Shown here in pieces: positions 1-64,000 of a DNA stretch of 64,000 bases (positions are counted from its first letter, which is position 1; every line of letters begins with the position of its first letter). The stretch comes from Chitinophaga deserti. Its GTDB lineage: Bacteria > Bacteroidota > Bacteroidia > Chitinophagales > Chitinophagaceae. The notes below the pieces were generated by a model, which saw only the letters and a program-made list of their open reading frames with translations, had not been told where the DNA came from and did no database searches. The DNA is taken from positions 682,001-746,000 of the forward strand of contig NZ_QFFK01000002.1 of assembly GCF_003149455.1 (NCBI RefSeq), in the 5' to 3' direction. Position numbers and translations under genes: made by a program.

Positions 1-36
1 TTTGACTGCCGTTATGCATCAGCGTGAGCCATACAA

Positions 37-1032
37 TCAATTGTTTGCATTGATCAGGTTGGCCACTACACTTACCATCACATCTTTATCATCCGGATTG
101 CTTTCTGCAATCATTAATGTAAGCGCCACCAAAGCATTATCCGCTATCCGCCTGGAGCCATCCTTATTGTACAGGATATGGTTCTTGTCCATATACCAGA
201 CAAACATAAAAGCAGCAATACGCTTATTGCCATCTGTGAAAGAATGATTCTTTACGATGAAATACAATAAATGCGCTGCTTTCTCTTCTATACTCGCATA
301 TAGATCGCGCCCGTCAAACGTTTGATGGATAGCAGCGATAGAACTGCGGAAAGATGCATCTTTCTCATTACCGAAGAGCGCAGCGCCGCCAACGCTATCC
401 TTCAATGCTGCTATTGCCTGCATAGCCTCTTCATAAGTTGGAATAAAGGATGGCCCCGGCCGTACGTTCTCCAGCGTCAGCGTCCGGTGATCGTACCGGT
501 CCAGTATTTCCAATGCATACGCATATGATTTGATTACACGGATTAAATCGGTAGTTTCATCATTGGATAACTGGTTTGTCTCCAGCAGTTTTCCCATTAA
601 ATGGATGGTGTTCGTTAAAGTTGTCAGATTCTCGGGCTGCCTGCGGAGCTTTTGTTCATTCAGGACATAGCCACTTAACATATACGCTTTGAGTACTTTG
701 TTTGCCCAAATCCTGAATTGAGTACCCCGCAAGGATTTTACCCGGTATCCCACTGAAATAATCACATCCAGGGAGTAGCGTATTGTTTTACGTTTGATAG
801 ATCTGGCGCCTTCTTTTTGAACTATTAAGTTTTCCTTAATAGTTGACGGCTTGTCTAATTCTTTGGAAGCATAGATTTTGTTTAAATGAATGTTGATATT
901 TGGAATTGTTGTGTCAAACAATTCCGCCATTTGTAGTTGAGTGAGCCATACGGTTTCATCTTCAACAGTTACTTCAAGACAAATATTCTTGTCTTCAGTT
1001 TGATAAAAAATAACAGGATCTTGATGTTTCAT
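37..1032 (-). CDS. RhuM-family protein with C-terminal Fic/Doc domain
   Basis: 331 aa. The N-terminal half (about residues 1-130) looks like the RhuM/virulence-protein family: an HTH-like segment at 35-54 and the conserved run from SLDVIISVGYRVKS (87-100) to KAYMLSGYVLNEQKL (115-129). The C-terminal third carries a Fic/Doc active-site motif, HSFTDGNKR, at residues 263-271. The residue after GN is Lys (K270), as in Doc toxins, rather than the Gly of AMP-transferring Fic enzymes. Fic/Doc domains modify target proteins (AMPylation, or phosphorylation in Doc); the target here cannot be read from sequence. The ATG overlaps the stop of an upstream open frame by the four bases ATGA, which suggests former translational coupling. 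No antitoxin is visible next to it. Family call is secure; function as toxin or defence gene is inference. Confidence 0.88.
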   Translation of the reverse strand: MKHQDPVIFYQTEDKNICLEVTVEDETVWLTQLQMAELFDTTIPNINIHLNKIYASKELDKPSTIKENLIVQKEGARSIKRKTIRYSLDVIISVGYRVKSLRGTQFRIWANKVLKAYMLSGYVLNEQKLRRQPENLTTLTNTIHLMGKLLETNQLSNDETTDLIRVIKSYAYALEILDRYDHRTLTLENVRPGPSFIPTYEEAMQAIAALKDSVGGAALFGNEKDASFRSSIAAIHQTFDGRDLYASIEEKAAHLLYFIVKNHSFTDGNKRIAAFMFVWYMDKNHILYNKDGSRRIADNALVALTLMIAESNPDDKDVMVSVVANLINANN

Positions 1033-1338
1033 TTTTTAAGGTGTTTGTTAACAGATTTGTTGTTCATTAGCTTTCGTTCAATTAGTTCCAATGTTTCAAA
1101 CACGATGCGGTCAAAGATCAGCCTGTTGAGCTGTGTGATGGTCCGGGCTAACGTTCGTGACCAATTCCGGTTACGATAAAAGACAGGGCCGCCCGGAAGA
1201 GCAACCCCTTCTTCATTTTGCTATTGTAATCCCGGCATATCGCAGGATTCCGTTAAGCGATGAGTAAACAGTAGTGTAATTAATTGCGTTGAAGGAAATT
1301 TGAGACCGTGAGAGCACGGCCTCCTCGGTTAATCCCAT
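1029..1338 (-). pseudogene. Probable remnant of a gene once coupled to the RhuM-Fic gene
   Basis: Two overlapping open frames read toward the RhuM-Fic gene. One (1213-1338, ATG, 41 codons) ends in SLNGILRYAGITIAK and resembles the end of a Bacteroidota XRE-type helix-turn-helix. The other (1029-1220, 63 codons, no start codon) contains YRNRNWSRTLARTI and RLIFDRIVFETLELIERK, and its TGA overlaps the next ATG as ATGA. The residue composition looks protein-like and the overlap is typical of an operon. The most economical reading is one frameshifted or truncated gene, possibly a small DNA-binding partner. I do not recognise the second fragment, so this is a low-confidence call. Confidence 0.3.
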
Positions 1339-1467
1339 GTGATGATGATGTAGTTAGCATTCATCAAAATCAACACAGCGAAACTAACGAGTAATGTAAC
1401 CCGACAGTGAAAAAAAGGGTGAGAATATATCAGTGCGGGAAGAGGATTTCTCCGAATTTCGGAGAAA

Positions 1468-1504
1468 CTAAAAAACGCTTCCCCGTTTGGACGGAGAAGC
1501 GTTT
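1468..1504 (-). terminator. Intrinsic terminator of the glycosyltransferase-HAD gene
   Basis: AAACGCTTC (1473-1481) pairs with GAAGCGTTT (1496-1504), with an inner CCGT/ACGG stem. On the minus strand the stem is followed by TTTTTTAG. It lies 24 bases beyond the stop at 1528. A second perfect dyad (TTTCTCCGAA/TTCGGAGAAA, 1448-1468) follows immediately. Confidence 0.8.
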
Positions 1505-1527
1505 AAAAATATGGGTTCAAATATTTG

Positions 1528-3069
1528 TTATGCGGGCTTCAATGCTTTTTCATCACAGTCGGGTGAGCCGCTGAATGCTTTCTTCACCTGCCTTGCAGCA
1601 AGGTATAAAAGGCCTGCTGTGGCAATGGCTGCCAGGCTTCCCAATCCGATGTTTACTGCCTGGCTCTTCGTTGGCCAGCGTTTATTAACACGCTCAGGAC
1701 TAGCCTGTGCAATGTCCAGTAACGGCGCCATACAATTATCTTCTATTACTTTATCAGCCACCGTAGCTGCTTCTACATATTGTGGATGATACGCCACACC
1801 AATGCCCGCATCCTGCAACAGTTCAGCATCGGTTTCACCATTGCCTACATAAATGATATTCTGCGACTGGATGTGGTATTTATCCGAAATGTACCGGAGG
1901 ATATTGCTCTTGCAATATTGTGTGTTACCGTTTTTACCATTGAGGAAATAATCGGGTACAGTGATTTCTCCGGTAGCTACACTGTGAACAAGGTGCATTC
2001 GGTTGGCAAATGCGAAATCCGCTCCCAGCTTGTTTTTCATGTGATTGGCAACACATTCGAACCCATCAGTAATAAACCCGCATATATATCCGCGCCGCTT
2101 GAGTTCGCGGATTACATGCCGGATATCCGGCGTTACGGGAATAGCATCGGCCACCTCCAGCAACTCTGCAAGGTTGCGCCCCTGGAAGAGGGCGGCACTG
2201 CGCGTGAGTATGGAAAGCGGATCGGTATAATGTTGCAGTACCTGCACGAGGGAGTCTTCCTGATCAAACGCGGCTGCAGCAGTAAACAGGTAGTTTTCCC
2301 GGAAAATGGTTTCGTCGAGGTTAAAGATTACCATCTTCTGCAGCTTGTCGATCGATTCGAGAATGGAATACTCCATTTGCTCGCGGATGATGTTGATATT
2401 ACCCAGTGTTTCGAGATTCTGCTGCGGAATGCTTTCTGCTTTACGAAGAATGGTACGGCTAACTTCACGGCTCATTTTACTGAGCTGTTCCCATGTTTGC
2501 ATCGCGTTCTCAAGCCGGCCGATGTTGACTTCGCTGATACGGGCACCCATCAGGTGCATGTCAATCAGCAACCCTATGTCTACCCCGTAATCATTTTCAA
2601 AATGCACCTGTTGCAGCATATGCTTGCGGGCGGCTATCATACCACTCAGCGGTTGGTTAAAGTGCGCCAGTTCCGGGAACAGGATACTCAGCAGCGGTTT
2701 GGCAACCAGCTGTGTTACACGGCCCGCCTGGCGCTCAAAGTATGACTTGGTGAAATCGGCTTCATCATTTACGATAGCATCTGTCAGCAGCTCCACCATG
2801 TTATCAGGGTAGGTGAGGATATCACCGTCCACATACATGATGATATCATGTTTGGCTGCCATCATTCCTTCGCGCATGGAAATTCCTTTTCCGCGCTGGC
2901 TGCTGGTAATAACACGCACCCGTTCCTTGAGGGCTTCGTCTACCGTATTATCGGTGGAGTTGTCATCAACTACAATAATTTCTATGGTTCGGGAAGTTTT
3001 TCGGATGGTTCGGATAACCTGCCGGATGGTTGCGCCCTCATTGAGCACGGGTATAACGACTGAAATCAT
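1528..3069 (-). CDS. GT2/GpgS-like glycosyltransferase fused to a degenerate HAD domain, C-terminal membrane helix
   Basis: 513 aa from the ATG at 3069, where the family core begins (MISVVIPVLNEG); an ATG at 3120 would add 17 residues. Residues 1-230 are a GT-A fold transferase: VVDDNSTD near 33-40, the metal-binding YVDGD at 79-83, and DYGVDIGLLIDMHLMGA near 160-177, a pattern typical of glucosyl-3-phosphoglycerate-synthase-like (GT81) enzymes. Residues about 245-455 are HAD-like, but motif I reads FNLDET: the nucleophilic Asp is Asn250. Motif IV reads GNGETD (409-414) instead of GDGxxD. A hydrophobic helix at about 471-491 and a short tail end the protein. Fusions of synthase and HAD phosphatase are known for mannosylglycerate synthesis, but this HAD half lacks its nucleophile and is probably not a phosphatase. 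The substrate is unknown. It is transcribed divergently from rbfA. Confidence 0.85.
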   Translation of the reverse strand: MISVVIPVLNEGATIRQVIRTIRKTSRTIEIIVVDDNSTDNTVDEALKERVRVITSSQRGKGISMREGMMAAKHDIIMYVDGDILTYPDNMVELLTDAIVNDEADFTKSYFERQAGRVTQLVAKPLLSILFPELAHFNQPLSGMIAARKHMLQQVHFENDYGVDIGLLIDMHLMGARISEVNIGRLENAMQTWEQLSKMSREVSRTILRKAESIPQQNLETLGNINIIREQMEYSILESIDKLQKMVIFNLDETIFRENYLFTAAAAFDQEDSLVQVLQHYTDPLSILTRSAALFQGRNLAELLEVADAIPVTPDIRHVIRELKRRGYICGFITDGFECVANHMKNKLGADFAFANRMHLVHSVATGEITVPDYFLNGKNGNTQYCKSNILRYISDKYHIQSQNIIYVGNGETDAELLQDAGIGVAYHPQYVEAATVADKVIEDNCMAPLLDIAQASPERVNKRWPTKSQAVNIGLGSLAAIATAGLLYLAARQVKKAFSGSPDCDEKALKPA

Positions 3070-3240
3070 AGGCGTCAATAATGGTTTTTGTGAACAATTA
3101 CAGTGCCCTGTGGCAGGCACTTGTCCCCAAAAATGATACCATAATGGGAGAGGGCCTGCGTGAGAACCGCTAAAAAAAGGCTAATTTTACATCACATCAG
3201 GCTTTGGATGCATGGATTGTTCAGCTTAAACGGTGTATAT

Positions 3241-3609
3241 ATGCAAGAAACAAAAAGACAAAAGCAGGTAGGACAGCTCGTGCAGCAAGAGCTCAGCGAT
3301 ATTTTCACCCGCATGGGCTTTAACGTGACAGAAGGAGGAATGATTTCCATTTCTTCGGTGAAGATGACGCCCGATTTGCTGGAAGCACGTGTTTACCTGA
3401 GCATGTTCCAGATTAAGAATCCTGTTGAAATGCTGGGGCGTATGAATGAGCGCATGAGTGAGATCCGCCGTGATCTGGGAAACCGGGTAGGCAAGCAATT
3501 GCGCCGTGTGCCGGAACTTACTTTCTTCCTCGATGATACGCTCGATCATGTGTTCAAGATGGAAGAGCTGTTCAAAAAGATCAATGACGATAAACCTCAG
3601 CAACCCTAA
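3241..3609 (+). CDS. rbfA: Ribosome-binding factor A
   Basis: 122 aa, normal for RbfA. It binds the 30S subunit and helps mature the 5' end of 16S rRNA. The start at 3241 gives MQETKRQKQVGQLVQQELSD, the usual RbfA opening; an upstream in-frame start at 3160 adds 27 unrelated residues and is rejected. The KH-like fold is supported by VKMTPDLLEARVYLSMF and the C-terminal VPELTFFLDDTLDHVFKMEE, which is diagnostic. A permease gene follows after 17 bases on the same strand, so the two are probably cotranscribed. Confidence 0.95.
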   Translation: MQETKRQKQVGQLVQQELSDIFTRMGFNVTEGGMISISSVKMTPDLLEARVYLSMFQIKNPVEMLGRMNERMSEIRRDLGNRVGKQLRRVPELTFFLDDTLDHVFKMEELFKKINDDKPQQP

Positions 3610-3626
3610 TCCGCGTTCCCTCCCGC

Positions 3627-4862
3627 ATGATCTGGCAGTTCGCTACACGCTATTTCCGCGCCCGTAAATCCACCACCGCGATTAATATCATCGCATGGGT
3701 GAGTATGAGCGCTATTGCTGTGGGTACCGCAGCCCTTATTACCGTGCTCAGTGTATTCAACGGATTTACTGGGCTGGTTAAATCACTCTACTCTTCCTTC
3801 TACCCCGATCTGCGTGTGGTTCCCGCCACCGGCAAAACTTTCATGCTTACCCCTGAGCAGCTGAAGCAGATCGCTACTGTGCCGGGTGTTGCCCATATAT
3901 CTGCAACAGTAGAAGAAAAAGCCGTAGTGATCAACGGGGAAAACAAGAAACAGACCATCGCCGTTATTAAAGGTGTTGACAATAACTTCACACAGGTTGC
4001 CAAAGTGCAGGATAAAATGGTGACCGGTGCATATTCTTTGCGCGATTCCAGCGGCCCGCTTGCAGTAATGGGGCTTGGTGTGGAAATGGGCCTTGGCGTG
4101 AATGTGGAGCAAAGCCGTGTGCCTTTAAGTATTTATATGCCCCGCCGTGATGAAGCTGCTTTCAGTGCAGTAATGCCCGATCAGTCTGTAGCTTCCGGCA
4201 CCGTGTTCCCTTCCGGTTCATTCGCCATCCAGCAGGAATTCGACAGTAAATACATACTGGTGGATATTAAATTCCTGCAAAACCTCCTCGATATGCAGCC
4301 CGGCGAAATGACGGCCGTGGAGATAGCTTTGCAAAAAGGCGCCCGGGAAGGCAGCGTACAAAATGCCCTGGAAGAGTTATTGGGTGAAGGAGTAAAAGTT
4401 CAAACACGGGTACAGCAGCATGCCACAATTTACAACGTGATGCAGGTAGAGAAGTGGGTGACGTACGTGTTCCTTAGCTTTATCTTAGTGATCGCAGCAT
4501 TTAATATGATCGGCTCGCTGTCGATGCTGGTAATAGAAAAACAGAAAGATATCACCATTCTCAAAGCCATGGGTGCCCGGTCGGCCACCATCAGGAGGAT
4601 ATTCCTCGCCGAAGGCCTTCTCATTGCCGGAGCCGGAAGTATTATAGGATTTACCCTGGCTATTATAATTTGTCTTGTGCAACAGCACTTCGGCCTCATC
4701 AAGCTGGGCGGGGGTACCTTTCTCATAGATGCATTCCCGGTAGAGATGCATTTGAATGATTTCGTATTGGTGGCTATAACGATTCTGGTAATCGGAACGC
4801 TGGCGAGCTGGTACCCGGCACACCGTGCTGCAAGGCAAACAATCTCCCTCAAAGCAACATAG
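3627..4862 (+). CDS. LolC/LolE-type ABC transporter permease (FtsX/MacB family)
   Basis: 411 aa. An inner-membrane permease of the lipoprotein-releasing class. It opens with FATRYFRARKS and a first membrane helix (about 18-42, containing MSAIAVGTAALITVLSVFNGF, typical of LolC/E). A large periplasmic domain (about 45-270) follows, then three C-terminal helices (about 275-300, 325-350, 375-400) with the FtsX core around IEKQKDITILKAMGA. Together with a LolD ATPase such proteins extract lipoproteins to LolA. No ATPase gene is adjacent, as is common in Bacteroidota where one permease may act as a homodimer. Substrate is inferred from family. Confidence 0.9.
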   Translation: MIWQFATRYFRARKSTTAINIIAWVSMSAIAVGTAALITVLSVFNGFTGLVKSLYSSFYPDLRVVPATGKTFMLTPEQLKQIATVPGVAHISATVEEKAVVINGENKKQTIAVIKGVDNNFTQVAKVQDKMVTGAYSLRDSSGPLAVMGLGVEMGLGVNVEQSRVPLSIYMPRRDEAAFSAVMPDQSVASGTVFPSGSFAIQQEFDSKYILVDIKFLQNLLDMQPGEMTAVEIALQKGAREGSVQNALEELLGEGVKVQTRVQQHATIYNVMQVEKWVTYVFLSFILVIAAFNMIGSLSMLVIEKQKDITILKAMGARSATIRRIFLAEGLLIAGAGSIIGFTLAIIICLVQQHFGLIKLGGGTFLIDAFPVEMHLNDFVLVAITILVIGTLASWYPAHRAARQTISLKAT

Positions 4863-4938
4863 CTTGTCATTTAATCGCATTCAGGGCGGTTATGTGCCAA
4901 TTTTTACTTTCCCAAATTGTATTTTGATCTAAACCGAA

Positions 4939-5048
4939 TGCATGCTGAGTGCTTGCTAAGTGCATGCTGAGTGCTTGCTAAGTGCTTGTTAAGTGCATGA
5001 ATACTGCATGCTGAGTGCATCCTGAGTGCTTGTATAGTGCTTATTTAG
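4939..5048. repeat. Ten tandem copies of an 11-bp repeat
   Basis: Ten head-to-tail 11-bp units, consensus TGCWTGCTRAG. Units 1 and 3 are identical, as are 2 and 4; later units decay (for example TGCATGAATAC at 4994). The array is intergenic, 77 bases past the permease stop, and is not in any plausible reading frame. The period equals about one helical turn. A different 11-bp array lies at 29965-30008. Confidence 0.9.
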
Positions 5049-5241
5049 TCCTTGAAAACCTTTTGAATACTCCTTGTCGTTAACTCGTACTTAGCATGAT
5101 ATTAACTTGAATAAGCTTGTAAAGCCTTAGGGGATTAATTGTAATGATAGGGGAGTAAAGCAACAGTATCACATCCGTTTTGGCAGGAGGATGTTTATAT
5201 TGACTGCTGAAATTCAGTTACTTGTGATACATTTTCATAAA

Positions 5242-5270
5242 AAAAGCGTACCGGTTGGTACGCTTTTCTT
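5242..5270. terminator. Bidirectional intrinsic terminator
   Basis: AAAAGCGTACC (5242-5252), loop GGTT, GGTACGCTTTT (5257-5267). The A and T flanks make it usable from both strands. It serves the transketolase gene (minus strand, stop at 5292) and can also stop read-through from the left. Confidence 0.85.
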
Positions 5271-5291
5271 TTATGCGGAAATTGCTTGTTA

Positions 5292-6128
5292 TTAGTAATC
5301 ACCGAGTGTTTCGGGCAATTGCGCCAGTGCTTTAGCGAGCTGCTCGTTGTTGGGAGCAATACCATGCCACTCGTGGGAACCCATCATAAAATCAACTCCT
5401 GCACCCATGATGGTTTTCATGAGGATAACAATGGGCTGGCCTTTACCGGTGAGGCTTTTAGCCTTTTCGAGGGTGGCAACCACATCATCCATGTCATTTC
5501 CGTTCATGGTGAGTACTTTCCAGCCGAAGGAGAAGAATTTGGCATCGAGGTCGCCGAGGCTCATCACTTTATCGGTAGGACCGTCGATCTGCTGGCCGTT
5601 GTAATCCACGGTAGCGATGAGGTTATCGATTTTGTGGTGGGCGGCAAACATGATAGCTTCCCAATTCTGGCCTTCCTGGAGCTCGCCGTCGCCATGGAGG
5701 GAGTAAACGATTTTGCTGTCGTTATTGAGTTTCTTAGTGAGGGCGGCGCCGCAGGCAACGCTGAGGCCCTGACCGAGGGAGCCGGAGGCTACACGAACGC
5801 CGGGAAGGTGTTCATGGGTGGTAGGGTGACCCTGCAGGCGGCTGTCCAGTTTACGGAAAGTAGCCAGCTCAGGCACCGGGAAATATCCGGAACGGGCGAG
5901 GGCGCTGTAGAAGACGGGGGAAATGTGTCCGTTGGAGAGGAAAAACAGGTCCTGGTTTTTACCGTCCATTTCAAAGGGCACGGGCTGGTGCTCCATAACC
6001 TTGAAATACAGGGCCGTAAAATAGTCCGTACAACCGAGCGATCCACCCGGATGGCCGCTTTGTACGGCATGTACCATTCTAACGATGTCCCGCCTGATCT
6101 GGGAGGCTATATCTTTCAGTTCTGGCAT
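5292..6128 (-). CDS. Transketolase, N-terminal subunit
   Basis: 278 aa from the ATG at 6128 (MPELKDIASQIRRDIVRM, the usual opening); an ATG at 6140 adds four residues. This is the thiamine-diphosphate-binding half of a split transketolase, which moves two-carbon units between sugar phosphates in the pentose-phosphate pathway. Visible motifs are GHPGGSLGCTDYFTALYF near the N-terminus and HGDGELQEGQNWEA, the ThDP/Mg GDG motif. The C-terminal (pyrimidine-binding) subunit that normally follows is not next to it: downstream is only a terminator and the 11-bp repeat array, so the partner must be encoded elsewhere. Confidence 0.93.
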   Translation of the reverse strand: MPELKDIASQIRRDIVRMVHAVQSGHPGGSLGCTDYFTALYFKVMEHQPVPFEMDGKNQDLFFLSNGHISPVFYSALARSGYFPVPELATFRKLDSRLQGHPTTHEHLPGVRVASGSLGQGLSVACGAALTKKLNNDSKIVYSLHGDGELQEGQNWEAIMFAAHHKIDNLIATVDYNGQQIDGPTDKVMSLGDLDAKFFSFGWKVLTMNGNDMDDVVATLEKAKSLTGKGQPIVILMKTIMGAGVDFMMGSHEWHGIAPNNEQLAKALAQLPETLGDY

Positions 6129-6257
6129 GATAATTGGCATTTTTAACTCCGCAAAAGTAATAAGAAATTCCCCGCTTTTTCAGTGATTATATGATTTTTT
6201 GAAATTGGGCGAAAGTCGGGCCGTGAAATTTCTTGATACACATATCGCTGAATTCAA

Positions 6258-6265
6258 TATCTTTG
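6258..6265 (+). promoter_or_regulatory. Candidate -7 promoter element of the WecA/MraY-family gene
   Basis: TATCTTTG fits the Bacteroidota -7 consensus TAnnTTTG and lies 16 bases before the ATG at 6282. A TTG at 6233-6235 is the nearest -33 match, with a rather long 22-base spacer. Confidence 0.4.
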
Positions 6266-6281
6266 CACGACAACCCCCCGT

Positions 6282-7445
6282 ATGGAGAATGTAATTATCG
6301 CAACTATCCTGAGTTTCGTTATAACCTACTTTGCTATCCCGGTGTTGATCCGGGTGGCTGAACTGAAGCACCTTTATGACGAACCGGACGAGCGCAAATC
6401 GCATAAAGTACGAATTCCCACGCTAGGTGGCCTGGGCTTCTTTGCAGGTTTCATATTGGCTTCCGCCGTATGTGTACCATCCAAAGATAGTTTCCCCCTG
6501 CAGTATCTGCTGGCCTCCTTCTTCGTGATCTTTTTCGTAGGAATGAAAGACGACCTTGTAGGGCTGTCTCCTGTCAAGAAACTGGTAGGACAGCTGGTGG
6601 CCGCCTTTGCCATTATTTACCTTGGTAATCTCCAGATTTCCAACATGTACGGCTTCCTTGGAATAGAAGAACTTCCTTATCATTTCAGCCTCCTCCTCAC
6701 TTACTTCACCTTTATCGTTGTTATCAACGCCTTTAACCTGATTGACGGGATCGACGGGCTGGCTGGCAGCATCGGGCTGGTAGTAGCTGCAGTACTGGGC
6801 GCTTATTTCCTGTTTGCCAACGAACTCCTGTATGCCGTAATGGGCTTCTCACTCGCGGCTGGCCTTGCAGGCTTCCTTATCTATAATATTACTCCCGCTC
6901 GCATTTTCATGGGTGATACCGGCTCACTGCTGGTTGGCCTTGTTAATGCTACCCTGATAGTCAAGTTTATTGACGTTGCAGGCAACCCTGCCGGCGCCAT
7001 GCCCTTACAGGCAGTACCCGCCATCGCATTTGCCGTGCTGATCATACCCCTGTTCGATACACTGCGTGTATTCACCATCCGTATGGCCCGTGGGCGCAGT
7101 CCTTTTACGGCCGACCGTCACCACATCCACCACTACATGCTTGCATTGGGGCTTAGCCACCGTCAGGCAACCGGTGTGGCAGTGGTTTCCAACATTGCAT
7201 TTATTCTACTCGCATATAACCTCCAGGGCATCGGCACTACCGCGCTGCTGTTTCTGGTAGGGGGCCTGGCGCTGGGGGGCACATCTGTGCTCTTCGTCCT
7301 TAAGCGCCGTAAAGAAATCGCTGCAGAACAAGCTGCCGCTGCGCTCGCATTTGCTGCAGAACAAGCTGCTTCCGAAGTTCAGGCTGCTATTTCCAAGCCC
7401 AAAATCCTTCGCGTCAATACCGAAACTGTTATGCAGGACAAATAG
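6282..7445 (+). CDS. WecA/MraY-family polyprenyl-phosphate N-acetylhexosamine-1-phosphate transferase
   Basis: 387 aa integral membrane enzyme that links a sugar-1-phosphate from a UDP-sugar to undecaprenyl phosphate, the first step of a surface glycan. Family signatures are GMKDDLVGL (Asp90-Asp91), NAFNLIDGIDGLAG (about 149-162), IFMGDTGS (about 208-215) and the His-rich RHHIHHYML (279-287) typical of WecA-like members rather than peptidoglycan MraY. About ten or eleven hydrophobic segments are visible. The last 40 residues are Ala/Glu-rich and hydrophilic, a likely cytoplasmic tail. Exact sugar is not readable. frr follows 95 bases later but has its own promoter. Confidence 0.92.
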   Translation: MENVIIATILSFVITYFAIPVLIRVAELKHLYDEPDERKSHKVRIPTLGGLGFFAGFILASAVCVPSKDSFPLQYLLASFFVIFFVGMKDDLVGLSPVKKLVGQLVAAFAIIYLGNLQISNMYGFLGIEELPYHFSLLLTYFTFIVVINAFNLIDGIDGLAGSIGLVVAAVLGAYFLFANELLYAVMGFSLAAGLAGFLIYNITPARIFMGDTGSLLVGLVNATLIVKFIDVAGNPAGAMPLQAVPAIAFAVLIIPLFDTLRVFTIRMARGRSPFTADRHHIHHYMLALGLSHRQATGVAVVSNIAFILLAYNLQGIGTTALLFLVGGLALGGTSVLFVLKRRKEIAAEQAAAALAFAAEQAASEVQAAISKPKILRVNTETVMQDK

Positions 7446-7485
7446 TTCTGTTTTGCTTTGGCTCCATGCTTACGATCGTCGGTCC

Positions 7486-7516
7486 TTTGACGATTAAAAG
7501 ATTTCATGTAGGTTTG
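7486..7516 (+). promoter_or_regulatory. Promoter of frr (Bacteroidota type)
   Basis: TTTG at 7486-7489, a 19-base spacer, and TAGGTTTG at 7509-7516. This is a full match to the TTTG-N19-TAnnTTTG consensus of the Bacteroidota primary sigma factor. Transcription would begin near 7522, 19 bases before the frr ATG. Confidence 0.75.
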
Positions 7517-7540
7517 CAAGCACTTTAAGTAAATATTCTT

Positions 7541-8104
7541 ATGCAAGACGAACTTAATTTAATTCTGGACGACGCGAAAGATTCCATGCAGAAAGCAATT
7601 TCCCACCTGGAAGCAGAGCTCACCAAAATACGCGCCGGTAAAGCCAATCCTGTGATCCTTGATGGCATCACTGTAGATTATTATGGCGCACCTACCGCCC
7701 TCAACCAGGTTGCCAACGTAGCCGTTGCGGACGCACGTACCCTCACCATCCAGCCTTGGGAAAAGAATATGCTGCAGGCTATTGAAAGAGCCATCATCGC
7801 TTCCAATATCGGCCTCAATCCTCAGAACGATGGTCTGATCATCCGCCTCTTCCTCCCCCCGCTTACCGAAGAGCGCCGTAAAGAACTGGTGAAGAAAGTT
7901 AACGGAGAAGGTGAACACGCTAAAGTAGCCATCCGCAACATCCGCCGCGATGCTATTGAAGCCATCAAAAAATTGCAGAAAGACGGGTTAAGTGAAGACA
8001 CCGCTAAAGATGCTGAAGCTGGTGTACAGGATCTGACAGACAAACACATTGTGCTGGTAGATAAGCATTGTGCGCAGAAAGACAAAGAGATCATGGCTAT
8101 TTAA
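7541..8104 (+). CDS. frr: Ribosome recycling factor
   Basis: 187 aa, standard length. RRF splits post-termination ribosomes with EF-G. Clear family segments: MQKAISHLEAELTKIRAGKA, VDYYGAPTALNQVANV, the VADARTLTIQPWEKN run, LNPQNDGLIIRLFLPPLTEERRKEL and VAIRNIRRDA. It has its own promoter and an intrinsic terminator, so it is probably monocistronic. Confidence 0.97.
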   Translation: MQDELNLILDDAKDSMQKAISHLEAELTKIRAGKANPVILDGITVDYYGAPTALNQVANVAVADARTLTIQPWEKNMLQAIERAIIASNIGLNPQNDGLIIRLFLPPLTEERRKELVKKVNGEGEHAKVAIRNIRRDAIEAIKKLQKDGLSEDTAKDAEAGVQDLTDKHIVLVDKHCAQKDKEIMAI

Positions 8105-8124
8105 TCCATGCCCATTATATTGAG

Positions 8125-8156
8125 AAGAGACAGGTGATTGCCTGTCTCTTTTTTAT
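8125..8156. terminator. Terminator after frr
   Basis: AAGAGACAGG (8125-8134), loop TGATTG, CCTGTCTCTT (8141-8150), then a T-run. The A-rich left flank is short, so its main direction is forward; it also overlaps the end of the convergent EamA gene. Confidence 0.85.
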
Positions 8157-9019
8157 TTCCGGTTAACGAGGTATACCCCGCTCATAATCACGCCCAGGCA
8201 TACCACCTGCCAGATGTTTACAGATTCTCCTGCTAACAGCCCCCAGCCAATAGCCACCACCGGCAAACCATAGGTAACCATGCTGGCGAAAATAGCTCCG
8301 GCAGAGCGGATCAGCTGGTAAAAGAGGAGAGAAGCAATACCTGTTCCTATAAGGCCAAGGGTGCAACTGGCTGCGAGGCTCATCCAGGGCTGCTCCGTCT
8401 CCCGGAATGTAGTGCCGAAATTGCTCAGCAGCAGCACCGGCAGGGCAAAGAGCCCCATAAAGAATAGGGAGATTGATACCAGCTGAAGGCTCTGAAACTC
8501 CTTCAGGTAATGATGCACCAATGCAATATTAAGCCCGTAACAGGCAGTAGCCAGGATCACCAGGAAGCCGTAATACCAATAAGCATTCGCACCCACCCCT
8601 TTTACCAGGAATAACAAAATTACCCCGGCAAAACCGATCATCAGTCCCATTACCTGCCGCTTCAGAACGGGGGCGCTAAACAGCGCCAGACTGAATATAA
8701 GCGCGAACACCGGAGTGAAGGAATTGAGCATACCAGCCAGCGAACTGTCTATCCGGGTTTCGGCTATACAGAACAAATAAGCCGGAATTCCGTTACCTAA
8801 TAAACCGGACAGAATTATTACAGGTATTTTGGAGGTGGGGGTTTGCCGGATAAACTTTAAAAAGAAGGGCAGCAGCGCCAGTCCTGCGGAGATCAGCCGG
8901 ATGCTCGCCACCTGGTAGGGGGAAAAAGAAGTAAGTCCCAGTTTCATGAGGATAAACGAACTGCCCCATGTGAGAGACAGGAGCAGGAAAATCCCCCAGT
9001 TCATTAGACGTTGGTTCAT
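8153..9019 (-). CDS. EamA/DMT-family transporter
   Basis: 288 aa with ten hydrophobic helices arranged as two five-helix EamA repeats (starting near LTWGSSFILMKLGL and again near YYGFLVILATACYGLN). It is an inner-membrane exporter of small metabolites of unknown identity. I chose the ATG at 9019 (MNQRLMNWGIFLLLS), which starts just before the first helix; an upstream start at 9091 would add a non-family leader overlapping the divergent PPK2 gene. Ends inside the frr terminator region. Confidence 0.9.
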   Translation of the reverse strand: MNQRLMNWGIFLLLSLTWGSSFILMKLGLTSFSPYQVASIRLISAGLALLPFFLKFIRQTPTSKIPVIILSGLLGNGIPAYLFCIAETRIDSSLAGMLNSFTPVFALIFSLALFSAPVLKRQVMGLMIGFAGVILLFLVKGVGANAYWYYGFLVILATACYGLNIALVHHYLKEFQSLQLVSISLFFMGLFALPVLLLSNFGTTFRETEQPWMSLAASCTLGLIGTGIASLLFYQLIRSAGAIFASMVTYGLPVVAIGWGLLAGESVNIWQVVCLGVIMSGVYLVNRK

Positions 9020-9084
9020 AGTGAGGCAAAGGTACCGATTCCGATTTTTGCCAATGTTAAAGTATATTAAGAAAAATTCAACAT

Positions 9085-9858
9085 ATGCCATCGATCCGTC
9101 TTGCCGACATCCCGACTACCGCTCCTAAAAAGTTAGATAAGGAGCAAACGAAGGAAGAGATGATCCTCATCCTCAAAGAACTCGACGAATTACAGAACCT
9201 GCTGTATGCCGAGCACAAGCATAGTTTACTCGTTGTACTGCAGGGGATGGATGCCAGCGGGAAAGATGGTGTGATCCGTGATGTATTCGGAACCATGAAC
9301 CCTATGGGGGTGCTTGTGCAGCCATTCAAAGCCCCTACTGCCCAGGAGGCCGATCATGATTTCCTGTGGCGTATTCACCAGCATGCCCCGGCCAAAGGGA
9401 TGATCCAGGTATTTAACCGGTCTCATTACGAAGATGTGCTGGTGCAGCGGGTGCATAAATGGGTGGATGAAGATGTGATCACAAAGCGTTTCTCCGCTAT
9501 TAACGATTTCGAGAAACTATTGCGCGACCACAACAGCACGCATATTCTCAAATTCTACCTCCATGTATCGCCCGAGGCGCAATGGAGCCGGCTGGAGGAA
9601 CGTACGCAGGACCCGCGTAAAATGTGGAAGTATAATGAGAAGGATTTTGCTGAAGCGAAACTTCATAAAAAGTACCAGAAGGCATATGATGATGTATTCA
9701 GGCATTGCAGCAAAATTCCATGGATCATTGTACCCGCAGATCATAACTGGTACAAAGAATACCTGATTGCAAAAACGGTGAGGGATACACTGAAATCGCT
9801 GAAAATGAAGTTCCCCCGGTTACCGAAAAACAAAAATAATCAGGATGTCAAACCATAA
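9085..9858 (+). CDS. Polyphosphate kinase 2 family protein
   Basis: 257 aa. PPK2 enzymes transfer phosphate between polyphosphate and nucleotides. Walker A GMDASGKDG at about 54-62, FNRSHYEDVL after it, and the lid region LEERTQDPRKMWKYNEKD are all characteristic. Length matches the short one-domain PPK2 clade that phosphorylates NDPs or NMPs; direction and nucleotide preference cannot be decided by eye. Divergent from the EamA gene with a 65-base gap; mscL follows. Confidence 0.92.
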   Translation: MPSIRLADIPTTAPKKLDKEQTKEEMILILKELDELQNLLYAEHKHSLLVVLQGMDASGKDGVIRDVFGTMNPMGVLVQPFKAPTAQEADHDFLWRIHQHAPAKGMIQVFNRSHYEDVLVQRVHKWVDEDVITKRFSAINDFEKLLRDHNSTHILKFYLHVSPEAQWSRLEERTQDPRKMWKYNEKDFAEAKLHKKYQKAYDDVFRHCSKIPWIIVPADHNWYKEYLIAKTVRDTLKSLKMKFPRLPKNKNNQDVKP

Positions 9859-9913
9859 TTCTGTAAAATTGCACTGTATTTCAATCCTTTTCTAACCTTC
9901 AAAACCTTTGCGT

Positions 9914-10288
9914 ATGTCTTTTTTCGGTGAGTTTAAAGCCTTTGCCATGAAGGGGAATGTGATCGATCTGGCTGTGGGTGTTGTTATCGGCGCTGCTTTC
10001 GGTAAGATCGTGAATTCCCTGGTGGAATCGATAATCATGCCGGTTGTTGGTATCCTTATTGGCAAAGTAGATTTCAAAAGCCTCATGGCTAAAGTGGGAG
10101 ATGCGGAAATTAAGTATGGATTGTTCATCCAGGCTACAGTAGAATTTATTATAGTCGCATTTGCCATTTTCCTCGTGGTTCGCACAATCAACCGATTCAA
10201 GAAAGAAGAACCAGCCCCTGCTGCACCTGCACTTACTACCTCGGAGCAACTCCTGGTGGAGATCCGCGACGAGCTCAAAAAACAATAA
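9914..10288 (+). CDS. mscL: Large-conductance mechanosensitive channel
   Basis: 124 aa. A homopentameric inner-membrane channel that opens under membrane tension to release solutes in osmotic downshock. [33 protein letters not shown] is split over the amphipathic N-helix and TM1; TM2 follows near [14 protein letters not shown], and the C-terminal bundle helix is [16 protein letters not shown] 9914 is chosen over an in-frame TTG at 9908. The periplasmic loop is short. Confidence 0.96.
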
Positions 10289-10305
10289 CTTATCGATCTG
10301 ATATG

Positions 10306-10340
10306 AACGGTTGGCCGGATTACTTCTGGTCAACCGTTTG
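10306..10340 (+). terminator. Hairpin after mscL
   Basis: AACGGTTG (10306-10313) pairs with CAACCGTT (10331-10338), extended by an imperfect inner stem. Only a weak T-run follows, so termination may be partial. Confidence 0.45.
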
Positions 10341-10367
10341 CAATAATTGTATTCAACCGACTGTAAC

Positions 10368-11315
10368 ATGAAGCATCTTTCCTGTATCCTCCTCCTGGCG
10401 CTTTTTGCTTTTGCTGGCACAACCCGGGCGCAGGACCAAACATTTAAAAAACTGCGGGAAGAATCCGCGAAAGGGATCAAGAACACTGAAAAGGATACCA
10501 CCGGCCGGCTCTGGCGTAAGGGGGGCTCTTTCGGAGTCAATTTCAATCAGGGATCACTCTCTAACTGGGCAGCCGGGGGCGATAAACTTTCGCTTTCCCT
10601 CCTTGGCACACTGAACGTATTTGCGAACTATAAGAAAGGCCGTCATTCCTGGGATAACAACCTCGATCTGGCTTATGGATATGTAAACACTACCAGCCTT
10701 GGCACCCGTAAAAGCGACGACCGTATCGACCTCACTTCAAAATATGGGTATGATATTGGCCGGAACTGGTACCTGAGTGGCCTTTTCAACCTCCGGACCC
10801 AGTTTACGGATGGTTATATTTACCCGACAGACTCTACCCGCGAATTCACTTCTACCTTCTTCGCACCGGCGTATATTGTTCTTTCCCCCGGTTTAGACTG
10901 GATGCCCAATAAGGAGTTTTCCTTATTTATGTCGCCTTTTACCGGCAGATGGATAGTAGTTCGCGATGAATACCTTTCCAGCAGAGGGGCTTATGGCGTT
11001 GATACAGGTAAACACGTAAAAAGCGAGTTTGGCGCCTACGTAACCGTTAACTGGAACAAGGAAATCGCCAAAAACATCACTTACAAGACCAAACTGGAGC
11101 TGTTTTCCAACTACAAGGAAAGGCCACAGAACATAGACATGTTCTGGACGAACATTATATCACTGAAAGTCAATAAGTTAATTAGCGCCAATATTTCGTG
11201 GGACATGATCTATGATGATGATGTGCGCGTATTCGAGAACAAGGAAACAGGCATTATGGGCCCACGGCTGCAGATTAAGCAGGTATTGGGCGTAGGGCTC
11301 ACAGCCAAGTTCTGA
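10368..11315 (+). CDS. DUF3078 family outer-membrane protein
   Basis: 315 aa from ATG 10368 (MKHLSCILLLALFAFAGTTRAQ: signal peptide with cleavage after about residue 22). After a short linker rich in Lys/Thr the DUF3078 signature appears: GGSFGVNFNQGSLSNWAAGGD. The rest alternates aromatic/hydrophobic with polar residues, as in a beta-barrel, and ends with Phe (VGLTAKF), a typical barrel C-terminus. The family is Bacteroidota-specific, with no defined function. A strong terminator follows. Confidence 0.88.
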   Translation: MKHLSCILLLALFAFAGTTRAQDQTFKKLREESAKGIKNTEKDTTGRLWRKGGSFGVNFNQGSLSNWAAGGDKLSLSLLGTLNVFANYKKGRHSWDNNLDLAYGYVNTTSLGTRKSDDRIDLTSKYGYDIGRNWYLSGLFNLRTQFTDGYIYPTDSTREFTSTFFAPAYIVLSPGLDWMPNKEFSLFMSPFTGRWIVVRDEYLSSRGAYGVDTGKHVKSEFGAYVTVNWNKEIAKNITYKTKLELFSNYKERPQNIDMFWTNIISLKVNKLISANISWDMIYDDDVRVFENKETGIMGPRLQIKQVLGVGLTAKF

Positions 11316-11341
11316 TCTCCCGGAATTTTGTTATTTTTGAT

Positions 11342-11372
11342 AAACCTGTCGGCGCCTGCCGGCAGGTTTTAT
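11342..11372 (+). terminator. Terminator between the DUF3078 gene and scpA
   Basis: AAACCTGTCGGC (11342-11353), loop GCCT, GCCGGCAGGTTT (11358-11369), then TATTG. It sits only 10 bases before the scpA ATG. A TATTTTTG at 11332-11339 resembles a -7 element, so scpA's own transcript might begin at or within this hairpin. Confidence 0.75.
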
Positions 11373-11381
11373 TGTTTTATT

Positions 11382-12170
11382 ATGAGTGAACAGGACATTT
11401 ACAAAATCAGTCTCCCGCAGTTCGAAGGCCCTTTCGATCTCCTGCTGTTCTTTATCGAGCGCGACGAGCTGGATATCTACAATATTCCCATCACTACCCT
11501 GACGAATGATTTTCTCCATTACATCCACCAGATGGAGCATCTCAATATCGAACTGGCCAGTGAGTTTATACTTTTCATTTCCACACTTATGCGCATCAAG
11601 GCTAAAATGCTTTTGCCGCGTAAGGAGCTGGATGAGGCTGGTAACGAGATCGATCCCCGTCAGGAGCTCGTGGATAAAATTCTGGAATACAAACGCTATA
11701 AAATAGCCGCCATAGAGATGGCTGAAATGGAAGCCGACAGAATGCTGGCCATGAAGCGGGGCAACATTCAGAAAGAGCTGGCTGAGATCGGGGAACTGAC
11801 AAGTGAAGGCTCTGAAGTGCAGACGCTCACGCTCTTTAAGCTGACTAAAACCTTCGAGAAGGTTATGCAGCGCGTAAAAGAACGTTCCAATAAGCCACAG
11901 CACGTTGTGTACAAATATGATTACACGATGGAAGGCAGCCGCGAATATATGCTGGACCTTGCCCGTGCAGAAAAAACAATCGCTTTCGAAAAGATATTCG
12001 ACCATTGTAAAGACCGCGTTCACGCCATCTTTCTGTTCCTTGGCATGCTGGAACTCGTGCAGGCCAAGTATCTCAGCATCATGGTAGGGGAAGGACGGAA
12101 TAATTTTATCATTGACTTTGTGGATCCTGCCGACAGGCCCGAAGAAACAACGGTGGTTTTTGAAGACTAG
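11382..12170 (+). CDS. scpA: Segregation and condensation protein A (kleisin)
   Basis: 262 aa. ScpA bridges SMC heads and recruits ScpB in the bacterial condensin complex. The N-terminal YKISLPQFEGPFDLLLFFIERDELDIYNIPI is the family signature (shown here in part: FEGPFDLLLFFI). The middle has IKAKMLLPRKE and the C-terminus a winged-helix-like HAIFLFLGMLELVQAKYL. The ATG at 11382 follows the terminator hairpin; an earlier in-frame start at 11328 would read through that hairpin and is rejected. No scpB is adjacent. The following AraC-type gene begins within or just after its stop. Confidence 0.94.
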   Translation: MSEQDIYKISLPQFEGPFDLLLFFIERDELDIYNIPITTLTNDFLHYIHQMEHLNIELASEFILFISTLMRIKAKMLLPRKELDEAGNEIDPRQELVDKILEYKRYKIAAIEMAEMEADRMLAMKRGNIQKELAEIGELTSEGSEVQTLTLFKLTKTFEKVMQRVKERSNKPQHVVYKYDYTMEGSREYMLDLARAEKTIAFEKIFDHCKDRVHAIFLFLGMLELVQAKYLSIMVGEGRNNFIIDFVDPADRPEETTVVFED

Positions 12171-12175
12171 TGAAT

Positions 12176-13078
12176 ATGGCAAGTAAGAAAGAACATATCG
12201 AAGTAGTGCCGCTGGCAGAATACGCACATGTGGCAGACGATGCCAATGAATTCAGCGTATCTACACTCTGCAGTTTGGGACCCGTGTTTTTCGAACACCA
12301 GGAAGCCCCTCACCGCCACGATTTCTATACCATATACTGGATCAAGAAAGGAGAACTTACCCATACCATTGATACCGTAACCCATGTGGTAAAACCGAAC
12401 ACCCTGTTCTTCCTCGCACCCGGACAGGTGCATCAGCTCAAATCTTCAGAGAAAATAGACGGTTATATGATCGCGTTCCATAATTGCATGATGTGCCCCG
12501 CAGGCTCGTCTGATATGGACCCGATCAAAAATGGCCTTTTCGTTAACGACGCATTCAGTTCCGTTATCCCTATCACCGATCCCGAAGTGGAAAGGGAAAT
12601 AGACTGGATGGTGAACAGGATGATGGAAGAAGTAAATGCCCAGCGCCCCAACTACGCTTCCGCATTCCGTAACCTGCTGCAATATTTCCTTATCATTGCC
12701 AGCCGTCATGCGCCCAAGCCTGTCTCCCTTACGCCGGAATACCAGTCGAAGCATAACAGCGCCTTATTCATGACCTTTAAAGGCCTGATTGAGCAGCGGT
12801 ATATGGAACTGAAGAATGTAAGCGACTATGCCGCACAGCTTCATATAAAACCCGTTTTGCTGAATGAAATCAGCAAACAGCTGTCGGGCATCACCGCCGG
12901 TGAGCATATCCGCAACCGCGTGATCCTGGAAGCACAACGCTACCTGTTTAATACCGACCTCACTGCAAAAGAGATCGCTTATAAGCTGGGTTTCGAAGAT
13001 CCCCACTATTTCTCCCGCTTTTTCAAGAAATACACCAACCAAACTCCGTCAGAATTCAAGGAACTTGCAAAAGCATAG
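12176..13078 (+). CDS. AraC-family transcriptional regulator
   Basis: 300 aa from ATG 12176; a GTG at 12170 would overlap the scpA stop by one base. Residues about 30-120 form a cupin-like ligand-binding domain (HRHDFYTIYWIKKGEL, LFFLAPGQVHQL). Residues about 200-300 carry two helix-turn-helix motifs; the second is the classic stretch containing IAYKLGFEDPHYFSRFFKKY. The ligand is unknown. It precedes the pirin-YceI-nitroreductase group, and regulation of that group is a reasonable guess from position only. Confidence 0.92.
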   Translation: MASKKEHIEVVPLAEYAHVADDANEFSVSTLCSLGPVFFEHQEAPHRHDFYTIYWIKKGELTHTIDTVTHVVKPNTLFFLAPGQVHQLKSSEKIDGYMIAFHNCMMCPAGSSDMDPIKNGLFVNDAFSSVIPITDPEVEREIDWMVNRMMEEVNAQRPNYASAFRNLLQYFLIIASRHAPKPVSLTPEYQSKHNSALFMTFKGLIEQRYMELKNVSDYAAQLHIKPVLLNEISKQLSGITAGEHIRNRVILEAQRYLFNTDLTAKEIAYKLGFEDPHYFSRFFKKYTNQTPSEFKELAKA

Positions 13079-13181
13079 TTTTCCTGAACTAATCAGCTGA
13101 AATTCAGGAATATAGTTGCCGGTAGGAAAAAAGTACACCGATAACATCATTCTATCCATTTCGTATAGATGTTGTAACGCT

Positions 13182-13208
13182 TAATTTTGTGTTGTCTTTA
13201 AAAGGAGG
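13182..13208 (+). promoter_or_regulatory. Candidate -7 element and strong ribosome-binding site of the pirin gene
   Basis: TAATTTTG (13182-13189) fits TAnnTTTG. AAAAGGAGG at 13200-13208 is one of the few near-perfect Shine-Dalgarno sites in the window, five bases before ATG 13214. Confidence 0.5.
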
Positions 13209-13213
13209 CAAAT

Positions 13214-14092
13214 ATGACAACCACCACAAAGCAAGTAGCACACATTTACGAAGGCGCACAACCTCATATGGTAGGCGACGGATTCAGGGTTCAAAACCTG
13301 TTCCCCAACGGTAACCGTATGATTGGTAAGCAGTTGAGCCCGTTTTTCCTGTTGGATTATGCGGCCCCTCACTACTTCAGCCCTTCGGAAACACCCCGCG
13401 GAGTGGAAGAACACCCGCACAGGGGCTTCGAAACAGTCACGATCGCATATCAGGGTTCACTGGAGCACCGGGATTCCGGAGGTAACAGTGGTAAGATCGG
13501 CCCTGGCGATGTACAATGGATGACCGCCGGTTCAGGCCTGGTGCACGAAGAGAAGCACGCACATGATTTCACACTGAACGGAGGTACATTAGAAATGGCC
13601 CAGCTATGGGTAAACCTGCCTAAAGCGCATAAAATGGATGCGCCCCGTTACCAGGAAATCCTCAACACGAACATCCCGGTAATCGACCTTGGTAATGGCA
13701 GCTATGCCCGTATCATAGCCGGTGAATTCGATGGACAAAAAGGAGCGGCAAAAACTTTTACGCCTGTCAACTTGTTCGATATAAGGCTCACCGCCGGAAC
13801 AGAAACTACCCTCCGCCTGCCAGATGGCTATAACACCGGAATCGTAGTACTGAAAGGAGAAATATCCATTAACGGTACGCATAATGCAAAAGGAGTAGAG
13901 ATCGCAGTATTTGAACAGAAAGGAGAAGTGATCACGGTGAAAGCCACTACAGACGCAACTTTGCTGGTACTCAACGGAGAACCGATCCAGGAGTCCATCT
14001 TTGCTTACGGTCCGTTTGTGATGAACACCAAAGAAGAAATCATACAGGCTATAGACGATTATAATAACGGTAAAATGGGCCGGCTGAACTAA
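13214..14092 (+). CDS. Pirin family protein
   Basis: 292 aa bicupin. The N-terminal cupin has EHPHRGFETVTIAYQG and MTAGSGLVHEEK, which supply the metal-binding His and Glu residues of pirins. The C-terminal cupin (about 180-280) is less conserved, as in the family. Pirins are Fe-binding cytosolic proteins; some have quercetin 2,3-dioxygenase activity and some act as redox sensors. A strong ribosome-binding site suggests high expression. YceI and nitroreductase genes follow on the same strand with short gaps. Confidence 0.93.
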   Translation: MTTTTKQVAHIYEGAQPHMVGDGFRVQNLFPNGNRMIGKQLSPFFLLDYAAPHYFSPSETPRGVEEHPHRGFETVTIAYQGSLEHRDSGGNSGKIGPGDVQWMTAGSGLVHEEKHAHDFTLNGGTLEMAQLWVNLPKAHKMDAPRYQEILNTNIPVIDLGNGSYARIIAGEFDGQKGAAKTFTPVNLFDIRLTAGTETTLRLPDGYNTGIVVLKGEISINGTHNAKGVEIAVFEQKGEVITVKATTDATLLVLNGEPIQESIFAYGPFVMNTKEEIIQAIDDYNNGKMGRLN

Positions 14093-14149
14093 CAACAACA
14101 TCTGAACCTGAACATTATCATTCATAACAACACAAAAAAAATTAACACA

Positions 14150-14677
14150 ATGGCAACCTGGAAAATTGACCCCGCGCACAGCGAAATCGAATTCAAAGTA
14201 AAACACCTCATGATCACCAATGTAACCGGGCACTTTGCTCAGTTCGATGCGACGGTGACGGCAGGTAAAGATGATTTCTCCGATGCAACCATCAGCTTCG
14301 ATGCCGATGTAAACAGCATCAGCACCAAGAATGCACAGCGCGATGAGCACCTGAAAAGCCCCGACTTCTTCGATGCTCCCAACCATCCCAAACTGACTTT
14401 TACATCTACAGGAGTAGAAAAGAAAGATGCCGATACATTCGTACTGAAAGGCGACCTTACCATCCGTGGTGTTACCAAACCGGTGGCTTTGAATGTTGAA
14501 TATTCCGGTGTTACGATTGACCCCTATGGCCAGACCAAAGCTGGTTTTGAGCTTACCGGGAAAATCAACCGGAAGGATTTTGGCCTGTCGTGGTCAGCCA
14601 CTACAGAAGCCGGCGGCCTCGTGGTAAGTGATGAAGTACGTTTGATTGCAGCAGTGCAGATCATTAAACAGGCATAA
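14150..14677 (+). CDS. YceI family lipid-binding-like protein
   Basis: 175 aa, a complete YceI domain: WKIDPAHSEIEFKVKHLMIT at the start, FDADVNSISTKNAQRDEHLKS, and the C-terminal INRKDFGLSW. YceI proteins form a lipocalin-like barrel that binds isoprenoid chains such as polyprenyl quinones. There is no signal peptide, so this copy is cytoplasmic, which fits the neighbouring pirin and nitroreductase in a quinone/redox context. Confidence 0.93.
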   Translation: MATWKIDPAHSEIEFKVKHLMITNVTGHFAQFDATVTAGKDDFSDATISFDADVNSISTKNAQRDEHLKSPDFFDAPNHPKLTFTSTGVEKKDADTFVLKGDLTIRGVTKPVALNVEYSGVTIDPYGQTKAGFELTGKINRKDFGLSWSATTEAGGLVVSDEVRLIAAVQIIKQA

Positions 14678-14702
14678 ACGAAAACATAAAAAAATACTGA
14701 CA

Positions 14703-15332
14703 ATGGATATTCTCGAGAAACTTAACTGGCGGTATGCCGTGAAGAAGTTTGATCCGGTGAAGAAATTGGAAGAAGCGCAGCTGTCAAGGGTACTGGAGGC
14801 TACCAGACTGTCAGCATCCAGCTATGGATTACAGCCTTATAAGATTATAGTGGTGAAAGATCCCGCAGTAAGGGAAGCGCTGAAGGCAGTATCCTGGAAC
14901 CAGCCACAGATAACAGACGCCTCGCATCTTGTAGTCTTTGCACGGTACGACGAGCTGAACAATGAGCATGTGGAAAAATACATTGGCCGCATTGCGGGTA
15001 CCCGTAATCTGGAAGCTAAGGACCTGGAAGGATTTGAAAATGTAATGAAGGGAACGGTGAATGGCCTCGATGAGAATGCCGCTGCTAACTGGACTTCCAA
15101 ACAGGCCTACCTGGCCCTTGGAACCCTGCTTACAGCGAGTGCGGTGGATGGGATAGACGCCTGCCCCATGGAAGGATTCGATGCTGCTGCTTACGACAGG
15201 ATTTTGGGACTGAAAGAAAAGAACCTGCGCACGGTAGTAGTAGCGGCGATTGGTTTCCGCGCAGCGGAAGACGGCATGCAGCATGCAAAGAAAGTGAGAA
15301 AACCCCTGGAAGATTTCGTGGAATTAGTGTGA
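14703..15332 (+). CDS. NAD(P)H-dependent nitroreductase family protein
   Basis: 209 aa from ATG 14703 (MDILEKLNWRYAVKKFDP). An FMN-dependent NfsB/FRase-like oxidoreductase of nitro compounds, quinones or flavins. Flavin-contacting segments are RYAVKKFDP, SASSYGLQPYKIIVV and the ACPMEGFD motif near residue 160. A start at 14646 would overlap the YceI stop and add a basic leader without family support. A terminator follows, so pirin-yceI-nitroreductase probably form one transcript. Confidence 0.93.
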   Translation: MDILEKLNWRYAVKKFDPVKKLEEAQLSRVLEATRLSASSYGLQPYKIIVVKDPAVREALKAVSWNQPQITDASHLVVFARYDELNNEHVEKYIGRIAGTRNLEAKDLEGFENVMKGTVNGLDENAAANWTSKQAYLALGTLLTASAVDGIDACPMEGFDAAAYDRILGLKEKNLRTVVVAAIGFRAAEDGMQHAKKVRKPLEDFVELV

Positions 15333-15359
15333 TAAACAGGTTGTCTGGGGTTTAAGGTA

Positions 15360-15390
15360 AACCGGGTGGAGCAATTCACCCGGTTTTTTT
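15360..15390 (+). terminator. Terminator after the nitroreductase gene
   Basis: AACCGGGTG (15360-15368), loop GAGCAATT, CACCCGGTT (15377-15385), followed by an uninterrupted T-run. Confidence 0.88.
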
Positions 15391-15449
15391 AATATGGATT
15401 CCTTAATTTTATTCTTCTATCGAAACATTTCACCCTAAATAGCTAATCA

Positions 15450-15860
15450 ATGAAAAGATCCGCATCCGCCAACTGGCAAGGCACCGGTAAAGAAGGTAAA
15501 GGCACCGTGTCTTCCGACTCAGGCGTTCTGAAAGATACCCAGTATTCCTTCAGCAGCCGTTTCGAATCCGGCATCGGTACTAACCCGGAAGAGCTGATCG
15601 CTGCTGCACATGCAGGCTGCTTCACCATGAAGCTCAGCTTCGTAATCTCTGGTGCAGGCCTCACCCCTGGTAATATCGACACCAAGGCTACCGTAACTTT
15701 CGAGAACGGTGCCATCCCCGGCATCCACCTGGATGTTACAGCAAGCGTTCCCGGTCTGGACGCTGCGAAGTTTGCAGAAATGGCGGAAGATGCGAAAGCA
15801 AACTGCCCTATCTCCAAACTCCTCAACACGAACATTACGATGGACGCAAAGCTCGTTTAA
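15450..15860 (+). CDS. OsmC/Ohr family peroxiredoxin-like protein
   Basis: 136 aa. OsmC-type thiol peroxidases reduce organic hydroperoxides with two Cys. Both are present: [11 protein letters not shown] in the middle and ANCPISKLL near the C-terminus. [19 protein letters not shown] is the OsmC signature segment. Flanked by terminators on both sides, so it is a single-gene transcript. Confidence 0.94.
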
Positions 15861-15882
15861 TCGTTTACGTTATTGACTTTAC

Positions 15883-15926
15883 AAAGCCGGGCAATGGTTG
15901 CAGAAACCACGCCCGGCTTTCTTTTT
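15883..15926 (+). terminator. Terminator after osmC-type gene
   Basis: AAAGCCGGGC (15883-15892) pairs with GCCCGGCTTT (15911-15920); an inner GGTT/AACC stem extends the cruciform, and a T-rich run follows. Confidence 0.85.
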
Positions 15927-16018
15927 ATAAAAATTGTCCACCTTTTGCGCCATCGTGTCCATTGCCCGGCGATGTGTTTTTTCGGACTTTTGTATAAAGA
16001 AAAAAGGAGATCAATATT

Positions 16019-16732
16019 ATGAAAACAACCATTCATCGTGCCGACAGCCGCGGCTTTGCTAATCATGGCTGGCTGCAGTCCAGCCACACTTTCAGCTTTG
16101 CCGGATACTACAATCCTGATCGCATTCACTTCGGTGCGCTCCGCGTACTGAACGATGATACGGTGAAGGGCGGCATGGGCTTTGGTGCGCATCCGCACGA
16201 CAATATGGAGATTGTGAGCATTCCGCTGAGCGGCGCTTTAGAACACCGCGATACCACGGGCCGCCACAAAATCATTAACCAGAACGATGTGCAAATCATG
16301 AGTGCGGGATCCGGCATAGAACACTCAGAGTTCAACGCCAGTAAAACCGATCCGGTGAAATTCCTCCAGATCTGGCTCTTCCCGAAGAAGCGCGACATTG
16401 CACCCCGCTACGATCAGCAGACCTTTGAACCGGCAGACCGCCATAACAGGCTGCAAACCGTGGTAGCTCCGGAAGGAAGTAACGAAGGCCTCCCTATCAA
16501 CCAGGACGCCTGGTTTTCGCTGGGGAACTTCGATAAAGGGCAATCCTTCAGCTACACACCTAAGAAAGCGGGCAATGGACTTTACCTCTTTGTGATCAGC
16601 GGAACCGTATCAGCAAGCGGAGAAAACCTCGGGCCGCGCGATGCAATAGCAGTTGAAGATTACAGCCAACTCGATGTTACAACATCCGAAGACGCAGCCC
16701 TGCTGCTGATGGACCTGCCCATGCTTGCATAG
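16019..16732 (+). CDS. Pirin family protein (YhhW-like)
   Basis: 237 aa. Shorter pirin of the E. coli YhhW type. Cupin motifs: FGAHPHDNMEIVSIPLSG and MSAGSGIEHSEFN; the opening TIHRADSRGFANHGWLQS is characteristic of this subfamily, whose members show quercetinase activity. An AAAAAAGGAGA ribosome-binding site lies just before the ATG. Second pirin within 3 kb, and only about a quarter alike by eye, so not a recent duplicate of the first. Confidence 0.93.
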   Translation: MKTTIHRADSRGFANHGWLQSSHTFSFAGYYNPDRIHFGALRVLNDDTVKGGMGFGAHPHDNMEIVSIPLSGALEHRDTTGRHKIINQNDVQIMSAGSGIEHSEFNASKTDPVKFLQIWLFPKKRDIAPRYDQQTFEPADRHNRLQTVVAPEGSNEGLPINQDAWFSLGNFDKGQSFSYTPKKAGNGLYLFVISGTVSASGENLGPRDAIAVEDYSQLDVTTSEDAALLLMDLPMLA

Positions 16733-16756
16733 CTGATACCCACATAAAATACACTG

Positions 16757-16784
16757 CCCGGTGGAAAAAATCCACCGGGTTTTT
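16757..16784 (+). terminator. Terminator after the second pirin gene
   Basis: CCCGGTGGA (16757-16765), A5 loop, TCCACCGGG (16771-16779), then TTTTT. Confidence 0.88.
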
Positions 16785-16907
16785 CATGCCCCGCAACCAA
16801 AATCGTCGTAAATTAGAAGTGAAGATCACCCGTTGATTGGCATATTGAAACGAAAGCCTGGCCGAATGATGAACACGTCGTCATCCTGTCACTTTAATCA
16901 ATATAAC

Positions 16908-17285
16908 ATGGAAGTACCAGCACAGTCCACCGACATCCAGGCACAGTTCTCCGCCTGGAAAGAAGAAGTAGATAATGTACGTTCCAGTTTACGTACCATG
17001 CGCGGAAAATTACAGGACATCGCCTCCTCACCGCAACCCAATTCTGAAAGATCCCTGGCGATAGAGCATTTTCAAAATCAGTTTATCCGGCAGCTGGAAG
17101 TAGCCGATGAAATGTACCACGACCTGAAGCAGTCTGCCAAGCATATGGGGCTCGGCAATCCGGCAATCATACATACAGACAGGCCTGTTGATGATTTAGG
17201 CAGCCTGCAGGACCGCATGCAAATTTTCCACAAACTTCATAATGAATTAGCCGGTGAATTTAACCGGTTTGAATCCTACGATTGA
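16908..17285 (+). CDS. Small hypothetical protein, helical
   Basis: 125 aa from ATG 16908 (MEVPAQSTDIQAQFSAWKEE); the open frame extends back to 16833 with an unlikely leader. I do not recognise a family. The sequence is almost entirely charged/amphipathic helix with heptad-like spacing (WKEEVDNVRSSLRTMRGKLQ; FIRQLEVADEMYHDLKQS), no signal peptide and no Cys. Coding is supported by composition and by its fit between a terminator and the convergent PAS gene 12 bases away. A cytosolic coiled-coil partner is possible. Confidence 0.65.
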   Translation: MEVPAQSTDIQAQFSAWKEEVDNVRSSLRTMRGKLQDIASSPQPNSERSLAIEHFQNQFIRQLEVADEMYHDLKQSAKHMGLGNPAIIHTDRPVDDLGSLQDRMQIFHKLHNELAGEFNRFESYD

Positions 17286-17297
17286 AACATCATCATA

Positions 17298-18848
17298 TTA
17301 CCGGTGATTCGTTTCATGTAGTTTATCCTGGATCTTATGCAGGGTAGCGTCCAGTTCTGTGCTGCATTCCCGCAGCATGGCCAGCAGCCTGTTGTTCAAT
17401 ACCGCATCGTTATTATCAAGGTCCAGCATGGCCATGATACCGAGGATAGAAGCCACCGGCTTTCGGATTTCATGGGAGTTGATCCGCGCAATCTCATGCA
17501 GCGTATCATTGTTTTCCTGTAATTGCCGTATAAAAGCAAGCCGCTCCGTAATATCCATCTGTATGCAGATATAATGCTGCAGCTGCCCGTTCGCATTGAG
17601 TACCGGGGTTATGTCTGATTTCACCCAGTAAGGTGTTCCGTTCTTTTTGTAATTCAGTATCTCTACATGGAATGCGGCTACCCGAGCCATCTTATTTTCT
17701 ATTTCCAATACTGTTTCAGGATTAGTATCCGGCCCGCTGAGAATGTCTTTAACCCGCTTACCGGCAACATCTTCATGCGTATATCCGGTCATATTCCGGA
17801 AGCCCTCGTTCACCCAGCTGATCTGCCCGGCGGGGTTGAGGATGATTACACTGTTGATGGTGTAACTGGCTACGAGGCTTAGCATTTCTATTTCATGTTT
17901 CTGCCGTGTGCTTTCATCCACATCCTGGATAACGCCTACCATACGGATGGCCTGGCGCTGTTCATTGTAAATGATATATCCGCGGTCGTACACATATTTA
18001 TAATGGCCGTCTGCACAGCGGAATCGGTAGGAAGCTTCCATCCTGTCTTTACAAAGCGTACAGGTGAATTCGAACAGCTGCATGATACGCGGCAGATCTT
18101 CCGGATGCACCCTTTCCTGCCACCATTCCAGGGTTTCCCCCACTTCACTGTCGCGGTACCCGAACAGGGAAACAGGGCCATGGTTCCGGGCTATGCGGTT
18201 TTGTTTGATATCGTAGTAGTATACGTAATCCGGCGTAATCTGCGCGAGCAGGTCGTATCGCGAACTGATATCTTTCGCTTCTATCATCTGCCGTACCTCT
18301 GCATCTATATCCAGTCCCATTACGATCCTGGCCTGTTTACCCCGGAAGAGGGTGGGGCGGGAGTGAAGCTCCACATAAAAGGTTTCTCCATTCTTACGGC
18401 GGTGCTGCCATATGCCGCGGTAGGCTGTGCTGAGGTCTGTACGCTTAACATCATCCATCATTTCGGGAATAGTACTGGGGTCGCGGATATCCAGCAGCGT
18501 CATCCGCCTGAATTCTTCCTGGCTGTAACCATACTTCTGCACAGCCGCTTCGTTCACGGCAAGGAAGCGGAGGCTTCCCCATTCATATACCCACATGGGC
18601 ACAGGATGTTCGTTAAAGAACAGGCGGTAAGGCTCGTACATTTTCTCACCGGCGCGGAACACCCACTTCGCTGCGAGGAATACTATTATGCAGGAAAAGA
18701 GAAGGAAAGCGAAAAACAAAATGATGTCTGCATCGCTGCCCGGGAAGGAACCGGAAAGCAACGCACGGAGCGGCTTGTAAAGAATCCCCCAGAATATGCC
18801 TGCTGCCGCCAGGATGCCCGTAATTTTCAGGGCAGGTAAGCGCATCAC
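17298..18848 (-). CDS. Membrane PAS-domain protein ending in a histidine phosphoacceptor (DHp) helix, no ATPase domain
   Basis: 516 aa. Two N-terminal membrane helices (about 8-30 and 42-65), then three PAS segments: about 75-200 (FFNEHPVPMWVYEWGS... YGYSQEEFRRMTLLDI), about 200-315 (WWQERVHPEDLPRI, a PAS_3 type) and about 320-440 (GQISWVNEGFRNMTGYTHED, CIQMDITER). The end is a helix with NSHEIRKPVASILG; His459 fits a DHp phosphoacceptor. The protein stops about 57 residues later, so the HATPase catalytic domain of a histidine kinase is absent. It cannot autophosphorylate alone and may be phosphorylated in trans or be a signalling scaffold. Last gene of a minus-strand run with the reductase and dxs. 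Confidence 0.88.
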   Translation of the reverse strand: MMRLPALKITGILAAAGIFWGILYKPLRALLSGSFPGSDADIILFFAFLLFSCIIVFLAAKWVFRAGEKMYEPYRLFFNEHPVPMWVYEWGSLRFLAVNEAAVQKYGYSQEEFRRMTLLDIRDPSTIPEMMDDVKRTDLSTAYRGIWQHRRKNGETFYVELHSRPTLFRGKQARIVMGLDIDAEVRQMIEAKDISSRYDLLAQITPDYVYYYDIKQNRIARNHGPVSLFGYRDSEVGETLEWWQERVHPEDLPRIMQLFEFTCTLCKDRMEASYRFRCADGHYKYVYDRGYIIYNEQRQAIRMVGVIQDVDESTRQKHEIEMLSLVASYTINSVIILNPAGQISWVNEGFRNMTGYTHEDVAGKRVKDILSGPDTNPETVLEIENKMARVAAFHVEILNYKKNGTPYWVKSDITPVLNANGQLQHYICIQMDITERLAFIRQLQENNDTLHEIARINSHEIRKPVASILGIMAMLDLDNNDAVLNNRLLAMLRECSTELDATLHKIQDKLHETNHR

Positions 18849-18885
18849 ATGAATTTAAGGGAAGTTAACCATTTTTGAGGGATTG

Positions 18886-19941
18886 TCACCACTCCAGCGT
18901 TACATCGCTGCTTTTGGCGTATCCGGTACAGGTAAGGATCATACCCTTGGAGAGCTCCTTCTCCGTAAGCACTTCGTTGACAGACATCCAGACGTTGCCC
19001 TTTGTACAGGTAGCAATGCAGGACCCGCATACACCCCCTTTACAACTGTAAGGAAGGGGAATATTTTGCCGGAGTGCAGCATGCAGGATGGTTTCATTAC
19101 CGGGTACTTCCATGGTCTGGGAGTTGCCTTCATGCACGAGGTGTACCTGTTTTACGGAAGTATCGTCCGGTACGGAGATGCGTGCAATTTTAGCGTCGGT
19201 ATTCACCACGAAGTTTTCTTTATGCAGCTGATCTTGCCGGAAGCCCATAAAGGTGAGGGTGAACTGGGCCATGCGCATGTATTCCACCGGGCCACAGATA
19301 TAGAACAACGCCTCACTGCGGGGATGCCGCAGGTGTTTGGGCGTAATCATTTCCAGGATGATGTTATTCATGCGCCTGAAGCCGGGAGCCGCTTCGATAG
19401 GGTCGCTGAAAATCCACAACACGGTAAGCCTGTCGGGGAAGCTTTTTTCCAGATCGAGGATACGGTTGCGGAAGATGGCGCTTTCTTCATTACGGTTGCT
19501 GTAAATAAGCGTCACATGCGATGCTTTCTCTTCATACAGGGCTTGCTGCAGAATAGAGAACAGGGGCGTAATACCGCTGCCTGCACCCAGCAGCAGGATG
19601 TCGCGGGAGCTGGAAGGGGCACTGTCGAGTACAAAGCGGCCTGATGGCAGGAGAGAGGTGATAACGTCTCCCTCTTGCCAGTTACGGAGGATGTGGCGGG
19701 AAATGGCGCCGTTGGTCACCCGTTTTACGGTAACGGCCAGGTGGTCGTCTATCCCCGGTGTGGTACAAAGGGAGTAAGACCGGCGGTATTCGGTGCCGTG
19801 AAGGTCGATGAGGAAAGTGAGAAATTGCCCGGCGCGGTATTTCACGGGTTTACCATCCGCGCTTTCGAACCGGTAAGTATACGTGTCCGCAGTTTCGCGG
19901 ATAATGTGTGTAATGCGTAATGATATGTAGAGGTCGCGCAT
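18886..19941 (-). CDS. Ferredoxin-reductase-type oxidoreductase with C-terminal 2Fe-2S domain (PaaE/Hcr-like)
   Basis: 351 aa. FAD domain (about 1-105) with YRRSYSLC, the RxYS flavin motif; NAD(P) domain (about 110-235) with LLGAGSGITPLFSIL; C-terminal plant-type 2Fe-2S ferredoxin with CKGGVCGSCIATC and a fourth Cys in LTCTGYA. Such proteins pass electrons from NAD(P)H through FAD and Fe-S to an oxygenase or other partner, which is not identifiable here. It lies 58 bases downstream of dxs; a role feeding electrons to the Fe-S enzymes of the MEP pathway is conceivable but only from position. Confidence 0.9.
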   Translation of the reverse strand: MRDLYISLRITHIIRETADTYTYRFESADGKPVKYRAGQFLTFLIDLHGTEYRRSYSLCTTPGIDDHLAVTVKRVTNGAISRHILRNWQEGDVITSLLPSGRFVLDSAPSSSRDILLLGAGSGITPLFSILQQALYEEKASHVTLIYSNRNEESAIFRNRILDLEKSFPDRLTVLWIFSDPIEAAPGFRRMNNIILEMITPKHLRHPRSEALFYICGPVEYMRMAQFTLTFMGFRQDQLHKENFVVNTDAKIARISVPDDTSVKQVHLVHEGNSQTMEVPGNETILHAALRQNIPLPYSCKGGVCGSCIATCTKGNVWMSVNEVLTEKELSKGMILTCTGYAKSSDVTLEW

Positions 19942-19999
19942 GGTGTGCTATGCGGCCCCGGTGCCGGGAGGCTTTCCGGGGCGCCTTAAACGGCCTTTA

Positions 20000-21928
20000 T
20001 CAGCTGGTTTGAACAGTTATTTTACTTTCGAGCATGGCACGTACGGCCGAAGCGATAGCAGGTGCATCGTATCCGCATTCACGGTGGAGCTCGGTGGGTT
20101 TGCCATGTTCCACAAGGCGGTCGGGGATACCGAGGCGTTTCACATCGGCCTTATACTCGTTATCTACCATGAACTCCAGTACCGCGCTTCCGAAGCCACC
20201 CTGCAGGGCGCCATCTTCCACAGTGATCACCCGGTCGAACCGCTGGAAGATCTCATGGAGCATTTCGGTATCCAGTGGTTTAACGAAACGCATATCGTAG
20301 TGAGCAGGCTGGAGGCCGTCGGTCATGAGCTCTTTCATGGCCTCGGTCACATAGTTACCGGGGTGGCCGAAGGAAAGGATGGCTACATCACGCCCGTCCT
20401 GTATTTTTCTGCCGGTGCCGATCTTAATGGGTGCGAAAGGCTTCCGCCAGTCGGGCATTACTCCTTCGCCACGCGGATAGCGGATAACGAAAGGATTCAC
20501 GGTAGAAGGCAGCTGTGCGGTATACATCAGGTTGCGCAGCTCTTCCTCGTTCATGGGTGCACTTACGATCAGGTTCGGGATGCAACGCATATACGGGATG
20601 TCGTATGCTCCGTGATGGGTGTACCCGTCTTCTCCCACAAGACCTGCCCTGTCCAGACAAAACACTACGGGAAGATTCTGGATAGCCACATCGTGGATCA
20701 CCTGGTCGTATGCCCGTTGCATGAAGGAGGAGTAGATGTTGCAGTATACTTTCATGCCCTGTGTGGCAAGACCGGCGGAGAGCGTAACAGCATGCTGCTC
20801 GCAGATGCCTACGTCAATGGCACGGGATGGCATTTTCTCCATCATCCATTTGAGGGAGGAGCCGGAAGGCATGGCAGGTGTGATACCCATAATGGTTTCG
20901 TTCTGCTCTGCCAGCTCTATGATGGTATGGCCGAATACGTCCTGATATTTGGGCGGCTGCGGCTTCTCGATAGCTTTCTTGAAGATCTCGCCGGTGATTT
21001 TATCGAACAGTCCGGGTGCATGCCATTTGGTCTGGTCGATTTCAGCGAGGGCATAACCTTTCCCTTTCACGGTGCGCACATGCAGCAGCTTGGGCCCGGG
21101 GATGTTGCGCAGGTCATGAAGGGTATCTACCAGTTTGGTGATGTTATGCCCGTCTATAGGTCCGAAATAACGGAGGTTAAGGCTTTCGAAGAGGTTACTG
21201 GATTTGGTAACCATGCCTTTGACGCTGGCTTCCAGTTTGGATGCCATGTCGCGGGTAAATTTCTTGCCGATGGGCAGCTTGCCCAGGAGGTTCCATACAT
21301 CATCGCGGAGCTTGTTGTAGGTCTGGGAAGTGGTGATATCGGTCAGGTATTCTTTCAGTGCACCAACGTTAGGGTCGATGGACATGCAGTTGTCGTTCAG
21401 GATAACGAGCAGGTTGGCATTGGAAACGCCTGCGTGGTTGAGGGCTTCGAAGGCCATGCCTGCGGTCATGGCGCCATCGCCGATCACGGCAATATGCTGA
21501 CGGTCGTGTTCGCCTTTATTGGCAGAAGCGATGGCCATACCAAGAGCGGCGCCGATGGAGGTGGAGGAGTGCCCTACGCCAAAGGTGTCGTATTCACTTT
21601 CCCCGCGGTTCGGGAACCCGGCGATGCCTTTGTATTTCCTGTTGGTATGGAAAACGCTTTTACGGCCGGTGAGGATCTTATGGCCATAGGCCTGATGGCC
21701 TACGTCCCATACCAGCTGGTCGTATGGAGTATTGTAAGCATAGTGCAGGGCAACGGTGAGTTCTACCACGCCAAGGCTGGCGCCGAAATGGCCGCCGTGT
21801 ACACTCACGGTATCAATGATGAACTGGCGCAACTCATCGCACACCTGGTGCAGCTGCTCCTTGCTCAGTTTCCGCAGATCGGACGGGTATTCGATCTGAC
21901 TTAATAATTGACCTGCCGTAATTTCCAT
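20000..21928 (-). CDS. dxs: 1-Deoxy-D-xylulose-5-phosphate synthase
   Basis: 642 aa. A thiamine-diphosphate enzyme joining pyruvate and glyceraldehyde-3-phosphate, the first step of the MEP isoprenoid pathway. Start at 21928 (MEITAGQLLSQIEYP) follows AAGGTGAT; an ATG at 21973 adds 15 residues without family support. Seen: HGGHFGASLGVVELTVALHY, VWDVGHQAYGHKILTGR, GDGAMTAGMAFEALNHAG with the ThDP motif, and the transketolase-like C-terminus with GICEQHAVTLSAGLA. First gene of the dxs-reductase-PAS run. Confidence 0.97.
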   Translation of the reverse strand: MEITAGQLLSQIEYPSDLRKLSKEQLHQVCDELRQFIIDTVSVHGGHFGASLGVVELTVALHYAYNTPYDQLVWDVGHQAYGHKILTGRKSVFHTNRKYKGIAGFPNRGESEYDTFGVGHSSTSIGAALGMAIASANKGEHDRQHIAVIGDGAMTAGMAFEALNHAGVSNANLLVILNDNCMSIDPNVGALKEYLTDITTSQTYNKLRDDVWNLLGKLPIGKKFTRDMASKLEASVKGMVTKSSNLFESLNLRYFGPIDGHNITKLVDTLHDLRNIPGPKLLHVRTVKGKGYALAEIDQTKWHAPGLFDKITGEIFKKAIEKPQPPKYQDVFGHTIIELAEQNETIMGITPAMPSGSSLKWMMEKMPSRAIDVGICEQHAVTLSAGLATQGMKVYCNIYSSFMQRAYDQVIHDVAIQNLPVVFCLDRAGLVGEDGYTHHGAYDIPYMRCIPNLIVSAPMNEEELRNLMYTAQLPSTVNPFVIRYPRGEGVMPDWRKPFAPIKIGTGRKIQDGRDVAILSFGHPGNYVTEAMKELMTDGLQPAHYDMRFVKPLDTEMLHEIFQRFDRVITVEDGALQGGFGSAVLEFMVDNEYKADVKRLGIPDRLVEHGKPTELHRECGYDAPAIASAVRAMLESKITVQTS

Positions 21929-22285
21929 ATCACCTTTTGGGTTTAATGCCCAAAAATACAAGTTCTGCTGCATAATTTGGCCGCGGCCCCGGTTTTTTGA
22001 TTGCTGAGCCTGAAGGGGTTATCGCATCAATAAGAGTGCAAGAGGTTGAAATTCAGAATTATATGTAAGAATTTGTCATGTTTCAGAAGGATTTCGGATT
22101 TACTGAATTCCGGGATATGCCGGCAATTCCGGTATTTTCAGGGGGGAGGAGATCAGCATTTCGGGCATAACCCCATTTAACCGCTAAAACCGCCATTGGT
22201 AATATTTGGGTTCGAATGCGCCGGGCAGCATGGTATTTTTGGAAGAAGCGGGTTTTTATCGGAGGACTTTGCTAACTTTTGCAGA

Positions 22286-23320
22286 ATGTTTAAACGCTTG
22301 TCAAAATATTGGTGGTGCCAGTTACTCGGTTGGGGAGCGTGTGCCTTTCTGTACTTTTTCTACGCCATTTTCTTTACCAAGCTGGATTGGTGGATGTTGC
22401 CATACGTACTGGCCACTGCCGTGCTTGGGATACTTATTACACATGGTTTTCGCGCAGTTATCGTCAGATATAAATGGATCGAGAAGCCGTTTGAGAATGT
22501 AGCCATCTACTTCTTTTTCGGTATTGTGGTATGTGCTTCCATAGATTCGTTCATCCTTGCCAGTGTGTGGTGGGGGCTGAATGTGGGGCATCAGGACGGT
22601 GATTTCAACAGTAACTGGCTGCTTTCGTTTCTGCAGCAATCCATTTTTATTGCACTCTGGGCGGTGATATATTTCCTCTGGCATTATGTGGAAGAAAGCA
22701 GGAATTCGCAGCTGGGCCAGCTGAAGCTGGAGGCCACAGTAAGAACGCTGGAGCTGAAAACGATCAAGAGCCAGCTCAATCCACACTTCATTTTCAATGC
22801 TTTAAACAGTATCCGGGCGCTGGTGGATGAAAATCCGCGCCGTGCCCGTACCGCTATTACAGAGCTGAGTAATATCCTCCGGAACTCCATGCAGGCCGAT
22901 AAGGCCGAAACCGTGAGCCTGGAAAACGAACTGAGTATCGTAAAAGATTATCTTGCATTGGAAAATATCCGGTTCGAAGAGCGGTTGAAGGTGCAATATG
23001 ACATAGATCCTGAAACGCTTGAGCTTCCGGTGCCCCCGCTGATGTTGCAAACCCTCGTTGAAAATGCCATTAAACATGGTATTTCCCGCGAAATTCACGG
23101 CGGTCTCATCCTCATCGGATCCCATGTACACGACATGTATCACGAGATCTCCATCCGCAACACCGGGCAAATCGTCGAGAACCAGCATAACGGCGGAGGA
23201 TTCGGCCTCGCATCTACCCGCCAGCGCCTGGGCATCCTCTTCGGTAAAAGAGCTTCATTCGACATCAGAAACATCGACCACGCAACGGTAGAAGCAAAAG
23301 TGCTGATGCCGCTATTATAA
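22286..23320 (+). CDS. LytS-type sensor histidine kinase
   Basis: 344 aa from ATG 22286. Four membrane helices fill about residues 10-140, followed by a short coiled linker (LKLEATVRTLELKTIKSQ) and the His_kinase domain: LNPHFIFNALNSIRAL contains the phosphoacceptor His. The ATPase domain has LVENAIKHGISRE and GGGFGLASTRQRL. No periplasmic sensor domain of size is present, so the signal is probably sensed in the membrane. Pairs with the LytTR regulator 23 bases downstream. Confidence 0.93.
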   Translation: MFKRLSKYWWCQLLGWGACAFLYFFYAIFFTKLDWWMLPYVLATAVLGILITHGFRAVIVRYKWIEKPFENVAIYFFFGIVVCASIDSFILASVWWGLNVGHQDGDFNSNWLLSFLQQSIFIALWAVIYFLWHYVEESRNSQLGQLKLEATVRTLELKTIKSQLNPHFIFNALNSIRALVDENPRRARTAITELSNILRNSMQADKAETVSLENELSIVKDYLALENIRFEERLKVQYDIDPETLELPVPPLMLQTLVENAIKHGISREIHGGLILIGSHVHDMYHEISIRNTGQIVENQHNGGGFGLASTRQRLGILFGKRASFDIRNIDHATVEAKVLMPLL

Positions 23321-23343
23321 AATCGTCAACCAATTTTGACAGT

Positions 23344-24072
23344 ATGAAAAAAGCTTTGATCATAGACGACGAAAGATTGGCCAGAAGTGAGCTGAAGAAA
23401 CTCCTGGCCGACCACCCGGAGATCGTGGTGGTGGGAGAAGCGGTAAATGCGAAAGACGGGATGGAGAAAATCGAGTCGCTCCGGCCCGATCTGCTCTTTC
23501 TTGACATCCAGATGCCGGATAAGACCGGCTTTGATCTGCTGGCCGAACTGGAAAGAACACCGCAGGTGATCTTTACCACGGCTTACGACGAGTACGCCCT
23601 TAAAGCGTTCGAGTATAACGCGCTGGATTACCTCCTCAAGCCCATAGAGCCGAAACGGCTGGCAGATGCCATCCAGAAGCTCCATCAGGCCGATGAGAAA
23701 GAACGGATTGCCGCAGCTACCGGTATCCGTAATATACTCGGTGAAAATGACCAGGTGTTTGTGAAAGACGGCGACCGCTGCTGGTTCGTAAAACTACAGG
23801 AGATACGCCTTTTCGAAAGCGTGGGTAACTATGCACGTGTATATTTCGAAACAAATAAGCCACTGATTCTCAAATCTTTAAATGCGCTGGAAGAACGGCT
23901 TGACGAGCGCGTATTTTTCCGGGCAAACCGCAAGCATATCGTGAACCTGAGAATGATTGAGCGGATAGACACCTATTTCAATGGCGGCCTTCTGCTGGAA
24001 ATGCGCGGTGGTGAGAAGATAGAAGTAAGCCGCAGGCAGGCGGTGAAATTCAAGGAAATGATGAGCCTCTAA
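23344..24072 (+). CDS. LytTR-type response regulator
   Basis: 242 aa. Receiver domain 1-120 with the acidic pair in IIDDE, Asp54 as phosphorylation site (FLDIQMPD) and Lys in YLLKPIEP. A LytTR DNA-binding domain follows at about 140-242, with FESVGNYARVYFE and FRANRKHIVNLRMIE. Such regulators bind DNA through beta-strands. Partner of the LytS-type kinase just upstream; strong terminator downstream. Confidence 0.94.
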   Translation: MKKALIIDDERLARSELKKLLADHPEIVVVGEAVNAKDGMEKIESLRPDLLFLDIQMPDKTGFDLLAELERTPQVIFTTAYDEYALKAFEYNALDYLLKPIEPKRLADAIQKLHQADEKERIAAATGIRNILGENDQVFVKDGDRCWFVKLQEIRLFESVGNYARVYFETNKPLILKSLNALEERLDERVFFRANRKHIVNLRMIERIDTYFNGGLLLEMRGGEKIEVSRRQAVKFKEMMSL

Positions 24073-24101
24073 GGCAGGCAGATAATACTGCAACTATATA
24101 T

Positions 24102-24150
24102 AAGGGCTGCAGGAAGAACAGAATTTCTTCCTGCAGCCCTTTACTATTTT
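24102..24150 (+). terminator. Terminator of the LytS/LytTR operon
   Basis: A 17-bp perfect stem: 24102-24118 (AAGGGCTGCAGGAAGAA) with 24125-24141, loop CAGAAT, followed by T-rich sequence. Confidence 0.9.
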
Positions 24151-24159
24151 AAACCTTTG

Positions 24160-24242
24160 GGAACCGGCTCCGTCTAATTAACTGACAATTGGACGGAGTA
24201 TTTAAAAGTTAGGGCTGCCCTGGAGAAGGCAGCCCGCTTTTA
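24160..24242 (+). other. Structured intergenic segment with a second terminator-like hairpin
   Basis: CTCCGTC (24168-24174) pairs with GACGGAG (24192-24198), then GGGCTGCC (24212-24219) pairs with GGCAGCCC (24228-24235) and is followed by GCTTTTAC. No promoter could be assigned. It may be a small RNA or a back-up terminator. The rest of the gap to 24623 holds only weak open frames that I do not accept. Confidence 0.3.
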
Positions 24243-24623
24243 CTTAAATTATGCTTATGAAAAAAGGCCTTACGGCCGTAAAAACCATAGTTATACGAAT
24301 ACCATACCCCAACCGGGACAGATTACTTTACGTACTGAATAAATTCTCTGGATATGCTAGTGCAGGTTCACTAAAAACAAGAGGATGAAAAGTAGATGGC
24401 CTACCTGGTGCACTCAATTGTAGCGCACACTTACTCACGTCAACAAGCTCCTCGTATTCTCAGGGCCGTAGAATTCTATAAAATAATTGGTCGGTTGGTT
24501 TCGGGGTGCAAGATATTAAACCCTCCGCAAGTTTTCATACAAATCTTGCGGGGATCAATAAAAAATCTGATAGAGGGATAAGTTTAACCTGCTGGAATGT
24601 AACTTCAGGTAAGTGGGATGAGG

Positions 24624-25385
24624 TTAACGGGAAGCGTTCACAGGTGCGCTGTGTACTGCAGCAGCGATTTCCCGGATCAGGGAAGCATCTTTTTCAATGG
24701 CATTACCAACAACAATAATGTCGGCACCTGCTTTACAATTCAGATAAGCTTTTTCGGGAGTGCGGATACCACCGCCAACAATTACCGGTACTTCTACCTG
24801 GCTGGATACGCGCTGGATCATGCTTTCGGTGATAGGCTTACGGGCACCGCTGCCGGCATCCATGTAAATCACTTTCATGCCCAGCATATCGCCCGCCATG
24901 GCAGTACACATTGCGATATCATCCTTATCTGCAGGGATAGGGGTGGCATTGCTGATGTAAGATACCGTAGTGGGAGCGCCTCCGTCTATTACCATGTATC
25001 CGGTAGAAATCACTTCCAGCCCGCTCTTTTTAACCGCCGCGGCAGATACCACGTGCTGGCCAATGAGCAGTTCCGGATTGCGGCCCGAGATCATGGAAAG
25101 ATATAGCAAGGCATCCGCGTAGCGTGATACCTGAGACGGGCTTCCGGGAAACAGAATCACCGGAATGCTGCAGCTCGCCTTGATCTGCTGAACCACATCG
25201 TCCAGATGATCAGTAATAACCAAACTGCCGCCGAGGAAGATGTAATCTACCTTTGCTTCCGTGCATTTGCCCGCCAGGTCTGCGATCCCCTCAGGCGTAA
25301 CCTTGTCCGGATCTATCAGAACTGCGAATGATTTTGTACCCTTTGCTTTTCTCTCGATAAAGGAATTGTATATTTTTCTGTACAT
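24624..25385 (-). CDS. Geranylgeranylglyceryl/heptaprenylglyceryl phosphate synthase family protein
   Basis: 253 aa from ATG 25385 (MYRKIYNSFIERK). A PcrB/GGGPS TIM barrel that attaches a polyprenyl chain to sn-glycerol-1-phosphate by an ether bond. Motifs: FAVLIDPDKVTPEG near the N-terminus, IFLGGSLV, ILFPGSPSQVS, STGYMVIDGG, YMDAGSGA and VIVGGGIRTPEKA for the phosphate-binding loops. Chain length cannot be read. Such enzymes are typical of archaea but are also recorded in Bacteroidota; the physiological product there is not established as a main membrane lipid. Convergent with the LytTR operon and divergent from nrdJ. Confidence 0.92.
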   Translation of the reverse strand: MYRKIYNSFIERKAKGTKSFAVLIDPDKVTPEGIADLAGKCTEAKVDYIFLGGSLVITDHLDDVVQQIKASCSIPVILFPGSPSQVSRYADALLYLSMISGRNPELLIGQHVVSAAAVKKSGLEVISTGYMVIDGGAPTTVSYISNATPIPADKDDIAMCTAMAGDMLGMKVIYMDAGSGARKPITESMIQRVSSQVEVPVIVGGGIRTPEKAYLNCKAGADIIVVGNAIEKDASLIREIAAAVHSAPVNASR

Positions 25386-25655
25386 TAATAATGCATATTC
25401 CGGTTGTCGCAAATGTATACAATTTTTCGTAATAAGGACAGCGTGAAATAAATATGCATGGTATTGATTTTGCAATTGATTCCCCTAAGAATCAGGCAAA
25501 ATACCAGCCCCCATACGGCCGTTTTTGTTAATGCAGGCTTTTCCACAAACTGTGCAAAACAAAACTCGTTTGTGACCCCTTTTGAAGGTAATTTAGTAAT
25601 CCCACTCAGAGTCGAAAAACCAGTTTTGTTAAATCCTGCTAAAATTTTCTAGGGC

Positions 25656-28600
25656 ATGAAAAATCAAGTAAAGAAGAACGGCGGTCTGGCGTTTTCCCGG
25701 CATTTTACCCGTGAAGGCGTAAGTCCTTTCGATCAGTTCGAGTTTGACCTGCGTACCTCCGTAATCCGGAACCCGGGCGGAGATGTAGTTTTTGAAATGA
25801 ATAATGTGGAAGTTCCGAAGGGCTGGTCGCAGATCGCTACCGACATTCTGGCCCAGAAATACTTCCGGAAAGCCGGTGTCCCCCAGCCGGATGGTTCCTC
25901 CGGAAGGGAAACGTCCGTCCGCCAGGTAGTACACCGTATGGCGAATTGCTGGCGTGCCTGGGGCGAACGCTACGATTACTTCGCCAGCACAACCGATGCG
26001 CAGGTATTTTACGAAGAACTGGTGTATTGCATGCTTAACCAGGGCTGTGTGCCCAATTCCCCCCAATGGTTTAATACCGGCCTCCATGAAAGCTACGGCA
26101 TCAAAGGAAAGCCGCAGGGCCACTACTTCGTGGATCCCAAAACCGAAAAACTACAGAAATCCACCTCAGCATATGAACGCCCTCAGCCTCATGCCTGCTT
26201 TATCCTCAGTGTGGACGACGATCTGGTGAACGATGGTGGTATTATGGACCTCTGGGTTCGGGAAGCCCGCATATTCAAATACGGCTCGGGCGTAGGTACC
26301 AACTTCTCCCGCGTTCGGGGCGAAAACGAAAAGCTTGGCGGCGGGGGCAGCTCCTCAGGCCTCATGAGCTTCCTTAAAATAGGAGACCGCGCTGCCGGTG
26401 CCATCAAATCAGGCGGTACCACCCGCAGGGCTGCTAAAATGGTGTGCCTCGACCTCGACCACCCCGAAATCCTCCAGTTCATCAACTGGAAAGTGGAAGA
26501 AGAGAAAAAAGTAGGCGCCCTCATCAGCGCAGGCTATGCCTCCGATTATGAAGGCGAAGCCTACAAAACCGTTTCCGGCCAGAATTCCAATAACTCCGTC
26601 CGCATCCCCAACACCTTCTTCCGCGCCCTGGCGGCAGATGGCGACTGGGAACTGACGGCCCGTACTACCGGGAAAGTCATGAAAACAGTGAAGGCCAGCG
26701 ATTTATGGAATCAGATCGCCTATGCAGCCTGGCGTTGCGCCGACCCCGGCACCCAATACGATACCACAATCAACGAATGGCATACCTGCCCCCAGGGCGG
26801 CCGGATCAACGCATCCAACCCCTGCTCGGAATACATGTTCCTCGACAATACCGCCTGTAACCTCGCTTCCGTTAACCTGCGCCGCTTCTTTGATGAAGAC
26901 AGCAGCCAGTTCGATGTAAAAGGGTTTGAATACACCGTAAGGCTGTGGACCGTTGTACTGGAAGTTTCCGTACTGATGGCGCAGTTCCCTTCCCGCGAAG
27001 TGGCAGAGCTGAGCTACCAGTACCGCACGCTGGGGCTGGGATACGCTAACCTCGGCAGTATGCTCATGGTAAGCGGTATTCCCTACGACAGTGAAGAAGC
27101 ACGCGGCATTGCCGGCGCTATTACGGCGATTATGACCGGTGTTTCCTATAAAACCTCTGCGGAAATGGCCGGCCACCTCGGCGCTTTCCCTAAATACGCC
27201 GAAAATAAGGAAGACATGCTCCGCGTGATGCGCAATCACCGCGCTGCGGCGTATGATGCCCAGGAGGCTTACGAAGGAATTGAAATTCGTCCGCAGGGTA
27301 TTAACGCCCGCTACTGCCCGGATTACCTGCTGAAGGCAGCTACAAAGGCCTGGGATGATGCAGTGCAGCTGGGCGAGCAGTATGGTTACCGCAATGCGCA
27401 GGCAACGGTGATCGCTCCTACAGGTACCATCGGTCTCGTAATGGATTGCGATACTACCGGCGTGGAACCCGATTTTGCACTGGTGAAATTTAAAAAGCTC
27501 TCCGGTGGCGGTTACTTTAAAATCATCAACCAATCCATCCCCACTGCGCTGAAACACCTTGGTTATAAAGACAATGAGGTGAAAGCCATCGTGGATTACG
27601 CAAAAGGTTCAGGCAGCTTTAATGGTGCGCCTTATATCAATGCGCAGTCGCTCAGCGAAAAAGGATTTATCGCAGACGAACTGAAGAAACTCGATACCGC
27701 GGTGGTTTCCTCTTTCGATATCGCCTTCGTTTTCAATGTATATACACTCGGGGAAGAATGTCTGCAAAGACTGGGCTTCAAGCCGGAGCAGTACTTCAAT
27801 ATGGAGTTCAGCCTGCTGCATGAGCTGGGCTTTACCGATGAGCAGATCGAAGCTGCCAACGATTTCGTGTGCGGAACCATGACGGTGGAAGGTGCACCTT
27901 ATTTAAAGGACGCGCATCTCCCCGTATTCGATTGTGCAAATAAATGCGGTAAGAAAGGTGAGCGCTACATCCATCCTCACGGGCATATCCGGATGATGGC
28001 GGCTGCACAGCCTTTCATTTCCGGCGCTATTTCCAAAACCATCAACCTGCCCAATGAGGCTGTGGTGGATGAAATTGCGGATTCATATAAACTGAGCTGG
28101 GAACTGGGGCTTAAAGCCTGTGCGTTGTACAGAGATGGTTCCAAGCTGAGCCAGCCGCTGAGCAATAAGAGCGATAAAAAGAAGAAAACTGCAGAAGCAG
28201 AAGCACCGGCAGAAAACAGTGCGCAGATCATTGATATGAACCAGCTTACGATCGATGAGCTGCTGGAAGAGCTGAACAAGCGGATGACTGCCAGTACCGA
28301 TACTTCCCTGAAGCGCGCTCTTAGCCGCATCGTGGAACGTAAAACACTGCCAGCCAAGCGCCGCGGGTTTACACAGAAGGCGAAAGTGGGAGGACAGCCC
28401 ATCTTCGTACGCACAGGAGAATACAATGATGGTACGCTTGGCGAGATCTTTATTGACCTGGCGAAGGAAGGTTCCACTTTGCGCAGCCTCATGAACTGTT
28501 TCGCGATAGCAGTGAGTGTGGGCCTGCAGTATGGTGTGCCGCTGGAAGAGTTTGTTGACAAGTTCGTATTTACAAGATTCGAACCTGCGGGCATGGTGGA

Positions 28601-28985
28601 CCATCCTAATATCAGATCCGCTACTTCGCTGATCGATTATATTTTCCGTGTATTGGGATATGAATATCTCGGCCGTACAGATCTGGTGCACATCCTGGAA
28701 GCGCCCGGCAATACCGGGGAAGATGAGTGGGATGAAACGCCTGCGCCTGCGGTAAAGCCAGCTTTATCCAACGTTAGGATTGTAGGCGGTAAAGCAGAAG
28801 TACCCGGTCAGAAAGCTGTAAAACCGCAATCAGTGAATGCTGCAGGAGGGGAAAGCGGCACGCAGGAATACATGCGTACCATGCAGAGTGATGCGCCTGC
28901 GTGCAACACCTGCGGGCATATAACTGTTCGCTCCGGCACATGCTACAAATGCCTGAATTGCGGAAATAGCATGGGTTGTAGCTGA
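25656..28985 (+). CDS. nrdJ: Vitamin B12-dependent (class II) ribonucleotide reductase
   Basis: 1109 aa. It reduces ribonucleotides to deoxyribonucleotides using adenosylcobalamin to make the thiyl radical, independent of oxygen. Barrel motifs: [13 protein letters not shown] region, [16 protein letters not shown] with the active-site NxCxE, and [22 protein letters not shown]. After an acidic/lysine linker (about 840-870) come the NrdJ C-terminal domain and a tail with two CxxC pairs ([14 protein letters not shown]) plus a final MGCS, which supplies the redox/zinc cysteines. No NrdR box was recognised upstream. Goes functionally with the B12 riboswitch at 54894-55072. Confidence 0.96.
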
Positions 28986-29190
28986 TTTATTTATGATCAT
29001 TTAACAAGTATGCGATGTTCAGAGAAATGGAGATGATTGACGAAAACAGCCATGGTGCAGTGTTTGAGAAGTAAAAAGAATGTGGATGCTTTGTTAATTA
29101 TTTGTTATTCACCTCTTAAAATTTCAAATAAAGTTAACATCGATATACCTTTGTATACAAATAGGGTTTTCATAGGATAGTAACAAATTG

Positions 29191-29217
29191 AGGGCGCTTT
29201 TCTAAGTGCCCTTTTTC
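29191..29217 (+). terminator. Intrinsic terminator downstream of nrdJ
   Basis: AGGGCGCTT (29191-29199), loop TTCT, AAGTGCCCT (29204-29212) with one G-T pair, then TTTTTC. It is 206 bases past the nrdJ stop. A TACCTTTG -7-like box at about 29147-29154 could alternatively make it the end of a very short transcript. Confidence 0.75.
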
Positions 29218-29755
29218 TTTTCAAACCCTTGAAGGCGGCGGTTTTCAAAACTGCCTGATATTTCTCTCTTCTTTCCGTTTTTTCATACTTTTTTACTGCG
29301 TTCATTGCATTTTTTGTGATAGAAAATGCGCGCACCTATATTTTATCCGTTCAGTTTACATTCAACTTCCCATCATATCGTTTCGGTTGAAACTTTGCTG
29401 CACTATTGCAGCAGTCATATGAAACTACTAACCGGTTTAATCCCTTTAACATCAAAAAAATAAAGTCCGTCTCTGGGAATGAGATGGTTGCGCTTGATAA
29501 TTTGAAGCGTTTGCAGATTACCCCGTAAATACTACTCCCTCACTTTACATATGTAAGTTTTTACCTGATGAACTGAATACAGGGATTTTAGCGGGAAGCA
29601 TACCCGCTCATTAACAATTGCGGAACGGCAGCAAAACCGTTTTTGTCCAGCCGTTGAAAATTTCTTGAATTTTCTTTAAAAAACGGGGTCTCAATTTCAA
29701 ATTATTCATTTTTTAGCCGCTTTATTGCTCAAATCGAATATTAAAAAGAAACCGA

Positions 29756-29784
29756 TTGTAGTTATTTAATTTATTTTATATTTG
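29756..29784 (+). promoter_or_regulatory. Bacteroidota-type promoter before the candidate small RNA
   Basis: TTG at 29756-29758, an 18-base spacer, and TATATTTG at 29777-29784 (consensus TAnnTTTG). The spacing is identical to the acpP promoter. Predicted transcription start near 29790. Confidence 0.7.
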
Positions 29785-29789
29785 TTAAA

Positions 29790-29911
29790 GTATTAATTTT
29801 TTATATGGTTACTGTCCTATGAAAAACCAAATATTCCTACACCGCGAGAATCTTCTTGCACAGTAAATGACTCTCGAAAGCAATGGATTTTTCCATTGCT
29901 TTTGTTTTTTT
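29790..29911 (+). ncRNA. Candidate small RNA (about 120 nt)
   Basis: Bounded by a consensus promoter and a strong intrinsic terminator: AAAGCAATGGA (29877-29887), loop TTTT, TCCATTGCTTT (29892-29902), then a run of T to 29911. A CGAGA/TCTCG pairing sits between. It includes a 15-codon open frame (29819-29866, MKNQIFLHRENLLAQ), so a leader peptide or microprotein is an alternative reading. It does not match 6S, SRP, tmRNA or RNase P features that I know. No coding gene follows before the minus-strand gene at 30921, so this is not a simple mRNA leader. Confidence 0.5.
29877..29911 (+). terminator. Terminator of the candidate small RNA
   Basis: 11-bp perfect stem with a T4 loop and a seven-base T-run after a short spacer. 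Confidence 0.88.
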
Positions 29912-29964
29912 AGCCGGTTGAGAACCGGTAAGTAATCAGAAAACAGGGGAAATTAGCCGGATAA

Positions 29965-30008
29965 AGAAGGCTTAAAGCAGGTTTAAAGAAGGGTTAAAGT
30001 ATACTTAA
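29965..30008. repeat. Four tandem copies of a second 11-bp repeat
   Basis: Units AGAAGGCTTAA, AGCAGGTTTAA, AGAAGGGTTAA and AGTATACTTAA. Same period as the array at 4939-5048 but a different core sequence; also intergenic. Confidence 0.75.
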
Positions 30009-30150
30009 TGTATATAAACAGGGCCCAAACCCAATACTGTAAAGGATAAGTAGCCAAATATGTACTATATAGTACCATTACAGCACTGTTACAGTATGTA
30101 TTCCTTAAGTTTTCAGTTAATAAGCGTGAAGCGGGGATTACCCCCGGTCA

Positions 30151-30921
30151 TTAATTGCAGGGATGCAGCTCCCGGAAGTGAAAACGGGTATCCCAGGTTT
30201 GGGTATCGTCCTTAAAGCAGTCCTTTTTAAAGCAATCATCTCCTTCCTCCTCATCCTTATAGCAATTTGTTCCCTGGTTACCGGCAGGCGTATAGGTGCG
30301 CGTTGTTACTTCCCCGGGCGTGAATCTTACAGGAGAACTGAATATGGGGCCATCGTATACGAAACTGTGGAACTCCCCGTTTTCGCCGCAGGGGTCTACC
30401 CCGGCGGGGAGATCAGCCAGGAAGGAAGCATCCAGCTCCCGGCCGGCAAATGACGCGGGTAAGTAGCGGTCGTTCACACAAACGATTATAGCCTTAAAGC
30501 CTGCAGCAATAAAATCCCTCACCAGTTCGGCACTATCCCGCTTCCAGAGCGGGAAAATGCCTTCCATCCCCACTTTGGCCAGCTGGGTTTCCCGGTAAGC
30601 CCGCAGATCTTCAAGGAAAATATCCCCGAAAACGGCCTTGTCGATCCCATCGGCCCTGTAAGCTTCCAGGGCTTCGGTCATAATGCGGTTATAATCTTCC
30701 ATGGAAGCGTTCTCCGGAAGGTATGCCTTTCGCAAAGGGAGGCCCGTGAGGCGCGCCTGCTCGTCCAGCAGTACTTCCTGCACACCGTGCATTGAAACCC
30801 GGCGAAAGGCCTCACTAAGGGTCGTAAAAAGCCCGCGTACATTTACGCCGCCCTGCTGTTGCAATTGCCAGAGGGCAAAAGATGCGTCTTTCCCCCCGCT
30901 CCAGTTGAGATATGCTTCCAT
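30151..30921 (-). CDS. Dph6-like ATP pyrophosphatase (diphthine-ammonia-ligase family, bacterial)
   Basis: 256 aa. Adenine-nucleotide alpha-hydrolase fold: the PP-loop SGGKD at 8-12, GDIFLEDLRAYRE near 99-111, and the family's GENGEFHSFVYDGP at 179-192. In eukaryotes and archaea Dph6 completes diphthamide on EF2; bacteria lack diphthamide, so the bacterial substrate is unknown. Odd feature: residues about 212-242 form a Cys/Asp/Glu/Lys-rich stretch (NCYKDEEEGDDCFKKDCF) not expected in the family, encoded by short repeated DNA (TTAAAGCA motifs), followed by the normal final strand. It could bind metal or be recent expansion. Confidence 0.85.
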   Translation of the reverse strand: MEAYLNWSGGKDASFALWQLQQQGGVNVRGLFTTLSEAFRRVSMHGVQEVLLDEQARLTGLPLRKAYLPENASMEDYNRIMTEALEAYRADGIDKAVFGDIFLEDLRAYRETQLAKVGMEGIFPLWKRDSAELVRDFIAAGFKAIIVCVNDRYLPASFAGRELDASFLADLPAGVDPCGENGEFHSFVYDGPIFSSPVRFTPGEVTTRTYTPAGNQGTNCYKDEEEGDDCFKKDCFKDDTQTWDTRFHFRELHPCN

Positions 30922-31000
30922 GTTAACGTAAAATTATTCATTTTCCGGCGCATATGCTGGTTGCAGCCGTTATATTTGAATGCCTAAACCAGGATATCCC

Positions 31001-32347
31001 ATGCGTACCATCCCCTGTATTATCCTCGCTATCCTTCTTTCCTTTTCCGCTGCCACCGCCCAAAAGAATGAACTTGTATCCGGCCCCATGACCGGTGCAG
31101 TTGAATTGCGCGATGCCATCATCTGGGCAGCAGTATCCCCGTCCGTGAAGCAGGCTGCCATACGCTACTGGCCGGAGGGGAAACCCGGCAATGCTAAAAT
31201 GGTGGTATATACCGGTAAGCTGGGTGAATTATACAATCCGCTGAAAATCAATCTTGTCAATCTCGATCCGGGTACAGTGTATAACTATGAGGTACTGCTC
31301 AATAAGGTTTCCGTAAAGAAATCTGCTTTCAAAACGAAAACCCTCTGGCAATACCGCATGCCCGCTCCGGATTTTACTTTCCTCACCGGATCCTGTGCAT
31401 ATTTCAATGAAGAAGGGTTCGACCGGCCGGGTAAACCCTATGGGAAGGATTCTTCCATCTTCCTCACCATGGCGGAAGAAAAGGCGGATTTTATGCTTTG
31501 GCTGGGCGATAACTGGTACACCCGGGAAGTGGATTACAGTTCTGCCTCCGGACTGTTATATCGCGCCCATCGCGACCGCTCGTTGCCCGTATTGCAACCC
31601 TTACTGTCTGCCATGCCGCATTACGCCATCTGGGACGATCACGATTTTGGACCCAACGATGCCAGCAAGGCCTACATTTTCAGGGAAGAAAGCCGCGAGG
31701 TATTCCGGAATTTCTGGCCCAATCCCACCTTCGGGCAGGAAGGCAAAGGCATTTATACCCAGTTCAGCTTCAGCGATGTAGACTTCTTTTTGCTCGATGG
31801 CCGCTATTTTTCCAGCGGCTCGAGGATGCCGGATAGTATTGGGGGGAAGCCCAATGCAGAAAAGAAGATGTATGGCGATGCACAAATGGAATGGCTCCGC
31901 AACGCACTGTTGCAAAGCAATGCCCGCTTTAAAGTGATTGCCACTGGCAGCCAGGCGCTGAATACCTACTCCCGTTGGGATAGTTTTCATCACTTCCCGG
32001 TTGAATATCATTCATTTATGGATTGGCTCAATGAGGTAAACATCCCCGGCATCGTGTTCCTGACCGGAGACAGGCATCATTCTGAAGTGATCCGGCTGAA
32101 CCGGAAAGACAATTACCCCCTGTATGACATTACCAATTCACCGCTATCCTCGGGTGAGGCGGCTCCCTCGGGAGCGGAAGTAAACAGTACGATCCGGGTA
32201 CCGGGAACGCTGGTGGTAACGCAGAACTATAGCAGAATCAGGGTGTTAGGTCCGCAGAACGACAGGAAGATGCAGGTGGAGTTTGTGGACAGGGGCGGGC
32301 AGGTGCTGGGTAAATTCGAGGTTTCGGCAAAAGATCTTAAAAAATAA
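31001..32347 (+). CDS. PhoD-like secreted alkaline phosphatase/phosphodiesterase
   Basis: 448 aa from ATG 31001, which begins a clean signal peptide (MRTIPCIILAILLSFSAATAQ). The in-frame ATG at 30980 sits directly behind TATATTTG (30971-30978), a probable -7 element, so it is likely untranscribed leader. Catalytic metallophosphatase segments: TGSCAYFNEEG, WLGDNWYTREVD, WDDHDFGPND and TGDRHHSEV. The N-terminal fibronectin-like domain of PhoD is present at about 25-120. PhoD enzymes hydrolyse phosphate mono- or diesters in the periplasm or outside the cell. Confidence 0.9.
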   Translation: MRTIPCIILAILLSFSAATAQKNELVSGPMTGAVELRDAIIWAAVSPSVKQAAIRYWPEGKPGNAKMVVYTGKLGELYNPLKINLVNLDPGTVYNYEVLLNKVSVKKSAFKTKTLWQYRMPAPDFTFLTGSCAYFNEEGFDRPGKPYGKDSSIFLTMAEEKADFMLWLGDNWYTREVDYSSASGLLYRAHRDRSLPVLQPLLSAMPHYAIWDDHDFGPNDASKAYIFREESREVFRNFWPNPTFGQEGKGIYTQFSFSDVDFFLLDGRYFSSGSRMPDSIGGKPNAEKKMYGDAQMEWLRNALLQSNARFKVIATGSQALNTYSRWDSFHHFPVEYHSFMDWLNEVNIPGIVFLTGDRHHSEVIRLNRKDNYPLYDITNSPLSSGEAAPSGAEVNSTIRVPGTLVVTQNYSRIRVLGPQNDRKMQVEFVDRGGQVLGKFEVSAKDLKK

Positions 32348-32514
32348 TATGCAAAGGCTGCAACTTTTCCAGTGGCGGGTCGTCTTTTTGATACAGGCCC
32401 CGGGTCGTTGATGGCACCACAAGTGCTGTTGGTACCTTAAAAGTACGGTTTCGTCAAAAGGGGTTTTATTATAAGAGTTATTTTGTATTTTTAGGTCATT
32501 AAACTATTACCCTT

Positions 32515-33012
32515 ATGAAAAAGCTGTTGTTTTTGTTGGCATTGGTAACGGCTGCTTCCACTGCAGCGTCTGCCCACAACGGCGATAAGACTACGAATAA
32601 CGGCGACAAGACCGATAAAGGGGACAAGGGAACTACCACCGTCACCAAAGCCAGGGCTACTAACCGGCTCGAGGAAATTCTGTGGACGGTACCGCAATCC
32701 AAAGTGGAAAAAGTGGATGAAGCGGATATGCAGAAAGCCATGGTAGATCTTTACAAATGGTATTTACAGAACGAAACCCGCATACAAAACGATCCTTCCA
32801 TGAAGCTGGAAGCAAAGGATCAGATTGTGGCACCTTTTAAGGTTGACCCGAAAGTTTTGCAACAATACATGCAATTCATCAAGAAAAACTTCCCCGGTCT
32901 TAATGAAGACGACCTGAGCGACAAGCGCACGGCATCCAAAACCCGCAAAACCGCGCCTGTATCCACTTGCGACGATCTCGACGCACCAATGCCATTGACA
33001 GCTTCGAAATAA
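32515..33012 (+). CDS. Small secreted hypothetical protein
   Basis: 165 aa. Signal peptide MKKLLFLLALVTAASTAASA, then a low-complexity Asn/Gly/Asp/Lys/Thr segment with repeated NGDK or KGDK units (about 22-45), and a helical region (about 50-140) that I do not recognise. Periplasmic or exported. The YcxB-like gene follows after 17 bases, so they may be one transcript. Confidence 0.7.
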   Translation: MKKLLFLLALVTAASTAASAHNGDKTTNNGDKTDKGDKGTTTVTKARATNRLEEILWTVPQSKVEKVDEADMQKAMVDLYKWYLQNETRIQNDPSMKLEAKDQIVAPFKVDPKVLQQYMQFIKKNFPGLNEDDLSDKRTASKTRKTAPVSTCDDLDAPMPLTASK

Positions 33013-33029
33013 TTTCGTAAGTTCGTTTA

Positions 33030-33530
33030 ATGCATTTGCTCCAGTTTACGTACAAAAAGGAAGAAGTCATTAATGCATTACGGTTCCATTTCCTGCGCAG
33101 GGGCGAAATCAGGGTTTTTCGCAATACCCTGATCATTTTGCTATTGGCCACCGTGATTGGCTACGTATTCCGTGTGGTGAATTTTAATGCCATGCTGGGC
33201 ATTGTAGTGATGATGGTTATCCTGGGCTGGGCCTTCTGGTACCTGCTGCCCGTTTCCACTTACAACAAAGCCGCCACTTTCCGGGACAGTATCCGTTTGC
33301 GTTATAACGACGAAGGCATGGCTATTTATACCGGCCAGGGCGAACGCAGTATGTCGTGGCGCAACTTCAGCCAGATCGTGGAAACACAGTCTTTCTTCTT
33401 TCTCTACCGCGATAAACGCACTTTCTTTCTCATCCCTACCAGTGCATTCGAAAACGACGAAGCCCGTTCCCAATTCAGCGAGCTCATGCAGCGTACGTTT
33501 TCTGACTACAGGCGTAAGTTAAACCGCTGA
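33030..33530 (+). CDS. YcxB-like membrane protein
   Basis: 166 aa. Two membrane helices at about 30-75 (TLIILLLATVIGYVF and MLGIVVMMVILGWAFWYLLP), followed by a YcxB-type C-terminal domain with YNDEGMAIYTGQGERSMSWRNFSQIVE and FFLIPTSAF. The family has no known function. It ends next to a convergent GNAT gene with no gap. Confidence 0.82.
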   Translation: MHLLQFTYKKEEVINALRFHFLRRGEIRVFRNTLIILLLATVIGYVFRVVNFNAMLGIVVMMVILGWAFWYLLPVSTYNKAATFRDSIRLRYNDEGMAIYTGQGERSMSWRNFSQIVETQSFFFLYRDKRTFFLIPTSAFENDEARSQFSELMQRTFSDYRRKLNR

Positions 33531-33962
33531 TCATAGTTTTACGAACATCTCTACATGATCGATTCCCACTTCGGTGAACATTTCCCCTCGTACGGAATAG
33601 CCGTTTTTTTCATAGAACGGCCGTGCTGCTTCCCGGGCATGCATCATTAATTCGGAAAATCCCTCCTTCCGCGCCTGCTCTTCCGCAAAGCGCAGCACTT
33701 TACTGCCGGTGCCTTTCCCCTGCTGATCATCATCCACGGCCATCTGCCGCAGTTGTACCGTAGTATCGCTTACCGGGGTGAGGATGCAACAGCCTGTTAT
33801 GCGGTTGTTGTCGAAACAGCCAATGAGTATATCGTTGACCTCCTGCTGCAGGTACGCTGCTGAGAACGTGAGCCCCAGCGGGCGGCGGAGCATCTTATCG
33901 CGCAGGGCTACCATATCGTGATAGTCGCAGCTGCCATATTCTATGAGGCGGATGTCGGGCAT
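33531..33962 (-). CDS. GNAT family N-acetyltransferase
   Basis: 143 aa from ATG 33962; an ATG further up at 34091 lies within the preceding gene and is rejected. Acetyl-CoA-binding motif QGKGTGSKVL follows LRQMAVDDD; the C-terminus has ARPFYEKNGYSV, typical of GNAT. Resembles the ElaA/YjcF-like small GNATs; substrate unknown. It follows the PRPP-synthetase-like gene after 23 bases on the same strand. Confidence 0.9.
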   Translation of the reverse strand: MPDIRLIEYGSCDYHDMVALRDKMLRRPLGLTFSAAYLQQEVNDILIGCFDNNRITGCCILTPVSDTTVQLRQMAVDDDQQGKGTGSKVLRFAEEQARKEGFSELMMHAREAARPFYEKNGYSVRGEMFTEVGIDHVEMFVKL

Positions 33963-33985
33963 GCAATAAAGGTTAGTGGTTTGGA

Positions 33986-34918
33986 TTAAACAGGCAAACT
34001 GTCGAAATAATCGAAAATCACCGGCGCTATGGATCTTACTTCCAGTAACGGATCGTTGATTTCCAGTGCATTGGGGTGCGTATCTGTACAAATGAGCTTT
34101 TCTACCAAACCACAGTCGCGGATACGGCCGAAGCCATTACCGGCGAAAATACCGTGGGTAGTAATAACCCCGATAGCGGAGGCACCGGCCTGTTTATACG
34201 CCTCGGCGGCATTGATGAGCGAGCCGCCGGTACGGATCATATCGTCGTATATAATCACCAGCGTGTCCTGCACATTGGCGCTGATGGCGGTAACATGTGT
34301 TTCTTCGCCCGACAGTCTTTTCTTGAAAACAAAGGCTGCCTGCACGTTTAAGTCATTTGCCAGTGATTCTACCCATTTGGCCCGGCCGGAGTCTGTGCTG
34401 GCCAGTACAAACGGCCTGCCTGCGGCTATATCCAGCGCTGCCTGCTGCACGATGGCTTTGCCATACAGGTGTACGGGGCGCACATTGTTCTCAAAATAAT
34501 AGGAAATACCATCTACATGCAGGTCTATCAGGATAACCCGGATGCCCATGGATGTGGCGGGTAGTGCGGAAAGCAAAGTGGCCCGGGTTTTGGCTTTCAC
34601 TATTTCCCCGTACTGCACGGCTCTTTCTATGGTGGAATAGCCATAGTAGGGAATAACGAGGTTCACACACAGGGCGCCGTACTGGATGCAGCCGTTGGCG
34701 ATATCGAACAGCTCGAGGGTTTCCTTATCATCGATAGTGCCCCCGATGAGCACTACCTCTTTCCCGGTAACGGTAGAGGTTATACGATGGTAGTGCTCTC
34801 CGTCAGGGAAATCGCGGATGGAAAGGAGCCCCGGCTCCCAGGTATCCGGTGCTATGGCAAGGAGGCGCTCCTTCAGATATTGGTACCTTTGTGTGGAAAA
34901 GATGATTTTACGGGCCAT
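33986..34918 (-). CDS. Ribose-phosphate-pyrophosphokinase-like protein, atypical
   Basis: 310 aa, the normal length for PRPP synthetase. Two phosphoribosyltransferase-like domains: DFPDGEHYHRI near 37-47, VIPYYGYS in the first domain and the PRPP-binding loop IIYDDMIRTGGSLINAA in the second. The flexible catalytic loop after PYYGY, which in standard enzymes contains RQDRK, reads STIERAVQYGE; the catalytic Arg/Gln pair is missing. The Lys-Arg loop of the second domain reads VFKKRLSGEE, so that half is well kept. It is probably a divergent paralogue rather than the housekeeping Prs; it could use another sugar phosphate or be regulatory. Confidence 0.85.
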   Translation of the reverse strand: MARKIIFSTQRYQYLKERLLAIAPDTWEPGLLSIRDFPDGEHYHRITSTVTGKEVVLIGGTIDDKETLELFDIANGCIQYGALCVNLVIPYYGYSTIERAVQYGEIVKAKTRATLLSALPATSMGIRVILIDLHVDGISYYFENNVRPVHLYGKAIVQQAALDIAAGRPFVLASTDSGRAKWVESLANDLNVQAAFVFKKRLSGEETHVTAISANVQDTLVIIYDDMIRTGGSLINAAEAYKQAGASAIGVITTHGIFAGNGFGRIRDCGLVEKLICTDTHPNALEINDPLLEVRSIAPVIFDYFDSLPV

Positions 34919-35023
34919 GGCTTGAATTTCAGGAGTTTCCCGAAATTATGCCAAAAGCGTCAGGCTTATCAATTATTTTTAACGTTTCATTTGGCCCCGG
35001 AACGTTAAATTTGAGAGCATAGT

Positions 35024-35776
35024 ATGAAGCAATTTCTGTTAAGATACGCTGTGGCGGCAGGTGTATTGTGCCTGGTAGGACTGCAGGACGCAACGGCTCA
35101 GGCGGTTCGGCTCATGGGTATGATTACCGATGCGGATACGCGTACAGGCCTCCCGGCAGTGAGCGTCTGGAACAAACGCAACGGTATGGGCACTGTTTCC
35201 AACGAATCAGGCCGGTATTATATTGAAGCCCTCCCGGGCGATACCATTGAGTTTTCCAGCCTCAGCTACGTACGCACCGCTTACGTGGCTCCCGGTATTT
35301 CCGCCACCCGCAATGTGGAAATGAAACGCCACATCATGGGCCTGCAGGGTATCAGTATCCGCGGGCGCATCTATAAGCAGGATTCGCTTTCTATCCGGGA
35401 AGAATATGAGAAGTATTTCGGCTATAAACGGCCCGGCGCCATGGATGTGCTGAAAACACTACCGTCGAACCCCATTACCGCACTCACTTATCTTGTTCCC
35501 AGCCGTGCCCGCAAGCGCAAGGAGAAATTCGGTGAACAGCTGAAATACTGGGAAGAAGAAAAGCATATCGATTACCGTTACAATCCCGACCTGGTAGCCA
35601 AAGTAACCAAACTGGAAAGCCCTGAGCTGGACTCATTCATGCTGGCATACCGGCCGCCTTACAACTTCCTCCTCAACGCTACCGAATACGATCTGCTGCT
35701 GTTCATCAAGCAGTCGTTCGAAAGGTACCAGAGGCAGAAAGGCGTACTTCGAAGAGATACATCGGAACAGCAATAA
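35024..35776 (+). CDS. Secreted CarboxypepD_reg-like (beta-sandwich) protein
   Basis: 250 aa. Signal peptide (about 1-25, ending ATAQA). Residues about 27-100 form the CarboxypepD_reg-like domain often found at the start of SusC/TonB receptors: MGMITDADTRTGLPAVSVWNKRN and GRYYIEALPGDTIEFSSLSY. The rest is a hydrophilic domain with LLNATEYDLLLFIKQSFERYQRQK at the end and no barrel. Probably periplasmic or outer-membrane-associated; function unknown. Confidence 0.85.
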   Translation: MKQFLLRYAVAAGVLCLVGLQDATAQAVRLMGMITDADTRTGLPAVSVWNKRNGMGTVSNESGRYYIEALPGDTIEFSSLSYVRTAYVAPGISATRNVEMKRHIMGLQGISIRGRIYKQDSLSIREEYEKYFGYKRPGAMDVLKTLPSNPITALTYLVPSRARKRKEKFGEQLKYWEEEKHIDYRYNPDLVAKVTKLESPELDSFMLAYRPPYNFLLNATEYDLLLFIKQSFERYQRQKGVLRRDTSEQQ

Positions 35777-35795
35777 CATATTACCTTCATAAAAG

Positions 35796-35832
35796 AAGCC
35801 CGTCCTGGTTTTACCGGAACGGGCTTTTTCTT
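35796..35832. terminator. Convergent terminator
   Basis: AAGCCCGT (35796-35803) pairs with ACGGGCTT (35819-35826), with an inner CTGG/ACCGG part, flanked by A-rich and T-rich sequence. It serves the gene on the left and the tolC-type gene on the minus strand. Confidence 0.82.
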
Positions 35833-35846
35833 TATCCGAAAGGATA

Positions 35847-37172
35847 TTATTTCAGGAGAGCACCTTTCAGGCGCATCAGTTCTGTTTCTGCTACTTTGGT
35901 ATTATAGCGTGCCTGTATAAGGCGGTAAGCGGCCAGTTCAAGGCTTTGCTGTGCTTCTTTTACTTCCAGCGTAGTAGAAACTCCCTGCCGGAAGCGCTCC
36001 AGCGCCACCATGGTATTTTCACGGGCGAGGTCTACACTTTCCTGCTCCAGTTCCAGCGACATCTTATAATATTCATAATCCCTGAAAGCATTGCGGAGCT
36101 GCAGGTTTACGAGCGATGCCTGATTGTCGAGCGCCAGTTGCTGGTATTCAATATCGAGCTTCGCGGCTTTCACCTGGCGGTGTACGTTAAGGCCGTTGAA
36201 GATGGGCACCGTGGCAGAGAATCCGTAGTTAAGGCCCCGGTTCTGGTTGAAGATGGGGCTAAACTGGTTGATGGCGGCGCTCGCGCGTGACTGGCTGAAA
36301 TTATATGCGGAGTTGAAAGCAATCACCGGGTAAAAATCACCTTTTCTTTCCTTTAGCGTTATGCGGGAAATCTCCAGGTTCTGACGGGAGATCTGCATCA
36401 GCGGATTGGTTTGCTGGATGTTTTCGAGGATCTGTCCGTAAGAGAGCTGCGTATTCAGCGGGATGGAGTCGAGCACATCGTAGTTTACGTTTTCGTCTGC
36501 AATGGCCAGCAGCTGGTTGAGTGATGCTTTGCTTTGCTCAATCACGGTTTGCTGCCGGAGCCAGTTGGCACGCTGGGCGTTGTAGTCCACTTTTGCCTGC
36601 AGCCAGTCGGTTTTAGGTGCAAGCCCTGTCTGGAACTTAGCGTCGGAGAGCTTTACCCGCTCGTCGGAAATAGACATCTGTTCGGCGAGGGCACGCAGTT
36701 GTTGCTTTTGCTGGGAGATGTTGTAATAGCTGTTGATAATATTAGCTACTGTATTTTCCACCTGGTTACGCACGTTCATTTCACCGAGGATCTCGATGGC
36801 CTGTACACGCTGGCGGGTGGCAAACATTTTAAGACCGTCGAACAGCGTCCAGTTAAGATTCACGGCAGCCTGCATCTGGCGGTTCTTAATGCCGGAAGTA
36901 TCCCGCTTGGAGCCGTTGCCGAATTCCTGTTTGGTAGCGGTATTGGTCCAGGTTTTTGAGGCCGTTCCATTGATGCGTGGCGCAAAGGCGAAATTGGCGT
37001 AGGCATTATCGTTGGCAGCCACATCCGCATCGTTGCGTGCCATGCGGATGTCGTAGTTGTTTTTCAGCCCCAGGTCTATTGCCTGTTCCAGCGTAAGCAC
37101 CTGCTGTGCGCGGGCGCCGGTAGTTAAGGCAAGGATCCAGGAGGCGGAGCATAATATCAGTTTCAGTTTCAT
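35847..37172 (-). CDS. TolC-family outer-membrane efflux protein
   Basis: 441 aa from ATG 37172 (signal peptide MKLKLILCSASWILALTTGARAQ split here; an ATG at 37181 adds three residues). Two internally repeated coiled-coil regions typical of OEP: QAIDLGLKNNYDIRMARNDA near the start of the mature protein and LVNLQLRNAFRDYEYYKMSLELE in the second half, with ARENTMVALERFRQGVSTTLEV as the usual OEP closing motif. Outer-membrane duct of the tripartite pump, 12 bases behind the RND gene. Confidence 0.95.
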   Translation of the reverse strand: MKLKLILCSASWILALTTGARAQQVLTLEQAIDLGLKNNYDIRMARNDADVAANDNAYANFAFAPRINGTASKTWTNTATKQEFGNGSKRDTSGIKNRQMQAAVNLNWTLFDGLKMFATRQRVQAIEILGEMNVRNQVENTVANIINSYYNISQQKQQLRALAEQMSISDERVKLSDAKFQTGLAPKTDWLQAKVDYNAQRANWLRQQTVIEQSKASLNQLLAIADENVNYDVLDSIPLNTQLSYGQILENIQQTNPLMQISRQNLEISRITLKERKGDFYPVIAFNSAYNFSQSRASAAINQFSPIFNQNRGLNYGFSATVPIFNGLNVHRQVKAAKLDIEYQQLALDNQASLVNLQLRNAFRDYEYYKMSLELEQESVDLARENTMVALERFRQGVSTTLEVKEAQQSLELAAYRLIQARYNTKVAETELMRLKGALLK

Positions 37173-37184
37173 TGTTAGCATGTT

Positions 37185-40100
37185 TTAGGCGTGCGCGGCG
37201 GAAGCAGCTTCTTCTGGCACTTTCGATTCGGTTACCGCGTCTTCAAATTCCGTGTTCTTCTTCCTGCGGCTCAGGTAAGTGTACACAGCGGGGATCACGT
37301 ACAGCGTGAGTACAAGGGAGAACATAATACCTCCCACGATCACGATACCAAGCGGTATACGGCTGGTAGATGCCGCACCAAGGCTCATTGCAATAGGTAA
37401 TGCACCCAGGGCCATGGCCAGTGATGTCATGAGGATCGGGCGGAGGCGCATCACGGCACCTTCAATAGCCGCTTCTGCTTTCTCCTTGCCTGCATCGCGC
37501 ATGTGGTTGGCAAACTCCACAATAAGGATACCGTTTTTCGTCACAAGCCCTATCAGCATAATTACCCCGATCTGGGAGAAGATGTTCCATGTCTGATCGA
37601 ACAGCTTCAGCGACAGGAATGCACCTGCAAACGCCATGGGTACTGTGAGCATGATAATCAACGGGTCTACCCAGCTTTCGAACTGCGCCGCGAGTACGAG
37701 GTAAATGAGTATCAGGGCCAGTAACAGTGCGAACATGGTGTTGGAGCCGGATTCCGCATAGTCGCGCGAGGAACCGCTCAGTGCAGTATCGAACGAATTA
37801 TCGATCACTCCTTCTTTTTCCAGCCTGGTATATATCTCACCCATGGCGTCGATACCGTCACCAATAGTTTTACCCGGGGCAAGCCCTGCGGATATGGTGG
37901 CCGATTTCATACGGTTATAGTGGTAGATAACGGGCGGACTGGTTTCTTCCTGGATGGTCACCAGGTTGTCGAGCTGAATGGCTTCGCCACGGGAGTTGCG
38001 GACGTAGATGCTCTGCAGGTCTACAGGGTCGTCGCGGTCTTCCCGGAACACCTGCCCCATTACCTGGTATTGTTTACCGTTGCGGATGAAATATCCGAAG
38101 CGGCGGTTGGAAAGCGCCAGTTGCAGCGTGGAGGAAATATCTTCCACGGAAACGCCCAGTTCGCTTGCTTTCGCGCGATTGATATGGATACGCAGCTCCG
38201 GCTTGTTGAATTTAAGATCAATATCCACCCCCTGGAAAACGGGGTGTGCGCTGGCTTCTTCCACGAAGCGCGGCACAACGGCGGAGAGCTTTTCGAAGTT
38301 TACGTTCTGTAATACGAATGCTACGGGTAAACCACCGCGGCGGCCTACCTGAATAGTTTGCTGCTCGATGGCGAACACCTTGCCCTGGGGGAACCGGTAC
38401 ATGTTACGGTTCACCATGTTCACGATATCTTTCTGTGAGCGGAGGCGCTCATTGGGTTCGGGAAGCGTTACGAATGAGAAGGCAGTGTTTACTGAACCCG
38501 CCCCGGAGAAGCCGGGGGCTGTCACGGAAAGGATCACTTTCTTTTCCGGGATGGAATCTTTCATAAAATCTACCAGGTCTGTCACGTATTTATCCATCGC
38601 ATCATAAGCGGTACCTTCCGGTGTGTTGATGGAAAGGCGGAAAGTGCTGCGGTCTTCCACCGGTGCCAGCTCAGACTGGATGTTGGTGAACAGTACGTAA
38701 ATCATACCGATACATGCGGCAATGATTACCCACGCAAACCAGCGTACCTGCACAAATGATGCGAGTGTGTTCTTGTAGCTCCTTTCCATCCACTGGAAGA
38801 AAGGCTCTGTTTTTTCGTAGAACCAGGAATGCTTATGTGTTTTGCGGGCGAGTTTCACGTTGAGCACCGGGGTGAGGGTGAGCGAAACGAATGCGGAAAT
38901 AAGTACCGCACCTGCCACTACGATCCCGAATTCCCGGAACAGGCTTCCTACGAAGCCCTGCAGGAAGATGATGGGAAGGAATACGAATGCGAGCGTTACC
39001 GATGTGGCGATTACCGCAAAGAAGATCTCTTCCGATCCTTCCTTGGCGGCACGCATACGCGGCAGCCCTGCTTCTATCTTTTTATAAATGTTTTCCGTTA
39101 CCACGATACCATCGTCCACCACAAGCCCCGTAGCCAGTACGATAGCCAGCAGCGTAAGGATGTTGATGGTGAAGCCGCAGATATACATGATGAAGAATGC
39201 ACCGATGAGCGACACCGGGATGTCCACGATGGGGCGGAGGGCCATGAGCCAGTCGCGGAAGAAGAGGTAAACGATGAGGATTACCAGTACCAGTGCGATG
39301 ATGAGTGTTTCCTGAACTTCGTGGATACTCTTCTTGATGAACGCGGTATTGTCCATCGCGATGTTGAGCGTATAGTCATCCGGAACTTCTTCCTTCAGCT
39401 GTTCGTATCTTTTATAAAACTCTTCTGAGATAGCTACGTAGTTGGAGCCGGGTTGCGGGATGAGGGCGAGGGCTATCTGCGGGATGCCCGTTTCTTTCAG
39501 CTGTGTTTCTTCGTTCTCCGGCCCGAGTACTGCCTGCCCTACGTCGCGAAGCCTGATTTCCGCACCATTTACGTTTTTGATGATCAGTTCATTGAATTCA
39601 TCTTCCGTATCGAGCCTGCCGAAGGTACGCACGGTGAGTTCCGTAGCGTTACCGGCAATCTTCCCGGAAGGCAGCTCAACGTTCTCGCGCTGGAGGGCCA
39701 GCTGTACGTCGCCGGGGGTGAGGGAGTATGCGGAAAGGCGGGCAGGGTCCATCCAGATACGCATGGCGTATTTCTTTTCACCCCATACCTGAATGGCAGA
39801 AACACCGGGTATGGTTTGCAGCCGTTCGAGCAGTACGTTGTTGGCGTACTCGGTAATTTCGAGCTGGTTGCGGGTGTTGGACTGCACGGTCATGGAAATG
39901 ATAGCGTCCGAGTTGGCATCTGCTTTAGATACAACGGGCGGTGCTTCGAGGTCGTTTGGCAGGTTGCGCTGTGCCTGAGACACTTTGTCGCGCACATCAT
40001 TTGCCGCAGCTTCGAGGTCTTCACTCAGTTCAAACTCCACGGTGATGTTACTGGAGCCCTGAGAGCTGAGAGAGGAAATATTTTTGATACCGGCCACGCC

Positions 40101-40316
40101 ATTGATGGCTTTTTCGAGGGGCTCGGTGATCTGTGTTTCGATGATATCGGAGTTGGCGCCGGGGTACGACGTACGGACGTTTACAACCGGAGGGTCGATG
40201 GCGGGGAAGTCGCGCACCCCGAGGAAGGTGAACCCTACTACGCCGAAGATCACGATGATGATGTTCATCACGATGGCGAGTACGGGCCTTTTAAGTGATA
40301 TGGAGGGTAAGCTCAT
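37185..40316 (-). CDS. RND efflux permease (AcrB/MexF-like, HAE1 type)
   Basis: 1043 aa, full length. Twelve membrane helices in the RND arrangement, with two large periplasmic loops. Proton-relay pair Asp-Asp in TM4 is present (LATGLVVDDGIVVTENIYKK). Opens with SLPSISLKRPVLAIVMNIIIVIFGVVGF and ends with a charged cytoplasmic tail. Uses the proton gradient to expel drugs, dyes or lipophilic compounds; specificity unknown. Middle gene of the adaptor-pump-TolC operon. Confidence 0.96.
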   Translation of the reverse strand: MSLPSISLKRPVLAIVMNIIIVIFGVVGFTFLGVRDFPAIDPPVVNVRTSYPGANSDIIETQITEPLEKAINGVAGIKNISSLSSQGSSNITVEFELSEDLEAAANDVRDKVSQAQRNLPNDLEAPPVVSKADANSDAIISMTVQSNTRNQLEITEYANNVLLERLQTIPGVSAIQVWGEKKYAMRIWMDPARLSAYSLTPGDVQLALQRENVELPSGKIAGNATELTVRTFGRLDTEDEFNELIIKNVNGAEIRLRDVGQAVLGPENEETQLKETGIPQIALALIPQPGSNYVAISEEFYKRYEQLKEEVPDDYTLNIAMDNTAFIKKSIHEVQETLIIALVLVILIVYLFFRDWLMALRPIVDIPVSLIGAFFIMYICGFTINILTLLAIVLATGLVVDDGIVVTENIYKKIEAGLPRMRAAKEGSEEIFFAVIATSVTLAFVFLPIIFLQGFVGSLFREFGIVVAGAVLISAFVSLTLTPVLNVKLARKTHKHSWFYEKTEPFFQWMERSYKNTLASFVQVRWFAWVIIAACIGMIYVLFTNIQSELAPVEDRSTFRLSINTPEGTAYDAMDKYVTDLVDFMKDSIPEKKVILSVTAPGFSGAGSVNTAFSFVTLPEPNERLRSQKDIVNMVNRNMYRFPQGKVFAIEQQTIQVGRRGGLPVAFVLQNVNFEKLSAVVPRFVEEASAHPVFQGVDIDLKFNKPELRIHINRAKASELGVSVEDISSTLQLALSNRRFGYFIRNGKQYQVMGQVFREDRDDPVDLQSIYVRNSRGEAIQLDNLVTIQEETSPPVIYHYNRMKSATISAGLAPGKTIGDGIDAMGEIYTRLEKEGVIDNSFDTALSGSSRDYAESGSNTMFALLLALILIYLVLAAQFESWVDPLIIMLTVPMAFAGAFLSLKLFDQTWNIFSQIGVIMLIGLVTKNGILIVEFANHMRDAGKEKAEAAIEGAVMRLRPILMTSLAMALGALPIAMSLGAASTSRIPLGIVIVGGIMFSLVLTLYVIPAVYTYLSRRKKNTEFEDAVTESKVPEEAASAAHA

Positions 40317-40364
40317 GAGTTTCTTTGTTAAGTTCTGGGAACCGCTGTTATGATGGGCAGCGCA

Positions 40365-41441
40365 CTATTGCACCTTATTATATTTAAAGGGCATTCCGGG
40401 TTTGAGCTGGAGGATGCCGGTGGTAATAACGGTGTCGCCGATCTCTAAGCCACTGGTAATCTGCACATTGCTTTCATTCCTGATGCCTGTTTCCACGATC
40501 ACGAATTTGGCTTTCCCGCTGTCTGCCACGATCACCTGCTTAAAGCGGGTACCGGGGATTACTGCCTGGGAGGGTATCATGATGGCGTTCGGATTATCCT
40601 TCAGCTGAATGGAGGTGCGGGCGAAAGAGCCGGGGAACAGGGTGCCGGAGGGGTTGGGCACTACGGCACGGATCTTTACACTGCGGGTGGCCAGATCGAT
40701 TTTAGGATCGATGGCGTAGATGGAACCGCGGTAGCGGGTGGTATCGCCGGTTACAGAAAAGTAAACAGGCTCACCCTTGCGGATGGCATTGCGGTATTTT
40801 TCCGGAGCGGCAAAATCGATCTTGAGGGGATCGAGCTGCTGCAGGGTGGTCATAATAGTGGTGGGGCCCACAATAGCACCTTCGGATACGTTGCGGAGAC
40901 CGATGGTTCCGCTGAAGGGGGCACGGATCTCCGTTTTCTGGAGCTGGGCACGGTTATATTCAATGTCGGCGCCATAGGCAGCCACCTGGTTGGTGGTAAC
41001 ATCCACATCCTGCCGGCTGATACCGTTGATTTTAAGGAGAGACTCCTGGCGGGCGAGGGTGGTACGGGCAAGTTCGCGCTGAAGCTCCAGTTTGCGGAGG
41101 GTAGCGAGGATGTCGCCATCATAAATCTTAATAAGGAGGGTGCCTTTGGCAACTTTGGCGCCTTCTTTAAAATGTATCTGTGTGATTCTGCCGGTGATCT
41201 CAGGTTTGAGTTCCACTTCTTCATTGCTCTGGAGTGTTCCGGAAGCTTCGATGATTTCGTCGAGTTTAACAGGTTTAACGACATAGGCATCTGCCTGAAT
41301 GGGACGTGCTGCTGGTCTTGCCCCGCCAGCGGCAGGGCCTCCGGCTTTAGGTTCGGATTTGGCGGTCAGCTTATAAATAAAGAAGCCGGCTACAGCCAGT
41401 ACGAGGAACAGGATAACGATTCGTAAGGTCTTATTTCGCAT
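40365..41441 (-). CDS. RND efflux periplasmic adaptor (MFP/HlyD family)
   Basis: 358 aa. One N-terminal membrane helix (about 7-26), a Pro/Ala/Gly-rich linker, then the biotinyl-lipoyl-like half motifs (EIIEASGTLQSNEEVELKPEITGRI... and IRAPFSGTIGLRNVSEGA), an alpha hairpin between them, and beta-barrel and membrane-proximal domains with GSFARTSIQLKDNPNAIMIPSQAV. Links the RND pump to TolC. First gene of the operon; the pump starts 48 bases later. Confidence 0.95.
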   Translation of the reverse strand: MRNKTLRIVILFLVLAVAGFFIYKLTAKSEPKAGGPAAGGARPAARPIQADAYVVKPVKLDEIIEASGTLQSNEEVELKPEITGRITQIHFKEGAKVAKGTLLIKIYDGDILATLRKLELQRELARTTLARQESLLKINGISRQDVDVTTNQVAAYGADIEYNRAQLQKTEIRAPFSGTIGLRNVSEGAIVGPTTIMTTLQQLDPLKIDFAAPEKYRNAIRKGEPVYFSVTGDTTRYRGSIYAIDPKIDLATRSVKIRAVVPNPSGTLFPGSFARTSIQLKDNPNAIMIPSQAVIPGTRFKQVIVADSGKAKFVIVETGIRNESNVQITSGLEIGDTVITTGILQLKPGMPFKYNKVQ

Positions 41442-41654
41442 GTTTCAGTCTATATAAAGTTTATTTGCCGCTGATCGGGTCCAGGGTTTGCAACGTGGGC
41501 TCTACCCCGCAAGATAATGGATTTAGGAGCCGGACAAATGTAATAATTGGACGTCAAGCCGTTCCTGTTCCGGTTTTAAATATGGTTAAGTGGCAGAAAC
41601 TGCGGTTGAATGGTCAACTTGTATGTCGTAACAGCTAAAATTGTTGCGGCTGTT

Positions 41655-41840
41655 AACCGGGAGGGCGGGTGATGGAGGGGGCGGGGTAGATGGAGACGGG
41701 ATATAAAAAAATGTATATACCAGTAGTTGCATAAGTGGAGAGAAGGGAGTGTAAGAGAGGGGTTGCGGGATGGTGAAAGTGGGGTAGTGAGGGGGTATAA
41801 AACGGGATAAAAAGGGGGTTGGAAGGATGAAGATGCAGTG
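41655..41840 (+). other. Strand-asymmetric purine/G-rich intergenic tract
   Basis: On the plus strand this segment is dominated by G and A with repeated GGG/GGGG runs (GGGAGGGCGGG at about 41659, GGAGGGGGCGGGG at about 41675, GTGGGGTAGTGAGGGGG near 41780). No gene-like reading frame was accepted here. It could form G-quadruplexes on one strand. It lies between the efflux operon start and acpP. Confidence 0.6.
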
Positions 41841-41954
41841 TAATATGTTTGCAGGCGTGTATGCGGTGCAAGCGGGAAGCCGCTACTGCAGGGCGTTTGA
41901 GAAGGTAGTGTTGTTAAGGCTTTGGAAAATCTGGGTTAAAATTCCCCTGAATCC

Positions 41955-41983
41955 TTGGCAATTGAATAAAAATTATATTTTTG
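41955..41983 (+). promoter_or_regulatory. Promoter of the acpP-fabF-rnc operon
   Basis: TTG at 41955-41957, 18-base spacer, TATTTTTG at 41976-41983. Start of transcription near 41990, some 27 bases before the acpP ATG. Confidence 0.7.
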
Positions 41984-42016
41984 CAGTCAAGTTTTAAACC
42001 AAAAACACTTAAAATT

Positions 42017-42253
42017 ATGTCAGACATTGCATCAAGAGTTAAAAAGATCATTATTGACAAATTAGGCGTTGACGAAGCCGAGGTAACTCCTGAAGCCTCC
42101 TTTACCAACGACCTGGGCGCTGACTCTTTGGATACGGTAGAACTGATCATGGAATTCGAAAAAGAATTCAACATCTCCATTCCTGACGAACAAGCAGAAA
42201 CAATCACCACTGTTGGCCAGGCAGTAGCTTACCTGGAAGAACACGTTAAATAA
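42017..42253 (+). CDS. acpP: Acyl carrier protein
   Basis: 78 aa, acidic, the standard AcpP. Ser37 in [10 protein letters not shown] is the 4'-phosphopantetheine attachment site. Carries growing acyl chains in type II fatty-acid synthesis. ATG 42017 gives [18 protein letters not shown]; an earlier in-frame start at 41981 lies inside the promoter and is rejected. fabF follows after 23 bases. Confidence 0.98.
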
Positions 42254-42276
42254 TCCAACAAATCAGAACTGTTTTA

Positions 42277-43530
42277 ATGCAACCAAGACGAGTAGTCGTT
42301 ACAGGTTTAGGCGCGCTGACACCGCTCGGCAATTCCGTAGATGCTTTCTGGCAGGGATTGGCGACCGGTGTATCGGGCGCTGATTATATCAAGCAGTTTG
42401 ATGCTTCCAAATTCAAGACCCGTTTTGCCTGTGAGCTGAAGAACTTCGATCCCGTGGATTTCATGGATAAGAAGGATGCACGCAAAATGGACCCGTTCAC
42501 GCAAACCGCAGTCATAGCAGCCGATCAGGCAGTGGCGGACGCGAAAATCGACCGCAACTCCGTGGATGTTGACAGGGTTGGCGTGATCTGGGGTACGGGC
42601 GTTGGCGGGATGATCAATTTCACGAACGAATTAAAGGAATTCCATTCCGGGGACGGAACACCACGTTTCAGCCCTTTCCTGATCACCCGTTTGATTCTTG
42701 ATATTGCCGCAGGGCATATATCTATGCGTCATGGTTTCAGAGGCCCTAACTTTTCGGTGGTATCTGCATGTGCATCTGCCACCAATGCGCTGATAGAAGC
42801 CATGTACACCATCCGCTACGGAAAGGCGGACGTAATCATTTCCGGTGGGTCGGAGAACATCATCAATGAGCCCTGTGTTGGCGGATTTAACGCCATGAAG
42901 GCGCTCAGTGAGCGGAACGACGATCCAAAAACGGCCTCCAGGCCATTTGACCTGGACCGCGATGGTTTTGTAATGGGCGAAGGCGCCGGCGCTTTGGTGC
43001 TGGAAAGCTACGAACATGCCATGGCCCGCGGTGCAAAAATCTATGTTGAGCTCGCCGGCGGCGGTGCCTCTGCAGATGCCCATCACATCACCGCTCCCCA
43101 CCCCGAAGGGCTCGGAGCCACCAATGTGATGAACCAGGCTCTTAAAGACGCTAACCTCCTGCCTGAAGACATCGATTACATCAATGTTCACGGAACCTCT
43201 ACTCCGCTGGGCGACATTGCGGAAGTAAAGGCCATTCAGCAGGTATTTGGAGAAGCTGCTTACAAACTCAATATCAGCTCCACCAAATCCATGACCGGGC
43301 ACCTCCTTGGAGCAGCCGGAGCCGTGGAATCCATCACTATCATCAAGAGTATTCTTGAAGGGCTCGTACCTCCCACGATCAACCATTTCACTGACGACCC
43401 CCAGCTGGATGCCAATCTGAATTTCACTTTTAACGTTGCACAAAAAAGAGAAGTGAGAGCTGCCCTTAGCAATACCTTCGGGTTTGGCGGGCATAACGCC
43501 TCCGTTATTTTCAAAAAATTTGTTCCTTGA
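42277..43530 (+). CDS. fabF: Beta-ketoacyl-ACP synthase II
   Basis: 417 aa. Condensing enzyme of fatty-acid elongation. The catalytic triad is visible: Cys165 (VVSACASATN), His305 (NVHGTSTPLGD) and His342 (KSMTGHLLGAAGA). C-terminal NTFGFGGHNASVIFKK is typical. Sits between acpP and rnc, the common acpP-fabF-rnc order. Confidence 0.98.
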   Translation: MQPRRVVVTGLGALTPLGNSVDAFWQGLATGVSGADYIKQFDASKFKTRFACELKNFDPVDFMDKKDARKMDPFTQTAVIAADQAVADAKIDRNSVDVDRVGVIWGTGVGGMINFTNELKEFHSGDGTPRFSPFLITRLILDIAAGHISMRHGFRGPNFSVVSACASATNALIEAMYTIRYGKADVIISGGSENIINEPCVGGFNAMKALSERNDDPKTASRPFDLDRDGFVMGEGAGALVLESYEHAMARGAKIYVELAGGGASADAHHITAPHPEGLGATNVMNQALKDANLLPEDIDYINVHGTSTPLGDIAEVKAIQQVFGEAAYKLNISSTKSMTGHLLGAAGAVESITIIKSILEGLVPPTINHFTDDPQLDANLNFTFNVAQKREVRAALSNTFGFGGHNASVIFKKFVP

Positions 43531-43534
43531 TTGT

Positions 43535-44263
43535 GTGAAACTAATTCCAGGATTCCTATATAAACTTTTATACGGGAAAAAGCGATTGTACAAAGACCTC
43601 TACAACCTGCTCGGGTTTCACCCGGGCAACCTGGCACTGTATGAAGTCGCTTTGAGCCACCGTTCCAGCAAGGAGAAATTCCTTGAGAGCAATGAGCGCC
43701 TGGAATACCTCGGCGATGCCATCCTCGGTGCCATCATCGGAGACTACCTCTTTAAAAAATACCCCTACAAAACAGAAGGTTACCTTACCGAAATGAGGTC
43801 CAAAATCGTTAACCGCCAACAGCTCAACGATATCGCCATCAAAATGGGCCTCCGCAAACTAACCATCTACGACAAATACAACTCCTTCCTCAAAATCTCC
43901 CAGATATTCGGCAATACCCTCGAAGCTCTTGTAGGAGCAGTTTACCTCGACCGCGGCTATAATCAAACCAAACAGTTCGTTCACAAACGCATCCTCGTTC
44001 CTTACATCGATCTCGAAGCACTCGAAATCGTAGAAATGAACCACAAGAACAAACTGTACGGATGGGCCAATAAAAACGGTAAATCCCTCGAGTTTGAGCT
44101 TATTGAAGAACAGATGGATAACGGCCGCCGCATCTTTACCGTAGGTGCCATGCTCGACGGAGAACTCATCTGCACCGGTAAAGCTTTCAATAAAAAAGAT
44201 GCCAGCCAGATCGCAGCTTCTCAGGCCATCGAACTGCTGGGCATCGGGGGCGACGAAAAATAA
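43535..44263 (+). CDS. rnc: Ribonuclease III
   Basis: 242 aa from a GTG at 43535, four bases after the fabF stop; a longer frame would overlap fabF by 47 bases. RNase III domain with NERLEYLGDAILGAII near residues 53-68 and FGNTLEALVGAVYLDRGY; double-stranded-RNA-binding domain at about 170-240 with GKAFNKKDASQIAASQAIELL. Cuts rRNA precursors and structured mRNAs. Third gene of the acpP operon. Confidence 0.95.
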   Translation: MKLIPGFLYKLLYGKKRLYKDLYNLLGFHPGNLALYEVALSHRSSKEKFLESNERLEYLGDAILGAIIGDYLFKKYPYKTEGYLTEMRSKIVNRQQLNDIAIKMGLRKLTIYDKYNSFLKISQIFGNTLEALVGAVYLDRGYNQTKQFVHKRILVPYIDLEALEIVEMNHKNKLYGWANKNGKSLEFELIEEQMDNGRRIFTVGAMLDGELICTGKAFNKKDASQIAASQAIELLGIGGDEK

Positions 44264-44276
44264 CCTCCCTGCTTTC

Positions 44277-44879
44277 TCACCCCGCCTTTACATTCAGACG
44301 AAGGATCGTTTTCAACTTATCTACCGGAGTTTTCCCGGGATCATTCAGATAAATTTCATGATGTACACCATTCACCTCCAGGTGATGCTGCCGTATATAC
44401 TGGTGTAACCGGCTTACCGATGCCTCCTCTTCGTAATAAGAACCTGTATGCAGGATCTGAACGGCCAATGCCGGCGGGATGGCTTCAAATCTCAGGGCAT
44501 CGAGGTAAGGGAGGCGCTTATTACCAGCCAGAGCTGCCGCCTGCCGGCAATCCCCCCGGGAAACGAAAGCAGGCATCTGAAGCGCCAGCTTCCAGTTCCA
44601 CTCGGCCGTGGCTACACAGGGCAAAGGATCGCCACTGTTGGCCCACCAATAGCCTTCCAGAGCAGGCATACGGAAATCGTTACCCTGCAGCTTGCAGATC
44701 TTACGGATGTTAAATGCAGTAGCCCATAAAGCCTTGATCTTGGCGCGGAACTCCCCGGCATACGGATCACCGGTACCTTCCACCGTTAAAAATTGTCCGG
44801 GGGCAATGGTCACCAGCTCTGGTGCTGGCCGTGCCCGGTAATATTGCTTCTGTATTTTGGCTAAATCAGTTTTCTGCAT
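44277..44879 (-). CDS. GyrI-like small-molecule-binding domain protein
   Basis: 200 aa. A stand-alone GyrI-like/effector-binding fold: TIAPGQFLTVEGTGDPYAGEFRAKIKALWATAF near the N-terminus, LEGYWWANSG, and the C-terminal HHEIYLNDPGKTPVDKLKTILR, the usual end of this family. These proteins bind or hydrolyse small cytotoxic or signal compounds. It follows the WYL regulator by 46 bases on the same strand, an arrangement often seen for YafY-type regulators. Confidence 0.88.
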   Translation of the reverse strand: MQKTDLAKIQKQYYRARPAPELVTIAPGQFLTVEGTGDPYAGEFRAKIKALWATAFNIRKICKLQGNDFRMPALEGYWWANSGDPLPCVATAEWNWKLALQMPAFVSRGDCRQAAALAGNKRLPYLDALRFEAIPPALAVQILHTGSYYEEEASVSRLHQYIRQHHLEVNGVHHEIYLNDPGKTPVDKLKTILRLNVKAG

Positions 44880-44925
44880 AACGAAGGTTTATGCAAAGGA
44901 AACCGGTGGGTATGACAACCTTATG

Positions 44926-45882
44926 TCAGGAGTAATGACCATCCAATTCAGAAATCTGCTGTTTGATGATAATCTTTAGATCTTCGGGTGCCACTATAGA
45001 TGCATGTTTCCCCAGCATGAGCAGCCAGCGGGCAAAGTAATGCAGGCTGTGGTAAAGGAAATCCATCTCCACATATTCTGTTTCCGTTCTCTCCTGTACA
45101 AATCCATAATGATATTTCTGTTGCCCCAGCCAGCGTGCCACATCGTGGGAGATGCGTACCTGAATCAGGCTGGGCTGGTCCGGATCGGCCTCAAATTCTT
45201 TAGTGATGTATTCCTGTAAAGAGATCCGTTTGGATTTGTCGAACACCTGGCTGGTAAGTTGGAGGCTTTTGATACGGTCAGCACGAAAGTCGCGGTAATC
45301 GTTGCGGAGGCGGCACCAGCCAATGAGGTGCCAGCTGCTGTTCATATGAAAGATGCCGATGGGTTCAATTTCCCGGCGCGAAGTACTGTCGTTATAAAAA
45401 GAATAGTATTCCACAGAAAGTACTTTCTGGTTGGCCAGCCCTTCCTGTATATCGCTGAGGAAGCGGTTGGGGAACTGTTGATCATTAGCGCGGTTATCGC
45501 GTAATACAGCAATATTATCGTCCAGCGATTCCAGGAAATCCTTATCGCTGCCCCGCAATACAGCCCTGATTTTTTGCATGGCATTGCTGAATTGCTGGTG
45601 GTTAGACTGGTCGCTGTGTTTTTCCATGAGCTTTTCCCCGGTGAGGAGGGCAGCCGCTTCATTACGGTTGAACATAACGGGGGGCAGATGATACCCGTCC
45701 ACGATATAGTACCCCGTACCCGCTTCGGCGCCAATTGGCACCCCGGCTTCCATAAGGGCTTTTACATCGCGGTAAACAGTACGCAGGCTAATTTCAAACC
45801 TGTCTGCGATTTCCTGTGCCTTCACGATCTTCTTCCCCTGCAGTTGTATAAGTATAGCGGTTAAACGGTCGATACGGTTCAT
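44926..45882 (-). CDS. YafY-type HTH/WYL-domain transcriptional regulator
   Basis: 318 aa. N-terminal HTH_11 winged helix (about 1-60: RLTAILIQLQGKKIVKAQEIADRFEISLRTVYRDV is the classic opening). The central WYL domain contains SSWHLIGWCRLRNDYRDFRADRI; the WYL core aromatic and Arg residues are present. WYL domains sense nucleic-acid or small ligands. Likely controls itself and the GyrI-like gene. Confidence 0.92.
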   Translation of the reverse strand: MNRIDRLTAILIQLQGKKIVKAQEIADRFEISLRTVYRDVKALMEAGVPIGAEAGTGYYIVDGYHLPPVMFNRNEAAALLTGEKLMEKHSDQSNHQQFSNAMQKIRAVLRGSDKDFLESLDDNIAVLRDNRANDQQFPNRFLSDIQEGLANQKVLSVEYYSFYNDSTSRREIEPIGIFHMNSSWHLIGWCRLRNDYRDFRADRIKSLQLTSQVFDKSKRISLQEYITKEFEADPDQPSLIQVRISHDVARWLGQQKYHYGFVQERTETEYVEMDFLYHSLHYFARWLLMLGKHASIVAPEDLKIIIKQQISELDGHYS

Positions 45883-46111
45883 GACTCAAAAATAATGACT
45901 ATTTATCCGTGGTTAAACTTTTCCTTCTTTTAACAGTCTTTGGTTAGATGTTAATGCCCATTTCCTTTACCGGAAAATATTTTCAAAAAACATGTTTCAA
46001 CACGCAAGTTTTTTCTTCGTTCAACGTCTAACTATTAAACAGGCTACATAACATATTCAACATATTAAAGATACTAGTTGCTGTTACAGCATATAGTTAG
46101 GTTAAATGGTA

Positions 46112-46139
46112 AAGCCCTGGCAATTCCTTGCCGGGGCTT
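46112..46139 (-). terminator. Terminator-like hairpin after cydB
   Basis: AAGCCCTGGCAA (46112-46123), loop TTCC, TTGCCGGGGCTT (46128-46139). The stem is strong, but the T-run on the minus strand is short (TTTACC). Confidence 0.6.
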
Positions 46140-46160
46140 CTTTATACATGGAAATCCCGT

Positions 46161-47195
46161 TTAGTAGCTCATTTCATTGAGTTTTACCTTACCCCGGAAA
46201 GTCCAGAACACAAAAATTGTATAGGAAATAACGAGCGGGGTACCTATCGCTGCAATCAATAACATGATTCTCAAAGATTTAGGGGAAGAGGCGGCTTCGT
46301 AAATACTGATGCTGAATGCAGGATCGGTAGTACTGATGACAATGTTGGGGTACAGTCCGATAGCAAATAAAATCAGCAGTATGGCGGTAATACAGCTGGA
46401 AAAGACGAATGCCGTGAAATACTTCCTCGCATCAATGTTCCGCTTAATATTGAGCACGGTAAGCACTGCCAGCATGGGCAGCACAAACAACCATGGATGC
46501 TCTTTAAACTCCTCCGTCATATGCGGGATATAGATGAGCGTAACCATAGACGACAGGATGAAGCAGAGGATAAAGAATTTGCTGCAGTTGTTTACCAGCA
46601 CCGTTAGCTTGGCGTACAGCCGGTTTTCCGTTTTCATGACAAGATAAATTGCACCATGGAGCATGAACAACGATAAGGTGGTGATGGCGATCAGGAGTGC
46701 ATAGGGATGAAAGAAGGTGAGCAGCCCGCCGGTGAATTCGTGCTTTTCGTTCATCGGCAGTCCATGGATGAGGTTGCCAAGGATAAGCCCCAGCAACAGG
46801 GTGATACCTGTGCTTGAAACCATGTACGCCACATCCCACATTTTACGCCACCATGCCATGGGTTCCTTGCCCCGGAATTCTATGGATATACCCCGGAAGA
46901 TCAGCGCCACAAGGAATAGCATAAAGGGGACGTAGAATATGGAAAGGATCGTTCCATACACCAGCGGAAACCCTGCAAACAGTGCGCCTCCCGCTATTAC
47001 CAGCCATACTTCATTACCGTCCCATACCGGGCCGATGGCATTCAGCGCTATACGGCGGCTTTCTTCTTTGTTAAAGAACAAATGTAATGCCCCTGCTCCA
47101 AGATCAAACCCGTCGAGCACACCATAACCAGTTATAAGTCCACCGATCACCAGGAACCACAGGGTGGGTAAGTCCAGACCAAAAATCGTTTCCAT
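46161..47195 (-). CDS. cydB: Cytochrome bd ubiquinol oxidase subunit II
   Basis: 344 aa from ATG 47195 (METIFGLDLPTLWF); an ATG at 47273 would overlap cydA and is rejected. Eight to nine membrane helices; LDGFDLGAGALHLFF and GPVWDGNEVWLVIAGGALFAGFP are the CydB signatures. Supports the haem-bearing CydA in reducing oxygen with high affinity. Begins 10 bases after the cydA stop. Confidence 0.96.
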   Translation of the reverse strand: METIFGLDLPTLWFLVIGGLITGYGVLDGFDLGAGALHLFFNKEESRRIALNAIGPVWDGNEVWLVIAGGALFAGFPLVYGTILSIFYVPFMLFLVALIFRGISIEFRGKEPMAWWRKMWDVAYMVSSTGITLLLGLILGNLIHGLPMNEKHEFTGGLLTFFHPYALLIAITTLSLFMLHGAIYLVMKTENRLYAKLTVLVNNCSKFFILCFILSSMVTLIYIPHMTEEFKEHPWLFVLPMLAVLTVLNIKRNIDARKYFTAFVFSSCITAILLILFAIGLYPNIVISTTDPAFSISIYEAASSPKSLRIMLLIAAIGTPLVISYTIFVFWTFRGKVKLNEMSY

Positions 47196-47205
47196 AGTAA
47201 GCTTT

Positions 47206-48600
47206 TTAGTGTTCAGGGTTTTGCAGTTGTTTGATATTCCGTTTGGAAAACTCATCGCTTTCTTCTTCCTCATTATGCGTCATTGCCGGCCCGTGCTGAA
47301 TTTTCTTATTGAGCAGATAGATGAATAGTACGAACAGTAAAGCATAAACGAGGGTAAAGAGTATGAGGCTGAACATTACCTGGTTGGCCTTCACATCTTT
47401 ACTGAGCGCATCAGAAGTGCGTAGCAGGCCGTACACTACCCAGGGCTGGCGGCCCACCTCAGCGGCATACCACCCGGCCTGATTGGCTACCTGTGGCAGC
47501 AGCACAGCCCAAACGAAGAGTGTCATAAGCCATTTCTTATTGAACAGCTGTTTCCGCCACAGGAAATACAATGCCGCCAGCGTAAGGGCGATCAGCATCA
47601 TGCCAATAGCCACCATAATGTGATAAGTCTGAAACACGAAGTTCACGGCTGTAGGCCTTTCGGTGACCGGGAAGGCATTAAGCCCTGTTACCGGTGCCTG
47701 GAAAGACCCATGGGTAAGAAAGGATAACCCGCCCGGTACTGCCAGTCCTGTAGTTTTACCGGTTTTATTATCAACCCATCCGAAGAGGTACATGGGCGCC
47801 ACGGCAGAACTGTCCCAATGCCCTTCCATGGCTGCAAGCTTGGCGGGTTGATAGTGACTGACATATTCTGCGGAGCGGTGCCCGGTAAACAGCTGTGCAA
47901 GCGCGGCAACGGCGGCAACAGAAAGACCTACTTTGAACATGGCTTTGGCAGGTTCAACAAAGCGGTTGCGGACGATGTACCAGGCGCCTACACTCATCAC
48001 CAGGAACGAACCTGCAAGGAAGGAGCCGAGAATGACATGAGAAAAGCGGTCAACGGATGATGGATTAAATACCATTTCCCAGAAATCGGTGATAACAGCG
48101 CGGGCCTGCATTCCTTCCCCTTCAATCACATACCCGGTGGGTGTTTGTTGCCAGGAGTTGGCGATCACTATCCAGAGGGCGGAAAAGATGGAGCCAAGTG
48201 CTACCATGATGGTAGAAAAGAAGTGGACGCCTTTGCTGACACGGTTCCAGCCAAAGAGGAGGATACCCAGGAAGCCGGATTCCAGTGCGAAGGCGAAGAT
48301 ACCTTCTGCCGCCAGCGCGCTGCCGAATATATCTCCCACGTACCGGGAATAGGTAGCCCAGTTGGTACCAAACTCGAATTCCATGACGATGCCTGTGGCT
48401 ACCCCGATGCCGAAGATGAGTGCGAAAATTTTAATCCAGAAGCGGGTGATGTCTTCATACATTTTAATCCCCGTCCGGAGGTACATGCCTTCCATGATAA
48501 CGAGGCATACGCCCAGTCCGATGCTTAACGGGGGGTATATATAATGGAAGGCAATGGTGAAAGCGAATTGAATGCGGCTGAGTATTTCGACTGATGGCAT
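47206..48600 (-). CDS. cydA: Cytochrome bd ubiquinol oxidase subunit I
   Basis: 464 aa. Haem ligands are recognisable: His19 ([11 protein letters not shown]) for b595, His188 ([10 protein letters not shown]) and Met334/335 for b558. Glu99 and Glu107 ([14 protein letters not shown]) are the proton-channel acids. [10 protein letters not shown] carries the quinol-contacting Lys and Glu, and GRQPWVVYG is the family signature. Length suggests the short-Q-loop type. Quinol oxidase for low oxygen, not proton-pumping but electrogenic. A candidate FNR-type site lies upstream. Confidence 0.97.
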
Positions 48601-48619
48601 GCCAAGGGTTTTATTTGTA

Positions 48620-48627
48620 CAAAAGTA
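48620..48627 (-). promoter_or_regulatory. Candidate -7 element of cydAB
   Basis: On the minus strand TACTTTTG fits TAnnTTTG, 20 bases before the cydA ATG. No -33 TTG at proper spacing, consistent with an activator-dependent promoter. Start of transcription would be near 48614. Confidence 0.5.
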
Positions 48628-48672
48628 GGAGTACGGATCGTCCGGGAGTCTGACAATGGTCAGGCGGTGTTC

Positions 48673-48686
48673 CTGATATTCATCAA
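48673..48686 (-). promoter_or_regulatory. Candidate FNR/CRP-family binding site upstream of cydAB
   Basis: Minus-strand TTGATGAATATCAG matches the FNR consensus TTGAT-N4-ATCAA at nine of ten positions. Its centre is about 66 bases upstream of the predicted start of cydAB transcription, a usual activating distance. Confidence 0.5.
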
Positions 48687-48696
48687 GTTAGTAAAG

Positions 48697-48734
48697 TAGT
48701 GTCAAATGCAAACACATACGTGTTTTCGACACTA
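48697..48734. repeat. Interrupted palindrome in the cydA/kinase intergenic region
   Basis: TAGTGTC (48697-48703) with GACACTA (48728-48734), and inside it AAACAC/GTGTTT around an ATAC centre. Could be an operator or an RNA hairpin. Confidence 0.6.
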
Positions 48735-48738
48735 TCAA

Positions 48739-48910
48739 TAACAACCATTTAACACGAGTAGGGAGTTAAGGCATCTAATTTTGAGAAACCATGGTAGGGG
48801 TTAGGTTTAAACTGAACACCTCCATGTAGTTAAATTGGAGCGTATTTAGCAGGTCTGGGGATCTCCCCGGACTTGTTATTTTACATTTGATTGTTAACAA
48901 CCATTTAACA
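48739..48910. repeat. Pair of exact 16-bp direct repeats
   Basis: TAACAACCATTTAACA occurs at 48739-48754 and 48895-48910. A terminator-like hairpin lies between them (AGGTCTGGGG 48851-48860 with CCCCGGACTT 48865-48874). Confidence 0.7.
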
Positions 48911-49004
48911 AATCTTACCGGCGTGTCTTGGTAATTTTCGTCAGCATCAAAGATCGTAGATACCAGTAAGTTCAAATATAAATTTTGGAGAGTTATCACC
49001 TCTG

Positions 49005-49031
49005 GCCCGATGTTTATCGGGCTAATTTTTT
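49005..49031 (+). terminator. Intrinsic terminator ahead of the hybrid kinase gene
   Basis: GCCCGAT (49005-49011), loop GTTT, ATCGGGC (49016-49022), TAA, then six T. No coding gene lies just upstream on this strand, so it either ends an unannotated small transcript or shields the kinase gene. Confidence 0.75.
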
Positions 49032-49168
49032 GCAGCAGCCGTATTTGTTAAAGGCTTGTTGCTGTTTTGAGGGGTAAGAATAATCTCCATGCGCCCATTT
49101 TGCACCGGGAAGATTTGTTCCGGGCCTTTTGGGGAAAATTCCGTAAATTATAGAAGAGAGTTTTTTGA

Positions 49169-51229
49169 ATGTTAACGGGATGGTTCAATATCATTAAACG
49201 TATAGGGCTTCAGCCAGACCGCAAGGGAGGCGACGTAAAGCGTTTGATGGTGGTAAATTCCTTCAGTTTTATCACCGCAATCCTTTGCGCCTTCTGTGGT
49301 GTTACCCTTGCGTGGATTTCAGGGGACTGGTCCATTCTCTACACCGCCCTCGGTTTCGTATGCGGTTTCCTTTCCATTCTTGCCTTCAACCGGATTGGCT
49401 GGTATGGTACCGCCAAGTTCTCGCTGATGTTCGTATTCTGCATGGTAATGCTGTATTACGGCGCTACTTTCGGCGAAAGCACACAGGTACATTTTCTCGG
49501 CCTTTTCCTCATCGGCGTTCCCCTCCTAATCTGCACACCAGACGAACAGGAACTGCGCTTCATGTGCCTGCTCATGATCCTCGTGTGCCTGGCCTTACTT
49601 GAAACCAATTACTATTACCAGCTGATCAGCCCGATGGAAATGTCGCGGCAGGAATTATTCTTTTTCAGATGGCTCATCATGTCAGTTGTACTGACCCTCA
49701 ATTTCATGGTCATCAGATTCTATCAGCTCAATATCACCGGCCTCCTGAAGCGGTTGCAAAAAAAGAACGAATCGCTTAACCGTAAGAACGACCTGGTACT
49801 GCGTAAAGAAGCAGAACTGAAACAGATCAATGCCAAATTATCTGCCTATAACGAACATCTCGCGCAGGAAGTGGAAGCCCGTACCTCGGCACTTACGCAG
49901 GGCAACATGATTATGGAAGAGATGATCAGCAATCTCAAAAACAGCAACCGCCAGCTGCGCGAACAGGATAATCTGCTGACCGCACAATTGAAAGAATTGG
50001 AAGAAGCCCGGGAAGCACTTGTGCAGGCACGGGATACTGCTGAGAAAGCAAATCTGGCCAAGTCGGCCTACCTCAGAGAGATCAGTCATGAAATCCGCAA
50101 TCCACTCAACGCTGTGATCGGGATGACCTACCTGCTGCTGAATGAGATCGACAACCGTAACCGCATTCCTCAGAATGCACTCGCTTATATCGAAAGCATC
50201 AGTACCAGCGGCCATACCCTGCTGGAGATCGTCAACAACGTACTGGAACTGGCGCGTATTGAAGCAGGTAAAATAGACCAGGTGCAACCGGAACCTTTTA
50301 ACCTGCGCGATTGGCTCCGCGGTGTTTCGGCCATCTATCAGAATGCCGCCCAGGTAAAGGATGTAGCCATCCAACTGCAGATCGATAACCGCCTGCCTTC
50401 CATCATTTACGGCGATCGTGTTCATCTCACCCAGATCGTCAATAACCTGCTGGGCAACGCTATCAAATTTTCACCTGAAAAGAAGAAAGTGACGCTTCAC
50501 TGTTTCCGTAAAGAATCCATGCAATGGTGCATTCGCGTGTCAGACGAAGGCATTGGTATTCCTGAAGATAAACAGCGTGTTATTTTCCAGCCTTTTGAAC
50601 AGGCCGATGCATCCATACAGGAGAACTATGGAGGTACAGGTCTGGGCCTTACCATTACCCGGCGCATCGCGGAAATGATGGGCGGCAGCATTACAGTATG
50701 GAGCCACCCCGGCGCAGGCACCGCTTTCACCGTAACGCTTCCTCTCAATGCAGAATCTGTTACAGGAGGACTGCAGCCGCTTGAAAATACTACCGCCGCA
50801 CAGCATGAGTATGCTGCTTTTCCTGATGAAACGCGTGTATTGCTGATGGAAGACAGTGAGATTAACCAGCTCATCATGCAGCGGTTTTTCTCTAACGTAG
50901 GGGTTACCCTGCATGTGGCCAACAATGGGGAAGATGGGCTTGCGCTTGCCCGTAAAGTGCATCCCGATATCATTATCATGGACATGCATATGCCTCGCAT
51001 GACAGGCCTTGAAGTAATTGTACAACTGCGTAAAGATCCTGTACTCGCTCATATCCCTGTTATCGCTATTTCTGCAGATGCATTTCACGAACAGCAGGAT
51101 GAAGCCAAGAATGCCGGCGTAAATGAATATCTCATCAAGCCCATCGAATTCGACCGGCTTTACAATGTAATCAGCCAGTACCTGCGCAAGCAATCCCAAT
51201 TCAGGATGCGCGTCATCAAGGCAAGTTAG
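49169..51229 (+). CDS. Hybrid sensor histidine kinase / response regulator
   Basis: 686 aa. Five or six N-terminal membrane helices (about 28-190), a long coiled coil (about 195-295), HisKA domain with phosphoacceptor His307 (REISHEIRNPLNAVIGM), HATPase domain (LLGNAIKFSPEKKK; SDEGIGIPEDKQRVIFQPFEQ; GGTGLGLTITRRI) and a C-terminal receiver (about 560-680) with MEDSEINQLI, the Asp in IIMDMHMPRM and Lys in YLIKPIE. No output domain: phosphate must pass to another protein. Expressed on its own, convergent with the SRAP gene 13 bases away. Confidence 0.94.
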   Translation: MLTGWFNIIKRIGLQPDRKGGDVKRLMVVNSFSFITAILCAFCGVTLAWISGDWSILYTALGFVCGFLSILAFNRIGWYGTAKFSLMFVFCMVMLYYGATFGESTQVHFLGLFLIGVPLLICTPDEQELRFMCLLMILVCLALLETNYYYQLISPMEMSRQELFFFRWLIMSVVLTLNFMVIRFYQLNITGLLKRLQKKNESLNRKNDLVLRKEAELKQINAKLSAYNEHLAQEVEARTSALTQGNMIMEEMISNLKNSNRQLREQDNLLTAQLKELEEAREALVQARDTAEKANLAKSAYLREISHEIRNPLNAVIGMTYLLLNEIDNRNRIPQNALAYIESISTSGHTLLEIVNNVLELARIEAGKIDQVQPEPFNLRDWLRGVSAIYQNAAQVKDVAIQLQIDNRLPSIIYGDRVHLTQIVNNLLGNAIKFSPEKKKVTLHCFRKESMQWCIRVSDEGIGIPEDKQRVIFQPFEQADASIQENYGGTGLGLTITRRIAEMMGGSITVWSHPGAGTAFTVTLPLNAESVTGGLQPLENTTAAQHEYAAFPDETRVLLMEDSEINQLIMQRFFSNVGVTLHVANNGEDGLALARKVHPDIIIMDMHMPRMTGLEVIVQLRKDPVLAHIPVIAISADAFHEQQDEAKNAGVNEYLIKPIEFDRLYNVISQYLRKQSQFRMRVIKAS

Positions 51230-51242
51230 TTCCCATTCAATT

Positions 51243-51992
51243 TTACAATGCCGGTAAGTCGGCCCAGGCCGTTTCTTCGATTACACTTTCGTCGTCGGGT
51301 TTGGCTTTCCGTACGGAATTAACCGTCCAGTAAGCCAGCTCGTCAGAAGGAATACTGTAGGAGAGGATGGACCTGATGCCTTCGTCAGAAAGGTCGGGGC
51401 GCAGCCATTCTTTTTCCAGTTCACGGGGGAGGATGAGGGGCATCCGTCCGGCGTTATCTCCTCCGTTATGAATGCGGCTCATGATGTCGTTAGCGTCGCG
51501 GGTAATAAGTGTGAAAGTACCGGGTATCTCTCCGGTCTCGGGATTAGGGATGTGAGACCAGGCGTAAAGCCCTGCAATAAAGAATATCTCACGGTCTTTG
51601 ACGTGTATGTAATAAGGTACTTTGTTTTTCCATCCCGGTATTTCGCGATGTTCGAAGAAGCCGGTAGCAGGCACGAGGCACCTGTTTTTACGGATGCGGT
51701 TCCAGTAAGCTTTTGGATCCAGCACTTTTTCTGCCCGTGCATTCACCATCCATTTCCTGCCTTTCTTTACTTCTTCAGGCGTTTTCATATAATTCGGAAT
51801 AACGCCCCATTCAAATTTCTGCAGCTTGTATGTGTTGTTATCGCGCAGTACCACCGGCCATTTGGGGTATCCCTGTGCCACTTTGTGAAAAGTAGGTTCG
51901 AAGTGAAGGTCCAGCTGGCCCATGTCTTTCAGTTCGGGCAGATAGTCGAACACGGATGCAATGCTGGCGGAAAATGAAAGGTCGTAACACAT
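51243..51992 (-). CDS. SRAP domain protein (HMCES/YedK family, abasic-site crosslinking)
   Basis: 249 aa. SRAP proteins use Cys2 (after Met removal) to form a covalent, protective link with abasic sites in single-stranded DNA. The conserved residues are present: MCYDLSF with Cys2, VNARAEKV (Asn84, Arg86, Glu88), GFFEHRE (Glu114) and the His in IMSRIHNGG (His175). The usual IH-RMP-IL motif is interrupted by NGGDNAG. It lies four bases after the 161-aa gene, third in the cassette that begins with umuC, which fits a DNA-damage role. Confidence 0.93.
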   Translation of the reverse strand: MCYDLSFSASIASVFDYLPELKDMGQLDLHFEPTFHKVAQGYPKWPVVLRDNNTYKLQKFEWGVIPNYMKTPEEVKKGRKWMVNARAEKVLDPKAYWNRIRKNRCLVPATGFFEHREIPGWKNKVPYYIHVKDREIFFIAGLYAWSHIPNPETGEIPGTFTLITRDANDIMSRIHNGGDNAGRMPLILPRELEKEWLRPDLSDEGIRSILSYSIPSDELAYWTVNSVRKAKPDDESVIEETAWADLPAL

Positions 51993-51996
51993 GGGA

Positions 51997-52482
51997 TCAG
52001 GTTTTTTCGATGTCGGAGAAGGGTATTTTGATTTCTTCCTGTTTCGTTTTCAAATTAAGGAAAAGTTCGCCAAACTGGATAAAGAGCGTAACGGCGAGAT
52101 CTTCTTTCCGGTCGGCCTTCCAGTTGGTATGTCCCCGGATGTATTGTTTGATGGCTGCCCCGGTAGCGGGGTCCGGGCTCCATTTCTTTTTGGCAAGGAG
52201 GGCAATGTATACATGATAACCTTCCGGCTGGCCGGCTGCAATAAAGAGGCGCTCCCGGTCTGCCAGAGCTTCGGCGTCGTAGAGGTGCCGGTGCGGATCT
52301 GCTACGATAGCTTCCATATGGGCGCGTGCTTCTGTGAGGGAGCGGTGGGGCGAGAGCAGGAGGGATGCTTTCAGCGAAGGATGCATCCCCCGCGGATAAT
52401 CCTGCCGTACAAACCACCGGTGCCCCGCATCGAGGAGCCCTTGCAGAACAGCCGGGCGCAATATGGCGAGCGGGTTATGCAT
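51997..52482 (-). CDS. Unrecognised 161-aa protein in the umuC-SRAP cassette
   Basis: I do not recognise a family. The sequence is soluble, without signal peptide, membrane helix or Cys, and has a helical N-terminal half (LTEARAHMEAIVADPHRHLYDAEALADRERLFIAAG is split by short turns), then YHVYIALLAKKKWSPDPATGAAIKQYIRGH and a strand-helix end with LAVTLFIQFGELFLNLK. Its ATG overlaps the umuC TAA (TAATG), and SRAP starts four bases after its stop, so translation is coupled on both sides. Context says it helps polymerase-mediated damage tolerance or abasic-site protection; that is inference only. Confidence 0.8.
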   Translation of the reverse strand: MHNPLAILRPAVLQGLLDAGHRWFVRQDYPRGMHPSLKASLLLSPHRSLTEARAHMEAIVADPHRHLYDAEALADRERLFIAAGQPEGYHVYIALLAKKKWSPDPATGAAIKQYIRGHTNWKADRKEDLAVTLFIQFGELFLNLKTKQEEIKIPFSDIEKT

Positions 52483-53744
52483 TATTCCGGTTTGGCTTTA
52501 ATGATTTCATGGAGGCGGGTGGTGTAGCAGGGGGAAAGGCGCTCCTGCCGCAGTGTCCATTTCTTATCGCCGCCCTGCACCGCAAACCGCAGCACGGGCT
52601 TCCCTGCAAAATGTTTTGTGATACCGTCGAGCGCCTGCATGAGCTTGCGCTCTTTATCGTGATTGGTGGTTTCGAAAAGGTTTTCCTGTACCTCCGTATC
52701 CGGAACAAGATCCATGGCGGTAATGCCCGTTTTCTTGTAATTATATCCCGGTTTAAAGATATGGTCCAGCGCGAGGAGGGCATGGCGGATGAGCTCGCGG
52801 GTGGAATTGGCGGGTACCGGAAGGCGCACGTTCACGGAGCGGTGATACTGCGCATCCTGGCCACGGAAGTTGTTGGTTTGTACAAACACCTGTATTACGG
52901 TAGCGCGGGAGTTTTGACTCCGCAGCTTTTGTGCTGCTACCGCGGCGTAGTTGGCGAGCGCTTCCTGGATATCTGATTTTTCAGTGAGCAGCTGTCCGAA
53001 GGAGCGGGCAACACACACTGCTTTTTTAGGTGGTGCTGCTTCTTCCAGTGCTATACTGGGGATGCCGCGAAGCTCCCGTACCAGGCGGAGGCCCGTTACC
53101 GTGAGTTCCCGCCGGGCAAAGTCGTCTGGTACAAGAGAGAGGTCGAATGCGGTGTGGAAGCCTTTCTGATGGAGCATGGCGGCATACTGGGGCCCGATGC
53201 CCCAGATGTCTTCCACTTGCGTGGCGGCTAATACTGCCCGTGTTTTCTCAGGGGAATCCAGTACGAGAAAGCCTTCCGGCAGTTTATTCTTTTTGACAGC
53301 ACGGTTAGCCATCTTGGCGAGGGTTTTGGTAGGGGCCACGCCTACTGATACAGGCAGGCCCACATCGTGGAGTACGCCGGCGCGGATGGCTGCAGCAAGG
53401 GCGCCGGGGGCAGTATGCCCTGTGAGGTCGAGAAAGGCTTCATCTATACTATACACTTCCATTTCAGGCGCATAGGAAGAGAGTACCTGCATGACGCGTT
53501 GGGAAAGACTGCCATAGAGGGTGTAGTTGGAGGAGAAGACTGCTACCTGGTGGCGCTGCAGGAGCTCTTCCATGAAAAATGCCGGTGCGCCCATCCGTAT
53601 GCCGAGGGTTTTGGCTTCTTCGGAACGGGATATTACGCATCCGTCGTTGTTGCTGAGTACCACCACCGGAAGGTGAAGTACGCCGGGGTGGAAGAGCCTT
53701 TCGCAGCTTACGTAAAAATTATTGCAGTCGACCAGAGCAATCAT
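52482..53744 (-). CDS. umuC: Y-family DNA polymerase (UmuC/Pol V type)
   Basis: 420 aa from ATG 53744 (MIALVDCNNFYVSCERLF); an upstream start at 53795 would cross the operator dyads. Catalytic acids: Asp6, then Asp101-Glu102 in YSIDEAFLDL. SNNDGCVISRSEEAKTLGI and the IWGIGPQYAAML helix-hairpin are UmuC-like. The C-terminal DUF4113 segment RQERLSPCYTTRLHEII is typical of UmuC rather than DinB. UmuC inserts nucleotides opposite lesions and normally needs UmuD'; no umuD is adjacent here. Confidence 0.95.
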   Translation of the reverse strand: MIALVDCNNFYVSCERLFHPGVLHLPVVVLSNNDGCVISRSEEAKTLGIRMGAPAFFMEELLQRHQVAVFSSNYTLYGSLSQRVMQVLSSYAPEMEVYSIDEAFLDLTGHTAPGALAAAIRAGVLHDVGLPVSVGVAPTKTLAKMANRAVKKNKLPEGFLVLDSPEKTRAVLAATQVEDIWGIGPQYAAMLHQKGFHTAFDLSLVPDDFARRELTVTGLRLVRELRGIPSIALEEAAPPKKAVCVARSFGQLLTEKSDIQEALANYAAVAAQKLRSQNSRATVIQVFVQTNNFRGQDAQYHRSVNVRLPVPANSTRELIRHALLALDHIFKPGYNYKKTGITAMDLVPDTEVQENLFETTNHDKERKLMQALDGITKHFAGKPVLRFAVQGGDKKWTLRQERLSPCYTTRLHEIIKAKPE

Positions 53745-53747
53745 TTG

Positions 53748-53788
53748 GCTAATTATATTAGCAAATATAGCTAAATATATTGGCAAAT
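53748..53788 (-). promoter_or_regulatory. Twin dyad operators overlapping the umuC promoter
   Basis: Two near-copies of a 19-bp sequence, GCTAATTATATTAGCAAAT (53748-53766) and GCTAAATATATTGGCAAAT (53770-53788), start-to-start 22 bp. Each contains a dyad GCyAAT-N3-ATTrGC (the first is perfect). They overlap the minus-strand -7 box TATATTTG (53762-53769) and lie 4 bases before the umuC ATG: the layout of a repressor site, by analogy with SOS operators. Confidence 0.65.
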
Positions 53789-54006
53789 CAGGCAAAGCGC
53801 GCTACGATCGCATCGGCGATACGGTCCACCAGTGCTGCATCCGGAGGTACATCGCCCTGGGAAAGTGCCCGCAGCTGATCTTCTTCGTCCAGCTCAAAAA
53901 CCACCAGCCCGTCGCCCGTATCTACATGAAAAGCCATGCCATAACCTTTCACGAAAGGCTTTACTTCAAACTGGCGGTCGTCTACCTTAATGGTAAAATT
54001 GTCCAT
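53788..54006 (-). CDS. Small hypothetical protein upstream of umuC
   Basis: 72 aa, acidic (many Asp/Glu), no Cys, no membrane segment: strand-rich start (FTIKVDDRQFEVKPFVKGYGMAFHV), then a helical end (ALVDRIADAIVARFA). I know no family for it. It ends exactly at the second operator copy, 43 bases before umuC, and could be cotranscribed with umuC or be a separate unit. Coding rests on composition and placement. Confidence 0.6.
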   Translation of the reverse strand: MDNFTIKVDDRQFEVKPFVKGYGMAFHVDTGDGLVVFELDEEDQLRALSQGDVPPDAALVDRIADAIVARFA

Positions 54007-54061
54007 GCGGCAAATATCGCTATTCCGGGTTTATATACCCTATGGTGGTAATAAAGGAAAC

Positions 54062-54086
54062 ACGAAAAGGCCGGACAAAGCCGGCC
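54062..54086 (-). terminator. Terminator of the receiver-only gene
   Basis: Minus strand: GGCCGG, loop CTTTGT, CCGGCC, then TTTT (plus-strand stem 54069-54074 with 54081-54086). It lies 133 bases beyond the receiver gene's stop. Confidence 0.6.
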
Positions 54087-54218
54087 GCAAACGCGTTCAC
54101 AGAAATAATAGTGACGAAAGGGGGAATCCTTTACCGGCGCCGGTCACCTGCCAGGAAGAAGCTGTGACCGGAAAGCCGGGTGTAGGAATAGCAGGCCGAA
54201 AGCCGGAAAGGGCTTCCG

Positions 54219-54581
54219 TTAAATGAGTGCCTGGATTTTTGCGGTTAACTCGTGTGGACTGAAAGGCCTTATGATGATTTCTTCTGCTTCCATACCGAAC
54301 CAGGAAGAAATACTTTCCATGACGAAATAGGCAGGCAGCATGAGAATTATCGGCAGCAGCTTTTGCTGGCGCTGTATGCGCAACTGCTCCGACAGCTCGT
54401 TCAGATAAGGGAAAGGCAATTTAAGGTCGGCGATTACCAGGTCGTAATCATATGTTCCTAATAGCATGGCCGCTTCTTTTCCGTTATAGGCGAGGTCTGC
54501 ATGATGTCCTTCTTTTTTAATGATCAACTCTACTACATGAATCATTAATAAATCATCTTCAATTACCAATATCCTTTTCAT
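54219..54581 (-). CDS. Stand-alone receiver-domain protein, partly degenerate
   Basis: 120 aa from ATG 54581 (MKRILVIEDDLLMIHVV). Single CheY-like domain with the acidic pair Asp9-Asp10 and phosphorylation Asp52 (VIADLKLPF). The switch Ser/Thr after strand 4 is Leu (ILMLPA, about residue 82) and the invariant Lys is Arg105 (IIIRPFSP). It may be phosphorylated slowly or act without phosphorylation. No kinase is adjacent; the hybrid kinase lies 3 kb away. A start at 54602 adds seven residues. Confidence 0.88.
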   Translation of the reverse strand: MKRILVIEDDLLMIHVVELIIKKEGHHADLAYNGKEAAMLLGTYDYDLVIADLKLPFPYLNELSEQLRIQRQQKLLPIILMLPAYFVMESISSWFGMEAEEIIIRPFSPHELTAKIQALI

Positions 54582-54855
54582 ATACAAGTCGCTGTTACCC
54601 ACAATAGCATAGGCGCACGAAGCTCCAGGCGCGGATGCGCAGATATTTTAATCTATGGTGCTAAAGTGGTAGTTCAATAATATGGAGGCGAGTATACAGG
54701 TATACGTCTGATCTTCTATATGGCTATCCGTTAATATCTAATCTGGTAGGTATAAGCCGTTATGCCCCAGTATTTGCATATACTGTGCCAAAATATTTAT
54801 TAGTTAATGCCCGTTAACAAAGGAGTTGGTAATAGGTTTTGATGAATGACATTCC

Positions 54856-54863
54856 TATCTTTG
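54856..54863 (+). promoter_or_regulatory. Candidate -7 element for the metE transcript
   Basis: TATCTTTG fits TAnnTTTG and lies about 31 bases before the riboswitch. The nearest TTTTG (54837-54841) is spaced too closely (14 bases). Confidence 0.4.
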
Positions 54864-54893
54864 ACCCCGAGTTCTTTACCCGATTCATTCTTT

Positions 54894-55072
54894 CCATAGT
54901 GCGGTAGACGGCGGAAGCCGTCTTTAAAAAGGAACCGTGTGCAAATCACGGGCTGTCGCGCAACTGTAAGTAACTGCTAATAGTTACCGCCCCCTCAAGT
55001 TCATTGTCCTGATCTGAACAGGATGAGAAGAACGGCGGTAATGTTACAAGCCAGGATACTTGCCCGCTATGC
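54894..55072 (+). promoter_or_regulatory. Cobalamin riboswitch aptamer
   Basis: The AdoCbl/B12 aptamer core is clear: AAAAAGGAACCGTGTGCAAA and ATCACGGGCTGTCGCGCAAC (split here; 54926-54963), then CTGTAAG, and the B12 box AAGCCAGGATACTTGCC at 55048-55064. The closing stem pairs ATAGTGCGG (54896-54904) with CCGCTAT (55064-55070). It lies about 160 bases ahead of metE, so it should shut off the B12-independent enzyme when cobalamin is present. Confidence 0.92.
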
Positions 55073-55207
55073 AAGATCATGCTTTCGCGATTTGAAGCAA
55101 TGGTCAGGAACCATAATGGGCAAGCTATGCCCCGTTATGCCGTTCTGTGCCTTCTCCCATCTCCTGAAAGCGTACGAAAACCGTAAGGAGCATTAAGTCA
55201 CTTAATG
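55059..55207 (+). promoter_or_regulatory. Probable expression platform of the cobalamin riboswitch
   Basis: CTTGCCC (55059-55065), part of the B12 box and closing stem, can pair with GGGCAAG (55117-55123). The latter can also form its own hairpin with TGCCC (GGGCA-AGCTA-TGCCC). A further hairpin CATTAAG/CTTAATG (55191-55207) precedes a TTTTTT run before the ATG. These are mutually exclusive structures fit for switching; which one is the off state is not decided. Confidence 0.45.
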
Positions 55208-55230
55208 TTTCACCAAAAAGTTTTTTGCGT

Positions 55231-57531
55231 ATGCTTAAACACACCCTCGGCTACCCGCGCATGGGAGCCCGCCGCCAGCTTAAAAAAGCTTGCGAAGATT
55301 ACTGGCAGGGCCGTATCGGCCGCCAGGAACTATTTGTTACCGCACAACGCCTGCAGGAAGAACAATGGCGCCTGCAGGAAGCCTCCGGGATGGATCTCAT
55401 CCCCTGCAACGATTTCAGTTTCTACGATCATGTGCTCGACATGTCGCTCCTCATGGGTGCCATCCCCGACCGTTACGCACCCGTAGTTACCGACATCCCG
55501 CAGAACACCGAAGCCGATCTGGCCTTTGCCATGGCACGCGGCTATCAGCAACATGGTCTCGATCTCACCGCCATGGAAATGACCAAGTGGTTCGACACCA
55601 ATTACCACTACATCGTGCCCGAGTTCAGGAAAAACCAATCGTTCCGCCTGTTCTCCAACAAAGTCTTTAATGCCTTCGACGCTGCGAAGCATCTCCTCAA
55701 AGCCACTCCCAAGCCCGTTCTGACAGGCCCCGTATCATTCCTGCTGCTCGGTAAGGAAAAAGAACCGGGCTTCCACCGTCTGGAACTGTTGCCCAAACTG
55801 CTGCCCGTTTACATAGAGGTGCTGCAGCGCCTGCGCGATAACGGTGCTGCATGGGTACAGCTGGATGAACCTTTTCTGGGTACAGACCTCCCCGCCGGTG
55901 CGGCGGAAGCTTACAGCTATGCCTATGCCGAGATCGCGAAACATTGCAAAGGGCTCCGCACAATGGTTGCCACTTACTTCGAAGGCCTGCGTGATAATGC
56001 AGAGCTGGCAGCGTCTCTGCCGGTTTGCTGCCTGCATATCGACCTGGTACGTGCCCCGGAACAGCTGAGCAGTTTATTACCATTGCTTCCCCCGAAAATG
56101 TCGCTTTCACTCGGTGTGATAGACGGGCGGAATATCTGGAAGAATAATTACAGCCGCTCACTGGAATTCATTCGTGAAGCGGTGAACGTACTCGGGGAAA
56201 ACAGGGTGATGATCGCACCTTCATGCTCCCTGCTGCACACACCCGCCGACCTCGACCTCGAAACCGATATGGATGAAGAGCTCCGGTCCTGGATGGCCTT
56301 TGCTAAACAGAAGCTTATCGAAACGGATGAGCTGAACAGGATCTTCCAGGGCGATGATTCTCTACTGCATGCAAACACAGCTGCCATCGCAGCCCGTGCA
56401 GCTTCTTCCCGCATCCATAAGCCGGCTGTGAAAGCAAGGGTAGCCAGTATTACGGAAGCTGATGCACAACGGGCATCTGCCTTCCTGCAACGGCAGGTGC
56501 TTCAGCAGCAGCGTTTTCGTTTGCCGCTTTACCCCACCACTACCATCGGTTCATTTCCGCAGACTGCAGACATCCGCTCATTACGTGCTTCATATAAGAA
56601 AGGGGATATCCTGGCCGCACAATACGATCAGGCACTGGAAGCCGCTACGCGTGATACCATCCGCCTGCAGGAAAGCATCGGGCTCGATGTACTGGTACAT
56701 GGTGAGTTCGAAAGGAACGACATGGTGGAGTATTTCGGGGAAAAGCTGGAAGGCTTCGCTTTCACACAACACGGATGGGTGCAGAGTTATGGCAGCCGCT
56801 GTGTTAAGCCGCCGGTGATTTATGGTGATGTGAGCCGCGAAGAGGATATGACCGTCCGCTGGTCGGTGTTCGCGCAATCGTGCACCAGTCTGCCTATGAA
56901 GGGGATGCTTACCGGGCCGGTAACAATCCTGCAATGGTCTTTCGTCCGCGACGATCAGCCCCGTGCTGAAACTACCGCTCAGATTGCTTTAGCGATCCGT
57001 GATGAAGTGGTGGCACTGGAAAAAGCAGGCATCGGTATTATTCAGATCGATGAGCCAGCTATCCGGGAAGGGTTGCCTATCCGGCAGGCAGACCGGGAAC
57101 AGTACCTGTCCTGGGCTGTGAAGGCTTTCCGTGTATCCGCATCAGGTGTGCAGGATGCCACGCAGATTCATACGCATATGTGCTATAGTGATTTCAATGA
57201 TATCATCCGGCATATTGCTGACATGGATGCTGATGTGATTACGATAGAAACATCACGTTCACAGATGGAGTTGCTGGAAGCATTTGCGGATTTCCGGTAT
57301 CCGAATGAGATAGGGCCGGGCGTGTATGATATTCACTCACCGCGGGTGCCCACAGCCGCAGAGATGGAGTCATTGCTGCACAAAGCTGCGGAGTATATAC
57401 CGGCACGCAACATCTGGGTTAATCCCGATTGCGGGCTGAAAACACGGAAGTGGCCTGAAACGGAGGCTGCTCTCCGGAACATGGTTAGCGCAGCCCGTGC
57501 GGTGCGTGCTGCCGTGAAGGAAACAGTATAA
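55231..57531 (+). CDS. metE: B12-independent methionine synthase
   Basis: 766 aa. Cobalamin-independent transfer of the methyl group from 5-methyltetrahydropteroyl-triglutamate to homocysteine. Starts MLKHTLGYPRMGARRQLKKA; an in-frame TTG at 55225 is ignored. Zinc ligands are in IHTHMCYSDF (His, Cys), the Glu region TIETSRSQME, and NPDCGLKTRKW (Cys). YPTTTIGSFPQT opens the C-terminal catalytic barrel. Controlled by the upstream cobalamin riboswitch, and ended by a strong terminator. Confidence 0.97.
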   Translation: MLKHTLGYPRMGARRQLKKACEDYWQGRIGRQELFVTAQRLQEEQWRLQEASGMDLIPCNDFSFYDHVLDMSLLMGAIPDRYAPVVTDIPQNTEADLAFAMARGYQQHGLDLTAMEMTKWFDTNYHYIVPEFRKNQSFRLFSNKVFNAFDAAKHLLKATPKPVLTGPVSFLLLGKEKEPGFHRLELLPKLLPVYIEVLQRLRDNGAAWVQLDEPFLGTDLPAGAAEAYSYAYAEIAKHCKGLRTMVATYFEGLRDNAELAASLPVCCLHIDLVRAPEQLSSLLPLLPPKMSLSLGVIDGRNIWKNNYSRSLEFIREAVNVLGENRVMIAPSCSLLHTPADLDLETDMDEELRSWMAFAKQKLIETDELNRIFQGDDSLLHANTAAIAARAASSRIHKPAVKARVASITEADAQRASAFLQRQVLQQQRFRLPLYPTTTIGSFPQTADIRSLRASYKKGDILAAQYDQALEAATRDTIRLQESIGLDVLVHGEFERNDMVEYFGEKLEGFAFTQHGWVQSYGSRCVKPPVIYGDVSREEDMTVRWSVFAQSCTSLPMKGMLTGPVTILQWSFVRDDQPRAETTAQIALAIRDEVVALEKAGIGIIQIDEPAIREGLPIRQADREQYLSWAVKAFRVSASGVQDATQIHTHMCYSDFNDIIRHIADMDADVITIETSRSQMELLEAFADFRYPNEIGPGVYDIHSPRVPTAAEMESLLHKAAEYIPARNIWVNPDCGLKTRKWPETEAALRNMVSAARAVRAAVKETV

Positions 57532-57539
57532 TTAAAATA

Positions 57540-57569
57540 GCCGCGCTGGAAACAGCGCGGCCTTTTTTT
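57540..57569 (+). terminator. Terminator of metE
   Basis: GCCGCGCTG (57540-57548), GAAA tetraloop, CAGCGCGGC (57553-57561), C, then seven T. Confidence 0.93.
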
Positions 57570-57668
57570 CAGCTTCATTGATAAGACCGGATTGCTCCAG
57601 CCATACCATCTCTTCATTAGAAGCATCTTTCATAACTTATCCGTGTATATGAATAACCTGCGATGGTT

Positions 57669-58241
57669 TTATATTCCTCCTACTCCCCGGTATTTATGAA
57701 AGGGCCGGTACCCCATCCATTTGGCAGCTACAGCCACCATTTTAAACACCCATTTCTGCAACACCACCGGAATGCCTGCCATATAACAATGGTCAGGGTA
57801 GTGATGTAGCGTAGTGGCGAGTTGCAGGAAGCATGCGCTCCCTTTACGGTTGAGTGCTCCTTTTTGAGAAAGCGACCACAGTGTTTCCAGTATGCGCTCC
57901 CATTGCATAGCCGGAGCGATCTCATAGGTGAAATGCAGGACTTCCGACTTACTGGCATTGCGCCAGGCATGAGGTGTTCCCGCAGGTACCACAACCTGTT
58001 CTCCTGCATGGTAAAGCCGGGATTTACGGCCAATTTCCATCCACAGGCTGCCGGAGTGTACAATAAACCTTTCTTCCTGAACCGGATGCTGATGGCGGAG
58101 TGCTCCGCAGGCAGTTTCCCCTCCGGGCCCTACTACAGCTGCGATCTGCACGAGAGCACCATCGGTACTCGCATGTGTTTGTAGGAAAGTAAACTGCTCC
58201 TGGTTAATAGGATTATAGATTACGGAACCCTGCCGGATCAT
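57669..58241 (-). CDS. Cupin-domain protein
   Basis: 190 aa from ATG 58241 (MIRQGSVIYNPINQEQF). The cupin barrel is at about 40-115, with HQHPVQEERFIVHSGSLWMEIG and VVVPAGTPHAWRNA providing the metal-binding His/Glu residues. The C-terminal third is helical with hydrophobic patches. Function unknown; members of this group include small-molecule-binding and oxygenase-like proteins. An upstream start at 58307 would run into the aqpZ terminator and is rejected. Confidence 0.85.
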   Translation of the reverse strand: MIRQGSVIYNPINQEQFTFLQTHASTDGALVQIAAVVGPGGETACGALRHQHPVQEERFIVHSGSLWMEIGRKSRLYHAGEQVVVPAGTPHAWRNASKSEVLHFTYEIAPAMQWERILETLWSLSQKGALNRKGSACFLQLATTLHHYPDHCYMAGIPVVLQKWVFKMVAVAAKWMGYRPFHKYRGVGGI

Positions 58242-58271
58242 GATCGCTGCTGTTTTGAGGTCTGTTGTATG

Positions 58272-58307
58272 GCAGCAAAAATAAGTGCGGCAAATAATTT
58301 GCCGCAC
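58272..58307 (-). terminator. Terminator of the aquaporin gene
   Basis: GTGCGGCAAA (58285-58294) pairs with TTTGCCGCAC (58298-58307). On the minus strand the stem is followed by TTATTTTTGC. Confidence 0.8.
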
Positions 58308-58340
58308 GGTAGTAGTACTTAATTATATAGGTAATGATGC

Positions 58341-59048
58341 TTACGATTTATCCATCACCCGCCATACAATAGCGGCAGCGATGCCTCCCACGATAGGGGC
58401 TACAATAAACAGCCAGAGTTGTTGTAATGCATTGCCTCCTGCAAAAAGTGCGGGTCCGAGGCTGCGGGCAGGGTTCACGGAAGTGCCGGTGATGGGGATA
58501 CAGAAGAGGTGGATGCAGGTAAGTGTAAGACCGATGGCCACACCGGCCGTGGTACCATTGCCCCATTTGCCAGTGGCTCCGAAAATAACGAACAGGAAAA
58601 GGAATGTGAGTACGGCTTCTGCTACAAATGCGGATGCGGTGTTATATCCGGCACCGTAGCCTTCGCCCCAGCCATTGGAGCCAAGTGCCCATTCTCCCGC
58701 CTGCCAGCCGGGCAGGCCTTTCTGAATGCACCAAAGCACCCATGCGGCAATCACTGCGCCGATACATTGTGCAATGATGTAACCGAGTGCATCGGCTGCC
58801 TTGATCTTACCGGCGGTTAGCATGGCGATGGTAATGGCCGGATTTATATGACATCCGGAGATGCCTCCGATAGCATAGCACATCACCAGCACTGCAAGCC
58901 CGAAAGCGAAGGCGATCCCCAGCAGGCCGATGCCCGCAGGACCGGAGGCACTAACCCCCGATACCACGGCTGCGCCGCACCCAAAAAATACCAGGGCAAA
59001 TGTGCCTATCATTTCGGCAAAGTACTTGGTGGAAGATTTAATTTCCAT
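58341..59048 (-). CDS. aqpZ: Aquaporin (MIP family, AqpZ-like)
   Basis: 235 aa, six membrane helices. Both NPA boxes are present: CHINPAIT (NPA at 69-71) and SVNPARS (NPA at 192-194, with the selectivity-filter Arg following). His in LTCIHLF and Cys in TGTS-side positions fit a water channel rather than a glycerol facilitator. The region 113-137 (PGWQAGEWALGSNGWGEGYG) is a longer loop. Two-component genes follow upstream at 59115. Confidence 0.93.
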   Translation of the reverse strand: MEIKSSTKYFAEMIGTFALVFFGCGAAVVSGVSASGPAGIGLLGIAFAFGLAVLVMCYAIGGISGCHINPAITIAMLTAGKIKAADALGYIIAQCIGAVIAAWVLWCIQKGLPGWQAGEWALGSNGWGEGYGAGYNTASAFVAEAVLTFLFLFVIFGATGKWGNGTTAGVAIGLTLTCIHLFCIPITGTSVNPARSLGPALFAGGNALQQLWLFIVAPIVGGIAAAIVWRVMDKS

Positions 59049-59114
59049 GTGGGTTTGTTTTAGTTACCTAATAATACAAACCAACCCCAACGATTGTTTG
59101 CCGCCGGCCTGCCT

Positions 59115-59771
59115 TCAGAACCCCGGCTTACTGCCTCCCGTGGCTTCAATGGCAAAGCGGAGCAGACTGTTTTTACCCGAAAGGGATAGTTTCCGGGTGA
59201 TGTTCATCCTGTGATTGCTGACGGTTTTTTCGCTGATGCCCAGCTCATCGGCGATTTCCTTACTGGTCTTGTACCCGGCCACAAGGTGTATGATACGGTG
59301 CTCGGAAGGGGTAAGGAGGGAGATGAGGTCGCTGGCCCCGGTGGGTGCTTTATGCTTCTGCCGTAGCAGGAAAGTAGACATTTCGGGGCTGATATATGCA
59401 TTGCCGGCCGTAACGGAATGAATGGCATGGATGATATCCACCACTGCGTTTTCCTTCAGTACATACCCCATGATCCCGATCTCGAGGGCTTTCATAAATG
59501 CATCTTTCACCTTATGCATCGTTAACAGGATAATGGGGAGTTCCGGCTTGATCAGCAATGCTTCTTCAGCAGCCTGCAATCCGTTCAGCTCCGGCATATC
59601 AATATCCAGGATGATGACATCGGGGTTTTTAGTACGTACGCCTTCTACCGCCTCACGGCCATTAACCGCCTGGTAGATGACACGGAAGTTACCGGCCGAC
59701 TCAATTACTTCCCGCAAGCCTTTCAGGAATATCGGATGATCGTCGGCAATAAGGATATCAAATGATTTCAT
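59115..59771 (-). CDS. NarL/LuxR-type response regulator
   Basis: 218 aa from ATG 59771 (MKSFDILIADDHPIF). Receiver (1-125) with Asp10-Asp11 and the phosphorylation site Asp56 (IILDIDMPEL); C-terminal LuxR helix-turn-helix at about 150-210 (LTPSEHRIIHLVAGYKTSKEIADELGISEKTVSNHR is the full family motif, abbreviated in reading to LTPSEHRII and KEIADELGISEKTV). Its start overlaps the end of the kinase gene by 14 bases, a translational coupling. Confidence 0.94.
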   Translation of the reverse strand: MKSFDILIADDHPIFLKGLREVIESAGNFRVIYQAVNGREAVEGVRTKNPDVIILDIDMPELNGLQAAEEALLIKPELPIILLTMHKVKDAFMKALEIGIMGYVLKENAVVDIIHAIHSVTAGNAYISPEMSTFLLRQKHKAPTGASDLISLLTPSEHRIIHLVAGYKTSKEIADELGISEKTVSNHRMNITRKLSLSGKNSLLRFAIEATGGSKPGF

Positions 59772-61581
59772 GGTACGAAATGGGTATGTTGACGGAGAGC
59801 GCTGCGCCATCGCCCGCGTCTGGATGAATAATAAACTGGCCTCCCATGATCTGTACGCGCTCACGGATGCTCAGCAGCCCGAATCCGAATTCATTTTTAT
59901 TTCCCAATCCCACCCCGTCGTCGGTCACCACAATACGGATGAGCCATACTGCACGGTGGATGCGGATGGTGCAGCGTGTGGCACCGGAATGCTTCACCAT
60001 ATTGTTAAGCAGTTCCTGCACGATGCGGTAGATATTCATTTCATTTTCCCGGGAAAACAGATTGTCGATATTGTCAATCCCTGCATCCATCACTATGTTG
60101 GCGCCATCACCGGTTTCTTCCGCCAGGCTCTGGATACTCTGTGTAAGCCCCATCATATCCATCTGGTAGGGGCGTAGTGAGTAGGAAATATTCCTGATTT
60201 CCTGAATTGTTTCTGACACGTTGCCGGCTACATCTGTAGCCAGGTTTTTAATATCCGGATCGCTGGTTTTGTTACCGAGGATGAGGAGCCGGTTTTTGAT
60301 AAGTATCAGTTGCTGCCCCACGCTGTCGTGCAGCTCGGAGGCGGTGCGCTTACGCTCATGCTCCTGCATACGGATCATTTCTTTGGAGAATGCACTGCTT
60401 TGTTCGATCGCCTGAACCTGAAGGGCCTCTTTCGCCCGTTTGTAGAAATTCAATTTACTGGTAAGCGCCCACGACAGGATGATGGCTTCCAGCGCGGTAC
60501 CCAGTTGGGCGGAATGCCGGGTAAATGTATTGTCCGGCAGCAGCCCGTTATCCCGGAGATTATACACTATGCCCAGAACAATCAGTAATCCAAACCCCGT
60601 AAGGAAGTACACAGCCGGACGAAATCCTCTCATATACACCGAAATACCCGCCGCCAGCCAATATGCGAACGTGATATAAATGGCAGCTTCCAGTACAATG
60701 TACATCACAGGCCAGCTCACAAATACTGCCGCTACCGGAATGGCGATGAGGAATATTATTAGCGGGATACGGATGCTAAACAGGATTGGTGCATGTTCTT
60801 TTACCCGGAGAAAGGTATTTGTGAACAGGATACCGAAAAGCATTCCGCCCGGCAGTACGGTGGTCATTTCGTTGAGCCAGCCTGCACTGGGGAAAAAGAC
60901 GGCGATATAGTTGTTCAGTATGAGGGTAGACAGGCCGGAGAATAAGATATACAGAACATACAGCAGATAGGAAATATCGCGGAGGGTGATAAATGCAAAA
61001 AGATTATAGATCATTAATGCCACGAGTATACCATAGAAAATGCCATGGATGAAATCATCTTCATGCTGTGTTTCGAGATGGTATTCTATTGCCGCTGCTT
61101 CCATGCGTAAACGCATCAATGCGTTACTGGTTACCCGCAGGTAATAGGTGGTGCGTACTGCGGGAGGAGCATACAGCGGCAGCAGCGGAATGTTGGACTG
61201 TATGATCTTACCGTCACCTGCGGAGCCGGAGCGGTAGCTTACTTTACTGAATTGTCCCGGAATGGATTCATGATAAAGATCTATCTCCTGCAACCCGGGC
61301 GAAGCAATGGAGAGATAAAGTGTTTCGTCTACAGGGTTTTCTACATCGAATTTCACCCACCATGCTGAGGATGTTGCACCAGGAACTGCAACAGCATCTT
61401 TTGAGCGTTTAAAATCATTACTGCGTTGCACTACTTCATTGATCGTTAATTCCTTTCCCGGATCTTCCAGCAGCAAAGGATACGCAATCTTTTGCGGAGG
61501 GATTCCCGGACGGGAAACAGCCGGGAAAACGGACTGGGTGATTAGTAATATCGACAGAATGATAAATATGCTACGCAACAT
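59758..61581 (-). CDS. 7TMR-DISM sensor histidine kinase
   Basis: 607 aa. Signal peptide or first helix (1-22); periplasmic 7TMR-DISMED2 beta-domain at about 30-170 (AWWVKFDVENPVDETLYLSIASPG region); seven membrane helices at about 180-375; coiled linker; HisKA_3 with His418 (ERKRTASELHDSVGQQL) and a HATPase with LLNNMVKHSGA, DDGVGLGNKNEFGFGLLSI. Typical of Bacteroidota sensors that detect small molecules in the periplasm. Operon with the NarL-type regulator. Confidence 0.93.
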   Translation of the reverse strand: MLRSIFIILSILLITQSVFPAVSRPGIPPQKIAYPLLLEDPGKELTINEVVQRSNDFKRSKDAVAVPGATSSAWWVKFDVENPVDETLYLSIASPGLQEIDLYHESIPGQFSKVSYRSGSAGDGKIIQSNIPLLPLYAPPAVRTTYYLRVTSNALMRLRMEAAAIEYHLETQHEDDFIHGIFYGILVALMIYNLFAFITLRDISYLLYVLYILFSGLSTLILNNYIAVFFPSAGWLNEMTTVLPGGMLFGILFTNTFLRVKEHAPILFSIRIPLIIFLIAIPVAAVFVSWPVMYIVLEAAIYITFAYWLAAGISVYMRGFRPAVYFLTGFGLLIVLGIVYNLRDNGLLPDNTFTRHSAQLGTALEAIILSWALTSKLNFYKRAKEALQVQAIEQSSAFSKEMIRMQEHERKRTASELHDSVGQQLILIKNRLLILGNKTSDPDIKNLATDVAGNVSETIQEIRNISYSLRPYQMDMMGLTQSIQSLAEETGDGANIVMDAGIDNIDNLFSRENEMNIYRIVQELLNNMVKHSGATRCTIRIHRAVWLIRIVVTDDGVGLGNKNEFGFGLLSIRERVQIMGGQFIIHPDAGDGAALSVNIPISYHEII

Positions 61582-61878
61582 GTTGAGGCAAAATTACGAT
61601 TGGTGTATATCTGGGGTATAGGTACTGTTACCCAGCAAATGCAAAGGTAAGCAGGCGGGAATTGAAAAGAAAGAACGGTAATATTCTGATAATCAATAGT
61701 TATTATCCTGCCGGGACTGCTTTCGGGGTTTTATTCCCTATGTCTGAATACGAGGCAGCCGGCAACTGCCATTCATATTGGCCTATCCGAATGTTATTTC
61801 ATGCAGAAATATGTGCATACCGAAGTGCAACATTTTAGCAGTGAAATCCTGCGGTTCATTTTTGTGGAAAAATAGTCT

Positions 61879-62892
61879 GTGTCAGAAACAGTAGTCAACA
61901 CATTCGGAAACCAGCAGGCTGGAAGCAGGTATCCCCGCAATAACTTAACGAAGGATCACCACTTGTTATCCAGTCCGTCCGGTAATAATACCCGGGTGGG
62001 CAAAATGTTGCATTTGAAGAATGCTGCCATAGTGAAAAACTCGATCTTCAATCCGGCACGTTTTCGGTTCGAAAACAGCTATGCACACATATTATCTATC
62101 AGCGCATTTGCACAATTCAGGAAACTGTATTTGTATTTACTTCCCGGCAAGCGTATAGACCGGGCCATATGGATTTCAGACGAATGGAGTGCAGAGTATT
62201 ATCATTGGCTCTCTGATGCTTTGCCCAGACTGATTGCTGTAGAAAACCTGCGTCATTCGCATGTGGTGTTGTTGCCGGAAAGGTACCGGGAAAAGCCTTA
62301 CGTGGAACAATCATTACAGCTGCTTGGCTTCCGCTGGGAGTATTATAACATAACCCGGATTGTGCGTGTTCGCGAGCTGGTGTCATCAGCCCATACAGCT
62401 CCAACGGGCTTATTCCATAAGCCGGCTATTCTGGCATTGCGTAACCGCATGCGTTTGCCTGCGCTCATAGCAAACCGGAAGATTTACATCAGCCGCAAAA
62501 AAGCTGTACGCCGTCATATTTTGAATGAAGAGTCTGTAATGAACCTGGTTATATCAATGGGTTATGAAGTGCATTTCTTCGAAGATTACGATTTGGTAAC
62601 CCAGATAAAGCTAATGTCGGAAACGCGGTTTCTGATTGGCCTGCATGGCGCGGGCCTCACTAATATGCTGTTTATGCCGGAAGCGGGCAGTGTCCTGGAG
62701 TTAAGACGGGAGAACGAAACACATTTTAACTGTTTTTATCATCAGGCAATTGCGCTACATCACCATTATTACAATCTGCAGTGTCATACTAATACTGATG
62801 ATACACATATTGCTGATTTTACTGTTAACGGGGATGCGCTGAAAAAGGCAATTATACAAATGGAAGCTGATATTGCTAAGTTCATTCTATGA
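61879..62892 (+). CDS. GT61-like glycosyltransferase (DUF563)
   Basis: 337 aa from a GTG at 61879, directly after an in-frame TAG at 61873; a shorter start is possible. DUF563/GT61 features: ERAIWISDEWSAEYYHWLSDALPRLIAVENL region (WSAEYYHWLSDALPRL), RKIYISRKKAVRRHILNEE, and the sugar-binding end LIGLHGAGLTNMLFMPEAGS at about 251-270. GT61 members add xylose, GlcNAc or similar to glycans. No signal peptide, so it acts in the cytosol on a precursor. Followed by a paralogue. Confidence 0.87.
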   Translation: MSETVVNTFGNQQAGSRYPRNNLTKDHHLLSSPSGNNTRVGKMLHLKNAAIVKNSIFNPARFRFENSYAHILSISAFAQFRKLYLYLLPGKRIDRAIWISDEWSAEYYHWLSDALPRLIAVENLRHSHVVLLPERYREKPYVEQSLQLLGFRWEYYNITRIVRVRELVSSAHTAPTGLFHKPAILALRNRMRLPALIANRKIYISRKKAVRRHILNEESVMNLVISMGYEVHFFEDYDLVTQIKLMSETRFLIGLHGAGLTNMLFMPEAGSVLELRRENETHFNCFYHQAIALHHHYYNLQCHTNTDDTHIADFTVNGDALKKAIIQMEADIAKFIL

Positions 62893-63094
62893 TAATTATC
62901 ATGTGGAATGCATCTCCAACACTATGGATTGCGCAACTAGATAGGTTAGTTTCCGGCAGCAATATTATATTTTTTATTTCAAACCCGGGCTGATGCCGGA
63001 TGTATCGCTGCTGTGCAACTTCGGAGCCAATTTATTTTGTTTGTTGATAGCATTTAATTGTATGCTTGTTGTTGTATTTCAATAAGTTATTATA

Positions 63095-64000
63095 ATGCCG
63101 ATGAGAAAGCAGCAGGCGGAGAAAAGACTTCTCCGCGTGTATTTTAGAAGAGAACAGCAATTGTGTGCGTCTGGTAATAATTTCCCAACCGGCCCAAAGT
63201 TGAAATTAAAGTATGCAGCAATACTGAAGGCCTCGATCTTCAATCCAGCACGTTTCAGGTTCGAAAACAGCTATGCACATATACTCCCAATCACTGCATT
63301 TGCCCAATTCAAAAAACTGTATTTGTATTTGCTCCCCGGCAAACGTATAGATCGTGCCATATGGATTACAGACGAATGGAGCGCGGAATATTACCATTGG
63401 CTGTCTGACGCATTGCCCAGACTGATTGCAATGGAAAACATGAAGGCTTCGCATGTTGTGTTGTTACCGAAAAGGTACAGGGAGAAAAGTTACGTGGAGC
63501 AATCGTTACGGATGCTGGGTTTCCGATGGAAGTACTACAACATTTCCCGGATCGTACGTGTACGTGATCTGGTATCGCCCGCGCATACTGCACCTACTGG
63601 TTCATTCCATGAACCGGCTATAATGAGATTGCGTAACAGGATGAGTTTGCCCGGTATCGATGCTGGCCGGAAGATTTATATCAGCCGGAAGAAAGCTTCC
63701 CGCCGTCATATACTGAACGAAGAAGCGGTGGTGAAAATCGTTAAATCATGTGGTTATGAATTGCATTACTTCGAAGAGTATGACCTGGCTACCCAAATCA
63801 GGCTGATGTCGGAAACGCGGTTTCTGATTGGCCTGCATGGCGCGGGGCTCACTAATATGCTGTTTATGCCCGAAGGTAGCAGGGTGCTGGAGTTAAGGCC
63901 TGAGAACGCAACTGATCTTAACTGTTTTTGTCATCAGGCTTCAGCACTTAAACACCATTACTACTATCTACAGTGCGAAGCCAATACAGATGTTATGCAG
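63095..64000 (+). CDS. Second GT61-like glycosyltransferase, truncated by the window end
   Basis: An open frame of 302 codons runs from ATG 63095 to the last base with no stop, so the C-terminus lies outside the window. It opens MPMRKQQAEKRLLRVYFRRE, then aligns with the preceding gene throughout: FNPARFRFENSYAHIL, WSAEYYHWLSDALPRLIAME, RKIYISRKKASRRHILNEE and LIGLHGAGLTNMLFMPEGS. The first about 40 residues differ from the first copy. An ATG at 63101 is an alternative start. Tandem paralogue, probably part of a surface-glycan cluster that continues to the right. Confidence 0.87.
   Translation, partial: MPMRKQQAEKRLLRVYFRREQQLCASGNNFPTGPKLKLKYAAILKASIFNPARFRFENSYAHILPITAFAQFKKLYLYLLPGKRIDRAIWITDEWSAEYYHWLSDALPRLIAMENMKASHVVLLPKRYREKSYVEQSLRMLGFRWKYYNISRIVRVRDLVSPAHTAPTGSFHEPAIMRLRNRMSLPGIDAGRKIYISRKKASRRHILNEEAVVKIVKSCGYELHYFEEYDLATQIRLMSETRFLIGLHGAGLTNMLFMPEGSRVLELRPENATDLNCFCHQASALKHHYYYLQCEANTDVMQ

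Follow-up and report, generated by a model that had tools for sequence, protein, structure and literature searches.

The window (the whole 64-kb stretch of Chitinophaga deserti DNA that was analysed) carries three consecutive genes, encoding a UmuC polymerase, a 161-aa protein that we call MID, and a SRAP protein. The features of the locus are:

52482 to 53744, minus strand: umuC, 420 aa, with its ATG at 53744 and its TAA at 52484-52482
51997 to 52482, minus strand: MID, 161 aa, its ATG overlapping the umuC TAA by one base (TAATG)
51243 to 51992, minus strand: SRAP, 249 aa, its ATG four bases past MID
53749 to 53761, no strand assigned: exact SOS box CTAA-TATAA-TTAG, 4 bp before the umuC ATG
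53762 to 53769, minus strand: TATATTTG, abutting the SOS box and fitting the -7 element TAnnTTTG
53771 to 53783, minus strand: second, degenerate SOS box CCAATATATTTAG, differing at one position and placed 22 bp upstream of the exact box
53788 to 54006, minus strand: P72, a 72-aa protein, a neighbour judged to lie outside the SOS unit
49169 to 51229, plus strand: histidine-kinase-like gene, a convergent flank that belongs to the site context and not to the cassette

The cassette, put forward in the original prediction, is real: its coordinates, the TAATG overlap and the four-base gap all hold, and, since the gene order is kept across relatives, the arrangement is not due to chance. The proposal of a damage-tolerance operon was likewise upheld: the operon is conserved, carries SOS boxes and encodes an undescribed protein that is linked to SRAP.

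The umuC product contains all three regions expected of a UmuC: the IMS palm and fingers (PF00817, E 1.8e-36), the IMS_C little finger (PF11799, E 1.2e-21) and the C-terminal region DUF4113 (PF13438, E 7e-15). Its best NCBIfam profile is UmuC (E 1e-117, under the curated cut-off of that profile), it can be aligned to solved structures of Pol IV, and a sequence resembling a clamp-binding motif, QENLF (QxxLF), lies near its C-terminus. SRAP proteins of the HMCES/YedK type crosslink covalently to abasic sites in single-stranded DNA. The SRAP of the cassette matches PF02586 (E 3.1e-39), has 2f20 (8e-37), YedK and HMCES as relatives among solved structures, and begins with MCYDL, which places Cys2 straight after Met1, as membership of this family demands. 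Judged by its sequence, it is a predicted abasic-site-capping protein of the HMCES/YedK family.

Pol V requires UmuD' and RecA. No umuD is adjacent to umuC in the window. However, an S24 protein of UmuD size is encoded on another contig of the same genome (C18, locus L140). It matches PF00717 (E 9e-24), E. coli UmuD is its closest match in the PDB, and alignment of the two revealed an intact Ala-Gly cleavage site and intact equivalents of Ser60 and Lys97; it therefore has the S24 domain, the Ala/Cys-Gly cleavage site and the Ser/Lys dyad that define UmuD. As UmuD is encoded on C18, 'without UmuD' correctly describes the locus, where none is adjacent, but not the organism. In published models of Pol V, UmuD' is bound by the DUF4113 region (PMC12926913), which this UmuC retains.

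An orphan umuD of the same kind was present in all five other UmuC-MID-SRAP genomes whose S24 genes we examined (G003, G006, G021, G025 and G036); one further genome (G040) has a cassette lacking umuC and has no orphan umuD. All six orphan UmuDs fall into a single clade (support 100/97), whose sister (100/98) is composed of the UmuDs of umuD-umuC-MID operons from the same genus. The window-type UmuCs also form one clade (100/99), nested among UmuCs that have umuD in cis, with its exact neighbours less well supported (83-84). The usual order in other genera of the family is umuD-umuC-MID-SRAP. The UmuC and UmuD trees concur that umuD left the operon in the window lineage, and a single separation would be the simplest history. 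At three of the six orphan umuD loci, umuD is followed within a few bases by a gene for a conserved 220-aa protein that has no Pfam match (L140:6079-6741, L145 and L147).

UmuD itself varies in other genomes. At seven loci its ORF opens right at the point of cleavage, with MGFPSPA or a similar sequence, resembling a ready-cut UmuD'; six of these genes precede umuC (L100, L109, L114, L116, L121 and L137) and one precedes MID (L127). The catalytic Lys97 is replaced by Arg in all seven, so that loss of the N-terminal arm accompanies loss of the catalytic lysine. UmuD without UmuC was seen in 20 of 48 Chitinophaga genomes, usually as UmuD-MID-SRAP (loci L033, L036, L037, L040, L043, L053 and L068). 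At L033, L043 and L068 UmuD has lost both its cleavage site and its catalytic serine, and at L049 it has lost the serine.

The exact box before umuC is the only CTAA-N5-TTAG in the window. About one such copy is expected by chance in 64 kb (mean 0.69), and the evidence for the box is therefore its position and its conservation. An exact box was found at 70 of 97 operon starts, versus 1.8% of random 240-bp stretches, and tandem boxes about 22 bp apart recur upstream of many umuD genes. The longer form TTGCTAA-N5-TTAG occurs exactly at 10 places in the 6.3 Mb of the window genome. Allowing up to one mismatch gave no excess in the same genome (64 sites, versus 107 for a reversed-pattern control), and we therefore used only gene-adjacent boxes, mainly exact ones. 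Besides umuC, exact boxes in this genome mark the orphan umuD, polY-dnaE2, genes for topoisomerase IV-like and RadC-like proteins (both named by eye from sequence) and the gene for an HTH-S24 repressor. The last (HTH_3 plus S24; L141:4297-5097) is the repressor candidate, and its presence together with an operator at the promoter is what a LexA-type regulon comprises. The consensus of the Bacteroidetes -7 promoter element is TAnnTTTG, and TATATTTG at 53762 to 53769 is thus a putative promoter element of the umuC operon. In the available part of a study of the Bacteroidetes LexA regulon (PMC8565304), CTAA-N5-TTAG serves as operator for the non-canonical LexA of this phylum, and Chitinophagaceae are named among the families with large regulons in the CTAA-N5-TTAG group. 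The same operator stands here at umuC, umuD, LexA-like, polY-dnaE2 and topoisomerase IV-like genes; MID and the split umuD are not among the features described in that part. Taken together, the boxes suggest that the operon would be induced by DNA damage in the window strain.

The boxes lie 3′ of the gene for P72, i.e. this gene is upstream of them, and P72 is found at the same site in genomes that lack MID or UmuC (G033, G012 and G032), where it could be what remains of a cassette since lost. For both reasons the suggestion that the 72-aa protein may belong to the system is unsupported. P72 has no match in Pfam at E≤1 or in NCBIfam. P72-like genes number 0-3 per genome, and in other, unrelated contexts P72-like proteins are again encoded upstream of MID cassettes (L034, L048, L051, L116, L133 and L148).

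MID has no Pfam match at E≤1 and no NCBIfam or PADLOC match, and searches of Pfam, NCBIfam, PHROGs, PADLOC and PDB sequences returned only scattered weak matches. Assignment to a known family was therefore rejected. Profile comparison likewise gave no sign that MID arose by degeneration of UmuD, SRAP, UmuC or P72 (all hhalign probabilities were under 1%, and that for UmuD was 0.1%), and it lacks the Pfam S24 domain. An alignment of 38 family members, which extends over the full length of the protein, has three invariant residues, Q27, H55 and G138, but these suggest no recognised active site. The AlphaFold2 model is a confident alpha/beta fold (pLDDT 92.8), and the N-terminal domain predicted alone is still confident (93.4). 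However, neither the whole fold (best Foldseek E 0.4; VIA Z 4.4 over 60 residues) nor the N-terminal domain (best E 0.77; Z 4.8 over 67 residues) had a significant counterpart in the PDB, and the best match in a viral library (E 0.018, TM about 0.2) was not usable, although these programs may have missed a relative. The original statement that no family is known for the 161-aa protein was thus confirmed as far as Pfam, NCBIfam and significant PDB folds are concerned. These results suggest that MID represents an undescribed protein family, detected here only in Chitinophagaceae; that its role is one of binding or assistance is a guess.

Within the family, MID was found in 51 of 296 genomes and in 29 of the 103 genera sampled. 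In a class-wide sample of 395 genomes the sole match besides the window genome came from the same family, and a scan of named genomes with a single sequence (P0001) gave four records, all Chitinophaga; of the named records with MID, that of Chitinophaga pinensis isolate 3 is the closest (96%). We have 86 MID genes, from fetched loci that were picked for holding MID and are biased towards Chitinophaga, of which 26 are arranged as UmuD-UmuC-MID-SRAP, 21 as MID-SRAP, 15 as UmuD-MID-SRAP, 8 as polymerase-MID-SRAP (one of them, L107, with a DnaE2-type polymerase), 3 as UmuD-UmuC-MID and 3 as UmuD-MID; 10 are lone. SRAP is immediately downstream in 70 of the 86 and not directly downstream in 16, and this adjacency recurs across many genera. 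A umuD in cis accompanies 47 of the 86, which, by the criterion set in the original prediction itself, refutes a system without UmuD.

The coupling to SRAP is also apparent from gene content. Among 48 genomes of the genus, 34 have both MID and SRAP, none has MID only, 2 have SRAP only and 12 have neither (Fisher 1e-9, with kinship ignored; G007 was scored MID-positive on profile search). The two exceptions, G001 and G032, carry SRAP without MID, and SRAP therefore does not require MID. UmuC was found in 11 of the 48, all of which also have MID. In two genera MID-SRAP occupies the 3′ end of SOS-boxed dnaE2-polY operons (L107:1269-6723 and L108:418-6401), and a third genus has the pair downstream of polY-dnaE2 (L133). 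Several MID genes without SRAP directly downstream have SOS boxes of their own (L034, L051 and L070), and MID may therefore act alone. We also noted relatives of MID in prophage-like settings (L055:4234-6259, with a lysozyme-like gene and SRAP alongside, and L065:6288-6782) and before a LigD-like ligase gene (L054:5957-8638). As genomics, the case that MID follows SRAP rather than UmuC is strong.

Operons of umuDC with SRAP (DUF159) neighbours were described by Aravind et al. 2013 (PMC3765255). The locus studied here resembles them in having SRAP beside UmuC/UmuD in an SOS context, and differs in the extra conserved protein between umuC and SRAP and, in the window lineage, in the location of umuD on another contig. 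UmuC-like polymerases have also been linked to SRAP-related proteins as putative regulatory subunits (PMC12926913, 2026); the available part of that report does not describe a third component, and MID is not SRAP-like. As a small protein encoded beside an SOS polymerase, MID recalls the mutasome subunits YqjX/YolD and ImuB-C, yet when tested as one of these it gave no Pfam match and no significant fold match, and it has no detectable family match. What is known is the umuDC/SRAP operon; what is new is the undescribed MID component.

We consider it probable that the locus is a derived, split form of the Chitinophagaceae SOS operon (umuD-umuC-MID-SRAP), with umuD acting in trans and MID working with SRAP as a non-enzymatic accessory. 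The original idea that the 161-aa protein may stand in for UmuD, giving a Pol V free of UmuD, could draw on the absence of umuD next to umuC throughout the window clade, but we regard it as highly improbable, and as stated it is refuted: the trans-encoded UmuD has intact residues and the same SOS operator, UmuC keeps DUF4113, MID and UmuD share no profile similarity, and the two proteins are encoded together in the 47 loci mentioned above. MID might instead belong to the Pol V mutasome as its third subunit, binding UmuC or UmuD' or tuning Pol V, with the adjacency of SRAP reflecting operon order only. MID overlaps umuC or is separated from it by a few bases in most umuC-bearing loci, accompanies UmuC in every one of the 11 genomes noted above, and is preceded by UmuD-UmuC in 29 cases; nevertheless, 23 of the 34 MID genomes of the genus have no UmuC, and MID-SRAP is also joined to the DnaE2-PolY operon, which makes such a subunit rather unlikely.

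An independent SOS effector, for instance a modulator of replication or of a checkpoint whose only ties to its neighbours are operon and regulon, would account for the MID genes with boxes of their own away from umu genes (L034, L038, L039, L051, L070, L122, L128, L131 and L135), and for those near the LigD-like gene and in prophage-like settings. The absence of any MID genome without SRAP among the 48, and the recurrence of SRAP adjacency in many genera, argue against this explanation, to which we give little credence.

The best reading of the genomic data is that MID and SRAP constitute a portable SOS module, joined to either a Pol V or a DnaE2 mutasome, in which MID would be an accessory of SRAP. 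More specifically, MID could be a dedicated SRAP partner that governs SRAP-capped abasic sites, by loading, release or hand-over to the bypass polymerase, a proposal that we advance only tentatively.

In the split operon, DNA damage would inactivate the CI-like (non-canonical) LexA, freeing the CTAA-N5-TTAG boxes at the umuC-MID-SRAP promoter and at umuD on the other contig. UmuD would then cleave itself, and UmuD' would join the UmuC encoded in trans to assemble the Pol V that bypasses lesions, and SRAP would cap abasic sites in single-stranded DNA. MID would most likely work with SRAP, not UmuC, helping it at stalled forks, or, alternatively, may link the capped site with the bypass polymerase that the cell has (Pol V or DnaE2-PolY).

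The split umuD illustrates that the completeness of Pol V can be misjudged from gene neighbourhood alone. The finding bears on the question of how bacterial SRAP is linked to translesion synthesis, and why SRAP genes adjoin those of mutagenic polymerases. As a companion of SRAP across several polymerase settings, MID offers a direct handle on SRAP crosslinking, crosslink reversal and bypass. If MID does govern SRAP-capped sites, it would provide a portable link between abasic-site protection and Pol V or DnaE2-PolY.
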